Source: Deferribacter autotrophicus
GTDB lineage: Bacteria > Chrysiogenota > Deferribacteres > Deferribacterales > Deferribacteraceae
Assembly (NCBI RefSeq): GCF_008362905.1
Contig: NZ_VFJB01000004.1
Span: forward strand, 124,001-188,000
Length of the DNA: 64,000 bases
Reading direction: 5' to 3'
Shown piece by piece: positions 1 to 64,000 of the stretch. Made by a program: the position numbers and the translations under genes. The number at the start of each line of letters is the position of its first letter. Within the stretch, counting starts at the first letter, position 1. The notes under the pieces were generated by a model. That model saw only the letters and a program-made list of their open reading frames with translations, was not told the DNA's origin and made no database searches.

Positions 1-199
1 CCCTATAATCACTGTGACCTAATATTAAAGGTCCCCAGGAACAAACATAATCAATATATTCTTTACCATCTATATCATAAATTTTCGAACCCTCACCTTT
101 CTTTATAATAACCGGTTCACCACCTACAGAACCAAATGCTCTAACAGGTGAATTAACCCCACCCGGAATAAATTTTTTGGATTCCTCAAAAATATTCAT
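1..199 (-). CDS. hemL: glutamate-1-semialdehyde 2,1-aminomutase, N-terminal part
   Basis: The first 66 codons read [20 protein letters not shown], followed by a segment ending in a WGPLILGH motif. This is the N-terminus of glutamate-1-semialdehyde aminomutase, the PLP enzyme that makes 5-aminolevulinate in the C5 route to heme. The rest lies beyond the left edge. The ATG is preceded by a strong GGAGGAG ribosome site located inside the 3' end of the upstream gene, and the two genes overlap by 14 nt, which suggests translational coupling. The PLP lysine is outside the window. The family match is clear from the [11 protein letters not shown] motif. Confidence 0.9.
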
Positions 200-950
200 A
201 ACTCTCCTCCACTACTTTTTTAACTATTTTAACAGACCTTTCAAAATCATCAATATTATTATTTTCAAACACTAAAAACTTAGGAACAAAAAGTTTGAAA
301 ACCTTTTTAAAATCAAAGCTTCCCTTATCCACACTATTATGATCATCCCTAACACCAAAATTGTTATGAATATGATATTCATAAATATAATCTTTCAACT
401 TTTCTACCCAATATTCCACAGAAACCTTTGAAAAAAGATTAAAATGCCCAAAATCAAAGCAAATCCCCACCCTCTTATCATCCATATTTTTCAAAATCTT
501 ATAAATCACTTCAGGGGTTTCTTCAAAAACATTTTCCAGTGAAATGGTAAAACTAGGGTTCGTCTCTTTCAAAATATTTAATAGCTCTCCACAAAACCTA
601 TCAACAAATTCATCTTCCATGAAAGCATAATGATATGGAATATAGTTATGATGCATTACAACATTTTCTACTTCCAAATATTTTACTGCTTCAATACTTT
701 TAAGCAAAATTTGAAATGATAGATCCCTGACATATCTGTTTTTACTACCTAAATGAATATCAAAAAACGGTAAATGTACCGTCTTTATATTCTTTTTTAA
801 ATTTTTCACATTAATTTCTTTATCAATATCATCAAATTCAAGTGTTAGCTCAACATTTACATCATTTTCCAGAATATACCTTGTATATTTCTCAATTACT
901 TTAAAAGGTATTCTAGCTAAATACAATTTAATACCCCACTTAGTTGCCAC
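186..950 (-). CDS. sugar phosphate isomerase/epimerase-like TIM-barrel protein
   Basis: This 254-residue protein has the pattern of the xylose-isomerase-like TIM-barrel superfamily (AP endonuclease 2 family). Visible candidate metal ligands are the Glu in SLENVFEE, the Asp and His in CFDFGH, and the YHIHNN and DDHNS motifs. The substrate cannot be assigned. It follows a class II aldolase gene in the same direction, now separated by an IS110 element, which hints at sugar or C-C bond metabolism. The only upstream start is a GTG lying inside a perfect hairpin (941-968) with no visible Shine-Dalgarno, so the true N-terminus is uncertain. Its 3' end overlaps hemL. Confidence 0.7.
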
Positions 951-968
951 TTAAAAAAGTGGCAACTA
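941..968. repeat. perfect hairpin, 12-bp arms, 4-nt loop
   Basis: The arm TAGTTGCCACTT, a loop of AAAA and the exact complement AAGTGGCAACTA form a perfect palindrome. It covers the GTG start of the isomerase gene. The arm resembles that of the second hairpin at 1020-1049 (TAGTTCTCACTT), differing at two positions. It could act as a terminator or translation-blocking structure between aldolase and isomerase. Its role is inferred only from its shape. Confidence 0.8.
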
Positions 969-1019
969 ATTTATAATAATTGATTTATTTCAATATCCCT
1001 ATAAAAATTATTTATTTAA

Positions 1020-1049
1020 TAATTAGTTCTCACTTTTTCAGTGAGAACT
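1020..1049. repeat. palindromic target hairpin, left portion, cut by IS110 insertion
   Basis: Within the left flank TAATTAGTTCTCACT is followed by TTTTC and then AGTGAGAACT, giving 10 paired bases. If the IS (1050-2464) is removed, the right arm continues with AATTA at 2465-2469 and the arms become 15 bp, perfectly complementary. The intact hairpin therefore sat exactly where the element inserted. On the minus strand it contained the original aldolase stop codon. Confidence 0.8.
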
Positions 1050-1099
1050 CCTACGTTTTTTTGTTGTATAAGAAAATTATATTATGTAATGAATTAAGA

Positions 1100-1240
1100 A
1101 TGGGACAGAGGACTACAGTGGGAATAAGCTTAAAAGCTTCATATTTAGTCTGTCCCCCGTCCCGAAAGTCCCTATTGGTTGATTTGGCTATCAAGCCACT
1201 GTCAAACGGGAGTTTGGATTCGGGACTAAAATATTTTAAG
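1100..1240 (+). ncRNA. putative IS110 bridge RNA
   Basis: The left end upstream of the transposase contains two consecutive stem-loops. Stem 1 pairs GGGACAGA (1102-1109) with TCTGTCCC (1149-1156). Stem 2 pairs GTCCCGAA (1159-1166) with TTCGGGAC (1219-1226) and encloses internal stems. This matches the two-loop bridge RNA known from IS621. In loop 1, CAGTGGGAA (1116-1124) matches the left target and TTTAG (1144-1148) is complementary to the right target. In loop 2, TGGTTGA (1176-1182) matches the right IS end and GGGAG (1208-1212) pairs with the left IS end. RNA ends are estimates. Confidence 0.65.
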
Positions 1241-1251
1241 TGAGGTTTGAC

Positions 1252-2439
1252 ATGAAAAATGACAAATTTGCTTTCTTTATAGGTGTTGATGTTTCCAAAG
1301 ATAAGTTTAATTGCGCTATTATTAACAATAAGCTTGAACTTCTCAAAGAAGCTGAATTTCAAATGGACATTGATGGTTTTAACAGCTTCTATGACTTGAT
1401 TAAAAAGTATGACTCCTCTATCATTGCTCTTGAATCTACTGGCAGCTATCACATTAACCTCTTAGCATCCCTTGTATCCAAAAAGAAAGATGTCTGTCTT
1501 ATTAATCCAGCTCTCATCAAAAAATTTGCCCAATCCGTTACTCTCAGAAAAACCAAAACCGATAAAATTGATGCTGTTATCATTGCTAAATTTATAGCTA
1601 AGAATATTGAACATTTCAATTATTTTGCTCTTCCTGAGTCCAATGATATTATCGCACTTGCCAGGATGAGAGAACATATTACTCAGCAGATTGCAAGAGT
1701 TAAGACTCAGCTTAAACAGCATCTTACTGTAGTATTTCCTGAACTTGTGGCAAATGCCAATGTATTTACTCAATCCATTTTGCATATCCTTAAACATATG
1801 CCTACAGCTGAAATCATCAGGAATGCTAATGAAGATGATATTCAAAAGATTCTTGATGAATTGAAGTTTGCACATAAGTCAAATATTACCCCTCAGAAGC
1901 TCATATCCCTTGCTAAATCCTCCATTGGTATTTCCTCTGATATCTGGGCTACTGTCATCAAAGAAGATGTTGAAATGCTCATATTTCTTAATAGCCGACT
2001 TGATAATATTACGAAGGAATTTATTGATAAAATAAAATCTTCCAAAAAAGATGATATGGAGATTATTACTTCTATCAAAGGAATTAATGATATTACCGCT
2101 GCCCATTTTCTTGCAGAAATTAAAGATATAAACAGATTTGCCAACAAAGGTAAACTTGCTGCCTATGCCGGGATAGATCCTGCTATTAAACAATCCGGAA
2201 GTATGTATAGTAACGGCAGAATAAGTAAAAAAGGATCCCGGTCCCTTAGGCGTATTCTTTATCTTATGGCAAGTGGTGTTATGAAGTTTAATGAGTATTT
2301 TAGAGCGTATTATTTGAAAAAGAAGGAGGAAGGTATGCCTCATAGAAAAGCTATGATTGCATTGTGTAACAAACTTGTGCGTGTACTTTATGCCATGCTT
2401 ACAAAAAAAGAGGTTTTTCATATGCCTAAATTATCTTAA
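1252..2439 (+). CDS. IS110-family transposase (bridge-RNA-guided recombinase)
   Basis: This 395-residue protein has the two IS110 domains. The N-terminal RuvC-like DEDD domain shows D13 (GVDVSKD), E61 (ALESTG), D104 and D107 (KTDKIDA). The C-terminal Tnp_20 domain shows AYAGIDP, QSGSM and KKGSRSLRR, with the serine in QSGS a candidate for the catalytic nucleophile. ATG 1252 is chosen over the in-frame GTG at 1240 because GTGAGG lies 6 nt upstream of it as a ribosome site. The reading frame is intact and full length, so the element may be active. It presumably acts with the RNA encoded just upstream. Confidence 0.93.
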   Translation: MKNDKFAFFIGVDVSKDKFNCAIINNKLELLKEAEFQMDIDGFNSFYDLIKKYDSSIIALESTGSYHINLLASLVSKKKDVCLINPALIKKFAQSVTLRKTKTDKIDAVIIAKFIAKNIEHFNYFALPESNDIIALARMREHITQQIARVKTQLKQHLTVVFPELVANANVFTQSILHILKHMPTAEIIRNANEDDIQKILDELKFAHKSNITPQKLISLAKSSIGISSDIWATVIKEDVEMLIFLNSRLDNITKEFIDKIKSSKKDDMEIITSIKGINDITAAHFLAEIKDINRFANKGKLAAYAGIDPAIKQSGSMYSNGRISKKGSRSLRRILYLMASGVMKFNEYFRAYYLKKKEEGMPHRKAMIALCNKLVRVLYAMLTKKEVFHMPKLS

Positions 2440-2452
2440 TAATTTTTAATAT

Positions 2453-3007
2453 TTATAGTTGACTAATTAATTTCTTATAAAATTTCATTTTAGAATAAAA
2501 TTCCAGAGCTGAAACCCGAATAAAACATTCCGCCAAATTATTTCCCCAACCAAATACACCATGGTTTCTCACAACAACTATATTAGTAGATGTAACTACC
2601 TTGCCTATATTTTCTGCCAATTTCATGCTACCACTTTTTCCCTCAACAATTTTAATTTCTCCTATAATTTCACCAAATTCATATTCATCAAAAGACAACT
2701 CTTCCTCAAGCGATGCCATCAATACAGAATAGAAAGAGTGTGTATGCAATATGGCTTTAATATTATCATTTTTCAAATAAATATTTTTATGAACAATTAA
2801 TTCCGATGATGCATTCTCACATTTATCTTCATTCAAATCACAAACTATTATTTTACTATCATCGAGTTCGTCAAGCATTGTCCCTGTTGCGGTAATAAGG
2901 ATTTTATTATTAGTTCTAACGGATATGTTTCCAAAAAATGATGTACACAACCCTTCCCCCACCACTTTTTTCCCGAATTTAATTATCTCTTTTTTTAAGT
3001 TTTCCAT
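2453..3007 (-). CDS. class II aldolase/adducin family protein
   Basis: A 184-residue protein resembling L-fuculose-phosphate or ribulose-phosphate aldolases and epimerases. It shows FGNIS, the ITATGT phosphate-binding loop, the catalytic E69 (SSELIVH) and zinc ligands H88 and H90 (HTH) and H149 (NHG). Substrate specificity cannot be read. The last two codons and the stop come from the right end of the IS110 element. Before insertion the protein would have ended ISSH rather than ISQL. Its start overlaps the upstream ABC ATPase by 29 nt, which implies translational coupling. Confidence 0.8.
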   Translation of the reverse strand: MENLKKEIIKFGKKVVGEGLCTSFFGNISVRTNNKILITATGTMLDELDDSKIIVCDLNEDKCENASSELIVHKNIYLKNDNIKAILHTHSFYSVLMASLEEELSFDEYEFGEIIGEIKIVEGKSGSMKLAENIGKVVTSTNIVVVRNHGVFGWGNNLAECFIRVSALEFYSKMKFYKKLISQL

Positions 3008-3575
3008 TCTTCAACTCCAACACTATATCTGCAATTTTAGTATCATGAATTCTATTTGCACTATAAATAATTGTTTTACCATTTTCTTTTGATTCTTTAA
3101 AAGATTTTTTTATCATTTCCTTACTTTTTTTATCGAGATTTGCAAAAGGTTCATCAGCCAAAATACATTCGGAAACAGCCAAAACAGATTTAATAAACAT
3201 AACCCTCTTTTCCCCATCACTCAAATTAAATGGAGAATCATCTTTTCTTTCATAAATTCCTAATTTCTGCAAAATTTCTTCCGTTATACTAATATTTTTA
3301 ACAATAGAGTTGATTTCTGAAAAAATATTTCTTTTACAAACAATATTTTCTACAAACTGAACTATATACCCCAGTTTTTCACAATGCAAATTATAACTTC
3401 CGATAAAATTTTCATCAACACCAGCAACTATATTAAAGAATGTCGTCTTACCAGACCCGTTCAATCCGTAAACAGCAATTATTTTATTCTTTTCTATAAA
3501 TATGTTATCTATATCCAATATTTTTTTGCCATTTATTTTTTTTATAAGATTATTGATTTCAAGCATATATTTCAT
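2979..3575 (-). CDS. ABC transporter ATP-binding protein (ECF/CbiO-like)
   Basis: A 198-residue nucleotide-binding domain with Walker A YGLNGSGKTT near residues 36-45, signature LSDGE near 118 and Walker B CILADEPF near 138. It overlaps the second ATPase by 4 nt (ATGA type), suggesting a heterodimer as in energy-coupling-factor transporters or other two-ATPase exporters. No membrane subunit is encoded next to it, so the substrate and even the transport role are unknown. The short length, about 200 residues, means an NBD without accessory domains. Confidence 0.8.
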   Translation of the reverse strand: MKYMLEINNLIKKINGKKILDIDNIFIEKNKIIAVYGLNGSGKTTFFNIVAGVDENFIGSYNLHCEKLGYIVQFVENIVCKRNIFSEINSIVKNISITEEILQKLGIYERKDDSPFNLSDGEKRVMFIKSVLAVSECILADEPFANLDKKSKEMIKKSFKESKENGKTIIYSANRIHDTKIADIVLELKNGKLKKRDN

Positions 3576-4153
3576 TTCAAATACAAAATTTCATCCGCAT
3601 ATTCATCCAACAAATCTTCATGAGTTGCAATTATAAAAAATTTATCGGAATATTTACTCACTGCATCCAAAATAGCATCTTTCACTTTTATAACTTCATT
3701 ATCATCAAGCATTTCAAAAGGCTCATCCATTATAATTACATTAGAATCCAACGCTAATGCCATGTTTACAGCTATCTTTTTTAACTCACCACCAGAATAT
3801 TCGCTGATATGCTTTGATAAATCCAAATCCAAATTCATTTGCACATCAACTACGCCCAAAAGATTCATTTCATCTTTAATAAATCCAGTAACAAAATTGA
3901 AGGATGAATTGGAGTGGATAAAATATTTTTTTAGAATTGTTTTGTTATTTTCACAACTTAAAGATACTTTTCCAGATTCAGGTTGATAATATCCGTAGAT
4001 TAATTTTAATAAAGTACTTTTACCACTACCAACATCCCCTTTAACTAATAGAATATTATCAAATTCAGCCTGGAAATTAAAATTAGAAAAAATTCTTTTG
4101 TTTTTGTAGGAAAAAGTTAGATTATTTAGAAATAAAAAAAGAGGGCTTTTCAC
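3572..4153 (-). CDS. ABC transporter ATP-binding protein (ECF/CbiO-like), partner
   Basis: A 193-residue NBD with Walker A KGDVGSGKST near residues 38-47, signature YSGGE near 115, Walker B VIIMDEPF near 137 and an ATHED H-loop. No ATG, GTG or TTG occurs between the GTG at 4153 and Walker A, so that GTG is taken as the start. It lies inside the loop of the rplQ terminator hairpin, only 6 nt after the rplQ stop. The gene is thus either read through from the ribosomal operon or has its own weak promoter. It pairs with the downstream ATPase by a 4-nt overlap. Confidence 0.75.
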   Translation of the reverse strand: MKSPLFLFLNNLTFSYKNKRIFSNFNFQAEFDNILLVKGDVGSGKSTLLKLIYGYYQPESGKVSLSCENNKTILKKYFIHSNSSFNFVTGFIKDEMNLLGVVDVQMNLDLDLSKHISEYSGGELKKIAVNMALALDSNVIIMDEPFEMLDDNEVIKVKDAILDAVSKYSDKFFIIATHEDLLDEYADEILYLK

Positions 4154-4161
4154 CCTCTTTT
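4137..4161 (-). terminator. terminator-like hairpin after rplQ
   Basis: On the minus strand AAAAGAGGG, the loop TGAAAAG and CCCTCTTTT form a stem running into a T-rich stretch. It starts at the rplQ stop codon and marks the end of the ribosomal superoperon. The GTG start of the next gene lies within it. Confidence 0.75.
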
Positions 4162-4576
4162 ATCCTTGATCTTCAGTCTTTTCTGTTTCGCTAGTTTCTT
4201 TAGCTACTGGTGCTTCACCAGGTTTATCTACAAATTCAATAATTGCTAATCTTGCGTTATCCCCTTTTCTAAAACCGGTTTTGATAATTCTAGTATATCC
4301 ACCTGGCCTGTTTTTAAAAATAGGAGCTATTTCATCAAATATTTTATGTACAGCATCCTTATTTGGTAATTTGCGCAAAGCCAATCTTCTTGCGGCTAAA
4401 TCACCTCTTTTACCCAAAGTTATTAATGGTTCTACAAAACCTCTTAATGCTTTAGCTCTAGTTAAGGTAGTTTCAATTCTACCATTATTAACAAGTGATA
4501 TTGTCATATTTCTAAGCATTGCAACTCTATGTGCAGTAGGACGCCCTAGCTTTTTTCCTGCTTTTCTATGACGCAT
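4160..4576 (-). CDS. rplQ: 50S ribosomal protein L17
   Basis: A 138-residue L17 starting MRHRKAGKKLGRP. It binds 23S rRNA at the solvent side near the exit tunnel. The conserved core ends near residue 117 (FVDKPGE), followed by an acidic Glu-rich tail that the shortest homologues lack. It is the last gene of the alpha operon and overlaps the rpoA 3' end by 11 nt. Confidence 0.96.
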   Translation of the reverse strand: MRHRKAGKKLGRPTAHRVAMLRNMTISLVNNGRIETTLTRAKALRGFVEPLITLGKRGDLAARRLALRKLPNKDAVHKIFDEIAPIFKNRPGGYTRIIKTGFRKGDNARLAIIEFVDKPGEAPVAKETSETEKTEDQG

Positions 4577-5582
4577 TTTCTTCTCCCTCTACTTCTTTTT
4601 TCACATATCCCACAGCCTCTAAATCCATACCGAGGCTGAGACCTAATTCTGCAAGCACTTTTTTAATCTCTTCCAGTGACCTACGACCGAAGTTCTTTGT
4701 TTTTAATAGTTCAGCATCTGTTTTTTCACAGAGATCAGCAAGAGTTTTAATATTTGCATTCTTAAGGCAGTTATATGCTCTAACAGAAAGCTCCAACTCC
4801 TCAATACTCTTATCAAGAAGTTCTAAAATATATGTGTTATCTTCCTTCTCTTCTTCTTCCACTTCTTCATATACCGGTTCATCAAAATTAATAAAGAATT
4901 CCATTTGATCTTTTATAATCTTAGCAGCAAAAGCTATTGCATCAACTGGCTTAATTGAACCATCAGTCTCAAGTTCAAATATGAGTTTATCATAATCAGT
5001 ACTTTGCCCAACCCTTGCATTCTCTACAATATAATTCACTTTTTTAATTGGTGAATATATTGCATCCACAGGAATTACATTTACATCATCAAATTTGTTT
5101 TTTATCTCTTCTGATGGAACATATCCAATACCACGCTCAACGTACAATTCCATGTATATTTCAGTTTCAGGGTTTGTTATAGTAGCAATATGTTGTTCTG
5201 GATTCAAAACAACAACACTACCATCACTCTGAATATCCTTTGCCTTAATTTCACCTTCACCCTTTTTATGAATATAAACACGCTTAGTGGTGTGCTCTAA
5301 AAGATTCAATTCAAGTTGCTTTATATTCAAAATTATATCAACTACATCCTCTAATACACCATTAATAGTGTCATATTCATGATAAACACCATCAATTTTT
5401 ACTCCAACAACAGCTGTACCTTCAATTGTAGATAGAAGCACCCTACGCAAAGCATTACCAATTGTAATACCAAACCCTCTTTCATAAGGTTCAATTACAT
5501 ACTTAGCATACCTGTCAGTAACTTCCCCCACAGGCTCAATTTTCTTAGGCTTCATTACTTTTCTAAAATCCATTAAAACCAT
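4566..5582 (-). CDS. rpoA: RNA polymerase alpha subunit
   Basis: A 338-residue alpha subunit. The N-terminal dimerisation domain (about residues 1-240) has the ERGFGITIGNALRRVLLS motif. A Glu-rich linker (EEVEEEEKE) leads to the C-terminal domain (about 260-330) with ELELSVRAYNCLKNA and the FGRRSLEEI helix that contacts UP elements and activators. It follows rpsD and precedes rplQ, the usual alpha-operon order. An alternative start three codons in (MDFRK) cannot be excluded. Confidence 0.97.
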   Translation of the reverse strand: MVLMDFRKVMKPKKIEPVGEVTDRYAKYVIEPYERGFGITIGNALRRVLLSTIEGTAVVGVKIDGVYHEYDTINGVLEDVVDIILNIKQLELNLLEHTTKRVYIHKKGEGEIKAKDIQSDGSVVVLNPEQHIATITNPETEIYMELYVERGIGYVPSEEIKNKFDDVNVIPVDAIYSPIKKVNYIVENARVGQSTDYDKLIFELETDGSIKPVDAIAFAAKIIKDQMEFFINFDEPVYEEVEEEEKEDNTYILELLDKSIEELELSVRAYNCLKNANIKTLADLCEKTDAELLKTKNFGRRSLEEIKKVLAELGLSLGMDLEAVGYVKKEVEGEENAS

Positions 5583-5601
5583 TAGGTTTCCTCCAGTTAT
5601 C

Positions 5602-6228
5602 TTACTTAGAGTACAACTCTACTATCAAGTGCTCCTGTACTTCATAACTTATATCTGATCTTACAGGCAACCTGTTAATTGTTGCTTTAAAGTTTGCTTT
5701 GTCAAGGCTAATCCACTCAGGTAAGCCTCTACCTTCAGCAGTTTCAACAGATTCTTTAATAGCAGCTATATCTCTACTTTTTTCTTTAACTTCTATAACA
5801 TCACCAGGTTTGCAAAGATAAGAAGGTATATTTACTTTTTTACCATTTACCAAGAAATGATTATGTCTAACAAGCTGTCTTGCTTCTTTACGACTTCTTG
5901 CAAAACCAGCTCTATAAACTATATTATCCAACCTTCTTTCTAGTAATTGTAAAAGATTTTCACCAGTAATTCCCTGCATACGTGATGCTTTCTCAAAATA
6001 TCTTCTAAACTGCTTTTCAAGTACACCGTATATTCTTTTTACTTTTTGTTTTTCCCTCAACTGCAATCCATAATCTGAAATTTTCTTTCTAACCTGACCA
6101 TGTTGACCTGGAGGATAACCTTTTTTCTCAAAAGCACACTTATCTTTAAAACATCTTTCACCTTTAAGGTATAATTTCATTCCTTCACGTCTACATAGCT
6201 TGCAGACAGGACCTGTATATCTAGCCAA
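5602..6228 (-). CDS. rpsD: 30S ribosomal protein S4, zinc-binding form
   Basis: A 208-residue S4, a primary 16S rRNA-binding protein that nucleates 30S assembly. The N-terminus carries C9, C12, C26 and C31 (CKLC and CFKDKC), the four-cysteine zinc-binding form. The S4 RNA-binding domain is visible at about residues 95-160 ([33 protein letters not shown]). It sits between rpsK and rpoA. In E. coli S4 represses this operon; no matching leader structure was identified here. Confidence 0.97.
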
Positions 6229-6240
6229 TTTTAACCTCCA

Positions 6241-6621
6241 TTATACTCTTCTTTTCTTCCTTGGACGACAACCATTATGCGGGATAGGAGTAACATCCCT
6301 AATAACTGCAATCTTAATACCCGCAGCCTGTATTGCTCTTATTGCACTTTCTCTACCAGCACCAGGACCTTTTACATTTACTTCAACTTCCCTGATACCA
6401 TTTTCAATAGCTTTTTTTGCAGCGCTTTCAGCAGCAAGTTGTGCTGCATAAGGAGTTGATTTCCTAGCATTTTTAAATCCTGCAGTACCACTTGAATCCC
6501 AACAAATTACATTACCATTAACATCAGTAAATGTAATTATAGTATTATTAAAAGTTGACTTTATGTGCGCAATTCCTTTAGGAATATTTCTTTTTTCTTT
6601 CTTTTTCCTTGGCTTTGCCAT
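6241..6621 (-). CDS. rpsK: 30S ribosomal protein S11
   Basis: A 126-residue S11 beginning with a basic [11 protein letters not shown] stretch. It contains [15 protein letters not shown] and the [12 protein letters not shown] motif, and ends in [13 protein letters not shown]. It forms part of the 30S platform near the E-site mRNA. It lies 12 nt upstream of rpsD. Confidence 0.97.
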
Positions 6622-6641
6622 TTCTCCTCCAAAAACCTATA

Positions 6642-7013
6642 TTATTTTCTCTTAATACCACGTTTTCCTGCAAGTCCGCGTCTAGTCCTTGCATTACTTC
6701 TCGTTTTTTGGCCACGACATGGCATATTGTTTTTATGCCTGTAGCCTCTATAACAATTAATCTCCATTAACCTTTTAATGTTCAAACCTACTTCTTTTCT
6801 CAGTTCACCTTCCACTTTGAGGTTTGAATCGATATACTGTCTAATAACAGAAATCTCCTGCTCAGTAAGCTCACCTATCCTCTTATTTGCATCAACGCCT
6901 GTTTCATCAATTATCTTCTTTGCTGTACTTCTACCTATACCAAAAATATAAGTGAGCCCAATCTCCACCTTTTTGTTGTTAGGAATATCCACACCAGCTA
7001 TTCTTGCCACCAA
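6642..7013 (-). CDS. rpsM: 30S ribosomal protein S13
   Basis: A 123-residue S13 with [12 protein letters not shown], the helix-two-turn-helix [10 protein letters not shown] region and the basic C-terminal tail ([12 protein letters not shown]) that reaches toward the P-site tRNA. It forms intersubunit bridges with 23S rRNA and L5. It is the first large gene of the alpha operon and follows rpmJ directly. Confidence 0.97.
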
Positions 7014-7021
7014 ATTCCTCC

Positions 7022-7135
7022 TTATCCTTGTCTTTGCTTATGCCTAGGATTTTCGCAAATTATTCTTACTATCCCTTTTCTTTTTATTACTTTACACTTA
7101 TTACAAATTGGTTTAACACTTGCTCTAACCTTCAT
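7022..7135 (-). CDS. rpmJ: 50S ribosomal protein L36, zinc form
   Basis: A 37-residue reading frame starting [11 protein letters not shown], too short for ordinary ORF calling. C11, C14, C27 and H32 (CNKC, CENPRH) form the zinc site of the C+ type L36. The C-terminus KQRQG is typical. It lies between infA and rpsM, its conserved place. The protein stabilises the base of the L7/L12 stalk region of 23S rRNA. Confidence 0.95.
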
Positions 7136-7144
7136 ACTGCACTC

Positions 7145-7366
7145 CTACTTATGTCTATAAATTATTCTTCCTCTTGTTAAATCATAAACTGATAGCTCAA
7201 TAGTAACCTTATCACCTGGTAAAATACGAATATAATTCATCCTCATTTTACCTGATAAATGAGCTAATACAATATGACCATTTTCTAGCTTAACCTTAAA
7301 CATTGCATTAGGCAGTGCCTCTACAACAGTACCCATTACCTCGATAACATCCCCTTTTTTACTCAT
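7145..7366 (-). CDS. infA: translation initiation factor IF-1
   Basis: A 73-residue single OB-fold protein: [40 protein letters not shown], then [16 protein letters not shown]-1 blocks the A site of the 30S subunit during initiation. It lies between map and rpmJ, as in many bacteria that keep infA inside the spc/alpha cluster. Confidence 0.97.
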
Positions 7367-7376
7367 ACACAGCCTT

Positions 7377-8120
7377 TCATAATGTTAAAATTTCTACCCC
7401 GTTATCAGTCAGGGCAATAGTATTTTCATAATGTGCTGCTAGACTTCCATCCTTTGTAACGGCAGTCCAGCCATCGTCGAGGGTTACAACTTCATAATTT
7501 CCTATTACAACCATAGGTTCTATAGCTAACACCATGCCAGCCCTTAATTTAACTCCACGATTTGGTTTTCCAAAATTTGGTATTGTTGGATCTTCATGTA
7601 AATTCCTGCCTATACCATGACCGAAAAAATCCCTAACTACATTAAATCCATGTTTTTCAACATAGGATTGTATAGAATGTGAAATATCAAGTAGTCTATT
7701 ACCTATTTTAGCTTTTTTTATCCCTTCAAAGAAAGAATTTTTCGTCACTTCAACTAGCATCTTTGCTTCATCTGATACATTACCAACCATATAAGTTCTT
7801 GCAGCATCGCCATGAAATCCATCTTTATAAACACCTACATCTACACTAACAATATCTCCTTCTTTCAACACATAATCAGAAGGTATCCCATGTACAATCA
7901 CTTCATTTACAGATACACAAGTAGCAGCTGGATACCCTCTGTAATTTTTAAAAGAAGGTATCGCAGAGCGCTTATTTATAATATCTTCTGCGAATTTGTC
8001 AATATCTTTTGTTTTAATGCCTGGTTTTACAATACTTTCTAGTTTTTCTAAAACCTCTTTAACAATTATGCACGCTTTTCTAATCTTTTCAATCTCTGCT
8101 TTAGATTTTAATATTACCAT
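7377..8120 (-). CDS. map: methionine aminopeptidase type I
   Basis: A 247-residue pita-bread fold enzyme that removes the initiator Met after deformylation. The five metal ligands are visible: Asp in VSVDVG, Asp in GDAART, His in FGHGIG, Glu in AIEPM and Glu in HYENT. The length is typical of type Ia enzymes without an N-terminal zinc extension. The start overlaps the adk stop by 1 nt and infA follows after 10 nt. Confidence 0.97.
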
Positions 8121-8767
8121 TATTTCACTATCTCTTTTATTCTCTCAAATATTATTTCTTGCTCACCAACACCATCAATTTCAAAGAACTTACCAGAATC
8201 TTTATAATATTCCTGCAATTGTTCAGTTTGTTCATGATAAACTTTTAATCTTTTATTAATAGTCTCCTCTTTATCATCATCTCTTTGAACCAACTCACCA
8301 CCACATGCATCACAAATACCTTCTTTCTTAGGTGGGTTATACTTAATATGATACGCTGCACCACACTTAGAACAACTTCTTCTCCCTGTCAATCTCTCCA
8401 TTATAAGCTCATCAGGCACATTTAGACTAATAATATGAGTTAACTCAATATTTAATTCATTCTTAAGCATATTATCTAATGCTTCTGCCTGAGGTATTGT
8501 TCTTGGAAAACCATCTAAAATGAAACCATTTTTACAATCATCCTGCTGTAATCTTGCCTTCACAATACCAATAATTACATCATCAGGTACTAATTTACCT
8601 TCATCCATGTATTTTTTTGCAAGTTTACCAAGTTCACTTCCCGATTTTACTGCTTTTCTTAATATATCGCCTGTAGAAATCTGAACGATTCCATATTCTT
8701 CAACTAATTTTGCTGATTGAGTTCCTTTACCAGCTCCAGGAGGACCTAAAAATACAATATTAATCAT
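8120..8767 (-). CDS. adk: adenylate kinase with zinc-type lid
   Basis: A 215-residue long-form adenylate kinase interconverting ATP, AMP and ADP. The P-loop is GPPGAGKGT (residues 8-16), the AMP-site motif is DGFPRT and the lid (about 125-160) carries CSKCGAAYH and CDACGG, giving four zinc-binding cysteines. It overlaps secY by 4 nt, a conserved secY-adk-map arrangement. Confidence 0.97.
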   Translation of the reverse strand: MINIVFLGPPGAGKGTQSAKLVEEYGIVQISTGDILRKAVKSGSELGKLAKKYMDEGKLVPDDVIIGIVKARLQQDDCKNGFILDGFPRTIPQAEALDNMLKNELNIELTHIISLNVPDELIMERLTGRRSCSKCGAAYHIKYNPPKKEGICDACGGELVQRDDDKEETINKRLKVYHEQTEQLQEYYKDSGKFFEIDGVGEQEIIFERIKEIVK

Positions 8768-10077
8768 ACGTAACCTCTCCCTTTGATTTTCCCACTCTTT
8801 ATAAATCCGTCATAATTATGAGAAATTAAATGTGATTCAATCTTCTGCATTACATCTAACCCAACACCTATCACAATAAGTAAACTTGTGCCACCAAAAT
8901 AAAATGGCATATTAAAATTCCTGATGATAAGCTGTGGTAAAACAGCAACAATTGCTAAATATATAGCACCTACAAATGTAAGCCTTGAAAGAACATAATC
9001 GATAAACTCTGCAGTAGGCTTACCTGGACGTTTACCTGGAATTACACCATGACTTTTTTCAATATTATCAGCTATATCATCTGGGTTAAAAATGATCGAT
9101 GTATAAAAGTATGTGAAAAATATTATTAACGCAACATAGAATAGATAATAAAATATTGAGCTAGGAGAAAAATAATAACCAATTTTAGCAAGTATAGGAT
9201 TTTTTGCAAAGCTTGACAGTGTACTTGGAAATGCAACTATAGATGCAGCAAAAATTATTGGTATAACACCTGCTGGATTTAACCTGATAGGTAAATAAGA
9301 GCTTGTTACACTGCTTCTCATACCAGCATATGTACCACGCCTTACATATTGAATAGGAATTCTTCTATATGAAATTTCCATAAAAATTACAGCTGCTGTT
9401 ACAACAATTATTATTGCTAACACTATTATTAGCGTAATAAGCTGCAGTTCACCTGTCTGTAAAAGTCTTATTGTATTAATTACAGCGGCGGGAAATCTCG
9501 CAATTATACCAGCAAAAATGATTAAAGATATACCGTTACCAATCCCTTTTTCTGTAATTTTTTCACCCAGCCACATAAGAAACACTGTACCTGTGGTAAG
9601 AGTAATCATCGTAGTTAATCTAAATCCCCAACCAGGAAACAGAACAACACTACTACCGTCAGGAGCGCTCATAGCTTCTAATCCAATAGCAATTCCCAAC
9701 CCCTGAATTGCACTAATAAGTACTGTACCATATCTTGTATACTTTGTTATCTTTTCCCTACCTTGAGTCCCCTGTTTTTTTAATTCAGCTAAACCAGGTG
9801 ATACTACTGTTAACAATTCCAAAATAATCGCTGCAGAGATATAAGGCATAATTCCAAGGCCAAAAACAGTCAGTCTTTTTAACGCCCCTCCTGTAAACAT
9901 ATCAAAGAAACCTAATAGAGTCCCAGTTTGTCTTGCAAAAAACTGAGCTAGTGCATCTGCATTAATCCCAGGAGTGGGTATGTGAGTACCAATTCTATAA
10001 ACAATCAATAAAAAAAGGGTAAATAATACCCTTTTTCGTAAATCAGGAATCGAAAAGATTTCTTCTATTTTTTTCAT
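8764..10077 (-). CDS. secY: protein translocase subunit SecY
   Basis: A 437-residue membrane protein with about ten hydrophobic segments and hallmark motifs: RIGTHIPTPGIN at the start of TM1, the GGALKRLTVFGLGIMPYI plug/TM2 region, RRIPIQYVRR, and PGKRPGKPT in the cytoplasmic loop that contacts SecA and the ribosome. It forms the translocation channel with SecE, encoded at 33898-34080 in the same superoperon. It lies 3 nt after rplO and overlaps adk. Confidence 0.97.
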   Translation of the reverse strand: MKKIEEIFSIPDLRKRVLFTLFLLIVYRIGTHIPTPGINADALAQFFARQTGTLLGFFDMFTGGALKRLTVFGLGIMPYISAAIILELLTVVSPGLAELKKQGTQGREKITKYTRYGTVLISAIQGLGIAIGLEAMSAPDGSSVVLFPGWGFRLTTMITLTTGTVFLMWLGEKITEKGIGNGISLIIFAGIIARFPAAVINTIRLLQTGELQLITLIIVLAIIIVVTAAVIFMEISYRRIPIQYVRRGTYAGMRSSVTSSYLPIRLNPAGVIPIIFAASIVAFPSTLSSFAKNPILAKIGYYFSPSSIFYYLFYVALIIFFTYFYTSIIFNPDDIADNIEKSHGVIPGKRPGKPTAEFIDYVLSRLTFVGAIYLAIVAVLPQLIIRNFNMPFYFGGTSLLIVIGVGLDVMQKIESHLISHNYDGFIKSGKIKGRGYV

Positions 10078-10080
10078 TTA

Positions 10081-10530
10081 TTACCCCAGATTTTTGATTT
10101 CCCCACCAGCATTTTTTATTTTTTCAATTGCGGAATTAGATATTTTATCAACTTCAAACACCAATTTTTTTGTTATTTCACCGTTACCAAGGACCTTTAC
10201 TCCGTCCTTATTCCCTTTAACCAATCTTTTAGCTACTAAAGATTCAATATTGACAACTTCGCCATCATTAAACTTCGCATTTATCTGTTCCAAGTTAACA
10301 ATCTCAAACTCTTTAGCAAATTTCTTATTAGAAAATCCTCTTTTTGGCAATCTTCTGTAAAGTGGCATTTGACCACCTTCAAAACCTGGTCTTACACCAC
10401 CACCAGATCTTGCCTTTTGACCTTTTGTACCTTTTCCAGCAGTGGTTCCTAAGCCACTACCGGTACCTCTACCAACTCTTTTTTTATCTTTTTTTGCACC
10501 TTTAGCTGGCCTTAAATCATGAAGTTCCAT
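10081..10530 (-). CDS. rplO: 50S ribosomal protein L15
   Basis: A 149-residue L15. The N-terminal extended tail is Gly/Lys rich (RVGRGTGSGLGTTAGKGTKG), followed by GFEGGQMPLYRRLPKRGF. It penetrates 23S rRNA and acts late in assembly around the central protuberance. It follows rpsE after only 12 nt, leaving no room for rpmD. Confidence 0.97.
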   Translation of the reverse strand: MELHDLRPAKGAKKDKKRVGRGTGSGLGTTAGKGTKGQKARSGGGVRPGFEGGQMPLYRRLPKRGFSNKKFAKEFEIVNLEQINAKFNDGEVVNIESLVAKRLVKGNKDGVKVLGNGEITKKLVFEVDKISNSAIEKIKNAGGEIKNLG

Positions 10531-10542
10531 TTATATCACCCC

Positions 10543-11028
10543 TTAGCTAATTATTTCTTTAATTGTTTTTCCTCTTAACTGAGCAACTTCTTCCAATGTC
10601 CTCATCTTTTTAAATCCATCCATAACAGCATAAAGCATATTAAGTGGATTACGGCTTCTAATAGACTTTGCAAGAATATTCTGAACACCAGCTAGCTCAA
10701 AGAGTGAACGAGTTACACCACCTGCAATTATACCAGTACCAGGAGCAGCTGGTTTCATAATTATCTCAGACGCACCATACTTTCCTAATACTTCATGAGG
10801 TATAGTACCTTTAACAACTGGTACTTCAACAATATTCTTTTTCGCAGCTTCAAGTGCCTTTCTTATAGCATCAGGCACTTCTCTAGCTTTTGCATGTCCA
10901 ATTCCTACACGGCCGTTATAATCTCCTACAATTACAGTAGCAGTAAATCTAAAAATTCTACCACCTTTAACGACCTTAGTTACCCTACCTATATGTACTA
11001 CTTTATCTACTAATTGTTTTTCGCTCAT
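10543..11028 (-). CDS. rpsE: 30S ribosomal protein S5
   Basis: A 161-residue S5 with a double-stranded RNA-binding fold ([19 protein letters not shown]) and a C-terminal S5 domain ([19 protein letters not shown]). With S3 and S4 it lines the mRNA entry channel and contributes to decoding fidelity. It sits between rplR and rplO. Confidence 0.97.
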
Positions 11029-11046
11029 ATTTAGCTCTTCCTCCTA

Positions 11047-11412
11047 TTAGAATTCAAGCCCTGCTTCTCTTGCTGCATCTGCAAGAGCTTTTACTCTACC
11101 ATGATAAATGTAGCCGCCTCTATCAAAAACAACTTTCTTGATACCTTTCTCTAAAGCTCTCTCAGCTATAATTTTACCCACAGCTTTAGCAGACTCAAGA
11201 TTAACTCTACCATTAAACTTATCTCTCATCTCAGGTTCAAGAGAGCTTGCAGCTACAAGTGTATTACCATTTACGTCATCAATTATTTGCGCATATATAT
11301 ACCTATTGCTTTTAAACACGCATAGTCTTGGTCTTTCAACAGTCCCAAAAACTTTTTTTCTAATCCTTTTATGTCTTTTTAATCTAGCTTCACTTCTACT
11401 TAACTTTGCCAC
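11047..11412 (-). CDS. rplR: 50S ribosomal protein L18
   Basis: A 121-residue L18 with a basic N-terminus ([15 protein letters not shown]), [15 protein letters not shown] and the C-terminal [20 protein letters not shown] motif. It binds 5S rRNA in the central protuberance with L5. It is flanked by rplF and rpsE with short gaps. Confidence 0.97.
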
Positions 11413-11423
11413 TTTACCACCCC

Positions 11424-11960
11424 TTATTTAGCGGATTTACCAGCTTTTCTTAAAATGTGTTCACCTTCGTATCTAATCCCTTTTCCTTTATATGGCTCAG
11501 GCTTTCTAATTTTTCTAATATTTGCTGCCACCTGACCTACTAGCTGTTTATCAATCCCCTTTACAACTATCTTCTGAGGATTTTCAACAACAAACTCTAT
11601 ACCCTCAGGTGGTTCAACCACAACTGGGTGTGAAAAACCTAATGATAAATCCAATGCTTTACCTTTCAATGCAGCCCTATAACCAATACCTACAATCTCT
11701 AACCTCTTTTCAAAGCCTTTAGAAACCCCTTCAACCATATTATTTATGAGGCTTCTGTAAAGGCCATGGAAAGCTCTTGATTCTTTATTATCATCATGTC
11801 TTTTCACAAGAATTTCTTTATCAGTAATTTCAACGCTTATTTTTGGATGTAATTCTCTTTCTAACTTCCCTTTAGGACCTTCAACAATTATTTTATTGTT
11901 TTCAACCTTAACATTTACACCACTTGGTATGCTAATTGGTTTTTTTCCTATTCTCGACAT
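11424..11960 (-). CDS. rplF: 50S ribosomal protein L6
   Basis: A 178-residue L6 made of two homologous half-domains: [14 protein letters not shown] in the first and [21 protein letters not shown] in the second. It ends with the [14 protein letters not shown] signature. It lies near the sarcin-ricin loop and the factor-binding site. It is 9 nt downstream of rpsH. Confidence 0.97.
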
Positions 11961-11969
11961 TTCCCTCTC

Positions 11970-12368
11970 CTACCATATTTGGCAAATATATTCGCCGCCA
12001 ATTTTTTCCTTAATACATTGTTTAACAGTTTTAATTCCACGGGAAGTAGAAACTATACCTGTGCCAAGACCACCCAACACTGGCTTTAAGTTTTTTGATT
12101 TTACATACACCCTTCTACCAGGTGTACTAATTCTTTTCAATCCTCTAATAACAGATTCACCAGCAGCATCATACTTGAGGTATAATAATAAACTCTTCTT
12201 TACACCTTCATTAAGAATTCTGTAATTTTTAATATACCCTTCTTCTTTCATAATTTCAGCAATTGCTTCCTTAAGTTTTGAATAAGGAATAGCAACTTCT
12301 TGTTTTTTTACCATTGTTGCATTTCTGATTCTTGCAAGCATATCAGAAATAGGATCAGTCATTACCAT
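11970..12368 (-). CDS. rpsH: 30S ribosomal protein S8
   Basis: A 132-residue S8 with DPISDMLARIRNA at the N-terminus and the C-terminal STSRGIKTVKQ motif that packs on helix 21 of 16S rRNA. It organises the 30S central domain. In E. coli S8 also represses spc-operon translation; whether that applies here cannot be seen. It follows rpsN. Confidence 0.97.
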   Translation of the reverse strand: MVMTDPISDMLARIRNATMVKKQEVAIPYSKLKEAIAEIMKEEGYIKNYRILNEGVKKSLLLYLKYDAAGESVIRGLKRISTPGRRVYVKSKNLKPVLGGLGTGIVSTSRGIKTVKQCIKEKIGGEYICQIW

Positions 12369-12403
12369 ACTCTCTCTCCTTTTGTAATCGATATCCTATT
12401 GTG

Positions 12404-12589
12404 TTACCAACTAGCTTTTCTAACACCAGGGATCAAGCCTTCAGAAGCTAATTTTCTGAAGCAGACCCTGCACATATTAAATCTTCTAATAAAAGCTCTT
12501 GGCCTACCACAAATTGGACATCTGTTATATTCTCTTACTTTAAATTTTTTCTTTTTAAATGCACTATAATATTTTGCTTTAGTAGCCAC
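12404..12589 (-). CDS. rpsN: 30S ribosomal protein S14 type Z (zinc)
   Basis: A 61-residue short S14 with CPIC and CRVC motifs ([17 protein letters not shown]) that bind zinc. This is the type Z form found in thermophiles and many Gram-positives, rather than the 101-residue zinc-free form. It sits in the 30S head between rplE and rpsH. Confidence 0.97.
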
Positions 12590-12604
12590 CCTTTTTCCTC
12601 CTGG

Positions 12605-13144
12605 TTATTCTGCAAATGGCATGCCTAAGGCCTTAAGAAGCTCTCTAGCTTCTTCATCTGTCTCGGCAGTAGTAGTAATAATAATATCAAATCCACGGAT
12701 TTTATCTATCTTATCGTAGTCTATTTCAGGGAATACAATCTGTTCTTTAATTCCCATTGCATAATTACCTCTACCATCAAAGGAGTTTGGATTTACTCCT
12801 CTAAAGTCACGAACCCTTGCCAATGCGATGTTAAATAGCCTATACAAAAATTCGTAGGCTCTTACACCTCTCAATGTCACTTTACAACCAATAGGCATCC
12901 CTTCTCTTAATTTAAAACCAGCAATTGATTTCCTAGCTCTTGTCACCACTGGTTTTTGCCCAGCAATCAGCATCATATCATTAACAGCATTCTCAAGCAC
13001 TTTTGGATTGCTAATAGCCTCACCAACTCCCATATTCAAAACAACTTTTTCAATTTTGGGTACCTGCATAACATTTTTGTACCCAAATTTTTCCATTAAA
13101 TATGGGATAACTTCTTTTTTATATTTTTCCAGTAAAACACTCAT
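12605..13144 (-). CDS. rplE: 50S ribosomal protein L5
   Basis: A 179-residue L5 with [11 protein letters not shown], the [21 protein letters not shown] segment and [19 protein letters not shown]. It binds 5S rRNA and contacts the P-site tRNA and S13 from the central protuberance. Its start is well defined by [12 protein letters not shown] and its neighbours rplX and rpsN. Confidence 0.97.
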
Positions 13145-13159
13145 TTCACCGCTCCACCA

Positions 13160-13489
13160 TTAATCTTTATCTACAATCTCGCCACAGCTTTTGCAAAATC
13201 TTTGCTTTTTACCATCATCTAAAAGCTTATAACCTAATCTAACACCTTTATCGCACTTTTTACAAAAGTACATAACATTTGAAATATCTACAGGCATTTC
13301 TTTCTCTATAATCCCACCATCAGGATTCAGTGGGTTTGGTTTCATATGTCTTTTTACAACATTTACATTTTCAACAATTACTTTTCCTTTTTTCCTATCT
13401 ACTTTTAATATCTTACCAGTCTTACCTTTATCTTTGCCTGCAATAACAACAACTTCGTCATCTTTTTTCAATTTATACTTAACAGCCAT
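13160..13489 (-). CDS. rplX: 50S ribosomal protein L24
   Basis: A 109-residue L24 with an N-terminal KOW motif (DDEVVVIAGKDKGKTGKI), NVVKRHMKPNP and four C-terminal cysteines (CKKC and CKSC), giving a zinc-ribbon-like tail seen in some but not all bacterial L24 proteins. L24 initiates 50S assembly. It is 11 nt after rplN. Confidence 0.96.
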   Translation of the reverse strand: MAVKYKLKKDDEVVVIAGKDKGKTGKILKVDRKKGKVIVENVNVVKRHMKPNPLNPDGGIIEKEMPVDISNVMYFCKKCDKGVRLGYKLLDDGKKQRFCKSCGEIVDKD

Positions 13490-13500
13490 CTAATTTCCTC

Positions 13501-13869
13501 CTAAAGAACTTCAGGCGCCATTGAAACTATTCTTAAAAACCCTTTAGATCTAAGCTCTCTAGCTACAGGTCCAAAAACCCTTGTCCCAATAGGCTCTAAG
13601 TTTTTATTAAGCAGAACTGCAGCATTTTCATCAAATTTAATATATGTACCATCGGGACGTCTTCTTTCCTTAGTTGTTCTCACAACTACAGCTTTAACCA
13701 CAGATCCTTTCTTAATATTACTATCAGGTATGGTAGATTTAACACTTGCCACTATAACATCACCAACAGTGGCATATTTTTTCTTACTACCACCTAATAC
13801 TTTAATACACATAATTTCTTTAGCACCTGAGTTGTCAGCAACTTTTAATCTTGTCTGCATCTGTATCAT
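13501..13869 (-). CDS. rplN: 50S ribosomal protein L14
   Basis: A 122-residue L14 beginning [18 protein letters not shown], with [25 protein letters not shown]. It forms intersubunit bridges with 16S rRNA helix 14. Order rpsQ-rplN-rplX is canonical. Confidence 0.97.
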
Positions 13870-13881
13870 AAGCTACTCCCA

Positions 13882-14151
13882 TTAATCATTTAAACTGGCG
13901 GGTCTTTCAATTATTTTACTGACACGCCATCTTTTTCTCTTACTGAGAGGTCTAGTCTCTATAATCTCAACAATATCACCAATTCTGCACTCATTATTCT
14001 CGTCATGTGCCATAAACTTTTTACTTCTTCTAATAAACTTATGATATTTTGGGTGCAACTTTAATGTTTCTACTTTTACAACAACAGATTTATCCATTCT
14101 GTCACTGACAACTACACCCCTTCTAATCTTCCTTCTTTTCCTACTTTCCAT
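13882..14151 (-). CDS. rpsQ: 30S ribosomal protein S17
   Basis: An 89-residue OB-fold protein with [35 protein letters not shown] and [13 protein letters not shown]. It is a primary 16S 5'-domain binder. Its start overlaps the rpmC stop by 11 nt. Confidence 0.97.
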
Positions 14152-14347
14152 ATTGCCCCTCTAATTCATATTCTCTCAAAATTGTTTTAATTCTTGCTAT
14201 ATCTCTTCTGGTTTCCCTAATTTGTGCTGTGTTTTCTAAATCACCTGTAGCAAGTTTAAACTTTAATCTGAAGAGATTTTCTTTGAGCTCTCTCTCTTTT
14301 TTCCTGAGCTCATCTATACTCAATTTTCTCAATTCAGAAGCTTTCAT
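14141..14347 (-). CDS. rpmC: 50S ribosomal protein L29
   Basis: A 68-residue two-helix L29 ([49 protein letters not shown]). With L23 it frames the polypeptide exit tunnel and the trigger-factor and SRP docking site. It abuts rplP (1-nt overlap) and overlaps rpsQ. Confidence 0.97.
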
Positions 14348-14772
14348 TACTCAACCTCCTCAAAATCAGACTTTTTAACAAATTTACATTTAACAGGCAA
14401 TTTATGTGAGGCGAGTCTGAAAGCTTCACGAGCTTGTGCTTCAGTAACACCAGAAATTTCATAAAGCATTGTACCTTCTTTTACTGGTGCTACATAATAT
14501 TCCACAGCACCTTTACCTTTACCCATCCTTGTTTCAGCAGGCTTCTTTGTTATAGGCTTGTGAGGAAAAATTCTAATAATAACCTTTCCTCCACGCTTAA
14601 CATAACGAGTAATGGCAATCCTCGCAGCTTCAATTTGCCTACTTGTAATTTTCCCTTTTGACATAGCCTGCAAGCCGTATTCACCAAATTCTACTTTATT
14701 CCCTTTAGTGGCTTTCCCTTTTATTCTGCCTTTGAAAACCTTCCTATATTTTAATCTCTTAGGCATTAACAT
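14347..14772 (-). CDS. rplP: 50S ribosomal protein L16
   Basis: A 141-residue L16 starting [11 protein letters not shown], with [25 protein letters not shown] and [22 protein letters not shown]. It contacts A-site tRNA and positions it in the peptidyl-transferase centre. It overlaps rpsC by 14 nt. Confidence 0.97.
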
Positions 14773-15433
14773 CGCTATCTACTCCCGCTGCTAATTTCTC
14801 TTTTTTTTCAACAATTTCACCTTTAAATATCCATACTTTTACGCCAATAATTCCATATGTTGTCAACGCTTCAGCAAAACCATAATCTATATCTGCTCTA
14901 ATTGTCTGAAGAGGCACTCTACCTCTAATATACCATTCAGTCCTTGCCATTTCAGCACCAGCAAGTCTTCCTGAGCATGCTATTTTAATCCCTTGAGCTC
15001 CACCTTTTAATGCTTGCAACACAGCTTTCTTCATTGCTCTTCTAAAAGCAACCCTTCTCTCAATCTGCATAGCAACATTTTCAGCAACTAGCTGTGCATC
15101 AATTTCAGGCTTTTTAACCTCTCTAATAACAACAGTAACATCGTTTTCAGTCAATTTCTTTAATTCTTTCTTTAAATTCTCTATCTCTGCACCTTTTTTC
15201 CCAATAACAATACCAGGCCTACTTGTATTCAAAATAATTCTTAATTTAGAGCCCATTCTTTCTACAATAATGCTAGATAGACCAGCCTGCTTTAATCTTT
15301 CCTTTAAAAATTTTCTAATTTTAAGATCTTCCATCAACTTTTCACGGTATTCTTTTTTACCGTAAAACCATACTGACTTCCAATCTTTATTTATCCCTAA
15401 TCTAAATCCTATAGGATGAACCTTCTGACCCAC
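14759..15433 (-). CDS. rpsC: 30S ribosomal protein S3
   Basis: A 224-residue S3 starting [14 protein letters not shown]. It has a KH domain ([20 protein letters not shown]) and the C-terminal [13 protein letters not shown] and [15 protein letters not shown] motifs. It lines the mRNA entry tunnel and has helicase activity with S4 and S5. It follows rplV after 13 nt. Confidence 0.97.
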
Positions 15434-15446
15434 TATTCACCTCCAC

Positions 15447-15779
15447 CTATTCTGCCAGAACAATTGTTATATGGCTGGTCCTTTTTCTTATTAATGTGGC
15501 TCTACCGTAGGCTCTAGGCATATATCTTTTCCATGTTGGACCACCATCAATTCTAATTTCTTTAATATACAATTTAGAAACATCTTTAACGCCATGATTC
15601 TCTTCTGCGTTAGCCATTGCTGATTTTAAAACTTTAGCAATCATACCTGCTGCTTTTTTATTTGTAAATTTCAAAATTGCCATAGCTTCATCAACATTTT
15701 TACCTCTTACCAAATCAGCAACTGGCCTCGCCTTTCTTGGTGATATCCTAAAATATTTTCCTACTGCTTTAGCTACCAT
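15447..15779 (-). CDS. rplV: 50S ribosomal protein L22
   Basis: A 110-residue L22 with RISPRKARPVADLVRGKNV, ENHGV and the GGPTWKRYMPRAYGRA segment. The last includes the hairpin loop that reaches into the exit tunnel near the macrolide site. It lies between rpsS and rpsC. Confidence 0.97.
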   Translation of the reverse strand: MVAKAVGKYFRISPRKARPVADLVRGKNVDEAMAILKFTNKKAAGMIAKVLKSAMANAEENHGVKDVSKLYIKEIRIDGGPTWKRYMPRAYGRATLIRKRTSHITIVLAE

Positions 15780-15790
15780 CGGAATCCTCT

Positions 15791-16072
15791 CTATCTGCCC
15801 TTAACTTTTTTATCTTCTTTCTTATGACCTTTGAAAGTACGGGTAAAAGAAAATTCACCTAACTTATGCCCAACCATATTCTCAGTTACATACACAGGAA
15901 CAAACTTTCTACCATTATGCACTGCAAAGGTCAATCCAACCATCTCAGGAATGATTGTACTTCTTCTAGACCATGTCTTAATAACTTTTTTATCACCAGT
16001 TTCCTTAGCTTTTAATACCTTTTTTAACAAATGCTCATCAACAAAGGGTCCTTTCTTAGATGACCTAGGCAC
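15791..16072 (-). CDS. rpsS: 30S ribosomal protein S19
   Basis: A 93-residue S19 with [39 protein letters not shown] and [17 protein letters not shown]. It is a 30S head protein that contacts S13 and bridge B1a. It is 11 nt after rplB. Confidence 0.97.
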
Positions 16073-16083
16073 ACTTTCCTCCT

Positions 16084-16908
16084 TTATTTACGCCTGGATA
16101 CAATATATTTATCCGAAGGTTTATTTTTCTTACGTGTCTTATAACCTTTAGTAGGTTTACCCCAAGGAGTTACAGGATGGCGACCACCTTTTGACCTACC
16201 TTCACCACCACCATGTGGGTGATCAATTGGGTTCATTGCTGTACCCCTAACAGTAGGTCTAATACCAAGCCATCTACTCCTACCAGCTTTACCAATTTTA
16301 ATATTTTCATGATCAGGGTTAGATACCTGACCAATAGTAGCTTTACATTCAGCTAATATTAATCTGATTTCACCAGAAGGTAATCTTACGTGGCAGTACT
16401 TACCTTCCTTTGATAAAAGCTGAGCATATGTACCAGCTGACCTAGCAAGCTGTCCACCTTTACCAGGTCTCATCTCAATATTATGAATAACTGTACCAAC
16501 AGGTATATCTTTCAATTTTAACGCATTACCTGGCTTAATATCAGCACCCTGACCGCTTAAAATTGTATCACCAACTTTAATGCCCAATGGTGCTATAATA
16601 TACCTTTTTTCACCATCAGAATATGCAAGGAGAGCAATCCTTGCACTTCTATTTGGGTCATATTCAATAGACTTAACAGTTGCAGGAATGCCATCCTTAT
16701 CTCTCTTAAAATCGATAATTCTATAAAGTCTCTTATGACCACCACCTTTATGTCTTACAGTAATTCTTCCATAATTATTTCTTCCAGATTTTTTCTTAAG
16801 TGGTACAACAAGAGATTTTTCTGGTTCAGTTTTTGTAATTTCTGCAAAATCTGAACCAGTCCTAAATCTCATACCTGGAGATGTTGGTTTATATGTCTTA
16901 ATACCCAT
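16084..16908 (-). CDS. rplB: 50S ribosomal protein L2
   Basis: A 274-residue L2 with the [19 protein letters not shown] signature near the C-terminus, including the conserved histidine close to the peptidyl-transferase centre. The N-terminus ([16 protein letters not shown]) and SH3-like region ([19 protein letters not shown]) are also clear. It is essential for subunit association and sits between rplW and rpsS. Confidence 0.97.
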
Positions 16909-16920
16909 CCTTAGCCTCTC

Positions 16921-17202
16921 TTACACAAACTCTAATTTTTGATCTTTTTCCAATACAACTATAGCTTTTTTCCAATCTTTTCTTCTACCCATTATAAGCC
17001 CAAATCTTTTCTTTTTCCCTTTGTAATTCATACACCTTACATCTTTAACTTTTACATTAAAGAGTTTCTCAACAGCCTCTTTTACCTGATATTTGTTAGC
17101 TCTTCTATCCACTGCAAATACAACTTGATTATACTTTTCCTTAAGATCAATCGCTTTTTCTGTAACTATAGGTTTTTTAATAATATCGTAAATACTAAGC
17201 AT
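16921..17202 (-). CDS. rplW: 50S ribosomal protein L23
   Basis: A 93-residue L23 (IIKKPIVTEKAIDLKEKYNQ, FAVDRRANKYQVKEAVEKLF, VKDVRCMNYKGKKKRFG). It sits at the tunnel exit and docks trigger factor and SRP. It overlaps the rplD 3' end by 8 nt. Confidence 0.97.
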   Translation of the reverse strand: MLSIYDIIKKPIVTEKAIDLKEKYNQVVFAVDRRANKYQVKEAVEKLFNVKVKDVRCMNYKGKKKRFGLIMGRRKDWKKAIVVLEKDQKLEFV

Positions 17203-17824
17203 TTGCTAAGACCTCCGTAATCCTTGGAAGGCAATCCTCTAGCATCAATATTGTCCTTGCGTTGATTACATCATATACATTTAGCCCTTTTACATTTAAT
17301 AACTTTACATAAGGCAAATTCCTGAATGCCCTAATTACTTTTTCATCTACTTCATTGTAAACAATCAGTACTTTCCTATCTGCATTAAAATTATTCAAAA
17401 TAGCTACTGCTTCTTTGGTTTTCCCATTTTCTACAGTTAAACTATCAATAATTTTCAATGCCCCATCATTAAGCTTGGCCCTTAATGCTGATTTTAAAGC
17501 ATTCTTTACCTTTTTCTTAGGCATCTTATAAGAATAATCTCTTGGCTTAGGTCCAAAAATTGTTCCACCACCAACCCAAAGTGGTGATCTAATTGAACCA
17601 ACCCTTGCTCTACCTGTCCCTTTTTGTCTCCATGGTTTTCTACCACCACCACTTACTTCGCCGCGTGTTTTTGTAGAATGTGTTCCTGCACGACGGCATG
17701 CAAGCTGCATTACTACTACTTCGTGCATCAACCATGGTTTCACAGGATAGTTTAATATTTCATCACTCACTTCAATATCTTTCACTTTTTTATTTTCTTG
17801 ATTTAACACTTCTAACACAGCCAT
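17195..17824 (-). CDS. rplD: 50S ribosomal protein L4
   Basis: A 209-residue L4. The internal loop KTRGEVSGGGRKPWRQKGTGRARVG (about residues 53-80; key residues GGGRKPW) reaches into the exit tunnel. In E. coli L4 represses the S10 operon; no leader structure was recognised here. It lies 9 nt after rplC. Confidence 0.97.
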   Translation of the reverse strand: MAVLEVLNQENKKVKDIEVSDEILNYPVKPWLMHEVVVMQLACRRAGTHSTKTRGEVSGGGRKPWRQKGTGRARVGSIRSPLWVGGGTIFGPKPRDYSYKMPKKKVKNALKSALRAKLNDGALKIIDSLTVENGKTKEAVAILNNFNADRKVLIVYNEVDEKVIRAFRNLPYVKLLNVKGLNVYDVINARTILMLEDCLPRITEVLANA

Positions 17825-17833
17825 GGCAACCTC

Positions 17834-18478
17834 TTACGCTCTCTTCCTTGCTTTAATTGCTTTTCTTACAAACACAACACTATTGTTATGTCCAGGAACA
17901 GCACCTTTAACCAACACAAGATTTTTATCAGGTATAACTTTTACTACCTCTAAATTCATAACTGTGACTTTGTCACCACCCATTCTACCTGGCATCTTTC
18001 TCCCTTTAGGAGTCTCACCAGGAAATTCACACATCCCGATAGAACCAGGTGCCCTGTGAAATTTTGAACCATGTGAAGCAGGTCCACCTGCAAATCCATG
18101 CCTTTTAATAACCCCTTGGAACCCCTTACCTTTAGAGATTCCCTGAACATCCACAAAGTCACCTTCTTTAAATATTTCCACAGTGACTTCCTGACCTTCA
18201 CTATATTCATCAGGGTTATCTACTTTTACTTCTTTTAAATATTTCAATGGCTCAACATTATGTTTTTTAAAATGGCCAAGCATAGGCTTGTTAACTTTTT
18301 TAATTTTAACAAGCTTTTCAAAACCTAACTGCAGGGCATTGTAACCATCTTTCTCTTTTGTTTTTTTCTGTACTACAACGCAAGGACCTAATTGCAACAC
18401 TGTTACAGGAATTACTGTACCTTCCGAAGTAAAAATTTGGGTCATCCCAATTTTTTTACCTAACAATCCGTTCAACAT
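17834..18478 (-). CDS. rplC: 50S ribosomal protein L3
   Basis: A 214-residue L3 starting MLNGLLGKKIGMTQIF. It has VQGISKGKGFQGVIKRH, followed by the GPASHGSKFHRAPGSIG and MPGRMGGDKVT motifs. Its extension approaches the peptidyl-transferase centre. It is the second gene of the S10 cluster after rpsJ. Confidence 0.97.
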   Translation of the reverse strand: MLNGLLGKKIGMTQIFTSEGTVIPVTVLQLGPCVVVQKKTKEKDGYNALQLGFEKLVKIKKVNKPMLGHFKKHNVEPLKYLKEVKVDNPDEYSEGQEVTVEIFKEGDFVDVQGISKGKGFQGVIKRHGFAGGPASHGSKFHRAPGSIGMCEFPGETPKGRKMPGRMGGDKVTVMNLEVVKVIPDKNLVLVKGAVPGHNNSVVFVRKAIKARKRA

Positions 18479-18493
18479 ATCCTGCCCTACCTT

Positions 18494-18802
18494 TTATAAT
18501 TTTATTTCCACATCCACACCAGCTGATAACTCTAACTTCATTAATGCATCAATTGTTTGTGGATTAAACTCATAAATATCTATAAGTCTTTTATGCGTCC
18601 TTAATTCAAACTGCTCTCTAGACCTCTTATTAACATGAGGAGATCTAATAACTGTAAAAATCTCCTTTTTAGTTGGCAAAGGTACAGGACCGACAACACG
18701 CGCGCCGGTCCTCTTTGCTGTATTTACAATATCTTTTACTGCTTTGTCAATGATCCTGCTATCAAATGATTTTAATTTTATACGGATCTTTTGATTTTCC
18801 AT
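18494..18802 (-). CDS. rpsJ: 30S ribosomal protein S10 (NusE)
   Basis: A 102-residue S10 with [35 protein letters not shown] and the [17 protein letters not shown] segment. Besides its 30S role it is NusE, linking NusG (encoded at 33370) and antitermination. It follows tuf after 11 nt, so the str and S10 clusters are joined. Confidence 0.97.
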
Positions 18803-18813
18803 TCCTTTAACCT

Positions 18814-20004
18814 CTATTCAATAATTTCAGTAACAACACCAGCACCTACTGTCCTACCACCTTCACGAATAGCAAATCTCAACCCTTGCTCCATCGCGAT
18901 TGGCTGGATCAACTCTACCTCACAGCTGATGTTGTCCCCTGGCATTACCATCTCTACGCCCTCTGGCAATGTAATCACACCTGTAACGTCTGTTGTCCTA
19001 AAGTAGAACTGTGGTCTGTATCCACTGAAAAATGGGGTATGACGTCCACCTTCTTCCTTAGTCAATATATACGCCTCACACTTAAACTTCCTGTGTGGTG
19101 TTATACTACCTGGCTCAGCCAATACCTGACCACGCTCAACCTCATCCTTCTTAATACCTCTCAATAACACACCAATGTTATCTCCAGCTACACCCTCATC
19201 CAAAATCTTACGGAACATCTCTACACCAGTAACTACTGTCTTCTGAGTCTCTCTCAATCCTACGATCTCTACTTCGTCTCCTACTTTAACTTTACCTCTC
19301 TCTACTCTACCTGTTACAACTGTACCCCTACCTGAAATACTAAATACGTCCTCTATTGGCATCAAGAATGGCTTATCTATATCTCTCTCTGGCAATGGAA
19401 TATACTCATCCATAGCTTTTATTAAATCCCAGATAGGCTGTGACCACTTCTCATCTTCTGGATTCTCCAACGCTTTCAATGCACTACCTTTAATTACTGG
19501 CACTTCATCACCTGGGAACTCATAAGTGCTAAGTAAATCTCTAACCTCAAGCTCTACTAACTCAAGCAATTCCTCATCATCTACCATATCTACTTTGTTC
19601 ATAAATACTACAATATATGGAACACCTACCTGTCTAGCCAAAAGAATATGTTCTCTTGTCTGAGGCATTGGACCATCTGCTGCACTCACTACCAAGATAG
19701 CACCATCCATCTGTGCAGCACCAGTAATCATGTTTTTTACGTAGTCAGCGTGACCAGGACAGTCTACGTGTGCATAGTGTCTTGTCTCACTCTCATACTC
19801 TACGTGAGCTGTCGCAATTGTAATACCTCTTTCTCTCTCCTCTGGAGCCTTATCAATATTATCATAATCTGTAAACTCTGCAAAACCTTTAGTAGACAAC
19901 ACTCTTGTAATCGCTGCTGTCAATGTCGTCTTACCATGGTCTACGTGACCTATTGTACCTACGTTTACGTGAGGTTTTTTCCTCTCAAATTTTGCCTTTG
20001 CCAT
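18814..20004 (-). CDS. tuf: elongation factor Tu, copy 1 (str cluster)
   Basis: A 396-residue EF-Tu that carries aminoacyl-tRNA to the ribosome. GTPase motifs are GHVDHGKT (residues 18-25), DCPGHADY and NKVD; RGITI lies in switch I. Domains 2 and 3 follow ([33 protein letters not shown]). It lies between fusA and rpsJ. It differs from the second copy (34343-35533) by one residue, Ser instead of Ala in EKW(S/A)QPIW, and by about five nucleotides on visual comparison. Confidence 0.98.
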
Positions 20005-20021
20005 TTTTTCCTCCTATATTT

Positions 20022-22097
20022 CTATGTCCTAGACTTAATTATTTCATCAGCAATATTAGCTGGAACTTCTTCATAATGGTCAAACATCATTGTGTATGTT
20101 CCTCTACCCTGTGTCAGAGATCTCAATACTGTAGCGTAACCAAACATTTCCTTAAGTGGAACAAAACATCTAATCACCTGAGCATTTCCTCTTATTTCCA
20201 TACCTTCTACACGTCCACGTCTTGAGTTAAGATCACCCATTACATCACCGGTATACTCTTCAGGAACAACAACTTCTACTTTCATAATAGGCTCAAGCAA
20301 TACAGGATCGGCTTTCTTAGCACCATCTTTAAAAGCCATTGAAGCAGCAATTTTAAAAGCCATTTCTGATGAATCCACTTCGTGATATGAACCATCAAAA
20401 AGTGTTACTTTAACATCAACTACAGGATATCCTGCAAGAATACCTGTTTCCATTGCTTCTAAAACACCCTTTTCAACTGCAGGGATATATTCCTTAGGTA
20501 TTGCACCACCTACAATTTTATTTACAAATTCAAATCCGCTACCTGGCTCAATAGGTTCAATCTCAAGCCACACGTGACCATACTGACCACGACCACCTGT
20601 TTGTTTAATATACTTACCTTCAATTTTTACAGGCTTTCTTATAGTCTCTCTAAATGCAACTTGTGGCTTACCAATATTAGCATCTACTTTAAATTCTCTC
20701 TTTAATCTGTCAACAATAATCTCAAGATGTAGTTCACCCATCCCAGCAATTATTGTCTGACCTGTTTCCTCATCAACTGTTACCTTAAAAGATGGGTCTT
20801 CCATAGCAAGTTTGTTCAATGCATTTGAAAGTTTATCTTGATCTGCTTTTGTTTTAGGTTCAATAGCAAGAGATATCACAGGCTCTGGAAACTCTATAGA
20901 CTCAAGAACTACTGGATTATTTTCATCACAGAGAGTATCACCTGTTGTAGTATATTTTAAGCCAACTGTTGCACAAATATCCCCTGCAAAAATCTCTTTT
21001 ATCTCTTCCCTCTTATTAGCGTGCATCTTGAGCAATCTACCAACACGCTCTTTTTTATCCTTTGTAGCATTTAAAACATAACTTCCAGCCTCTAAACGTC
21101 CAGAATACACTCTAAAATATGTCAACTGCCCCATATACGGATCAGTTAGTATTTTAAATGCTAGTGCTGCAAAAGGTTCATCATCTGAGGTTTTTCTTTC
21201 AACTTCCTCACCTGTTTTTGGATTAATACCTTTAATAGGAGGAATATCAAGAGGTGATGGTAAATAAGCAACTACTGCATCAAGAAGAGGCTGAACACCT
21301 TTATTTTTGAATGCTGAACCACATAATACAGGTGTAAAATCTATATTAATTGTCCCTTTTCTTAAAGCTGCAACAATCTCTTCCTCAGTAATCTCTTCAC
21401 CTTCAAAATACTTCTCCATCAACTCATCATCAACTTCACATATAGTTTCAATAAGCTTTTCTCTATATTCATTTGCCTGATCTATATATTCTTCTGGAAT
21501 ATCCACCACATCATACTTAGCCCCAAGCTCATCGCCTGTCCACATAATTGCCTTCATTTTAACAAGGTCAATTACTCCAACAAAAGAATCTTCTGAACCA
21601 ATAGGCAACTGAATAGCTACAGGTTTTGTACCCAATCTATCAATCATCATCTGAATAACGTTAAAAAAGTCAGCACCTACTCTATCCATTTTATTCACAA
21701 AAGCGATTCTTGGAACTCTATACTTATCAGCCTGTCTCCAAACTGTTTCTGACTGTGGTTCAACTCCACCAACAGCACAAAAAACAGCAACAGCACCATC
21801 AAGCACTTTCAAAGATCTTTCAACCTCAATTGTAAAATCCACGTGTCCTGGTGTATCGATAATATTTATTCTATATCCATTCCAAAAACACTGGGTGGTA
21901 GCAGATGTAATAGTAATCCCTCTTTCCTTCTCCTGCTCCATCCAGTCCATTGTCGCTGTACCTTCATGAACTTCACCAATTTTATAGCTCACACCAGTAT
22001 AATACAATATTCGCTCAGTAGTTGTAGTCTTACCAGCATCAATATGAGCCATAATACCTATATTTCTTTGTTTCTCTAATGGATACTTCCTTGCCAC
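20022..22097 (-). CDS. fusA: elongation factor G
   Basis: A 691-residue translocase GTPase. G motifs are [18 protein letters not shown] and NKMDR, with the switch I RGITITSA segment. Domain IV includes the GGRGQYGHV loop that reaches the decoding centre. The length is standard for EF-G1. The order rpsL-rpsG-fusA-tuf is the classic str operon. Confidence 0.98.
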
Positions 22098-22112
22098 GTT
22101 TGTTCCTCCTAA

Positions 22113-22601
<489 letters not shown>

Positions 22602-22606
22602 TTATT

Positions 22607-22978
22607 TTACTTTGGCTTTTTAGCGCCATATTTTGATCTACTTTGCTTCCTATCAGCAACTCCTGCCGCGTCAAGAGCACCTCTAATTATCTTATAACGT
22701 ATACCTGGAAGGTCTTTTACCCTTCCACCCCTAATAAGCACAACAGAGTGTTCCTGTAAGTTGTGACCGATACCTGGGATATATGCAGTCACTTCCACTC
22801 CATTTGTCAACCTTACTCTCGCCACTTTCCTCAAAGCTGAGTTTGGTTTTTTCGGGGTAGTAGTGTACACCCTAACACAAACACCTCTTTTCTGAGGATT
22901 CCCTTGCAACGCAGGCGACTTTGTTTTCTTTACAACTTTCTTTCTACCTTTCCTAACTAACTGGTTCAGAGTTGGCAC
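22607..22978 (-). CDS. rpsL: 30S ribosomal protein S12
   Basis: A 123-residue S12 from a GTG start (encoding [14 protein letters not shown]). It has [19 protein letters not shown], in which the lysine associated with streptomycin sensitivity is unchanged, and the [11 protein letters not shown] motif. It controls decoding accuracy. It is the first gene of the str cluster, about 60 nt downstream of a strong promoter at 23041-23069. Confidence 0.97.
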
Positions 22979-23040
22979 TTAACACCTCCAAATTTATCAT
23001 AAACATAACTATATTTCTAACCCCATAAAATGAGCGTTAG

Positions 23041-23069
23041 ATATTATCAACCCTTTTTTTCAATGTCAA
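23041..23069 (-). promoter_or_regulatory. sigma-70 promoter for the str/S10/spc superoperon
   Basis: On the minus strand TTGACA (23064-23069) and TAATAT (23041-23046) are separated by exactly 17 nt. The -35 box lies only 8 nt beyond the rpoC stop codon. The transcript would start about 55 nt before rpsL. No terminator hairpin is seen between rpoC and this promoter, so rpoBC transcription may also run through. Confidence 0.8.
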
Positions 23070-23077
23070 GAATTTTA

Positions 23078-27139
<4,062 letters not shown>

Positions 27140-27156
27140 TTAGCCCTCCACAAATC

Positions 27157-30100
27157 TTATTCATTACTTTCTTTTTCAAGGTCTTCACTCTTAATTAGTT
27201 CCACATCAAGAGCAAGCCCCTGTAATTCTTTTATAAGCACATTAAATGATTCAGGTAAACCAGGTTTATATGAATAATTACCATTAACTATAGCTTCATA
27301 AACCTTAGTTCTACCTTCCACATCATCAGATTTAACTGTTAACATTTCTTGTAACAAGTATGCAGCACCATAACCTTCAAGTGCCCATACCTCCATCTCA
27401 CCAAGCCTTTGACCACCAAACTGTGCTTTACCACCCAATGGTTGTTGTGTTACGAGGGAGTATGGACCAGTTGATCTCGCATGTATTTTTGTCTCAACCA
27501 AATGGTGAAGTTTAAGCATATACATTACACCTACAGTCACTTCCTGATCAAATGGTTCTCCAGTTCTTCCATCATAAAGCACTGTTTGTCCATCTTCTTG
27601 CAATCCAGCTTTTCTAAGCATCTCTTTTATATCACTCTCTTTAGCACCATCAAAAACTGGTGTTGCTATGTATAATCCCAATGCTTTTGCAGCTATACCA
27701 AGATGTGTTTCAAGTATCTGCCCAACGTTCATACGAGATGGAACACCAAGTGGGTTAAGCACTATGTCAACAGGAGTACCATCAGGAAGATATGGCATAT
27801 CTTCTTCAGGCAGTATTCTTGAAATAACACCCTTGTTACCATGGCGACCAGCCATTTTGTCGCCCACCATTAGTTTCCTTTTTATCGCCACATATACTCT
27901 CACCTGCTTTAATACACCAGCAGGAAGTTCATCACCTTTTTCTATCTTCTTCTTCCTATCTTTAAATTTCTCTTCAGCCCTTTTGATTCTATCGAAGTAA
28001 ATTAAATTTAACTGAGATAACTTTTCATCAAACTCCGCCTTATTCTCTATTGGGAGCATACTCAGTGATGTATAATCAAGGCTTTTTAAAATATCTTCAG
28101 TTAATATAGTTCCTTCTTTTAGGGTAATATCATCACCCACAAAATCTTCTATAAGTTTTTTACCTGTAAGAAGCTTAATTATCTTTTGTTTTCTTCCTTC
28201 CTCAATAATTGCAACTTCTTGCTCGTAATCTCTCTTAATTGCTTCATACTCAGATGATTCTATTAACTCTGTTCTCTCATCCTTTTCAACGCCTCTTCTT
28301 GTCAATACTTGCACATCTATAACAGTACCCCTTATACCAGGTGGCACCCTCAATGACGCATCTTTTACATCACCAGCTTTTTCCCCAAAAATTGCCCTCA
28401 ACAACTTCTCTTCTGGAGTAGTCTGTGACTCGCCTTTTGGTGTTACTTTACCTACAAGTATATCACCTTCTTTTACATATGCACCAATTCTGATGATACC
28501 ACTTTCATCCAAATCTTTGAGAGCTTCATCACTTACATTTGGTATGTCTCGTGTAATTTCCTCAGGTCCAAGCTTTGTATCTCTTGCTTCTATCTCAAAA
28601 ATTTCCACATGAATTGATGTAAATGCATCTTCTTTAACAAGTCTTTCATTGACAAGAATAGAGTCCTCATAGTTGTAACCCATCCAAGGCATGAACGCTA
28701 CAACAACGTTTCTACCTAAAGCTAAATCCCCTCTATCAGTAGCTGGACCATCAGCAATTACTTGTCCTTTATCAACATACTGACCTTTCTTAACTATAGG
28801 CTTGTAATTTATACATGTATCCTGGTTGGATCTTTTATACTTAATAAGTTCATATGTATCTATTCCAAAATCATTATCACCTTTCTCATATCGTATAACA
28901 ATTTTTCTTGCGTCAACATACTCCACAATACCAGCATTTTTAGCAACAACAACAGCCCCAGAGTCCACGGCAACTTTTCTTTCCATTCCAGTACCTACTA
29001 TTGGAGCATCTGTCCTAACGAGAGGAACAGCTTGACGTTGCATGTTAGAACCCATCAATGCCCTGTTCGCATCGTCATGTTCAAGGAATGGTATAAGCGA
29101 ACTTGATACAGAAACAATCTGCATAGGGGCAACGTCCATATACTGAATACTACTTGCAGGTACTGTTACAAACTCACCTTTATGTCTTGCAGCTACATAC
29201 TCCCTAACAAAGGTACCATCTTCATTTAATGGGGCATTAGCTTGCGCAATATAATATTCCTCTTCTTCTATAGCAGATAGATACACAACCTCATCAGTAA
29301 CTTTTCCATCCACAACTTTTCTATATGGAGTTTCTATAAAACCAAACTCATTAACCCTTGCATAAGTAGTCAATGAAGTGATGAGACCAATGTTTGGACC
29401 TTCAGGTGTTTCAATTGGACATATTCTACCATAATGTGATGTATGTACGTCCCTTACTTCAAACCCTGCTCTCTCTCTATTTAAACCACCAGGACCCAAA
29501 GCAGACAATCTTCTCTTATGTGTAATTTCACTAAGTGGGTTTGTTTGATCCATAAATTGAGAAAGCTGATAACTTCCAAAAAATTCCTTTATGGTAGCTG
29601 AGAGAGGTTTTGCGTTGAGAAGATCTTGTGGAGTAAGTTCATCCACATCCTGAATACTCATCCTCTCTCTTACAGTTTTCTCCATTCTAGTTAAACCGAT
29701 TCTGATAAAATTCTGCAACTGTTCTCCAACAGCTCTAACCCTTCTATGTCCTAAATGATCGATATCATCTATCGTATCGAGCCCTCTACGGATCTTATCA
29801 AGAGTTTTAACAGTTTCCAAAATATCTTCTTTCGTTAAAACCGTATGCTCTAAAGGTAAATCTAAACCTAATCTTTTATTTATTTTGAGCCTTCCAACTT
29901 TTGATAAATCATACCTTTTCGGATTAAAGAAGAGATTCTCGAAAAATGCTTCAGCAGTTTCTATGGATGCAGGCTCACCGGGCCTCATTTTCTTATAAAT
30001 TTCAAGAAGAGCCTCTTCTCTATTAGAAGTTTTATCTATTTCAAGAATATCACGAATTACAGAGTCATATGTACTTCTATCAATATAAAGTGTTTCGAAT

Positions 30101-31107
30101 TCATTGATACCTTCAGCTTTTATTTGATCCAGAAGCTCCTCTGTTATCTTTTGGTTTACTTCTGCAATAATTTCACCATCTTCATTTATAATATCTTCAG
30201 CAATAAAGGTATCAGAAATGTCATCAAAAGTAACTGGGATAAATTTAATCCCAGCATTCACTAATCTTCTTCTTGCAGCTTTTGTTATTTTGTGATTTGC
30301 TTTAACTATTATCTCGCCAAATTCATCTTTAATATCTAATGAGAATCTCCTCCCTAACACTTTCTCAGGGTCAAATTCTATAAACATCCCCTCATCATTA
30401 ATAAATACTTTTTCAGTTTCATAAAAAGCTTCAAGAATATCTTTATCAGTATACCCTAGAGCCTTTAACAGAGTAGTAACAATAATCTTTCTCTTTTTAT
30501 CAATTCTAACATGCATTACATCTTTATTATCAAATTCAAAATCTATCCATGAACCTCTATAAGGAATTATTCTCGCACTGTATAAATGTTTTTCAACAAC
30601 ACTTTTATCTGCAGTTGTATCCTCAAAGAATATACCAGGAGACCTATGTAATTGATTAACAATTACTCTTTCAACTCCATTTATAACAAATGTTCCCCTT
30701 TCAGTCATAAGAGGAATATCACACAAATAAACATCAGATTCTTTTGCTGAAACTACGAATTTCTCACCTGTATTCTCATCTATATCATAATTAACAAGTC
30801 TTACCCTAACTTTTAAAGGTGCAGCATAAGTTGTATTTCTATCTAAAGCTTCCCTAGGAGTATACTTTGGACTCTCAATGGAATAACTCACATATTCAAG
30901 CACAGACATCTCATTAAAGTCAGTAATAGGGAAAACCTCTTTAAAAACAGCCTCAAGTCCTTTATCTTCACGCTCACTAGGATCTTTATCCATCTGTAAA
31001 AATTCAGCATACGATTTTTTTTGTACTTCTAAAAGGTCAGGTACTTCTAAAACCTTTTTAATTTTTGAAAAATTAAACCTCTCTATAGGTTTAATGATAT
31101 TTTCCAT
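27157..31107 (-). CDS. rpoB: RNA polymerase beta subunit
   Basis: A 1316-residue beta subunit. The rifampicin region reads [15 protein letters not shown] and [14 protein letters not shown] without recognised resistance changes. Other landmarks are [41 protein letters not shown] and the C-terminal [20 protein letters not shown]. The ATG at 31107 is chosen because AGGTG lies 6 nt upstream; an in-frame GTG at 31116 would add three residues. It is separated from rplL by an attenuator-like hairpin. Confidence 0.97.
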
Positions 31108-31140
31108 ATTTTTCACCTACCGGAACAGTTTATTGTTGAT

Positions 31141-31162
31141 AAAAAAAGGGGCATTACGCCCC
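31141..31162 (-). terminator. rplL-rpoB attenuator hairpin
   Basis: On the minus strand GGGGC, a GTAAT loop and GCCCC are followed by seven Ts. It lies between rplL and rpoB, where E. coli has a partial terminator that sets the ratio of stalk protein to polymerase. A similar partial read-through is likely because no new promoter is evident before rpoB. Confidence 0.75.
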
Positions 31163-31185
31163 CTAAAGTTTTTAAGAAAGTATTA

Positions 31186-31572
31186 TTACTTGATTTCAAC
31201 AGTTGCGCCAGCTTCTTCAAGCTTAGTTTTGATTTGCTCTGCTTCTTCTTTAGAAACGCCTTCTTTAACTGGTTTTGGTGCACCATCAACAAGAGCTTTA
31301 GCTTCTTTAAGACCAAGACCTGTAATCTCTCTAACAACTTTGATAACTTGCACTTTCTTATCTCCAGCACTTTGAAGAATTACATCAAATTCTGTCTTTT
31401 CTTCAGCAGCTGCTTCAGCACCACCAGCTGCACCTGGTACACCTGCAACCATTGCAACAGGTGCTGCAGCAGAAACACCAAATTTCTCTTCAAGCTCTTT
31501 TACAAACTCAGCCAATTCCAAAACAGACATATTTTCAATAAATTCAATTACTTGTTCCTTTGTAATAGACAT
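31186..31572 (-). CDS. rplL: 50S ribosomal protein L7/L12
   Basis: A 128-residue stalk protein. The N-terminal dimerisation helices ([20 protein letters not shown]) lead to an Ala/Gly hinge, then a C-terminal domain with [41 protein letters not shown] and the closing EAGATVEIK. It recruits elongation-factor GTPases. It lies 14 nt after rplJ. Confidence 0.97.
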
Positions 31573-31586
31573 ATCAGAGCCTCCAT

Positions 31587-32108
31587 TTAATTATTTTCTT
31601 TTTTTTCTTTAATTGCATTAAGCACATTAAGCAGGCTTCTTGGAATATTGGCAAGAAGCGATACAAAGTTTCTTGCTGGAGCAGACATACTTCCGAGCAT
31701 TTTTGCAAGAAGTTCTTCTCTGCTTGGAATATCAGCAAGAGCAATCACTTCCTCTTTACTTAAAGCCTGACCGTCAATATAGCCACCCTTTATTTCGAAA
31801 CTTTTGAACTCTTTATCAAATTTTTTAAACTCTTTTGCCGCAGTGGTAGGTTCATCAAAAATTATAGCTACTGCTGTTTGGTCCACCAGCAGAGCATCAA
31901 GATTTTCTATATTATTATTTTTTAAAGCAATCTTTAAAAGTCTATTTTTAACGACTCTAAAGTCGTTTCCCTGTACTTTAAGGGCCTGTCTTATAGTATT
32001 AAGCTCATTATAAGTAAGCCCTTTATAATTAGCTAAATAAAGTGCATTTGCTTTAGAAACCTTCTCAGTTAAATCATTGACAAGTGCTATTTTGTCACTT
32101 TTTTTCAA
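31587..32108 (-). CDS. rplJ: 50S ribosomal protein L10
   Basis: A 173-residue L10 read from a TTG start 6 nt after a strong AGGAGG site. It shows [30 protein letters not shown] and a C-terminal helix ([13 protein letters not shown]) that holds L7/L12 dimers. It follows the L10 leader, through which the L10-L12 complex represses its own synthesis in many bacteria. Confidence 0.96.
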
Positions 32109-32208
32109 TTTTAGCCTCCTAATTAACTCCGGCTGAATCTATACAAACCGGTTTCCGCAGGATTTACAGCATACGCTACCTGCTTCTTCAACCAGAGTTT
32201 TTTCATAT
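32109..32208 (-). promoter_or_regulatory. ribosomal protein L10 leader
   Basis: The 100 nt between rplA and rplJ contain the typical leader features on the minus strand: an AACTCTGGTTGAAGAAGCAGGT segment (quoted in part), the GTAAATCCTGCGG stretch and a late AGATTCAGCCGGAG helix. It just precedes the ribosome site. Such leaders bind the L10(L12)4 complex for autoregulation. Assignment is by position and recalled sequence pattern. Confidence 0.8.
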
Positions 32209-32910
32209 TTAGAGCTCGTTCACTACCTTTTGATGATCTACTTTTATACCAGGGCCCATTGTAGTAGAAATATACATTCCTCTTACATATTGCCCTTTAG
32301 CTGATGCAGGTTTTGCTTTAATAAGAGAATCCATAAGTGTGATAATATTTTCCAACAACTTTTCAGTGTCAAAACTTTTTTTACCAACAGGTGCATGAAC
32401 AATACCTGCTTTATCAACACGATACTCAATCATACCTGCTTTTAATTGCTGAACAATTTCTTTTACATTATTTGTAACAGTTCCTATTTTTGGGTTTGGC
32501 ATCAAACCCCTTGGACCAAGAATTCTACCCAACTTACCTACCACTGGCATCATATCTGGGGTGGCTACGGCTTTGTCAAAATCAAGCCAGCCTTCCTGAA
32601 TCTTCTTTGCAAGATCTTCATCACCTACAAAGTCTGCTCCTGCTTCTTCCGCTTCTTTTGCCTTTTCACCTTTGGCAAAAACCAACACTTTTACCTGCTT
32701 ACCTGTGCCATGAGGTAAACTAACAGATCCTCTCACCATTTGATCAGCATGGCGAGGATCTACCCCAAGTTTTACTGCCACATCAACAGTTTCATCAAAA
32801 TTTGCAAAAGCAATTTTTTTGGCGAGGTCTATAGCCTCTCGCAGATCGTATGCTTTATCTTTATCGACCTGCTTCAATGCTTCTAAATATTTTTTACCTC
32901 TTCTTGGCAT
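32209..32910 (-). CDS. rplA: 50S ribosomal protein L1
   Basis: A 233-residue L1 starting [17 protein letters not shown]. It has [16 protein letters not shown], the domain II motif [20 protein letters not shown], and [18 protein letters not shown] near the end. It forms the mobile L1 stalk that handles E-site tRNA. It is 19 nt after rplK. Confidence 0.97.
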
Positions 32911-32929
32911 ATCTATTCACTCCTTAACT

Positions 32930-33355
32930 TTATAATTCAGTTTCAACACCCATACTTCTTGCAGAACCTGCAACAATTTTCATTGCCTTTTCAATATCTT
33001 TTGTATTCAAGTCAGGCAGTTTAATCTCAGCAATTTTTCTGAGCTGTTCCTTTGTAAGCTTACCAATCTTATCTCTTTTTGGGTTACTTGAACCCTTTTC
33101 TACTTTTAACTCTTTTTTAATAAGCTCTGATACAGGTGGTGTTTTAGTTATAAAGGTAAAGCTTCTATCCTCATATACGGTGATAATAACAGGAACAGTT
33201 ACATCACCCATATTTTGAGTAGCAGCATTAAATGCTTTACAAAATTCCATAATATTAACACCACGCTGACCCAAAGCAGGACCTACAGGTGGTGATGGAT
33301 TTGCTTTGCCTGCAGGTATCTGTAACTTAATTTGTCCTAACACTTTTTTTGCCAT
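32930..33355 (-). CDS. rplK: 50S ribosomal protein L11
   Basis: A 141-residue L11 with [28 protein letters not shown] and [16 protein letters not shown], then the C-terminal RNA-binding domain ending [12 protein letters not shown]. It forms the base of the GTPase-associated centre and is the stringent-response sensor site for RelA. It follows nusG by 14 nt. Confidence 0.97.
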
Positions 33356-33369
33356 CTATTCCTCCAATA

Positions 33370-33894
33370 CTAACCGATTCTTTTAACCTGTAAGAAATCC
33401 AGTTCAATAGGTGTTTGCCTACCAAAGATACTAACAATAACCTTAACTTTTTCTTTCTCTGGATTAACCTCTTCAATTACCCCTGTAAAGCCCTGGAATG
33501 GCCCATCAATAACTTCAACTTTATCACCTTTAATAAATTTAGATGCAAGCCTTGGAGCTTGGGCTTTCACAAGGTCAAGCATTGCTTTCACATCCTGTTC
33601 TGGGATAGGAACAGGATTTATACCTCCAACAAACCCCGTAACTTTTGGAACACTTTTAACAATGTGCCAGTTTTTTGTATTCATCTCCATATGAACAAGA
33701 ATATAACCAGGAAAAGTCCTCTTCTTACTTACTTTTTTCTTACCCTTCTTAAGCTCAATTACATCTTCAGTAGGGATCAACACTTCATCTATTTGATCTT
33801 CAATACCTAGATTTTTTACCTTTTCCTCAAGAAGCTGTTTTACTCTTTTCTCAAACCCGGAATACGTATGCACTACATACCATTGCTTAGCCAT
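33370..33894 (-). CDS. nusG: transcription termination/antitermination factor NusG
   Basis: A 174-residue NusG. The N-terminal NGN domain (AKQWYVVHTYSGFEKRVKQ, FPGYILVHMEM, VKSVPKVTGFVGG) binds RNA polymerase. The C-terminal KOW domain (GDKVEVIDGPFQGFTGVIEEV) binds Rho or S10. It lies 3 nt after secE. Confidence 0.97.
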   Translation of the reverse strand: MAKQWYVVHTYSGFEKRVKQLLEEKVKNLGIEDQIDEVLIPTEDVIELKKGKKKVSKKRTFPGYILVHMEMNTKNWHIVKSVPKVTGFVGGINPVPIPEQDVKAMLDLVKAQAPRLASKFIKGDKVEVIDGPFQGFTGVIEEVNPEKEKVKVIVSIFGRQTPIELDFLQVKRIG

Positions 33895-33897
33895 AAC

Positions 33898-34080
33898 TTA
33901 CCCTACAATCATTTTTACTATTTTAGAAAGAGCCACATCTACAACACCCAAAAACGCAGACACAAGAATCACCATAACAACAACCACTACTGTTATCTGT
34001 ATAGTTTCATTCTTCGTAGGCCAAACTACCTTCTTAAGCTCCTCTTTTACCTCTTGAATAAATTTTTTAAGCTTTTCCAC
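33898..34080 (-). CDS. secE: protein translocase subunit SecE
   Basis: A 60-residue single-TM SecE. An amphipathic KKFIQEVKEELKKVVWPT region carries the conserved VWP motif and is followed by a hydrophobic TMS of about 20 Val/Ile-rich residues. The GTG at 34080 is chosen because AAGAGG lies 7 nt upstream. The longer open frame runs back through tRNA-Trp and is not coding. It clamps SecY in the membrane. Confidence 0.95.
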   Translation of the reverse strand: MEKLKKFIQEVKEELKKVVWPTKNETIQITVVVVVMVILVSAFLGVVDVALSKIVKMIVG

Positions 34081-34100
34081 TTTTATACCTCTTAAGAAAA

Positions 34101-34176
34101 TGGCAGGCCAGGAGGGACTCGAACCCCCAGCCCCCGGTTTTGGAGACCGGTGCTCTGCCAATTGAGCTACTGGCCT
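34101..34176 (-). tRNA. tRNA-Trp (CCA)
   Basis: A 76-nt cloverleaf. The acceptor is AGGCCAG paired with CTGGCCT, the discriminator is G and the CCA end is encoded. The D-arm is AGCTCAATTGGCAGAGC, the anticodon stem CCGGT/ACCGG holds CTCCAAA with anticodon CCA, and the T-loop is GGTTCGAGTCC. It lies between rpmG and secE. Confidence 0.97.
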
Positions 34177-34179
34177 GCT

Positions 34180-34329
34180 CTATTTAGTTTCTTTATGCAG
34201 AGTATGTTTACGACAGTGTTTACAATATTTTTTTAATTCGAGTTTTCCCTGCATTGTTTTCTTATTTTTTGTTGTAGTATAATTTCTATTTTTGCACTCA
34301 GTACAAGCGAGCGTTATAATTTCTCTCAT
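34180..34329 (-). CDS. rpmG: 50S ribosomal protein L33, zinc form
   Basis: A 49-residue frame starting [17 protein letters not shown], with CTEC and CKHC pairs forming a zinc ribbon and a [16 protein letters not shown] core. It ends KETK, and the stop lies 4 nt before the tRNA-Trp 5' end. L33 sits near the E-site on the 50S subunit. The order tuf-rpmG-trnW-secE is common in bacteria. Confidence 0.96.
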
Positions 34330-34342
34330 AACTGTTTAACCT

Positions 34343-35533
34343 CTATTCAATAATTTCAGTAACAACACCAGCACCTACTGTCCTACCACCTTCACGAATA
34401 GCAAATCTCAACCCTTGCTCCATCGCGATTGGCTGGATCAACTCTACCTCACAGCTGATGTTGTCCCCTGGCATTACCATCTCTACGCCCTCTGGCAATG
34501 TAATCACACCTGTAACGTCTGTTGTCCTAAAGTAGAACTGTGGTCTGTATCCACTGAAAAATGGGGTATGACGTCCACCTTCTTCCTTAGTCAATATATA
34601 CGCCTCACACTTAAACTTCCTGTGTGGTGTTATACTACCTGGCTCAGCCAATACCTGACCACGCTCAACCTCATCCTTCTTAATACCTCTCAATAACACA
34701 CCAATGTTATCTCCAGCTACACCCTCATCCAAAATCTTACGGAACATCTCTACACCAGTAACTACTGTCTTCTGAGTCTCTCTCAATCCTACGATCTCTA
34801 CTTCGTCTCCTACTTTAACTTTACCTCTCTCTACTCTACCTGTTACAACTGTACCCCTACCTGAAATACTAAATACGTCCTCTATTGGCATCAAGAATGG
34901 CTTATCTATATCTCTCTCTGGCAATGGAATATACTCATCCATAGCTTTTATTAAATCCCAGATAGGCTGTGCCCACTTCTCATCTTCTGGATTCTCCAAC
35001 GCTTTCAATGCACTACCTTTAATTACTGGCACTTCATCACCTGGGAACTCATAAGTGCTAAGTAAATCTCTAACCTCAAGCTCTACTAACTCAAGCAATT
35101 CCTCATCATCTACCATATCTACTTTGTTCATAAATACTACAATATATGGAACACCTACCTGTCTAGCCAAAAGAATATGTTCTCTTGTCTGAGGCATTGG
35201 ACCATCTGCTGCACTCACTACCAAGATAGCACCATCCATCTGTGCAGCACCAGTAATCATGTTCTTTACGTAGTCAGCGTGACCAGGACAGTCTACGTGT
35301 GCATAGTGTCTTGTCTCACTCTCATACTCTACGTGAGCTGTCGCAATTGTAATACCTCTTTCTCTCTCCTCTGGAGCCTTATCAATATTATCATAATCTG
35401 TAAACTCTGCAAAACCTTTAGTAGACAACACTCTTGTAATCGCTGCTGTCAATGTCGTCTTACCATGGTCTACGTGACCTATTGTACCTACGTTTACGTG
35501 AGGTTTCTTCCTCTCGAACTTTGCCTTTGCCAT
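34343..35533 (-). CDS. tuf: elongation factor Tu, copy 2 (tRNA-linked)
   Basis: A 396-residue EF-Tu almost identical to the copy at 18814-20004, with Ala in place of Ser in [11 protein letters not shown] 35533 is the true start. A longer frame reaching 35635 merely reads through tRNA-Thr. It is cotranscribed with tRNA-Thr(GGT) upstream and rpmG downstream, the arrangement known as tufB in E. coli. The near identity at DNA level implies gene conversion between the copies. Confidence 0.98.
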
Positions 35534-35559
35534 AGTTCTCCCTCCAGCGTCTTTAAAAA

Positions 35560-35633
<74 letters not shown>

Positions 35634-35643
35634 ACCCATATAC

Positions 35644-35677
35644 AAAAAAATCAGGCGAAGACACTGCGCACTTCGCC
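35644..35677 (-). terminator. terminator-like hairpin inside the tRNA-tuf operon
   Basis: On the minus strand GGCGAAG, a 10-nt loop and CTTCGCC are followed by TGA and seven Ts, the full shape of an intrinsic terminator. It sits between tRNA-Gly and tRNA-Thr(GGT). Only 10 nt separate it from the next tRNA, too few for a promoter, so tuf expression from the upstream promoter must pass through it. Confidence 0.75.
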
Positions 35678-35699
35678 CTCTTTATTCCATATTTAAAAA

Positions 35700-35773
35700 A
35701 GCGGGCGACGGGATTTGAACCCGCGACCCTCAGCTTGGAAGGCTGATGCTCTAGCCAGCTGAGCTACACCCGC
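35700..35773 (-). tRNA. tRNA-Gly (TCC)
   Basis: Acceptor GCGGGTG pairs with CGCCCGC (one G-T pair), discriminator T, no encoded CCA. The anticodon stem TCAGC/GCTGA holds CTTCCAA with anticodon TCC. The T-loop is GGTTCAAATCC. It is third in the Thr-Tyr-Gly-Thr cluster. Confidence 0.97.
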
Positions 35774-35779
35774 TTTACA

Positions 35780-35862
35780 TGGGGAGAGGAGGATTCGAAC
35801 CTCCGAAGGCAAACGCCAGCAGATTTACAGTCTGCCCCCTTTGGCCGCTTGGGTATCTCCCC
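35780..35862 (-). tRNA. tRNA-Tyr (GTA)
   Basis: An 83-nt class II tRNA with a long variable arm. Acceptor GGGGAGA pairs with TCTCCCC, discriminator A. The anticodon stem GCAGA/TCTGC holds CTGTAAA with anticodon GTA. CCA is not encoded. It lies 10 nt downstream of tRNA-Thr(TGT). Confidence 0.97.
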
Positions 35863-35872
35863 TTTCCAGAAA

Positions 35873-35945
35873 AGCTGGCGAAGGGACTTGAACCCCCAAC
35901 CTGCTGATTACAAGTCAGCTGCTCTACCGATTGAGCTACGCCAGC
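35873..35945 (-). tRNA. tRNA-Thr (TGT)
   Basis: Acceptor GCTGGCG pairs with CGCCAGC, discriminator T, no encoded CCA. The anticodon stem GCTGA/TCAGC holds CTTGTAA with anticodon TGT. It is the first tRNA of the operon, about 15 nt after the likely transcription start. Confidence 0.97.
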
Positions 35946-35967
35946 TTATTTTTTTTAGCGGATGTGG

Positions 35968-35996
35968 ATACTATAAAAAAAAGAATATCTTGTCAA
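35968..35996 (-). promoter_or_regulatory. promoter of the tRNA-tuf operon
   Basis: On the minus strand TTGACA (35991-35996) is followed after 17 nt by TAGTAT (35968-35973). An almost pure A/T stretch immediately upstream of the -35 box resembles an UP element, as found at strong stable-RNA promoters. Transcription would begin roughly 15 nt before tRNA-Thr(TGT). Confidence 0.75.
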
Positions 35997-36008
35997 GTAC
36001 TTTTATAT

Positions 36009-36034
36009 AATTTTATAAAAATTTTTATAAAATT
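36009..36034. repeat. perfect 26-bp A/T palindrome
   Basis: AATTTTATAAAAA is followed directly by its exact complement TTTTTATAAAATT with no spacer. It lies between the stop of the universal stress gene and the tRNA promoter. It may serve as a weak bidirectional terminator or as part of the A/T-rich upstream promoter region. Function is not evident. Confidence 0.7.
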
Positions 36035-36094
36035 GATAAATCAAAACATTTTACTAGATACCAACAATTCAACCTCTCATTAAATTCAATAAAT

Positions 36095-36562
36095 TTAAGG
36101 CATCACAAATTTATGCTCCTTAAGTCTGACAGAAAACACCGGACATGGTGATTTTCTTACTACTTTCTCCGCAGTGGATCCAAATAACACATGCTCAAGA
36201 CCTGACCTTCCATGTGTTCCTATTACAATCATGTCAAACTTATTCTCTTTAGCTTCATTTATTATCTCTAAAAATGGTGTACCTTTCGCAAATTTAGTAC
36301 TGTATTTTATCTCATTTAAAGCCGAAAAATCATCAATTAGTTTGTCCATCTCTTTCTTAGCAGCTTCCTCAAGTTCTTTATCAAAGTTTTGAAAAGTCAC
36401 TTGTGGAAGATAAAACGCTACAATCTGGGTTTCATCAAAAATCACATGGAAAATCTCAAGCTCAGCATCAAAAACCCTTGCAAAATCAATGGCATATCTT
36501 AATGCAAATCTTGAGGTTTCAGAAAAATCAACCGGACATAAGATTTTTTTAATATCCACCAT
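36095..36562 (-). CDS. universal stress protein, UspA family
   Basis: A 155-residue single Usp domain. The N-terminus IKKILCPVDFSETSRFALRYA and the C-terminal GTHGRSGLEHVLFGSTAEKV fit the ATP-binding type (G-2x-G-9x-G-S/T). The family binds ATP and supports survival under stress; the exact role is unknown. A ribosome site AGAGAGG precedes the ATG. It is monocistronic, flanked by the SDR gene and the tRNA operon. Confidence 0.9.
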   Translation of the reverse strand: MVDIKKILCPVDFSETSRFALRYAIDFARVFDAELEIFHVIFDETQIVAFYLPQVTFQNFDKELEEAAKKEMDKLIDDFSALNEIKYSTKFAKGTPFLEIINEAKENKFDMIVIGTHGRSGLEHVLFGSTAEKVVRKSPCPVFSVRLKEHKFVMP

Positions 36563-36591
36563 AAAAACACCTCTCTAACTATTTTAATAAA

Positions 36592-36620
36592 ATTATAGCA
36601 TATAAAATCAAATCATCAAA
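36592..36620 (-). promoter_or_regulatory. probable promoter of the universal stress gene
   Basis: On the minus strand a perfect TATAAT (36592-36597) lies about 30 nt upstream of the start codon. A 17-nt spacer leads to a weak TTTGAT -35 box (36615-36620). The poor -35 box would fit an activator-dependent promoter, which is inference. Confidence 0.5.
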
Positions 36621-36673
36621 TAAATACCTCACTTAAAAAAATATCTACGTATTAAAAATTTTACAATCTTACT

Positions 36674-37393
36674 TTATCTTGGTTGATTTGTGGGTCTGAT
36701 TAAAATTTCATTTAAGCTGACACTTGCTGGTTGCTTTAATGCAAACAGTATGGTCTCAGCTACAACCTCAGGTTTTAACATATCTACGCTTTTTTTGTAT
36801 TTCTCAAAGCTTTCAGGTAAGTTTTCACCCCAATCCGTATCCACAAGTCCAGGTTCTACTGTAATAACCCTCACATTTTTGGAGCATAATTCATCTCTTA
36901 AACTTTCCGAAAAACCAACAACAGCCCATTTAGTAGCACAGTAAACAGACAAGCCTGCAAACCCTTTTCTTCCAGCAACAGATGCGATATTCACTATTGT
37001 ACCTTTATTATCGATTAAGTCTTCAATAAATAATGAAGTTAAATAAATCAATCCCGTAACATTTAAGCTGATAATCTCATTTATTGTTTCAAAGCTTTCG
37101 TCTTTTATAAAATTAAATATACCTCTACCCGCATTATTCACCAAAACATCAATTTTCCACCCTTTTTTCTTAACACTATCATATAATCTATCCACATCCT
37201 CCCTTTTAGAAAGATCTGCATCTATAAAAAGATAATCAACTCCTCTATCTTCAAAATATTTTTTTAAATCATCCTTTGTACTCATACTCCTTGCAACAAG
37301 AACCATTTTATCAACTAACTTTTGATCTGCCATTTTTTTAGCAAGGTGGTAGCCAATCCCTTTACTTGCTCCAGTTATCAGTACAGTTTTCAT
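36674..37393 (-). CDS. short-chain dehydrogenase/reductase
   Basis: A 239-residue classical SDR. The Rossmann motif is TGASKGIG (residues 7-14), followed by NNAG (about 92), the catalytic Ser in VNIASVAGR (about 140) and YCATK (Tyr and Lys, about 153-157). The substrate is unknown and the C-terminus PTNQPR is not diagnostic. It is transcribed divergently from the radical SAM gene at 37533. Confidence 0.88.
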   Translation of the reverse strand: MKTVLITGASKGIGYHLAKKMADQKLVDKMVLVARSMSTKDDLKKYFEDRGVDYLFIDADLSKREDVDRLYDSVKKKGWKIDVLVNNAGRGIFNFIKDESFETINEIISLNVTGLIYLTSLFIEDLIDNKGTIVNIASVAGRKGFAGLSVYCATKWAVVGFSESLRDELCSKNVRVITVEPGLVDTDWGENLPESFEKYKKSVDMLKPEVVAETILFALKQPASVSLNEILIRPTNQPR

Positions 37394-37442
37394 TATTCCC
37401 TCCTACGAATTTTATTTATTAACTAATCTACTTTTTAAAATA

Positions 37443-37468
37443 ATATTTGCAATATAGATATTTGCAAT
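37443..37468. repeat. tandem 11-bp direct repeat
   Basis: ATATTTGCAAT occurs at 37443-37453 and again at 37458-37468, a 15-bp period. It lies in the divergent region between the SDR gene and the radical SAM gene, 30-90 nt from both starts. It has the look of a repeated operator; the regulator is unknown. Confidence 0.65.
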
Positions 37469-37497
37469 TTTTATCCCTATCTTTTACAGAAATCCTC

Positions 37498-37526
37498 TTA
37501 ACAAATCTTTTCAAATAAGATATACT
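37498..37526 (+). promoter_or_regulatory. promoter giving a probably leaderless radical SAM mRNA
   Basis: TTAACA (37498-37503) and TATACT (37521-37526) are separated by 17 nt and each match consensus at five of six positions. Transcription would start at about 37533, which is the A of the ATG. No Shine-Dalgarno is visible. Confidence 0.65.
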
Positions 37527-37532
37527 TTTCAT

Positions 37533-38396
37533 ATGAATAAAATTATTCTCAATATAAATAAACTCAAAAAAAACATAGAAAAATGCTCTCTCTGCCCAAA
37601 TAAATGCGGAGTTAACAGAAAAACAGATGTCGGATTTTGCCTGATAAAAGATCAAGCTGTAGTCGCTTCATTCGGAAAACATTATGGTGAAGAAACTGTA
37701 ATCAGCGGTACCAATGGAAGTGGAACAATTTTCTTTGCTGGTTGTAACTTAAGATGTGTCTTTTGCCAAAATTACGAGATAAGCCAAGACGTTTCAGGTA
37801 ATATATATACTCCCGAAATGCTGGCAGATCTTTTTTTGAGGTTGGAAAATTTAGGTGTACATAATATCAATTTAGTAACACCGACCCATGTCATACACAG
37901 TATAGCTGAAGCGGTTTATATCGCATTAAAAAAAGGATTATCGATACCTGTTGTTTACAATTGCGGTGGTTATGAACTTCCTCAAACTATAAGACTGCTT
38001 GACGGCTTAATAGATATTTATATGCCTGACTTTAAATACGGTGATGATAGTCTTGCTCAAGAATTATCGAAAATCAACGATTATACTTTTTATGCAAAAA
38101 ACTCTTTAGCCGAAATGTATAATCAAGTGGGACCGTTAATCCTAGAAAATGGTATTGCCAAAAAAGGGGTTTTAATCAGACACCTAATCTTGCCAAACTA
38201 TGTTGAAAACAGTATTAAAGCACTAAATTTAATACGCTCTGCAACAAGCTCGGACATCCATATTAATATAATGAATCAATATTATCCTGCTAATAAAGCT
38301 TATTCATATGAAAAATTGAGCAGAAGAATTAATGATCTGGAATATAATATTATATTACATCACGCCAAACGATTAAATTTTAAAATAATCGATTAG
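37533..38396 (+). CDS. pflX: radical SAM protein, PflX/pyruvate formate-lyase activase-like
   Basis: A 287-residue protein. An N-terminal Cys cluster (CSLCPNKCGVNR) precedes the radical SAM motif GCNLRCVFCQN (CxxxCxxC, about residue 70) that binds a 4Fe-4S cluster and S-adenosylmethionine. Further motifs are TPTHV, YNCGGYE and YMPDFKYG. The family (COG1313) is annotated as activase-like but its glycyl-radical or other target is generally unknown, and none is visible nearby. The downstream gene mazG starts 8 nt after its stop. Confidence 0.85.
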   Translation: MNKIILNINKLKKNIEKCSLCPNKCGVNRKTDVGFCLIKDQAVVASFGKHYGEETVISGTNGSGTIFFAGCNLRCVFCQNYEISQDVSGNIYTPEMLADLFLRLENLGVHNINLVTPTHVIHSIAEAVYIALKKGLSIPVVYNCGGYELPQTIRLLDGLIDIYMPDFKYGDDSLAQELSKINDYTFYAKNSLAEMYNQVGPLILENGIAKKGVLIRHLILPNYVENSIKALNLIRSATSSDIHINIMNQYYPANKAYSYEKLSRRINDLEYNIILHHAKRLNFKIID

Positions 38397-38404
38397 GAGA
38401 AAAA

Positions 38405-39178
38405 ATGGAAAAAAAATTTAGAAATTTAGTAAATATCATAAAAAAATTAAGAGCTCCCGATGGTTGTCCGTGGGATAGAGAACAAAACTTATATTCTCTC
38501 AAAGATTATGTAATCGAAGAGGTCTTTGAATTTATAGATGCTCTGGATAGAAAAGATATCAATAATATCAAAGAAGAACTTGGAGATATTTTATTACATG
38601 TACTATTTCATTCTATCATAGCTGAAGAAGAAGGGCTTTTCACATTAAATGAGGTTATCGATACAATTTCAGAAAAACTGATAAGAAGGCATCCACATGT
38701 TTTCGGAGACATAAAAGTTAAAAGTACGGATGAAGTCCTGATAAACTGGGAAAAAATCAAGGCTGAAGAAAAAAAGAAAGGGAAAAGATCAATATTAGAT
38801 GATATCCCTGCAAAAATGCCTTCCATTCAGCGTTCTTACAAATTGCAAGAAAGAGCCAAAAAGGTCGGTTTTGACTGGCAAAGCAGTGACGAATGTATGA
38901 TGAAAGTTCATGAAGAATTCAACGAGTTGCAGGACGCCATCAAAACAGGAAACTTAAATGATATTGAGCACGAATTTGGTGATTTATTATTTGCACTCAT
39001 AAATTTGTCCAGATTTTTGAATGTAAATGCGGATGAAGCTTTAAGAAAAGCAAACAACAGATTTGTGGATCGCTTCAAGCATATTGAAAATAGACTTGCC
39101 GAAAAAGGTTTGTCTCCTGAAGATGCAACTCTAGATGAATTAGAACAACTATGGAAAGAAGCGAAAAAAGTAAAATAA
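38405..39178 (+). CDS. mazG: nucleoside triphosphate pyrophosphohydrolase MazG
   Basis: A 257-residue two-domain MazG. LRAPDGCPWDREQ opens the N-terminal domain, which has EEVFEFIDALDR and EELGDILLHVLFH (EExxE and ExxD metal ligands). The second half repeats the pattern at EEFNELQDAI and EFGDLLFALINLSR. It hydrolyses NTPs to NMP and pyrophosphate, a housekeeping function for damaged nucleotides and ppGpp levels. It is cotranscribed with pflX. Confidence 0.93.
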   Translation: MEKKFRNLVNIIKKLRAPDGCPWDREQNLYSLKDYVIEEVFEFIDALDRKDINNIKEELGDILLHVLFHSIIAEEEGLFTLNEVIDTISEKLIRRHPHVFGDIKVKSTDEVLINWEKIKAEEKKKGKRSILDDIPAKMPSIQRSYKLQERAKKVGFDWQSSDECMMKVHEEFNELQDAIKTGNLNDIEHEFGDLLFALINLSRFLNVNADEALRKANNRFVDRFKHIENRLAEKGLSPEDATLDELEQLWKEAKKVK

Positions 39179-39259
39179 TAAATTTAATATTCTGCAATAT
39201 TTTTATTGCATTAAATCTAAATAAGAGTAGATTAGTCTTAAAAATAACAGGAGATTAAA

Positions 39260-39520
39260 ATGAGTAGAGAAGATTTACTTGAATTAAAAAAAGAAATAAC
39301 AATCGTGGAAGACTTTGCTGAGGAACTTGACGAACAGGAATTGAAACAATTGGATGAACTGAAAAAAATGTTTGATAATGGTTTTAATAAGTTATCAGAT
39401 GATGATAAAAAATGGTTGAATATGGAATTCTTCAAATGGATTGAGCTCTATATTAACGAAGTTTCCTGCACTGCTAATGGATGTTCCGGTTGTGCTGGCG
39501 GATGTGATATCGAATTTTAA
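39260..39520 (+). CDS. small protein with Cys-rich C-terminal tail, unknown function
   Basis: An 86-residue protein with a good AGGAG ribosome site. The first 70 residues are acidic and helical (LKKEITIVEDFAEELDEQELKQLDEL). The tail reads SCTANGCSGCAGGCDIEF, with four cysteines in CxxxxCxxCxxxC spacing. I do not recognise the family. The tail could bind a metal or an Fe-S cluster or be a modification site. It lies 81 nt after mazG and two genes from a radical SAM protein, and is followed by a hairpin terminator. Confidence 0.75.
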   Translation: MSREDLLELKKEITIVEDFAEELDEQELKQLDELKKMFDNGFNKLSDDDKKWLNMEFFKWIELYINEVSCTANGCSGCAGGCDIEF

Positions 39521-39541
39521 TCATTAAATCAAAATTTTATG

Positions 39542-39566
39542 CGCTCAATTTACTATAAATTGAGCG
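39542..39566. terminator. bidirectional-looking hairpin after the Cys-rich gene
   Basis: CGCTCAATTTA, a CTA loop and TAAATTGAGCG form 11 perfect base pairs. It begins 21 nt after the stop of the Cys-rich gene. The downstream stretch is pyrimidine-rich (TCCTTCTCCCC) rather than pure T, so termination strength is uncertain. Confidence 0.65.
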
Positions 39567-39655
39567 TCCTTCTCCCCTAATTTTATCAAATTCTTTTGTT
39601 GCAAACTTAAAAATAAAAAGTAATATACCCTTCAAAATAAATATTGAGGTATTTT

Positions 39656-40426
39656 ATGGCAATTGGTGTATTTGATTCAGGGGTTGGCGGATTAACTGTT
39701 TTTAAAAGTATTGCTAATTGTTTTCCAACACTTGACATCTTTTATTTAGGTGATACGGCTAGAGTTCCTTACGGCATAAGGTCTAAAGATACCATAATCA
39801 AATACAGTATTGAGTGCGCCCAATATTTGTGCAATCATTATAACATAGAAGCCTTAATCATTGCATGTAACAGTGCTTCAAGTTGTGCCATTGAGGCTTT
39901 AAAGGAAAAGTTTAAAATTCCTGTGATAGGTGTAATTAAACCAGGTATTAGAGCCGCTTTAAAAACAACTAAAAACAAAAAAATACTTATAATCGGTACA
40001 CAAGCTACCGTTAATAGCAACGCTTATTTACACGGTATCAAAGAAATTGATCCATCCATTCAGATATTCCAAAAAGCCTGTCCACTATTCGTACCCATAG
40101 TTGAAGAAGGTTTATATAACCATCCTGTTGCCACACTAATGATTAAAGAATACCTTGAAGATTTTATCTCAAAAAATATAGACACAATAATTTTAGGTTG
40201 TACCCATTATCCTTTATTAAAAAATCAAATTAAGGAAATTTTCACAAACATTAATATAGTAGATTCTTCCATTGCAATCATAGAAGATATTGAAAAACTT
40301 AAAATAAATTTTAATAATTCAGGAAAAAGGTTGATTCACATAACTGATTATTCTCAGTCTTTTGAAAATTTAAAAAACACCCTCGTTGGTCAAATACCAT
40401 ACAAAATTATTTCTATTTCTGAGTAA
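39656..40426 (+). CDS. murI: glutamate racemase
   Basis: A 256-residue racemase that makes D-glutamate for peptidoglycan. It has GVFDSGVGGLTV at the N-terminus, YLGDTARVPYG, the first catalytic Cys in IACNSASS (about residue 70) and the second in LGCTHYPLL (about 181). ATG 39656 is chosen because GAGG lies 6 nt upstream; an upstream TTG would add four residues. The 3' end overlaps a small minus-strand gene by 14 nt. Confidence 0.95.
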   Translation: MAIGVFDSGVGGLTVFKSIANCFPTLDIFYLGDTARVPYGIRSKDTIIKYSIECAQYLCNHYNIEALIIACNSASSCAIEALKEKFKIPVIGVIKPGIRAALKTTKNKKILIIGTQATVNSNAYLHGIKEIDPSIQIFQKACPLFVPIVEEGLYNHPVATLMIKEYLEDFISKNIDTIILGCTHYPLLKNQIKEIFTNINIVDSSIAIIEDIEKLKINFNNSGKRLIHITDYSQSFENLKNTLVGQIPYKIISISE

Positions 40427-40583
40427 AATACATACATTTCACACCTGAACTTCTGTATACCTCCACCGATGGCAAATATTTCGACTTAAATCCTAAAATT
40501 CTACATCCATAAGGGAAATTTTTATCCCAGGTTATATAAAATCCTTTACATTTATGGCAATTTACTCTTTTATCTGACTTCAT
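40413..40583 (-). CDS. small conserved-looking zinc-type protein (56 aa)
   Basis: The frame starts MKSDKRVNCHKCKGFYITWD, continues FPYGCRILGFKSK and YLPSVEVYRSSG, and ends KCMYFTQK. The CxxC pair, the later two cysteines, the W-D-x-x-FPYGC stretch and the LPS-x-x-V-x-x-SSG motif match a family of tiny conserved hypothetical proteins I recall from other bacteria. Its start overlaps the 3' end of the thiamine-binding-like gene by 14 nt and its stop overlaps murI in the opposite strand. Function is unknown. Confidence 0.75.
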   Translation of the reverse strand: MKSDKRVNCHKCKGFYITWDKNFPYGCRILGFKSKYLPSVEVYRSSGVKCMYFTQK

Positions 40584-40875
40584 CAATCTTGTTCATTACA
40601 CTCTTAACTTTATTTCCCATTCCACTTTGCCTATCTCTACGATAATCTATTTTTATTGAAATCGACAGTCTATTACAATCCTTCAGCTCTTCTGCACCCT
40701 CATTTATCACTTTCAAAACATCTTCCAATGTCTCTCCTTCAATTATTGTTCCCATAGGTGTAAGTGTCCATTGCAAACCACTTTCTTCAACTTTTTTTAC
40801 AACTCTTGCCACATATTTAGATACACTTTCCTCTTTACCTATGGGGGTAATACTAAAAAACGCCATCGCACTCAT
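40570..40875 (-). CDS. MTH1187/YqgV family thiamine-binding-like protein
   Basis: A 101-residue protein of the UPF0045/MTH1187 family (SAMAFFSITPIGKEESVSKYV, GLQWTLTPMGTIIEGETLEDVL, DCNRLSISIKIDYRRDR). The ferredoxin-like fold forms tetramers, and some members bind thiamine. ATG 40875 is chosen because GGAGGG lies 5 nt upstream; the longer frame adds eleven unlikely residues. It overlaps the downstream 56-aa gene. Confidence 0.88.
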   Translation of the reverse strand: MSAMAFFSITPIGKEESVSKYVARVVKKVEESGLQWTLTPMGTIIEGETLEDVLKVINEGAEELKDCNRLSISIKIDYRRDRQSGMGNKVKSVMNKIDEVR

Positions 40876-40935
40876 TCTTCCCTCCACATACTTAATAAGA
40901 ATATCCAACGCTATCTACTGAAAAGTTAAGTGATT

Positions 40936-41637
40936 TTATTTTGATTTCAATAGATTTTCAAATTCTTCACTTTTTTGAATAAGAGGTGGCTCAATTTTCA
41001 ATTCAGCACCACCACCCAATATAAACTCTACAAATGCCAATCTTGCTTGCTTTTCAAGAGAAGAGTGCAAAAATCTAATCCTCTTTGGCTCAAGCCTTTT
41101 TTTCCTTCCAAAGTAAATTATATCCACTAACATATCTGCATCATAACTCATATAAAATAATCCTCTATTCTTCAGCACCTTACTTACATAATCCATTAAA
41201 TCTTCAATATTCATACTTTCATTGAATCTTGCTATATTTTCTCTATCTTCTTTACACAACCTACCTGTACCAATTTTTCTGTATGGCGGATTACAAACAA
41301 CTAAATCATACTTTTTGGAAGGTTTAAATTTAAAAATATCACAATGATATGGCTTTACTCTATCGGATAAACCGTTAATTTCCACCGTCTTACACAGACA
41401 TTCAAACATCAATTTATCTATTTCCACAGCATCAATTTGAGCTTTCGAAAACTTTTTTAGCAAAAGTACAGAAAGAATTCCGCTACCACTACCAATATCA
41501 AGGATATTCTTTACTCCAGCTTTTTCCCTTATAAATCGATATAACAAAGGTGAGTCTACTGAAAATCTAAATCCATTTACAGGTTGGACAATTTTAACAT
41601 CGCTATAAATGATTGAATCGATCGTAAATTCAATCAT
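40936..41637 (-). CDS. TrmN6/YfiC-like tRNA1(Val) adenine-N6 methyltransferase
   Basis: A 233-residue class I SAM-dependent methyltransferase. Motif I is ILDIGSGSGILS (about residues 44-55), the acidic motif is DAVEID and the catalytic NPPY is VVCNPPYRK (about 114). The N-terminal QPVNGFRFSVDSPLL and the overall length resemble YfiC/TrmN6, which methylates A37 of tRNA-Val. Exact specificity is inferred. It follows the ATP synthase terminator. Confidence 0.82.
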   Translation of the reverse strand: MIEFTIDSIIYSDVKIVQPVNGFRFSVDSPLLYRFIREKAGVKNILDIGSGSGILSVLLLKKFSKAQIDAVEIDKLMFECLCKTVEINGLSDRVKPYHCDIFKFKPSKKYDLVVCNPPYRKIGTGRLCKEDRENIARFNESMNIEDLMDYVSKVLKNRGLFYMSYDADMLVDIIYFGRKKRLEPKRIRFLHSSLEKQARLAFVEFILGGGAELKIEPPLIQKSEEFENLLKSK

Positions 41638-41640
41638 AAT

Positions 41641-41662
41641 AAAAAAGCGGCCTGCTGGCCGC
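41641..41662 (-). terminator. terminator of the ATP synthase operon
   Basis: On the minus strand GCGGCC, loop AGCA and GGCCGC are followed by six Ts. It begins right after the atpC stop codon. Confidence 0.9.
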
Positions 41663-42079
41663 CTATTTTCTATATTTTTCAGCTACAGAGATTCTTAACA
41701 ATTCTCTTTGCAGCTGTGCTTCCACTTTTCTGAACTTAATCTCATCTTCTCTTCTTGCTGCTTCAAGTGCTTTCTCAGCTTCAAGTTTTCTCCTTATAGC
41801 CTCTTCCAAGTCAATCTCACGTCCAAGCTCAGCACTCTCAGCCAAAACAGTTACCTTGTCATCTGAAACTTCCAAAAACCCTCTGTCAATTGCTACATAT
41901 TCTTCACGCCCATCTTTTTTATATACAAGTTCACCAACTCTTAAGGCAGTTAAAAAAGGTGTATGCCCTGGCAATACACCAAAATCACCTTCTACGCCAG
42001 GAGCAATAACTTCATCAACTTCTTCATTCAACAGTTCTCTTTCTGGAGAAACCAGTATAAACTGCAATTTATCTGCCAT
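41663..42079 (-). CDS. atpC: ATP synthase epsilon subunit
   Basis: A 138-residue epsilon subunit. The N-terminal beta sandwich is visible (LVSPERELLNEEVDEVIAPGVEGDFGVLPGHTPFL) and the C-terminal helices contain LEEAIRRKLEAEKALEAARR. It couples rotor gamma and c-ring and can inhibit ATP hydrolysis. Last gene of the operon, 2 nt after atpD. Confidence 0.97.
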   Translation of the reverse strand: MADKLQFILVSPERELLNEEVDEVIAPGVEGDFGVLPGHTPFLTALRVGELVYKKDGREEYVAIDRGFLEVSDDKVTVLAESAELGREIDLEEAIRRKLEAEKALEAARREDEIKFRKVEAQLQRELLRISVAEKYRK

Positions 42080-42081
42080 TT

Positions 42082-44368
<2,287 letters not shown>

Positions 44369-44381
44369 TCTAATCTCCTAA

Positions 44382-45890
44382 TTATGCGCTAAACTGCTTT
44401 TTGAATTCTTCAATAGCAGCTTTCATTTTATTCGTTAATTCGTCATCCAATGCTTTCTTAGTTCTTATATCCTCTAATATATCAGGCTTATTAGTCTTCA
44501 CATAACTAAGAAATTCCTTCTCAAATCTCTGAATGCTCTTAGTTGGAATATCATCAAGATAACCATTAACACCAGTAAATATAATTAATACTTGCTCTTC
44601 TACTGGAACTGGCTGATATTGTCCTTGCTTCAAGATCTCAACAAGCTTTTCACCTCTGTTAAGCTGAGCCCTTGTGGCTGCATCAAGGTCACTACCAAAT
44701 TGAGCAAATGCTGCCAATTCTCTGTACTGAGCAAGATCTAGACGAAGGCGACCAGCCACCTGCTTCATAGCCTTAATTTGTGCAGAACCACCAACCCTTG
44801 ATACAGACAAACCAACGTTTACTGCTGGTCTTATCCCTGCATAAAAAAGGTCTGTTTCAAGATAGATCTGACCATCTGTAATAGAAATAACGTTTGTAGG
44901 AATATATGCAGAAACGTCCCCTGCCTGTGTTTCAATAATTGGCAGAGCTGTTAATGAACCTGCTCCATTTTCATCATTAAACTTAGCTGCCCTTTCCAAT
45001 AATCTTGAATGAAGATAAAATACATCACCAGGATAAGCTTCCCTACCAGGTGGTCTTCTAAGAAGAAGTGACATCTGCCTGTATGCTACAGCATGTTTTG
45101 AAAGATCATCGTAAATAAGCAATGCATGCTGGCCTCTATCTCTAAAATACTCACCCATTGTACAACCAGCAAAAGGAGCAATAAACTGTAATGGTGCAGG
45201 ATCACTTGCAGTAGCAGCAACAACAATTGTGTAGTCCATAGCACCATGTTTTTCAAGGGTATCAACAACCCTTGCCACTGTTGATCTCTTCTGTCCAATG
45301 GCAACATAAACACAGATAACATTCTGACCTTTTTGGTTGATGATTGTATCAATTGCCACAGCAGTTTTACCTGTCTGCCTGTCACCAATGATTAATTCCC
45401 TTTGGCCTCTACCGATAGGTATCATGGCATCTATTGCCTTAATACCGGTTTGAAGAGGCTCATGAACCGGTTTTCTTTTAACAATACCTGGAGCTATCTT
45501 CTCAATAACGTCGTACTCTTTGGCATCGATAGGTCCTTTACCGTCAATAGGCTGACCTAATGGGTTTACAACTCGTCCTATAAGTTCTGGACCAACAGGA
45601 ACAGAAGCAATCCTTCCGGTTCTCTTTACCACATCTCCTTCTTTAATGTGCTCATATGCACCCATAATAACGATACCAACATTATCTTCCTCAAGGTTAA
45701 AAACAATACCGTAAACACCACCTGGAAGCTCAACAAGCTCTCCAGCCATAGCATTATCAAGACCATAGACCTTTGCAATACCATCACCGGCACTTATAAC
45801 AGTACCGATCTCTTCCATTTCAACTTTTTGTTCAAAATGTTCAATTTGTTCTTTAATGATTTTGCTTATCTCTTCAGCCCTTATTTGCAT
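44382..45890 (-). CDS. atpA: ATP synthase alpha subunit
   Basis: A 502-residue non-catalytic nucleotide-binding subunit. The P-loop is GDRQTGKTA (about residues 169-177), followed by [15 protein letters not shown] and [22 protein letters not shown]. Length is standard. It lies 22 nt after atpH. Confidence 0.98.
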
Positions 45891-45912
45891 ACAGCATAAC
45901 TCCTTTTTTTAT

Positions 45913-46455
45913 TTATACTTGTAATAAAGTCTCTTTTAATTTTCTCAACTGACCTTTTATACTTGCATCATACATATTGCTTTTAACTTGTGCTACAAAT
46001 CCGCCTAATATAGTTTTATCAATTTCAATATTCAAATTCACTTTTTTACCTGTAACTTTGGAGAGAACATCACCTATCTCTTTCTTCAATACATCATCAT
46101 AATCATCTGCAATTTTTACATATGCATCAACTTCACCCCTATCTTCCATAAGAAGAATTCTATAATGCATATAAATCTCTACAATCAAATTTAACCTATT
46201 TTTCTCAGTTAACATCAAAAGAAAATTATAAAGTGTTTCACTAATAGCATTCCTATTCTTTAACTCTTCAAAAACCTTTTCTTTTTCACTTCTCTTAATT
46301 AACGGATTTTTTACTAATTCTTGAAAATCCGCTGAGCTTTCATACAAATCAACCAACGATTTTAGCTCATCTAAAATCTGCTCTACATTATTTTTTTCTT
46401 TCGCATATTCATATAGTGCATTTGCATATCTTTTTGCAACTATTGTCACTATCAA
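45913..46455 (-). CDS. atpH: ATP synthase delta subunit
   Basis: A 180-residue delta subunit (VAKRYANALYEYAKEKNNVE, then the C-terminal region with GGFVAQVKSNMYDASIKGQLRKLKE). It links the F1 alpha subunits to the b/b' stalk. It overlaps atpF by 4 nt. Confidence 0.94.
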   Translation of the reverse strand: MIVTIVAKRYANALYEYAKEKNNVEQILDELKSLVDLYESSADFQELVKNPLIKRSEKEKVFEELKNRNAISETLYNFLLMLTEKNRLNLIVEIYMHYRILLMEDRGEVDAYVKIADDYDDVLKKEIGDVLSKVTGKKVNLNIEIDKTILGGFVAQVKSNMYDASIKGQLRKLKETLLQV

Positions 46456-47012
46456 TTTTGCACCTCTAATAACTTTTTAATATACTCTCTAGTTAGTTTC
46501 TCTTTAGCTGCTTTATCAAGAGAAACATCTAGTTTCTCTTCTGTTAGTTTCATTGCAAGCTCAACAGTTTTTTCCTTTAGCTCTTGTTTTGCTTTCGCAA
46601 CTTCTGATTCTATAAGATTTTCAGCAAACTTTTTTAGCTTTTCAATATTTTTTTCAGCATCCTGCAGTATCTGTTCCTTTTCTGTCTCTATTGCTTCAAA
46701 AGCCCTTTTCTTCATCATTTCTAATTCTTGTTCCATTGTTTCAAGCTTATGTTTATAGTTTGTCAGCTCTACTTCAGCTTCCTCTCTTGCCTTTGTAGCT
46801 TCATCTATTAATTTTTTAATCTCATCTGTTCTATTTATTAAAAGTTTTTTAAGTGGATTTTTGAGTAGTTTTACAACAATAAAAACAAAAACAGCAAAAG
46901 TAATTAATCTCCATACAAACCCTCTAACATCAGGGCCACCACCATGACCAGCTTCCTCAGCTAAAGCGATATAAGGGATTAACATCAATATAAAAGCAAA
47001 AACTTTATACAC
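46452..47012 (-). CDS. atpF: ATP synthase b subunit
   Basis: A 186-residue peripheral-stalk subunit. A cleavable-looking or anchor-like N-terminal segment (YKVFAFILMLIPYIALA) precedes a second TM (LITFAVFVFIVVKLL, about 36-50) and a long charged coiled coil (residues 60-170). The presence of two hydrophobic segments is less usual for b. It follows the b' gene after 9 nt. Confidence 0.9.
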   Translation of the reverse strand: MYKVFAFILMLIPYIALAEEAGHGGGPDVRGFVWRLITFAVFVFIVVKLLKNPLKKLLINRTDEIKKLIDEATKAREEAEVELTNYKHKLETMEQELEMMKKRAFEAIETEKEQILQDAEKNIEKLKKFAENLIESEVAKAKQELKEKTVELAMKLTEEKLDVSLDKAAKEKLTREYIKKLLEVQN

Positions 47013-47021
47013 ACAGACCTC

Positions 47022-47444
47022 CTATGCAGCCTTGGTTATTTTTTCAGCTATAATATTTGCTAAGATCTCAGCCTCTTTTTCAAGTGCGATCTTAGCTTTC
47101 TCTTTTTCAATCTCTATCTCTTTCCTTGCATTCTCTATCTTTTCATCAAGCTCTGCCTTAACTTTAGCAACCATTTCGCTTGCTTCAGACATTGCTTTTT
47201 GCCTGATATTATTTTGATATTCAGTAATTTCTTTCTTTACGTTAGCCATCTTCTCTTCGTATTCCTTTTTAAGCCTATCAAGCTCTTCACGCATCGCTTC
47301 TGCAGATTTTTTCAAATCATTAATTTTCCTATCCCTACTTTCCATTGTTGAAAGCATTGGATCATAAATCATTTTCTTGCCAATAAAAAGTATAAGCAAA
47401 AAATTAATCATTTGCAAAAATACAGTTGCATCTACATTTATCAT
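47022..47444 (-). CDS. ATP synthase b' subunit
   Basis: A 140-residue b-like subunit with one N-terminal TM (ATVFLQMINFLLILFIGKKMIYDPML) and a coiled coil rich in E and K. Together with the next gene it makes the b/b' pair found in cyanobacteria, alphaproteobacteria and several deep-branching phyla. First gene of the operon, preceded by an AGGAGG site and a strong promoter. Confidence 0.9.
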   Translation of the reverse strand: MINVDATVFLQMINFLLILFIGKKMIYDPMLSTMESRDRKINDLKKSAEAMREELDRLKKEYEEKMANVKKEITEYQNNIRQKAMSEASEMVAKVKAELDEKIENARKEIEIEKEKAKIALEKEAEILANIIAEKITKAA

Positions 47445-47506
47445 TTTGCCTCCTAATTTAACTTAATTAGATTGTATACTGTACACAATTACTAGAACCC
47501 ATGGCT

Positions 47507-47535
47507 TTCATATCAAAACTAACACTTATTGTCAA
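47507..47535 (-). promoter_or_regulatory. promoter of the ATP synthase operon
   Basis: On the minus strand TTGACA (47530-47535) is followed after 17 nt by TATGAA (47507-47512). The transcript would begin about 55 nt before the b' start codon and carry a leader of that length. Confidence 0.75.
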
Positions 47536-47560
47536 CCTTTTTTTACTGCTTATTAAAACG

Positions 47561-48712
47561 TCATTTTAATACATCTATCCCTGGTAAACTTCCAAATTCT
47601 ATATATTCTAATGATGCTCCTCCACCTGTAGAAATGTGATCAATTTTTTCCGCAACTCCAGCTTTTTTAACGGCACTGACAGAATCACCACCACCAACTA
47701 CAGTTACAGCATCTATGCTAGCAAGTATTTTAGCAACACTGAATGTCCCTTCAGAAAATTGTGATTTTTCAAATACGCCCATTGGACCATTCCATAACAC
47801 TGTTTTACTTTTCTTTAAAATCTCAATATAAGATTTTATTGTCTTTTGCCCAATATCTAGCCCCATTTTACCATCGGGAATATCTATCGAGTCGAGATAT
47901 TCCGCTTCTCCATCAAGCGAATCACTCACTACATGATCTTGAGGCAGCAATATGGAAACATTTTTGTCATTTGCTAATTTTAAGATTTCTTGCGCCAATT
48001 CAAGATAATCATCCTCTACTAAAGAATTCCCCACGTTATGGCCCTGACTTTTTAGAAAAGTATAAGCCATGGCTCCACCGATTAAAATATTATCCACAAG
48101 ATTTATCAAACTTTTTAATACTCCTATTTTATCACTAACTTTAGCACCACCAATAATCGCTGTAAAAGGTTTTTCCGGCGCTTTTAACAACTTTTCGAAA
48201 TACTGCACTTCTTTTTCAATGAGAAATCCAGCCCCTTTCTCTTCCATAACCTTGGGCAAACCGTAAACCGAAGCATGCCTTCTATGACATGTTCCAAAAG
48301 CGTCATTTATATAAACATCCCCAAGTTTTTTCAACTCATTTACAAAATCATCAGAATTTTTCTCTTCACCTTTATAAAACCTCAGATTCTCCAACAAAAC
48401 CACATCACCGTTTTTCATGCTTTTTGTATAATTAACAACTTCCTCACCTATGCAATCACTCAAAAAAGGCACATTTAAATAATCTGCCACAGGCTTCAAT
48501 GAAAACTCTGGTTTCCTCTCCCCCTTTGGCCTACCCAAATGACTTGCAAGAATTACTTTTCCACCCTTCTCTTTGATAAAATTTATTGTTGAAAGCGCTT
48601 CCTTTATCCTTGTATCATCTAAAATCTCACCATTTTTTATAGGAACATTAAAATCAACTCTCAAAAAGACACGTTTACCCGATAAATCAAGTTCAGTTAC
48701 CTTTTTCACCAT
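47561..48712 (-). CDS. pgk: phosphoglycerate kinase
   Basis: A 383-residue glycolytic kinase. The N-terminus has [19 protein letters not shown], followed by [23 protein letters not shown], the [12 protein letters not shown] segment and the nucleotide-site WNGPMGVFE and GGGDSVSAV. It makes ATP from 1,3-bisphosphoglycerate. It follows gap after about 55 nt that include a hairpin. Confidence 0.97.
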
Positions 48713-48734
48713 ATGATTCCTCCTGTTGACTAAT

Positions 48735-48757
48735 AAAAAAGGGGGAGGAACCTCCCC
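48735..48757 (-). terminator. hairpin between gap and pgk
   Basis: On the minus strand GGGGAGG, TT and CCTCCCC are followed by a run of Ts, a terminator-shaped element. pgk starts immediately after, so it may act as an attenuator that lowers pgk relative to gap or stabilise the gap mRNA 3' end. Confidence 0.65.
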
Positions 48758-48766
48758 TTTATAAAG

Positions 48767-51076
<2,310 letters not shown>

Positions 51077-51080
<4 letters not shown>

Positions 51081-51742
51081 AAAAACATCCCTTTACTGAG
51101 ACAAAATATATCGACTCTTTTAGCCCCAGACTTTTTTAAAATTCTTGCACATTCATTAATTGTAGCTCCGGTAGTGATTATATCATCCACAAGCAATATT
51201 TTCAAACCTTTTACGTCATCCATACATTCAAAAGCACCCTTTATATTTTTTATTCTTAAATTTCTTTTTAATTTCCATTGATATTCAGTAAATCTAACTC
51301 TTTTTAATAAAGTCTTGTACGGTATTCCAAACTTTTTAGAAATAATTTTCGATAAATAGTATGCTGGTTGGATTAATCTCACAAGTCTTCTTGATATATA
51401 TACAGGAACCGGAGTCACAATATGATAATTGTCTTCTATACATAAACCACTTAGTAATCTTTCAAAAATTTTCAAGTTCTTAAAACCATAATGAAATTTA
51501 TAATATTTTAACAAAGTTCTCATCTCATAGTTATACCAGTACGAGACCATAATCTTTTCATAAAATCTAGCCTGAAAACAATTTCGACAGATAATGTAAT
51601 CTGACTCTAACGGATAACCACACTTATGGCATGAAAAAGTTATCCGTTCGAAATTATTAAAACAAACTTCACATATTAAATCTGTAAAACTAATCTTTTG
51701 TTTGCAAAATAAACATTCAGAATAAAAAACTTCACTTAACAA
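51077..51742 (-). CDS. ComF family phosphoribosyltransferase-like protein
   Basis: A 221-residue ComF-like protein. The N-terminal zinc-finger region has CLFC, CEVC, CHKC and CRNC pairs, and a type I phosphoribosyltransferase fold carries the PRPP loop ILLVDDIITTGATINE (about residues 180-195). ComF proteins support DNA uptake in competent bacteria, but many homologues have unknown roles. It overlaps gpmI by 11 nt and the PAS gene by 4 nt. Confidence 0.88.
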
Positions 51743-53255
51743 TTAATGATTCACCTGTCATCTCTTCAGGCTTTTCAATATTCAGGATTTCCAACATTGT
51801 TGGTGCAATATCGGCAAGTTCTCCTCTAACATCTTTTAACTTACAATCATAATTATAAACTATAAAAGGTACTGGATTTAATGTGTGAGCTGTATGAGGT
51901 TGATTATTTTCATAATCCCACATCTGTTCAGAATTACCATGATCAGCAGTAACAATTAATACTGCATCCATTTTATCAGCAATACTTACAACCTTACCTA
52001 AAGCTTCATCCACCGCTTTGCATGCCTTAATGGCAGCCTCCTCCACTCCTGTATGTCCCACCATATCAGGATTAGCAAAGTTCATTATCACAACATCAAT
52101 ATCACCCTTTGTAAAGACTTCTTCAAATCTATCCACCACTTCAAATACAGACATTTCAGGTTTCAAATCGTATGTAGGAACATCTTTCGGTGATGGAACA
52201 AGTATCCTCTCCTCATTTTCAAAAACAAGCTCCCTACCACCATTGAAAAAGAATGTAACATGAGCATACTTTTCAGTTTCTGCAATTCTGAGTTGCCTCA
52301 ACCCTTCTTTACTGATTACCTCTCCAAAAATGTTCTTTAAATTTTCAGGTGGAAATGCCGCCAAAACATCAAAATCTTTATTATATTTAGTCATAGTTAT
52401 AAAATGAACAGAGGGAATCCCTTTTCTATCAAAATATTCAAAATCCTTGTTTATAAAAGACATGGTTAGTTCACGAGCCCTGTCAGCCCTAAAATTGAAA
52501 AAGAAAACTCCATCACCATCCTTTACAATACCCTTTTTATCAACAACTGTTGGTATAATAAATTCATCTGTCTCCCCCCTATCATATGCATCCTTTACAG
52601 CTTCAATTGGATCATTAATCTCAATTCCCTCTCCATGACGTATCGCATCAAAAGCTTTCTTTACCCTATCCCAGCGTTTATCTCTATCCATAGCATAGTA
52701 TCTACCAGATATTGTGGCAATTTTACCGAAATTTAAGCCTTTTAAGAAGCTATCCAGTTCCTTTATATAATCAATCCCACTTTTGGGTGGAGTATCCCTA
52801 CCATCCATGAAAGCGTGAACAAACACTTCTTTAATACCATTCTCTTTAGCTAACCTGATTAAACCTTTTAGTTGATCAATATGGCTGTGAACCCCTCCGT
52901 CACTCACAAGCCCAAAAAAATGTACTCTACCAGAATCCTTTTTAACTAACTCAAAAAACTTTAAAATATTTTTATTATCCTTTATCGAACCGGTTTCCAG
53001 TGCTTTATTAATCCTTACAATATCCTGATAAACAACTCTACCAGCTCCTATATTTGTATGACCAACTTCAGAATTACCCATCTGCCCTTTAGGTAATCCT
53101 ACCCATTCTTCACTGGCATTTAAAAGAGTGTGGGGATAGTTATTCCATAAATAAAGAAAGTTTTTAGGATTTGATAGCAAAACGGCATTATTTTTCTTCT
53201 CTTCTCTATAACCCCATCCATCTAAAATGAGAAGAATTAACTTCTTCCTTTCCAC
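51732..53255 (-). CDS. gpmI: 2,3-bisphosphoglycerate-independent phosphoglycerate mutase
   Basis: A 507-residue manganese enzyme of the alkaline-phosphatase superfamily. LLILDGWGYRE holds an N-terminal metal Asp, GNSEVGHTNIGAGR the catalytic Ser (about 62), FMDGRDTPP and NFANPDMVGHTG further ligands, and TADHGNSEQM the C-terminal metal site. It converts 3- to 2-phosphoglycerate. It is 1 nt downstream of the DksA-like gene. Confidence 0.97.
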   Translation of the reverse strand: MERKKLILLILDGWGYREEKKNNAVLLSNPKNFLYLWNNYPHTLLNASEEWVGLPKGQMGNSEVGHTNIGAGRVVYQDIVRINKALETGSIKDNKNILKFFELVKKDSGRVHFFGLVSDGGVHSHIDQLKGLIRLAKENGIKEVFVHAFMDGRDTPPKSGIDYIKELDSFLKGLNFGKIATISGRYYAMDRDKRWDRVKKAFDAIRHGEGIEINDPIEAVKDAYDRGETDEFIIPTVVDKKGIVKDGDGVFFFNFRADRARELTMSFINKDFEYFDRKGIPSVHFITMTKYNKDFDVLAAFPPENLKNIFGEVISKEGLRQLRIAETEKYAHVTFFFNGGRELVFENEERILVPSPKDVPTYDLKPEMSVFEVVDRFEEVFTKGDIDVVIMNFANPDMVGHTGVEEAAIKACKAVDEALGKVVSIADKMDAVLIVTADHGNSEQMWDYENNQPHTAHTLNPVPFIVYNYDCKLKDVRGELADIAPTMLEILNIEKPEEMTGESLIVK

Positions 53256-53256
53256 A

Positions 53257-53619
53257 TTACATCCTTATAAGACCTTTTTTCTCCAATTCTGTCTTACATT
53301 CTGTACAATATCTTGCAAATGGTACATATTCCAATCTCTTTTCATCTATCTTTTCTTCACAGCTTATACAAATCCCATATGTACCTTTTTCAATTCTTTT
53401 TAAAGCATCTTCAACAAGTTTTAATTTTAATGCATCTGTCTCTACTTTTCCAAGCATAAGATTTCTATTGTAAATCTTATAAGCTTGATCAGCTGAATCT
53501 TGCCCTTCCCCTTTCCCCAAATCGATAGCTTCTTGATATTTCTTTTGTAATCTATCTATCAGTTCATTTCTCATCTTCAGCAATTTACTTTTATGATACT
53601 CTAATTTTTCTTTTTCCAT
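53257..53619 (-). CDS. TraR/DksA-family zinc-finger protein
   Basis: A 120-residue DksA-like protein. A helical hairpin (about residues 1-80) has acidic residues at its tip (GEGQDSADQA), followed by a zinc finger with CISC and CTEC (about 87-110). DksA binds the RNA polymerase secondary channel and works with ppGpp. Whether this shorter member does so is inferred. It follows rlmH by 10 nt and leads into gpmI. Confidence 0.88.
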   Translation of the reverse strand: MEKEKLEYHKSKLLKMRNELIDRLQKKYQEAIDLGKGEGQDSADQAYKIYNRNLMLGKVETDALKLKLVEDALKRIEKGTYGICISCEEKIDEKRLEYVPFARYCTECKTELEKKGLIRM

Positions 53620-53629
53620 AAGTTACCTC

Positions 53630-54061
53630 CTACTTATGATAGGGATGTCCCTGTATAATCGTATATGCTCTATATATCTGCTCACTTAGTAAAAGCAAAG
53701 CATGTTCATGAGCAAAAGTTAATTTTGATAAAGAAAATAGTTCATTACACTTTTTTTTCAATATCTCACTTAATCCTTTAGCTCCACCTATTAAAAAAGC
53801 TATATTCTTGTTCTGCTTACCTTCAAACCATTTAGCAAAAGACTCCGAATCAAGCTGCTTTCCTTCTACAGCCAATGCTACTCTATAAAAACCTTCTGAT
53901 AATTTTATAAATTTCTCATATTCTTTCACATCATTCCCAGTTGATTTAAAGTCAATTATTTCAATTTCCATCACAGAACTCAACCGCTTAGCATATTCAT
54001 TGACCATATCTTTTAAACATCTATTATTAATTTTTGAACCCATTATAATTCTTATCTTCAT
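53630..54061 (-). CDS. rlmH: 23S rRNA pseudouridine-1915 N3-methyltransferase RlmH
   Basis: A 143-residue SPOUT methyltransferase with the C-terminal trefoil-knot motifs FLIGGAKGLSE and LSLSKLTFAHEHA-like (FSLSKLTFAHEHALLLLSEQ in part), and the closing YRAYTIIQGHPYHK. It methylates pseudouridine 1915 in helix 69. It is the first gene of the rlmH-to-pgk operon. Confidence 0.95.
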   Translation of the reverse strand: MKIRIIMGSKINNRCLKDMVNEYAKRLSSVMEIEIIDFKSTGNDVKEYEKFIKLSEGFYRVALAVEGKQLDSESFAKWFEGKQNKNIAFLIGGAKGLSEILKKKCNELFSLSKLTFAHEHALLLLSEQIYRAYTIIQGHPYHK

Positions 54062-54072
54062 AAGTTGAAGTC

Positions 54073-54101
54073 TCTATAAACTAACGACATCACAATGTCA
54101 A
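54073..54101 (-). promoter_or_regulatory. promoter upstream of rlmH with overlapping dyad
   Basis: On the minus strand TTGACA (54096-54101) and TATAGA (54073-54078) are separated by 17 nt, 10-40 nt before the rlmH start. A dyad GTCAAT-GATT-ATTGAC overlaps the -35 box (54097-54112). This is the likely promoter of the glycolytic operon. The region 54113-54245 shows no other feature. Confidence 0.7.
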
Positions 54102-54245
54102 TGATTATTGACTCTGACATTACCCCAAAATCTTTTTTTTTAAAGTGTTAACATATTCTTATAGCTATTTTTACCATATTAGATAGATACAAATGGTGTT
54201 TTAAGGGCAAACTTTAAACAAGATAATGATTTGTTAATAGACTCT

Positions 54246-54851
54246 TTAATAGTTAAAAATTTCCGTATCTAAAGGAACAATCGGTTTAAAAACTTTATCT
54301 TCTATCAACTCATTGATTTTACTATTTTTGAAAATAATTTCAGTAATATTGCCTGCGCCATCTTCACTTATAATCTTTTTTATAAATTTATCCCCTAATA
54401 AAAGGTCAATATATTTTAAATTTATAAAAGATTTTGGAATTAACCTTACTCTATCTTTATCCAAAGAAATAATCTTAAAATTTTTACCAATTGTTGAAAT
54501 ATCCATAATTATCTGTAAAACGACATTATCCTCTAAACTAATTTTCTGCCTTATTAGCTGCTTCGCACTACTGTCGTAATACTCCATTTTATCTTTTTCA
54601 AAGAGATAATACTGTCTATAAGGTTTTTTATAATCCCACATTAATTTTTCCCCTCTAATCAAATAAACTTTCCCTTCATAATAATCATCGCCAAATCCTT
54701 GAATCGTTGTTTTTTGAACAAAATCTGCCTGAAATGTTTTAATATTAGAATAACTTTCCAATACCGACTCAATGGATATATCTTTGGAAAAAACATTAAA
54801 AACCATTATTAAACAAAAAAACAGTATTTCTAGAATTTTAATAATTTTCAT
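54246..54851 (-). CDS. lolA: LolA-like outer-membrane lipoprotein carrier
   Basis: A 201-residue periplasmic protein with a signal peptide (KIIKILEILFFCLIMVFNVFS, about residues 2-22). The LolA pattern follows: ESYSNIKTFQADFVQKT, GKVYLIRGEKLMWDYKKPYRQYYLFEKDKMEYYD. It would ferry lipoproteins from LolCDE to the outer membrane, which implies a diderm cell. It is divergent from the receiver gene at 54921. Confidence 0.85.
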   Translation of the reverse strand: MKIIKILEILFFCLIMVFNVFSKDISIESVLESYSNIKTFQADFVQKTTIQGFGDDYYEGKVYLIRGEKLMWDYKKPYRQYYLFEKDKMEYYDSSAKQLIRQKISLEDNVVLQIIMDISTIGKNFKIISLDKDRVRLIPKSFINLKYIDLLLGDKFIKKIISEDGAGNITEIIFKNSKINELIEDKVFKPIVPLDTEIFNY

Positions 54852-54920
54852 TTACTTTACCTCACTTTTTATGTTAGTACTAATACTATACAATTATAAA
54901 ACATTCAATAGGGTAATAAA

Positions 54921-55265
54921 ATGAATATCTTGTTGATTGATGATGAAAAATCTTTTCATCATATTTTAAATATATTAGCCAAGCAGCTTGATTTTAACTC
55001 ATTTTTATGCAGTGACTTAAATAAAGCTAAAAATATTATTGAAGAACATTTCATTGATATTGCATTAATAGATATAAACCTGCCTACCTGTAGTGGTGAC
55101 CAAATTATAACCTTTATCAAAGATCATTCGCCAAACACATTATGTTATTTATTTACAAGCGACTTTTCAAAAAGATTATCATATGAAAAGATGGTAGATG
55201 GATATATTGAAAAGGATAAACTAGTAATCAAACTGCCAGAAATTCTGAAAAAGATAAAAAAATAG
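54921..55265 (+). CDS. single-domain response regulator (receiver only)
   Basis: A 114-residue CheY-like receiver. Acidic pocket residues are in LLIDDE, the phosphoryl-accepting Asp in ALIDINLP (about 53), Thr/Ser in LFTSDF (about 80) and Lys in YIEKDKL (about 98). There is no output domain and no kinase nearby. TAGGG provides a ribosome site. The gene ends 2 nt from the convergent def gene. It may act in phosphorelay or as an interaction partner; this is inference. Confidence 0.85.
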   Translation: MNILLIDDEKSFHHILNILAKQLDFNSFLCSDLNKAKNIIEEHFIDIALIDINLPTCSGDQIITFIKDHSPNTLCYLFTSDFSKRLSYEKMVDGYIEKDKLVIKLPEILKKIKK

Positions 55266-55267
55266 TA

Positions 55268-55786
55268 TTAATCTAAGACGTAATCCCCTGCAGCAATTCT
55301 TTTTTTAATATGCTTATGAATTGTTTCTCTTTTAGTGGGTGAAAGTCTATCAAGAAACAGAACACCATTTAAATGATCTATTTCATGCTGAAAAGCTCTT
55401 GCCAGTAAACCTTCAGCTTCGATTTCCAATTCTTTGCCGTTTTCATCCAACCCTTTTACCAAAACCTTTGCTGCCCTTCTTACATTAGCATATTCACCAG
55501 GGATACTGAGGCATCCTTCCTCCTCAATGACCTCGCCTTCAGCATCCACGATAACAGGATTAATAATTTTAATCAGCTGGCTCTTATCCTCTCCTGCAGT
55601 AGGATCTATTACCAACAATCTTTCATTAACCCCTACTTGTGGAGCAGCAAGGCCTACTCCAGGTGCTGCATACATTGTTTCCACCATATTGTTTAAAAGC
55701 TCTACTATTCTTCCATCTATATTTTTTACTTCAACACTTTTTCTTCTCAAAATTGGATTTGGAAATTTAACAATTTTCAAAATCAT
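55268..55786 (-). CDS. def: peptide deformylase
   Basis: A 172-residue metallohydrolase that removes the formyl group of nascent proteins. The three motifs are present: GVGLAAPQVG (about 42-51), EEGCLSIPG (metal Cys about 89) and QHEIDHLNG (metal His pair and Glu, about 131-139). ATG 55786 is chosen because GGAGGA lies 4-5 nt upstream; the longer frame adds four residues. It is downstream of the DUF721 gene. Confidence 0.97.
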   Translation of the reverse strand: MILKIVKFPNPILRRKSVEVKNIDGRIVELLNNMVETMYAAPGVGLAAPQVGVNERLLVIDPTAGEDKSQLIKIINPVIVDAEGEVIEEEGCLSIPGEYANVRRAAKVLVKGLDENGKELEIEAEGLLARAFQHEIDHLNGVLFLDRLSPTKRETIHKHIKKRIAAGDYVLD

Positions 55787-55834
55787 CAATTCCTCCATTT
55801 AACACATTGATATAATAATATTCTTAATTTAGAA

Positions 55835-57293
<1,459 letters not shown>

Positions 57294-57339
57294 TTACCTA
57301 TCTCGGTTTAAATTAATTTTTGATACTTCCAGAGGGTAT

Positions 57340-57363
57340 AAAAAAAGCCCCTTTTCAGGGGCT
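57340..57363 (-). terminator. terminator after rpmA
   Basis: On the minus strand AGCCCC, loop TGAAAA and GGGGCT are followed by seven Ts. It separates rplU-rpmA from obg. Confidence 0.9.
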
Positions 57364-57370
57364 GTACATG

Positions 57371-57631
57371 TTATACTCTTTCAGGATAAACTGATATAAA
57401 CTTACCCATTCGCCCCTTATCTTCAAACTTCACATAGCCTTCTATCAAAGAGAATATTGTATAATCTTTACCCAATCCAACATTTCTGCCTGGCTTAAAC
57501 TTAGTTCCTCTCTGTCTCACAATTATATTTCCAGCCTTTACATACTCGCCACCGAATTTTTTAACACCAAGTCTTTTACTATGGCTATCTCTACCGTTCT
57601 TAGTACTACCACCAGCTTTCTTGTGAGCCAT
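57371..57631 (-). CDS. rpmA: 50S ribosomal protein L27
   Basis: An 86-residue L27 starting [22 protein letters not shown], without the cleaved N-terminal extension found in Firmicutes. [19 protein letters not shown] and [12 protein letters not shown] follow. Its N-terminus reaches the peptidyl-transferase centre. It is 10 nt after rplU. Confidence 0.97.
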
Positions 57632-57641
57632 CTATATCCTC

Positions 57642-57956
57642 CTAACCAACTTTAATATCTTTTACTCTTATTTTGGTATAATGCTGCCTGTGGCCATACC
57701 TCTTTTTGTAATCTTTTCTTCTTTTCTTCTTGAAAACCAATATCTTTTTATCTTTACCGTGCTCAAGAATCTCAACTTCAACTTTAGCATTTTCAACTTT
57801 TGGAGCACCTAAAATAAGATCTCCGTCCTTAGCCACAGCAAGTACTTCCTCAAGCTCAAGAGTTGCACCCTCATCAGCATTGAGCTTTTCAACCTTCAAT
57901 ACATCTCCAACCTTAACTGTATATTGTTTACCACCTGTCTTTAATATAGCAAACAT
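57642..57956 (-). CDS. rplU: 50S ribosomal protein L21
   Basis: A 104-residue L21 ([47 protein letters not shown] in part, and the end [11 protein letters not shown]). It binds 23S rRNA next to L20. It has a good GGAGG ribosome site and a promoter about 40 nt upstream. Confidence 0.97.
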
Positions 57957-57994
57957 CTATTATCACCTCCATATTAGCACATTGGGAAGAGGTT

Positions 57995-58022
57995 TATATA
58001 ACATTTTAACACATCAAGTCAA
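57995..58022 (-). promoter_or_regulatory. promoter of rplU-rpmA
   Basis: On the minus strand TTGACT (58017-58022) is followed after 16 nt by TATATA (57995-58000). The transcript would carry a leader of about 30 nt. Confidence 0.6.
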
Positions 58023-58080
58023 CAAAAATTTTGAAAAACTTTACATATAGGTATAAATATATCTATCAAAATAAAGTTAC

Positions 58081-58460
58081 CAAAGAAAAAGAGGTTTTGC
58101 AATACTTTCTTTTTATGGCATCACCCCCAATTTTTGTAAACATCATAGTCATTCGGTAACTGGTGAAATGGGAAGGTAGAAAAAGTTCAACGTTCTCACA
58201 TTTTCTTATATCGTAACACGTAATGGGTAATGCGTAAAGCGTAAATCACGACTTGGGAAAAAACGTGTAAGTGTAGGTGTGAGTGGAAGTGTAATAGGTC
58301 GTTATGCGTAATGCTTGACAAGTAGATGAGTATATTTAGTTGTATGGTTGATAGTAGATGTTCAGCACTCTAATGTTTTAACGTGTCAACGTTCTAACGT
58401 TTCCTCATATTTTCTGTTCCCTCAACCTAAGCCTCAACCTTGAACCTTGAACAAGTAAAA
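58081..58460. repeat. intergenic tract of degenerate short-word repeats
   Basis: No coding frame is supported. The sequence is built from variants of short words. At 58212-58248 successive units are GTAACAC, GTAATGG, GTAATGC, GTAAAGC and GTAAATC. At 58264-58314 GTGTAAGT, GTGTAGGT, GTGAGTGG and GTGTAATA appear. At 58188-58199 and 58387-58402 variants of AACGTTCT occur. At 58420-58453 CTCAACCT and TTGAACC units occur. Composition differs from the flanking AT-rich DNA. It is not a CRISPR, since unit length is only 6-8 bp. Confidence 0.6.
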
Positions 58461-58498
58461 TAAAGATAACTACATACCACCATCTATCTTTTGCAAAA

Positions 58499-59560
58499 TC
58501 ACTTTATTTCTTTTAACTCATAATCCAAACTTCCCAAACCAAGTTTTTCAGCATGCTTAAGTTGAACTATCGGATCAATATAATCATATATACTTTTAAA
58601 AGGGTCCCCACCTACTCTTTTTAACACCATATCATAGCAAGCTTTATCCAGAGCCACCGGATCTGTTGATGCAAAAAAACCTATATCCTCACATACCGGC
58701 TTATCATTTCCAGGATAACAGTCGCAAGCAGGTGAAATATTTGTAGCAATAGTAACATAAAGAATATTTCCTCTCAAAGCCCTGTGTACCCCATAGGCAT
58801 ATTCAGCCATTTTTAATGATGTATTTTCTGCCGTTTCATCCCAGTTTATCCCAATTGCCCCCTCAGGACATACAGCAATACACCTTGCACAACCGGTACA
58901 TTTGTCAGTAATCACGGCAAAACCCTTTATTTCAATGGCATCTGCAGCGCATGCAACTTTGCAATAGCCACAAGCTGTACATTTATCTTTGTGCACCTTT
59001 GGACGGGTAACTGAGTGCATCTCCAGTTTACCTTCTCTTGAGGCACAACCCATGGAAAGGTTTTTTATGGCTCCACCAAAACCTGATACCTCATGCCCCT
59101 TAAAATGACTTACACAAACCATCCCATCTGCATGTACAATATCTGCAGCAAGTTTTACTTTATCTAAAAGCTCACCATCAATAGAAACTTCCACACTATT
59201 TTCACCCCTAAGACCATCAGCGATAATTACAGGCACCTGCAGAGTAGAATAATTAAAACCATTTAAAAAAGCATTATGAAGATGATCCACACTGTTTGTT
59301 CTCATTCCAACATAAAGTGTATTTGTATCGGTTAGATAAGGCTTTGCTTTTAAATCTTTTAGTACCTCAATTATAGGTCTCAAATAAATCGGTCTGATAA
59401 AGGCAGTGTTGCCAAATTCACCAAAATGCGTTTTTACTGCAACCAGCTTATTTTTACCGAAATATTTTTCAGGCGATAATTTTTTGAAAAGTTTTTTAAT
59501 TTTATTCAAAGGTGAATTCAATTTCTTGTTACTCAAACTTGAAAAATAAACAACTGACAT
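58499..59560 (-). CDS. DUF362 protein with two 4Fe-4S clusters
   Basis: A 353-residue protein. The DUF362 region (VAVKTHFGEFGNTAFIRP, LTDTNTLYVGMR, VSHFKGHEVSGFGGAIKNLSMGCASR) surrounds a ferredoxin insert at about residues 193-250. The insert has CTACGYCKVAC and CTGCARCIAVCP, enough for two 4Fe-4S clusters. A further Cys group (PACDCYPGNDKPVC) lies near 280. Function of the family is unknown, probably redox. It is divergent from the nitroreductase gene. Confidence 0.85.
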   Translation of the reverse strand: MSVVYFSSLSNKKLNSPLNKIKKLFKKLSPEKYFGKNKLVAVKTHFGEFGNTAFIRPIYLRPIIEVLKDLKAKPYLTDTNTLYVGMRTNSVDHLHNAFLNGFNYSTLQVPVIIADGLRGENSVEVSIDGELLDKVKLAADIVHADGMVCVSHFKGHEVSGFGGAIKNLSMGCASREGKLEMHSVTRPKVHKDKCTACGYCKVACAADAIEIKGFAVITDKCTGCARCIAVCPEGAIGINWDETAENTSLKMAEYAYGVHRALRGNILYVTIATNISPACDCYPGNDKPVCEDIGFFASTDPVALDKACYDMVLKRVGGDPFKSIYDYIDPIVQLKHAEKLGLGSLDYELKEIK

Positions 59561-59649
59561 TAATACCCCCTTATGCTTTACATAACTTTATTTAATATAT
59601 ATAATTATACTGTTGTTTTTATAATTATCAACTTTTGTTGGAGGGTAAA

Positions 59650-60156
59650 ATGAGTTTCTTAGAACTGGTAAATAAAAGGTACAGCTTTAGAGGCTATCTT
59701 GACAAAGAAGTAGAGCAGGAAAAAATCGATTATATTTTAAAATGTGCAAATCTTGCACCCAGTGCTGCAAACAGGCAACCCTGGAAAATCTATCTAGTCA
59801 AAGATTATGAAGTAAGAAAAAAGCTTGCAGAAGCTTATCCAAGAGAATGGCTAATTGAGGCTCCAATTATTGTTGTCTTCACTGGAATCACAGATAACAA
59901 CTGGATAAGAAGCGATGGAAAAAATTATCTCATGTGTGATGTTACCATAATCGCTGACTATTTTATCCTTGCAGCTACTGAAGTAGGACTTGGAACATGC
60001 TATATTGCAGCATTTGATGAAAAGAAGGTTATAGATGCATTGAAATTACCTGAGAATGAAATTCCATTTTTAATAACACCTCTTGGGTATCCAAAAGATG
60101 GAGTCACAAGACCACGCAAAAGAAAAGAGTTAAATGAAATAATAGTCCATGTTTGA
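59650..60156 (+). CDS. nitroreductase-family flavoprotein
   Basis: A 168-residue FMN-dependent nitroreductase-like protein: KRYSFRGYLDKEVEQEKIDYIL, APSAANRQPWKIYLV (flavin site, about 36-50), AATEVGLGTCYIAAFDEKKV and a C-terminal PLGYPKD. The electron acceptor is unknown. ATG 59650 follows GGAGGG; upstream TTG codons are less likely. It overlaps the next gene by 8 nt. Confidence 0.9.
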   Translation: MSFLELVNKRYSFRGYLDKEVEQEKIDYILKCANLAPSAANRQPWKIYLVKDYEVRKKLAEAYPREWLIEAPIIVVFTGITDNNWIRSDGKNYLMCDVTIIADYFILAATEVGLGTCYIAAFDEKKVIDALKLPENEIPFLITPLGYPKDGVTRPRKRKELNEIIVHV

Positions 60157-61627
60157 TATTAACTGGCTTAAATCACACTACAGTGATATTTTAATAATTG
60201 CATTCATTGTAATTATTTTTTTCTTTTTTAAATTAATTATTTCAAAATTTACAAAGCGCTTTAATTTAAACAAATCTATTGGAAGGGTTTTAAATTACAC
60301 CTTTATAATCATAATCATAGAGTTTACAAAACCCAAAATTGCACTCTCACCTCTTCTTGACACCGTCAGTATATTTATCGAAGTTTCTCTAATAATATTT
60401 ATTTTTTACAACCTGATAATTAATGTTTATATCAAGGATTATCTGATACATTACAAAGGTAAGCAGATAAAGCATATTTTGATAGACATAATAAAACTTG
60501 TATTTTTAACTATCTTCATTCTCACAATTTTGCGAACAGTTTTCAAAGTAGATTTGATTACAATACTCACCCCTTCAGCTATTCTTACTGCAATAATTGG
60601 TCTTTCCATGAAAGATACCATAGGAAATCTCATATCCGGGCTTATTATTCAAATTGAAAAACCCTTTGATGTAGGTGATTGGATAAAGATAGATGATTAT
60701 GTTGGACAAATTACAGAGATTAATTGGCGATATACCAAATTAAAAACTTTGGATAATATCTTTCTAATTATTCCTAACAACAATATTTCTTCAGGAAATC
60801 TTTTAAATTACAACAGACCGGAAAAAGAAATGCGAATACTATTAGAAATAGGAGTAAGTTACGATACTCCGCCAGATAAACTAAAAAGTGTGGTAAAAAA
60901 GGTTTTATTATCATCCATTCATGTGGATAAATCAAAAGATGTAAATGTTTATTTAAAAAGATATAACGATTTCAGCATAGATTATGATATAGCTTTTTGG
61001 ATAAAGGAATACAAATTTACAAGAGAAGCCAGAGATGAAATTTATTCAGCTCTCTGGTATGAGTTTAAACTGGCCGGTATTGAAATACCATTCCCTATCA
61101 GAACAATTATCAATAAAGAACCAACTCAAATCGAAAGCAAAATAGATAAAAATCTGGTGTCTGATTTTAAAAAGTTAGAAATTTTTAATACCCTTTCTGA
61201 AACCACCATTGAAAATCTTATAAGATTCTCAAATATTCATACATATCCTGAAAATTTTATTATCATAGAAGAAAATGAGCAAGGTGAGAGCATGTTTATA
61301 ATTTTAGATGGGCTTGTTGAAGTATTTAAAGACAATAAAAAACTTTCAGAACTTAAAAGTGGAGATTTCTTTGGTGAAATGAGCCTTTTAACAGGTGAAA
61401 GGCGCTCAGCAACAGTAGTAACAAAATCTGAATGCAAGATTGTTGAAATATCAAGACCCGTTTTCAAAGTCTTTTTGGAAAAAGATAAAAAACTAATGGA
61501 TGCAGTAAATAAAATTTTTCAACAACGTATTGCTGATTTGAAGAAAAACCGAATAACATCTAAGGATATAAAAGAAATAGAAAAAAATTTATTTGCAAAA
61601 TTTAAAAAATTATTCAATCTTAATTAA
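60149..61627 (+). CDS. MscS-family channel fused to a cyclic-nucleotide-binding domain
   Basis: A 492-residue membrane protein. About four TM segments (residues 14-160) end in the MscS pore-lining helix region (LTPSAILTAIIGLSMKDTIGNLISGLI). A soluble MscS domain follows (PFDVGDWIKIDDYVGQITEINWRYT). From about 345 to 465 there is a cNMP-binding domain with the phosphate-binding-cassette pattern SGDFFGEMSLLTGERRSATVV. Fusions of this type are known as bacterial cyclic-nucleotide-gated MscS relatives. Cyclic nucleotide specificity is not evident. Confidence 0.88.
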   Translation: MFDINWLKSHYSDILIIAFIVIIFFFFKLIISKFTKRFNLNKSIGRVLNYTFIIIIIEFTKPKIALSPLLDTVSIFIEVSLIIFIFYNLIINVYIKDYLIHYKGKQIKHILIDIIKLVFLTIFILTILRTVFKVDLITILTPSAILTAIIGLSMKDTIGNLISGLIIQIEKPFDVGDWIKIDDYVGQITEINWRYTKLKTLDNIFLIIPNNNISSGNLLNYNRPEKEMRILLEIGVSYDTPPDKLKSVVKKVLLSSIHVDKSKDVNVYLKRYNDFSIDYDIAFWIKEYKFTREARDEIYSALWYEFKLAGIEIPFPIRTIINKEPTQIESKIDKNLVSDFKKLEIFNTLSETTIENLIRFSNIHTYPENFIIIEENEQGESMFIILDGLVEVFKDNKKLSELKSGDFFGEMSLLTGERRSATVVTKSECKIVEISRPVFKVFLEKDKKLMDAVNKIFQQRIADLKKNRITSKDIKEIEKNLFAKFKKLFNLN

Positions 61628-63126
<1,499 letters not shown>

Positions 63127-63150
63127 TCTCTTCAAAAAACCGTTTTATTG

Positions 63151-63179
63151 TTGACTAAATCTTTAAAAAATAATAAATA
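63151..63179 (+). promoter_or_regulatory. promoter before the SLOG-fold gene, possibly leaderless
   Basis: TTGACT (63151-63156) and TAAATA (63174-63179) are 17 nt apart. The start would fall at about 63186-63189, on or just before the GTG start codon, and no Shine-Dalgarno is present. It would also drive the sigma-factor gene. Confidence 0.5.
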
Positions 63180-63188
63180 ATCATTATT

Positions 63189-63629
63189 GTGAAAAGTGTA
63201 TCTGTTATAGGCACTGCTAAATTTGATTCTCATCTCTGTTTTGTTGCCGAAACAGTTGGCTCTATTCTCGCCAAAAAAGGTTTTGCCATTATATCTGGCG
63301 GTCTTGGTGGCATCATGGAATATGCCTTTAAAGGAGCAAAAAAAGAGAATGGGCTCACCATAGGGATAATCCCTTCTTACAATAAAAGTGAAGCTAATAA
63401 ATACTGCGACATAGTAATTCCATCAGGCATGGGGCATGCAAGAAATATTTTGGTTGTTTCATCAGGCGATATTGTTGTTTCCGTTGGTGGTGAATATGGC
63501 ACAACCAGTGAAATTGCAATAGCTTTAAAGCTCAATAAGCATGTAATAAGCTACAAATCCCCCATAAACCATGAAAACAACTTTATGGACGTAGATACCT
63601 TTATAAATAAAATAAAAGGGTTATTATGA
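63189..63629 (+). CDS. SLOG/LOG-superfamily protein (TIGR00725-like)
   Basis: A 146-residue Rossmann-like protein. It has VSVIGTAK, the [16 protein letters not shown] loop (about 37-52), GIIPSYNK and the diphosphate-binding [16 protein letters not shown] (about 103-118). It belongs to the LOG/DprA-like nucleotide-binding fold, with an unknown substrate. A GTG start without a Shine-Dalgarno is assumed. It overlaps the sigma gene by 4 nt (ATGA). Confidence 0.82.
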
Positions 63630-64000
63630 GCTTAGAGTTTGATAACGAATTTGATAACTTGGATAATTTAGAAAATATTGAAAAAGAATTAAGCTCGGAT
63701 GAGCTTGAAAGTATCTCTTTATATCTTAAAGAGATAGTACAGTTTCCTGCTCTCACAAAAGATGACGAAATAGAAATCGCAAAAAAAATAGAAGCAGGTG
63801 ATAAAACAGCAAAAGATTTTATGATAAAATGTAACCTAAAACTTGTAGTCTCTATTGCAAAAAAATACAATAATCGTGGTTTACCTTTAATAGACTTGAT
63901 AGAAGAAGGTAATATAGGTCTAATCAAAGCTGTAGAGAAATTTGACTATAGAAAAGGTTTTAAATTTAGCACTTATGCCACATGGTGGATAAGACAGGCT
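63626..64000 (+). CDS. sigma-70 family RNA polymerase sigma factor, N-terminal part
   Basis: 125 codons are present before the right edge. A short acidic N-terminus ([20 protein letters not shown]) leads into region 1.2 ([20 protein letters not shown]). Regions 2.1-2.2 follow ([38 protein letters not shown]), and 2.3-2.4 starts at [14 protein letters not shown]. The lack of the large region 1.1 points to a group 2 (RpoS-like) or short RpoD-type sigma. AAAAGGG is its ribosome site. Confidence 0.9.

Follow-up and report, generated by a model that had tools for sequence, protein, structure and literature searches.

The window analysed here, a stretch of 64,000 nucleotides from Deferribacter autotrophicus, belongs to a genome of 2.54 Mb in 10 contigs (G000). 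Between rplU and a putative DUF362 gene, both on the minus strand, it contains an intergenic tract of short, changing words (Table 1). From left to right, the tract passes from a transposon-like end (58116-58179), which has no word block, through a GTTCAACGTTC block, the CGTAANN and GTGTAN words, a CGTAATGC echo and the AACGTTNN and CCTNAACC words to TTGAACC; 58081-58115, the first 35 bases of the stretch singled out in an earlier, sequence-only reading, are non-word sequence. The upstream gene owes its label to that reading; the NCBIfam matches listed for it are to ferredoxin domains only and fall below the cut-off.

Table 1. Features of the rplU locus (positions in the window).
Feature	Position	Strand	Basis
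rplU (50S ribosomal protein L21), downstream neighbour	57642..57956	-	TIGR00061, E 4e-35
Intergenic gap, 542 bp (G001: 106 bp)	57957..58498	.	ORF calls and comparison with G001
Promoter-like TTGACT-N17-ATATAA upstream of rplU, also in G001	57994..58022	-	Alignment with L138, read by eye
Transposon-like left end: terminal repeat TGGCATCACCCCCAATTTT (58116-58134) and subterminal stretch common to L041, L059 and L038	58116..58179	+	
AAAAAGTTCAACGTTCT linker and word block	58180..58199	+	
CGTAANN words (GTAATGG, GTAATGC, GTAAAGC, GTAAATC)	58212..58251	+	
GTGTAN words, period 6	58265..58300	+	
AACGTTNN words, period 8	58369..58402	+	
CCTNAACC words, then passing into TTGAACC words	58420..58452	+	
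Upstream neighbour, putative DUF362	58499..59560	-	ORF; orthologue in G001, 82% identity

The word runs quoted in the sequence-only reading are all present in 58081-58460, and TRF lists the following as tandem repeats: CGTAATG (58219-58244), GTGTAA (58265-58294), TCTAACGT (58369-58401) and AACCTTG (58436-58452). As in heptameric SSRs, units of about 7 bp stand head to tail with fixed and variable positions, here with periods of 6, 7 and 8. The tract had been called unlike a CRISPR, and indeed its units of 6-8 bp have no spacers, vs the repeats of 23-50 bp and unique spacers that such an array requires. A decayed ordinary gene, the alternative named at the time, is not supported, as there is no ORF of at least 50 aa in 58081-58460, no frame like those of the IVP genes described below, and no gene at this place in the same-genus genome G001. 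A long hairpin was likewise rejected, the DNA fold (z +2.0) and the RNA fold (z +0.95) being no better than those of shuffles. Rfam at gathering thresholds returned five tRNAs only across the window, and the promoter-like sequence before rplU was not called by the scan tool.

In G001, 106 bp separate the orthologous genes, the tract is absent, and the sequence directly before rplU is conserved. Compared with the 542-bp gap in G000, this identifies the rplU tract as a lineage-specific insertion. The suggestion of an inserted array is therefore supported, and like arrays edge inserted units elsewhere (see below).

The left end of the tract is of MITE type. Its terminal repeat matches the pattern of a local family (terminal repeat TGGCRTCACCCCAWTTTTT) with 2 mismatches. 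Aligned with 14 family or tract ends, the left end outscores all 300 shuffles in 12 cases. The terminal repeat of this family occurs 39 + 38 times in the genome at up to 3 mismatches, with 0 control matches. Terminal inverted repeats at both ends characterize a MITE; the right end of the rplU tract gave no convincing match (best score equalled by 11 of 300 shuffles), so that only the left one was found. Direct repeats of 8-11 bp were seen by eye beside other MITE copies, and none is assignable in the window tract. The likeness to the family lies in the left end; several copies contain a hairpin instead of words, unlike the rplU tract (L046, L050 and L066, about 235 bp each, have a hairpin). 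One 1508-bp copy between the same terminal repeats carries a gene that we take to encode an IS110-type transposase. In this copy (G000 C4:267598-269105, the one translated), the ends of the 235-bp MITE enclose the transposase-like gene, as though a putative IS110-type element had inserted into a MITE copy; other terminal-repeat pairs about 1508 bp apart are also found in G000. At L039, L059 and L136, word tracts contain or adjoin another small palindromic element, whose ends resemble AACCCGTGTAATA / AACCCGTGAAATA.

The rplU tract could hence be an ordinary MITE copy, unconnected with IVP genes, in which slippage produced microsatellites throughout the interior before the copy decayed. This would account for its left end, for the word tracts L038 and L041, each of which sits between two MITE ends, and for the multi-unit higher-order repeats seen in some arrays (partly by eye), which are duplications. 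Most intergenic tracts, on the other hand, lack a strict terminal repeat within 300 bp, and for this and further reasons given below we consider a simple MITE origin unlikely.

We sampled the window and 40 stretches of 20 kb (864 kb of G000). The sample contains 98 periodic tracts, vs 9 in one second-order Markov control; 52 of the 98 lie mostly outside ORFs of at least 80 aa, some of these 52 being AT-rich low-complexity sequence and not words. By crude ORF calls, the sample has 28 gaps of at least 100 bp that bear words. The sequence-only reading had described the tract as unlike the rest of the window. This holds for the window itself, where three of the other four periodic tracts lie mostly within ORFs and one (35991) has 11% GC, but not for the genome, in which kindred tracts recur. 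The search for the same words in other intergenic regions, proposed in the same reading, was rewarding: other G000 gaps bear the word blocks of the rplU tract, partly in the same order, and the order is common to six tracts in alignment. Per 200 block-shuffled partners, the window's score was equalled by 0 for L002, 1 for L004, 1 for L005, 0 for L007 and 6 for L003; five of the ten remaining tract pairs are weaker (equalled by 5 to 21 of 200 block shuffles), including L007-L005, which scores higher in reverse complement.

In 19 of 20 tandem gaps of G000, the words are closer to the stop upstream than to the start downstream, vs 7 of 12 gaps with MITE repeats. Divergent positions account for 2 of 40 word gaps vs 26 of 156 others, a difference that is not significant (p 0.075). 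Paired arms were found in 7 of 14 gene-less G000 tracts chosen for examination (the window tract among the 14). One of the 7 is L004, a tract that can be aligned with that of the window; in L038, L045 and L135, MITE repeats may account for part of the pairing. At L106:12450-12720 (G000 C3:72.5 kb) a word tract lies within the apparent degenerate end of a CRISPR array (repeat ...CTGTTCGAAGGGATTGCGAC). GTGAGA/GTGAAA words in an apparent open frame at L014:1400-1620 (G017) yield a serine-rich low-complexity stretch, and words may thus invade coding sequence.

The word TTGAACN also occurs beyond this species. Three tandem TTGAACN units occur 156 times in G000 and 124 times in G002, a member of another family, vs 2 times in G001. 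Of 50 genomes sampled from the phylum, 9 have such triples and 0 the reversed pattern. TTGAACN as a universal bacterial word was rejected, since none of 398 genomes from the phylum to which L033's genome belongs has it (reversed control, 2 of 398). Arrays of four units are present in 90 stretches of IMG/VR, and the fourteen examined have 40-64% GC. The same word in genomes of other families and in these virus contigs argues against an ordinary MITE copy. One array had no BLAST match in plasmids or phages under low-complexity filtering, and no named relatives of three virus contigs were found in the phage collection. The virus loci contain 47 distinct gene-less inverted pairs of one polarity vs 1 (29 loci). 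Before removal of repeats the count was 61 vs 1, and the initial reading of this polarity as cruciforms was abandoned.

A neutral slippage product or an assembly artefact would not be expected to place one word at dozens of loci with the distribution just described (9 of 50 genomes with the reversed pattern in 0, and 0 of 398 in another phylum). In its favour, bacterial period-7 repeats are over-represented, which has been ascribed to polymerase slippage (PMC4692102). Given the distribution of the word, the flanks conserved with G001 and the contrast between core and spacer letters described next, we regard this explanation as very improbable.

Among internal units of TTGAACN arrays in G000 (those between two exact cores), the core is exact in 92 of 100, and in 80 of 100 the free base is unlike that of its neighbour. 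The G002 loci keep the core in 36 of 43 units, with a free base unlike the neighbour's in 31 of 42; the corresponding figures for the virus loci are 277 of 333 and 133 of 329. In arrays found without a presupposed word, deviations are concentrated in few columns (475 vs 412.8 +/- 13.2, with 0 of 2000 simulations as high, for the 43 of 48 intergenic arrays that have at least 3 deviations). For 36 arrays in called ORFs the concentration was 350 vs 324.9, equalled by 54 of 2000 simulations. The six-letter cores with one free base between are led by GTTCAA (18) and TTGAAC (17) among 165 intergenic cases, with the next at 3; these two account for 11 and 5 of 312 such cases in called ORFs. The rare core changes mostly adjoin the free base: GTTCTA appears in G000, G002 and the virus loci, and GTTCGA and GTTCAG in G000 and the virus loci.

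A uniform drift of words is rejected, since six of seven letters are conserved and one is near-random: neutral drift that saturated one base would destroy the other six. The TTGAAC core is thus either recognised or regenerated, and this, too, speaks against microsatellites decaying inside a MITE. The slippage put forward in the sequence-only reading is retained to the extent that some arrays consist of multi-unit higher-order repeats, and drops out as a source of uniformly drifting words. Its other proposal, a template-independent writer, was not supported. A Y1 transposase as spreader has no match in G000, and a reverse transcriptase as writer has no RVT_1 match in G002, where arrays abound; the two genomes share neither. 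G000 has one reverse transcriptase, and a diversity-generating retroelement, for which such a gene must be in the genome, does not apply to G002. At G000 C9:252905-256504 (L273), the RVT_1-confirmed reverse transcriptase gene adjoins a variable-protein-like frame, presumably for a C-lectin/FGE-type protein like those of diversity-generating retroelements.

Three genes of the family 23S_rRNA_IVP / TIGR02436 (IVP genes), which also resembles the retroelement factor Avd, lie in a hot spot at C6:1-20 kb of G000. In this region (L123, C6:1-20000), sugar-nucleotide/glycosyltransferase-like genes, as judged from translations, lie behind an IS21-type transposase pair; the three IVP genes are accompanied by over a dozen word tracts, with GATCACN, AGTNATC and AATAACTATA as further words. 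With an in-house IVP profile, further IVP genes were detected at word loci in G000, G008, G010, G015 and G021 and at three virus loci; in the six of these that were read, word arrays flank the gene on one side or on both. We therefore took up IVP-bearing plasmid records, of which 22 of 44 formed the set (19 Cyanobacteriota and 1 each of Gemmatimonadota, Bacteroidota and Pseudomonadota). Inverted-complement flanks (score of at least 26) surround 14 of 22 plasmid IVP genes vs 2 of 86 control coding sequences from the same records (Fisher 2e-10). Periodic words occupy at least one flank of 18 of 22 IVP genes vs 13 of 86 controls, and both flanks of 11 of 22 vs 1 of 86. The 8 of 22 genes under the inverted-arm threshold include L281 and L289, with direct arrays, and L296, without a periodic flank. 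In a wider set, 17 of 29 IVP genes have inverted arms, and in all 17 the 5' arm has more G than C.

Tracts and IVP genes also co-occur in the sampled genomes. Samples of 398-864 kb per genome (400 kb each for G001 and G014) gave intergenic tracts and IVP genes in the numbers 36/3 (G000), 24/2 (G002), 29/4 (G010), 0/0 (G001) and 0/0 (G014). Each of the nine IVP genes has a periodic tract no more than 262 bp away (for 8 of them, within 100 bp), vs 10-13% of other ORFs by a similar, non-identical measure; the nine fall in four regions and are thus not nine independent cases. The three G000 genes (864 kb) are all in one island, vs 36 tracts. Of the 90 virus stretches with TTGAACN arrays, just 3 have an IVP gene by the in-house profile, and none was found in viral_contigs by close similarity or in phages by tblastn. 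As for the window, its tract has tandem 6-9-bp words in common with IVP flanks, and at least one of its word classes lies within 400 bp of 8 of 14 IVP loci in an uncontrolled count (e.g., L092, L025, Riemerella L288 and virus L197). A six-frame search of 57951-58560 with the in-house profile revealed no IVP (PF05635) remnant (best E 0.5), and the tract ends are not complementary (inverted score 18 vs a shuffle mean of 18).

Relatives without the gene show what was inserted. In Nostoc edaphicum, a 494-bp unit with start TTAGTAGGGAGTAGGG and end CTCCCTACTCCCTAG separates nrdA from nrdB; the same place in Calothrix NIES-4105 has 13 bp. Picosynechococcus PCC 7003 has a unit of GGAGATAAG words and their complement between cmr2 and cmr3 that ends one base before the cmr3 start, vs 12 bp between these genes in PCC 7002; on the left, the two strains cease to be similar 21 bp ahead of the annotated cmr2 stop, and the last cmr2 codons hence differ too. 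An 849-bp unit with GTGACAGG and CTGTCACC words lies between cas6 and cas4 in Anabaena 90, its right array inside the annotated cas4 start. Dolichospermum 0315A has an unrelated 273-bp insert between cas6 and cas4; this site is thus not empty, but it has neither gene nor arrays. The insert (L380:828-1100, on a Dolichospermum plasmid) has complementary GTAGGTTGGGTT-type ends, and the cas6-cas4 site is possibly an insertion hot spot. In each of the three comparisons the arrays lie at, or within about 20 bp of, the unit edges, and in 3 of 3 the relative without the IVP gene is also without arrays. These three comparisons show that what was inserted is array-IVP-array, the arrays forming its edges or closely adjoining them. 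Together with the flanks and the co-occurrence, this association with IVP is what an ordinary MITE copy leaves unexplained.

Arrays could also be resident, selected protein-binding or RNA-regulatory sites, into which IVP elements insert because hairpin loops are their target; an IVP gene could then have entered pre-existing palindromic arrays instead of arriving as a unit. A fixed core with a free spacer would suit such sites, as would the polarity of the viral gene-less inverted pairs, and rRNA intervening sequences (IVS) are located in rRNA helices (PMC4990558, in part). In all three comparisons, however, the arrays were missing along with the gene, and TTGAACN triples number 2 in G001, of the same genus, vs 156 in G000. 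Furthermore, the words stand behind stop codons and not before starts, unlike the Beggiatoaceae TAACTGA sets (PMC4679880). Resident sites thus seem to us improbable.

Dispersed short-word arrays are known from several bacteria. The Xanthomonas GGGANTN and Nostoc GGGGAYT arrays are intergenic heptamers with fixed and free positions, length variation and some convergent inverted pairs (PMC4692102), and resemble our tracts in location, fixed and free positions and inverted pairs; their words are G-rich and quadruplex-forming, whereas the TTGAACN and AACGTTNN words are not. In the Beggiatoaceae, TAACTGA direct repeats are dispersed intergenic heptamers, sporadic across phyla, with one favoured word mostly just before starts (PMC4679880), in contrast to the many words behind stops found here. 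Octa- and heptanucleotide sets of Geobacter metallireducens are multicopy intergenic arrays like our tracts, partly in opposite-strand pairs and with variable spacing (PMC2700814); unlike here, they are proposed IHF/HU sites, and the part consulted draws no link to IVP. A term search of PMC4692102 and PMC4679880 found no mention of S23 or intervening sequences, and the open-licence literature searched contained no report of dispersed heptamer tracts joined to IVP genes.

Another close system is the Coxiella-type IVS with an S23p/IVP gene. The complementary ends of a 23S rRNA IVS form a stem that is cut by RNase III, and in Coxiella tandem heptamers (GACAGAT, the last unit varying) in strain-variable number precede the IVP gene, which lies between complementary ends as in the array-IVP-array units (PMC4990558, in part). 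The IVS are located in rRNA, whereas the units here lie between protein genes and the window copy is gene-less; in the part of PMC4990558 consulted, RNase III excision is described for rRNA IVS only. Plasmid AZO_p2 of Azospirillum lipoferum (L287) likewise has an IVP frame between CAGAGGACGG-type word arms inside an apparent 23S rRNA gene (by eye), linking plasmid word units to rRNA intervening sequences.

In the best explanation, to which we give a probability of about 0.6, the rplU tract is a gene-less, decayed member (or a pile-up of members) of dispersed word-array insertions whose complete form carries an IVP gene and has been published as the 23S rRNA IVS. It starts like a MITE, lies in a stretch absent from G001 and has words and block order in common with other tracts. 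As word repeats elsewhere form the two ends of an IVP-carrying inserted unit, it is probably a worn relative of such units; since it has neither IVP remnant nor paired arms, we infer its membership, and having no IVP gene it is classed as a gene-less relative and not as an IVS. Counting against this explanation are these two features, the lack of a stable fold, a left end of MITE type without a matching right one, the scarcity of IVP genes beside the G000 tracts and the virus arrays, the 8 of 22 plasmid IVP genes under the inverted-arm threshold, the cyanobacterial origin of 19 of the 22 plasmids, the partial genome samples, and the alternative that IVP genes enter palindromic arrays already in place.

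The complete form would consist of a 23S_rRNA_IVP gene (S23 / four-helix-bundle, Avd-related) between two reverse-complementary arrays of 6-9-bp words, the 5' arm being rich in G and the 3' arm in C. By analogy with the published 23S rRNA IVS, the transcribed unit may fold into a stem with the gene in its loop; if RNase III cut this stem in mRNA as it does in the rRNA IVS, insertion between the stop and start codons of an operon would be tolerable. Arrays would grow and shrink by multi-unit duplication, while a factor recognising the fixed core, with IVP as the first candidate, would preserve it. The window copy would have lost, or never had, its IVP gene; placed behind the upstream stop codon, it would leave the sequence before rplU intact, and it is probably neutral today.

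Dispersed bacterial heptamer repeats and the IVP/S23 family have both hitherto been without explanation, and, save for the heptamers within the Coxiella IVS, the open-licence literature searched treats them apart. Should IVP elements indeed end in such arrays, a single testable question would cover where the repeats come from, how rRNA intervening sequences spread and what a pentameric Avd-like protein does. More speculatively, and with considerable reserve, the orphan, Avd-related IVP proteins might be the agents of widespread mobile elements with word-array ends, each protein recognising the core and helping to copy, expand or insert the arrays. The gene-less tracts of this order, of cyanobacteria, of Xanthomonas and perhaps of the Beggiatoaceae, the rplU tract included, would then be non-autonomous offspring. 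In Xanthomonas campestris, judging from print, heptamer arrays (PMC4692102, in part) and an IVP protein, XCC0516 (PDB 2gsc), are both present.
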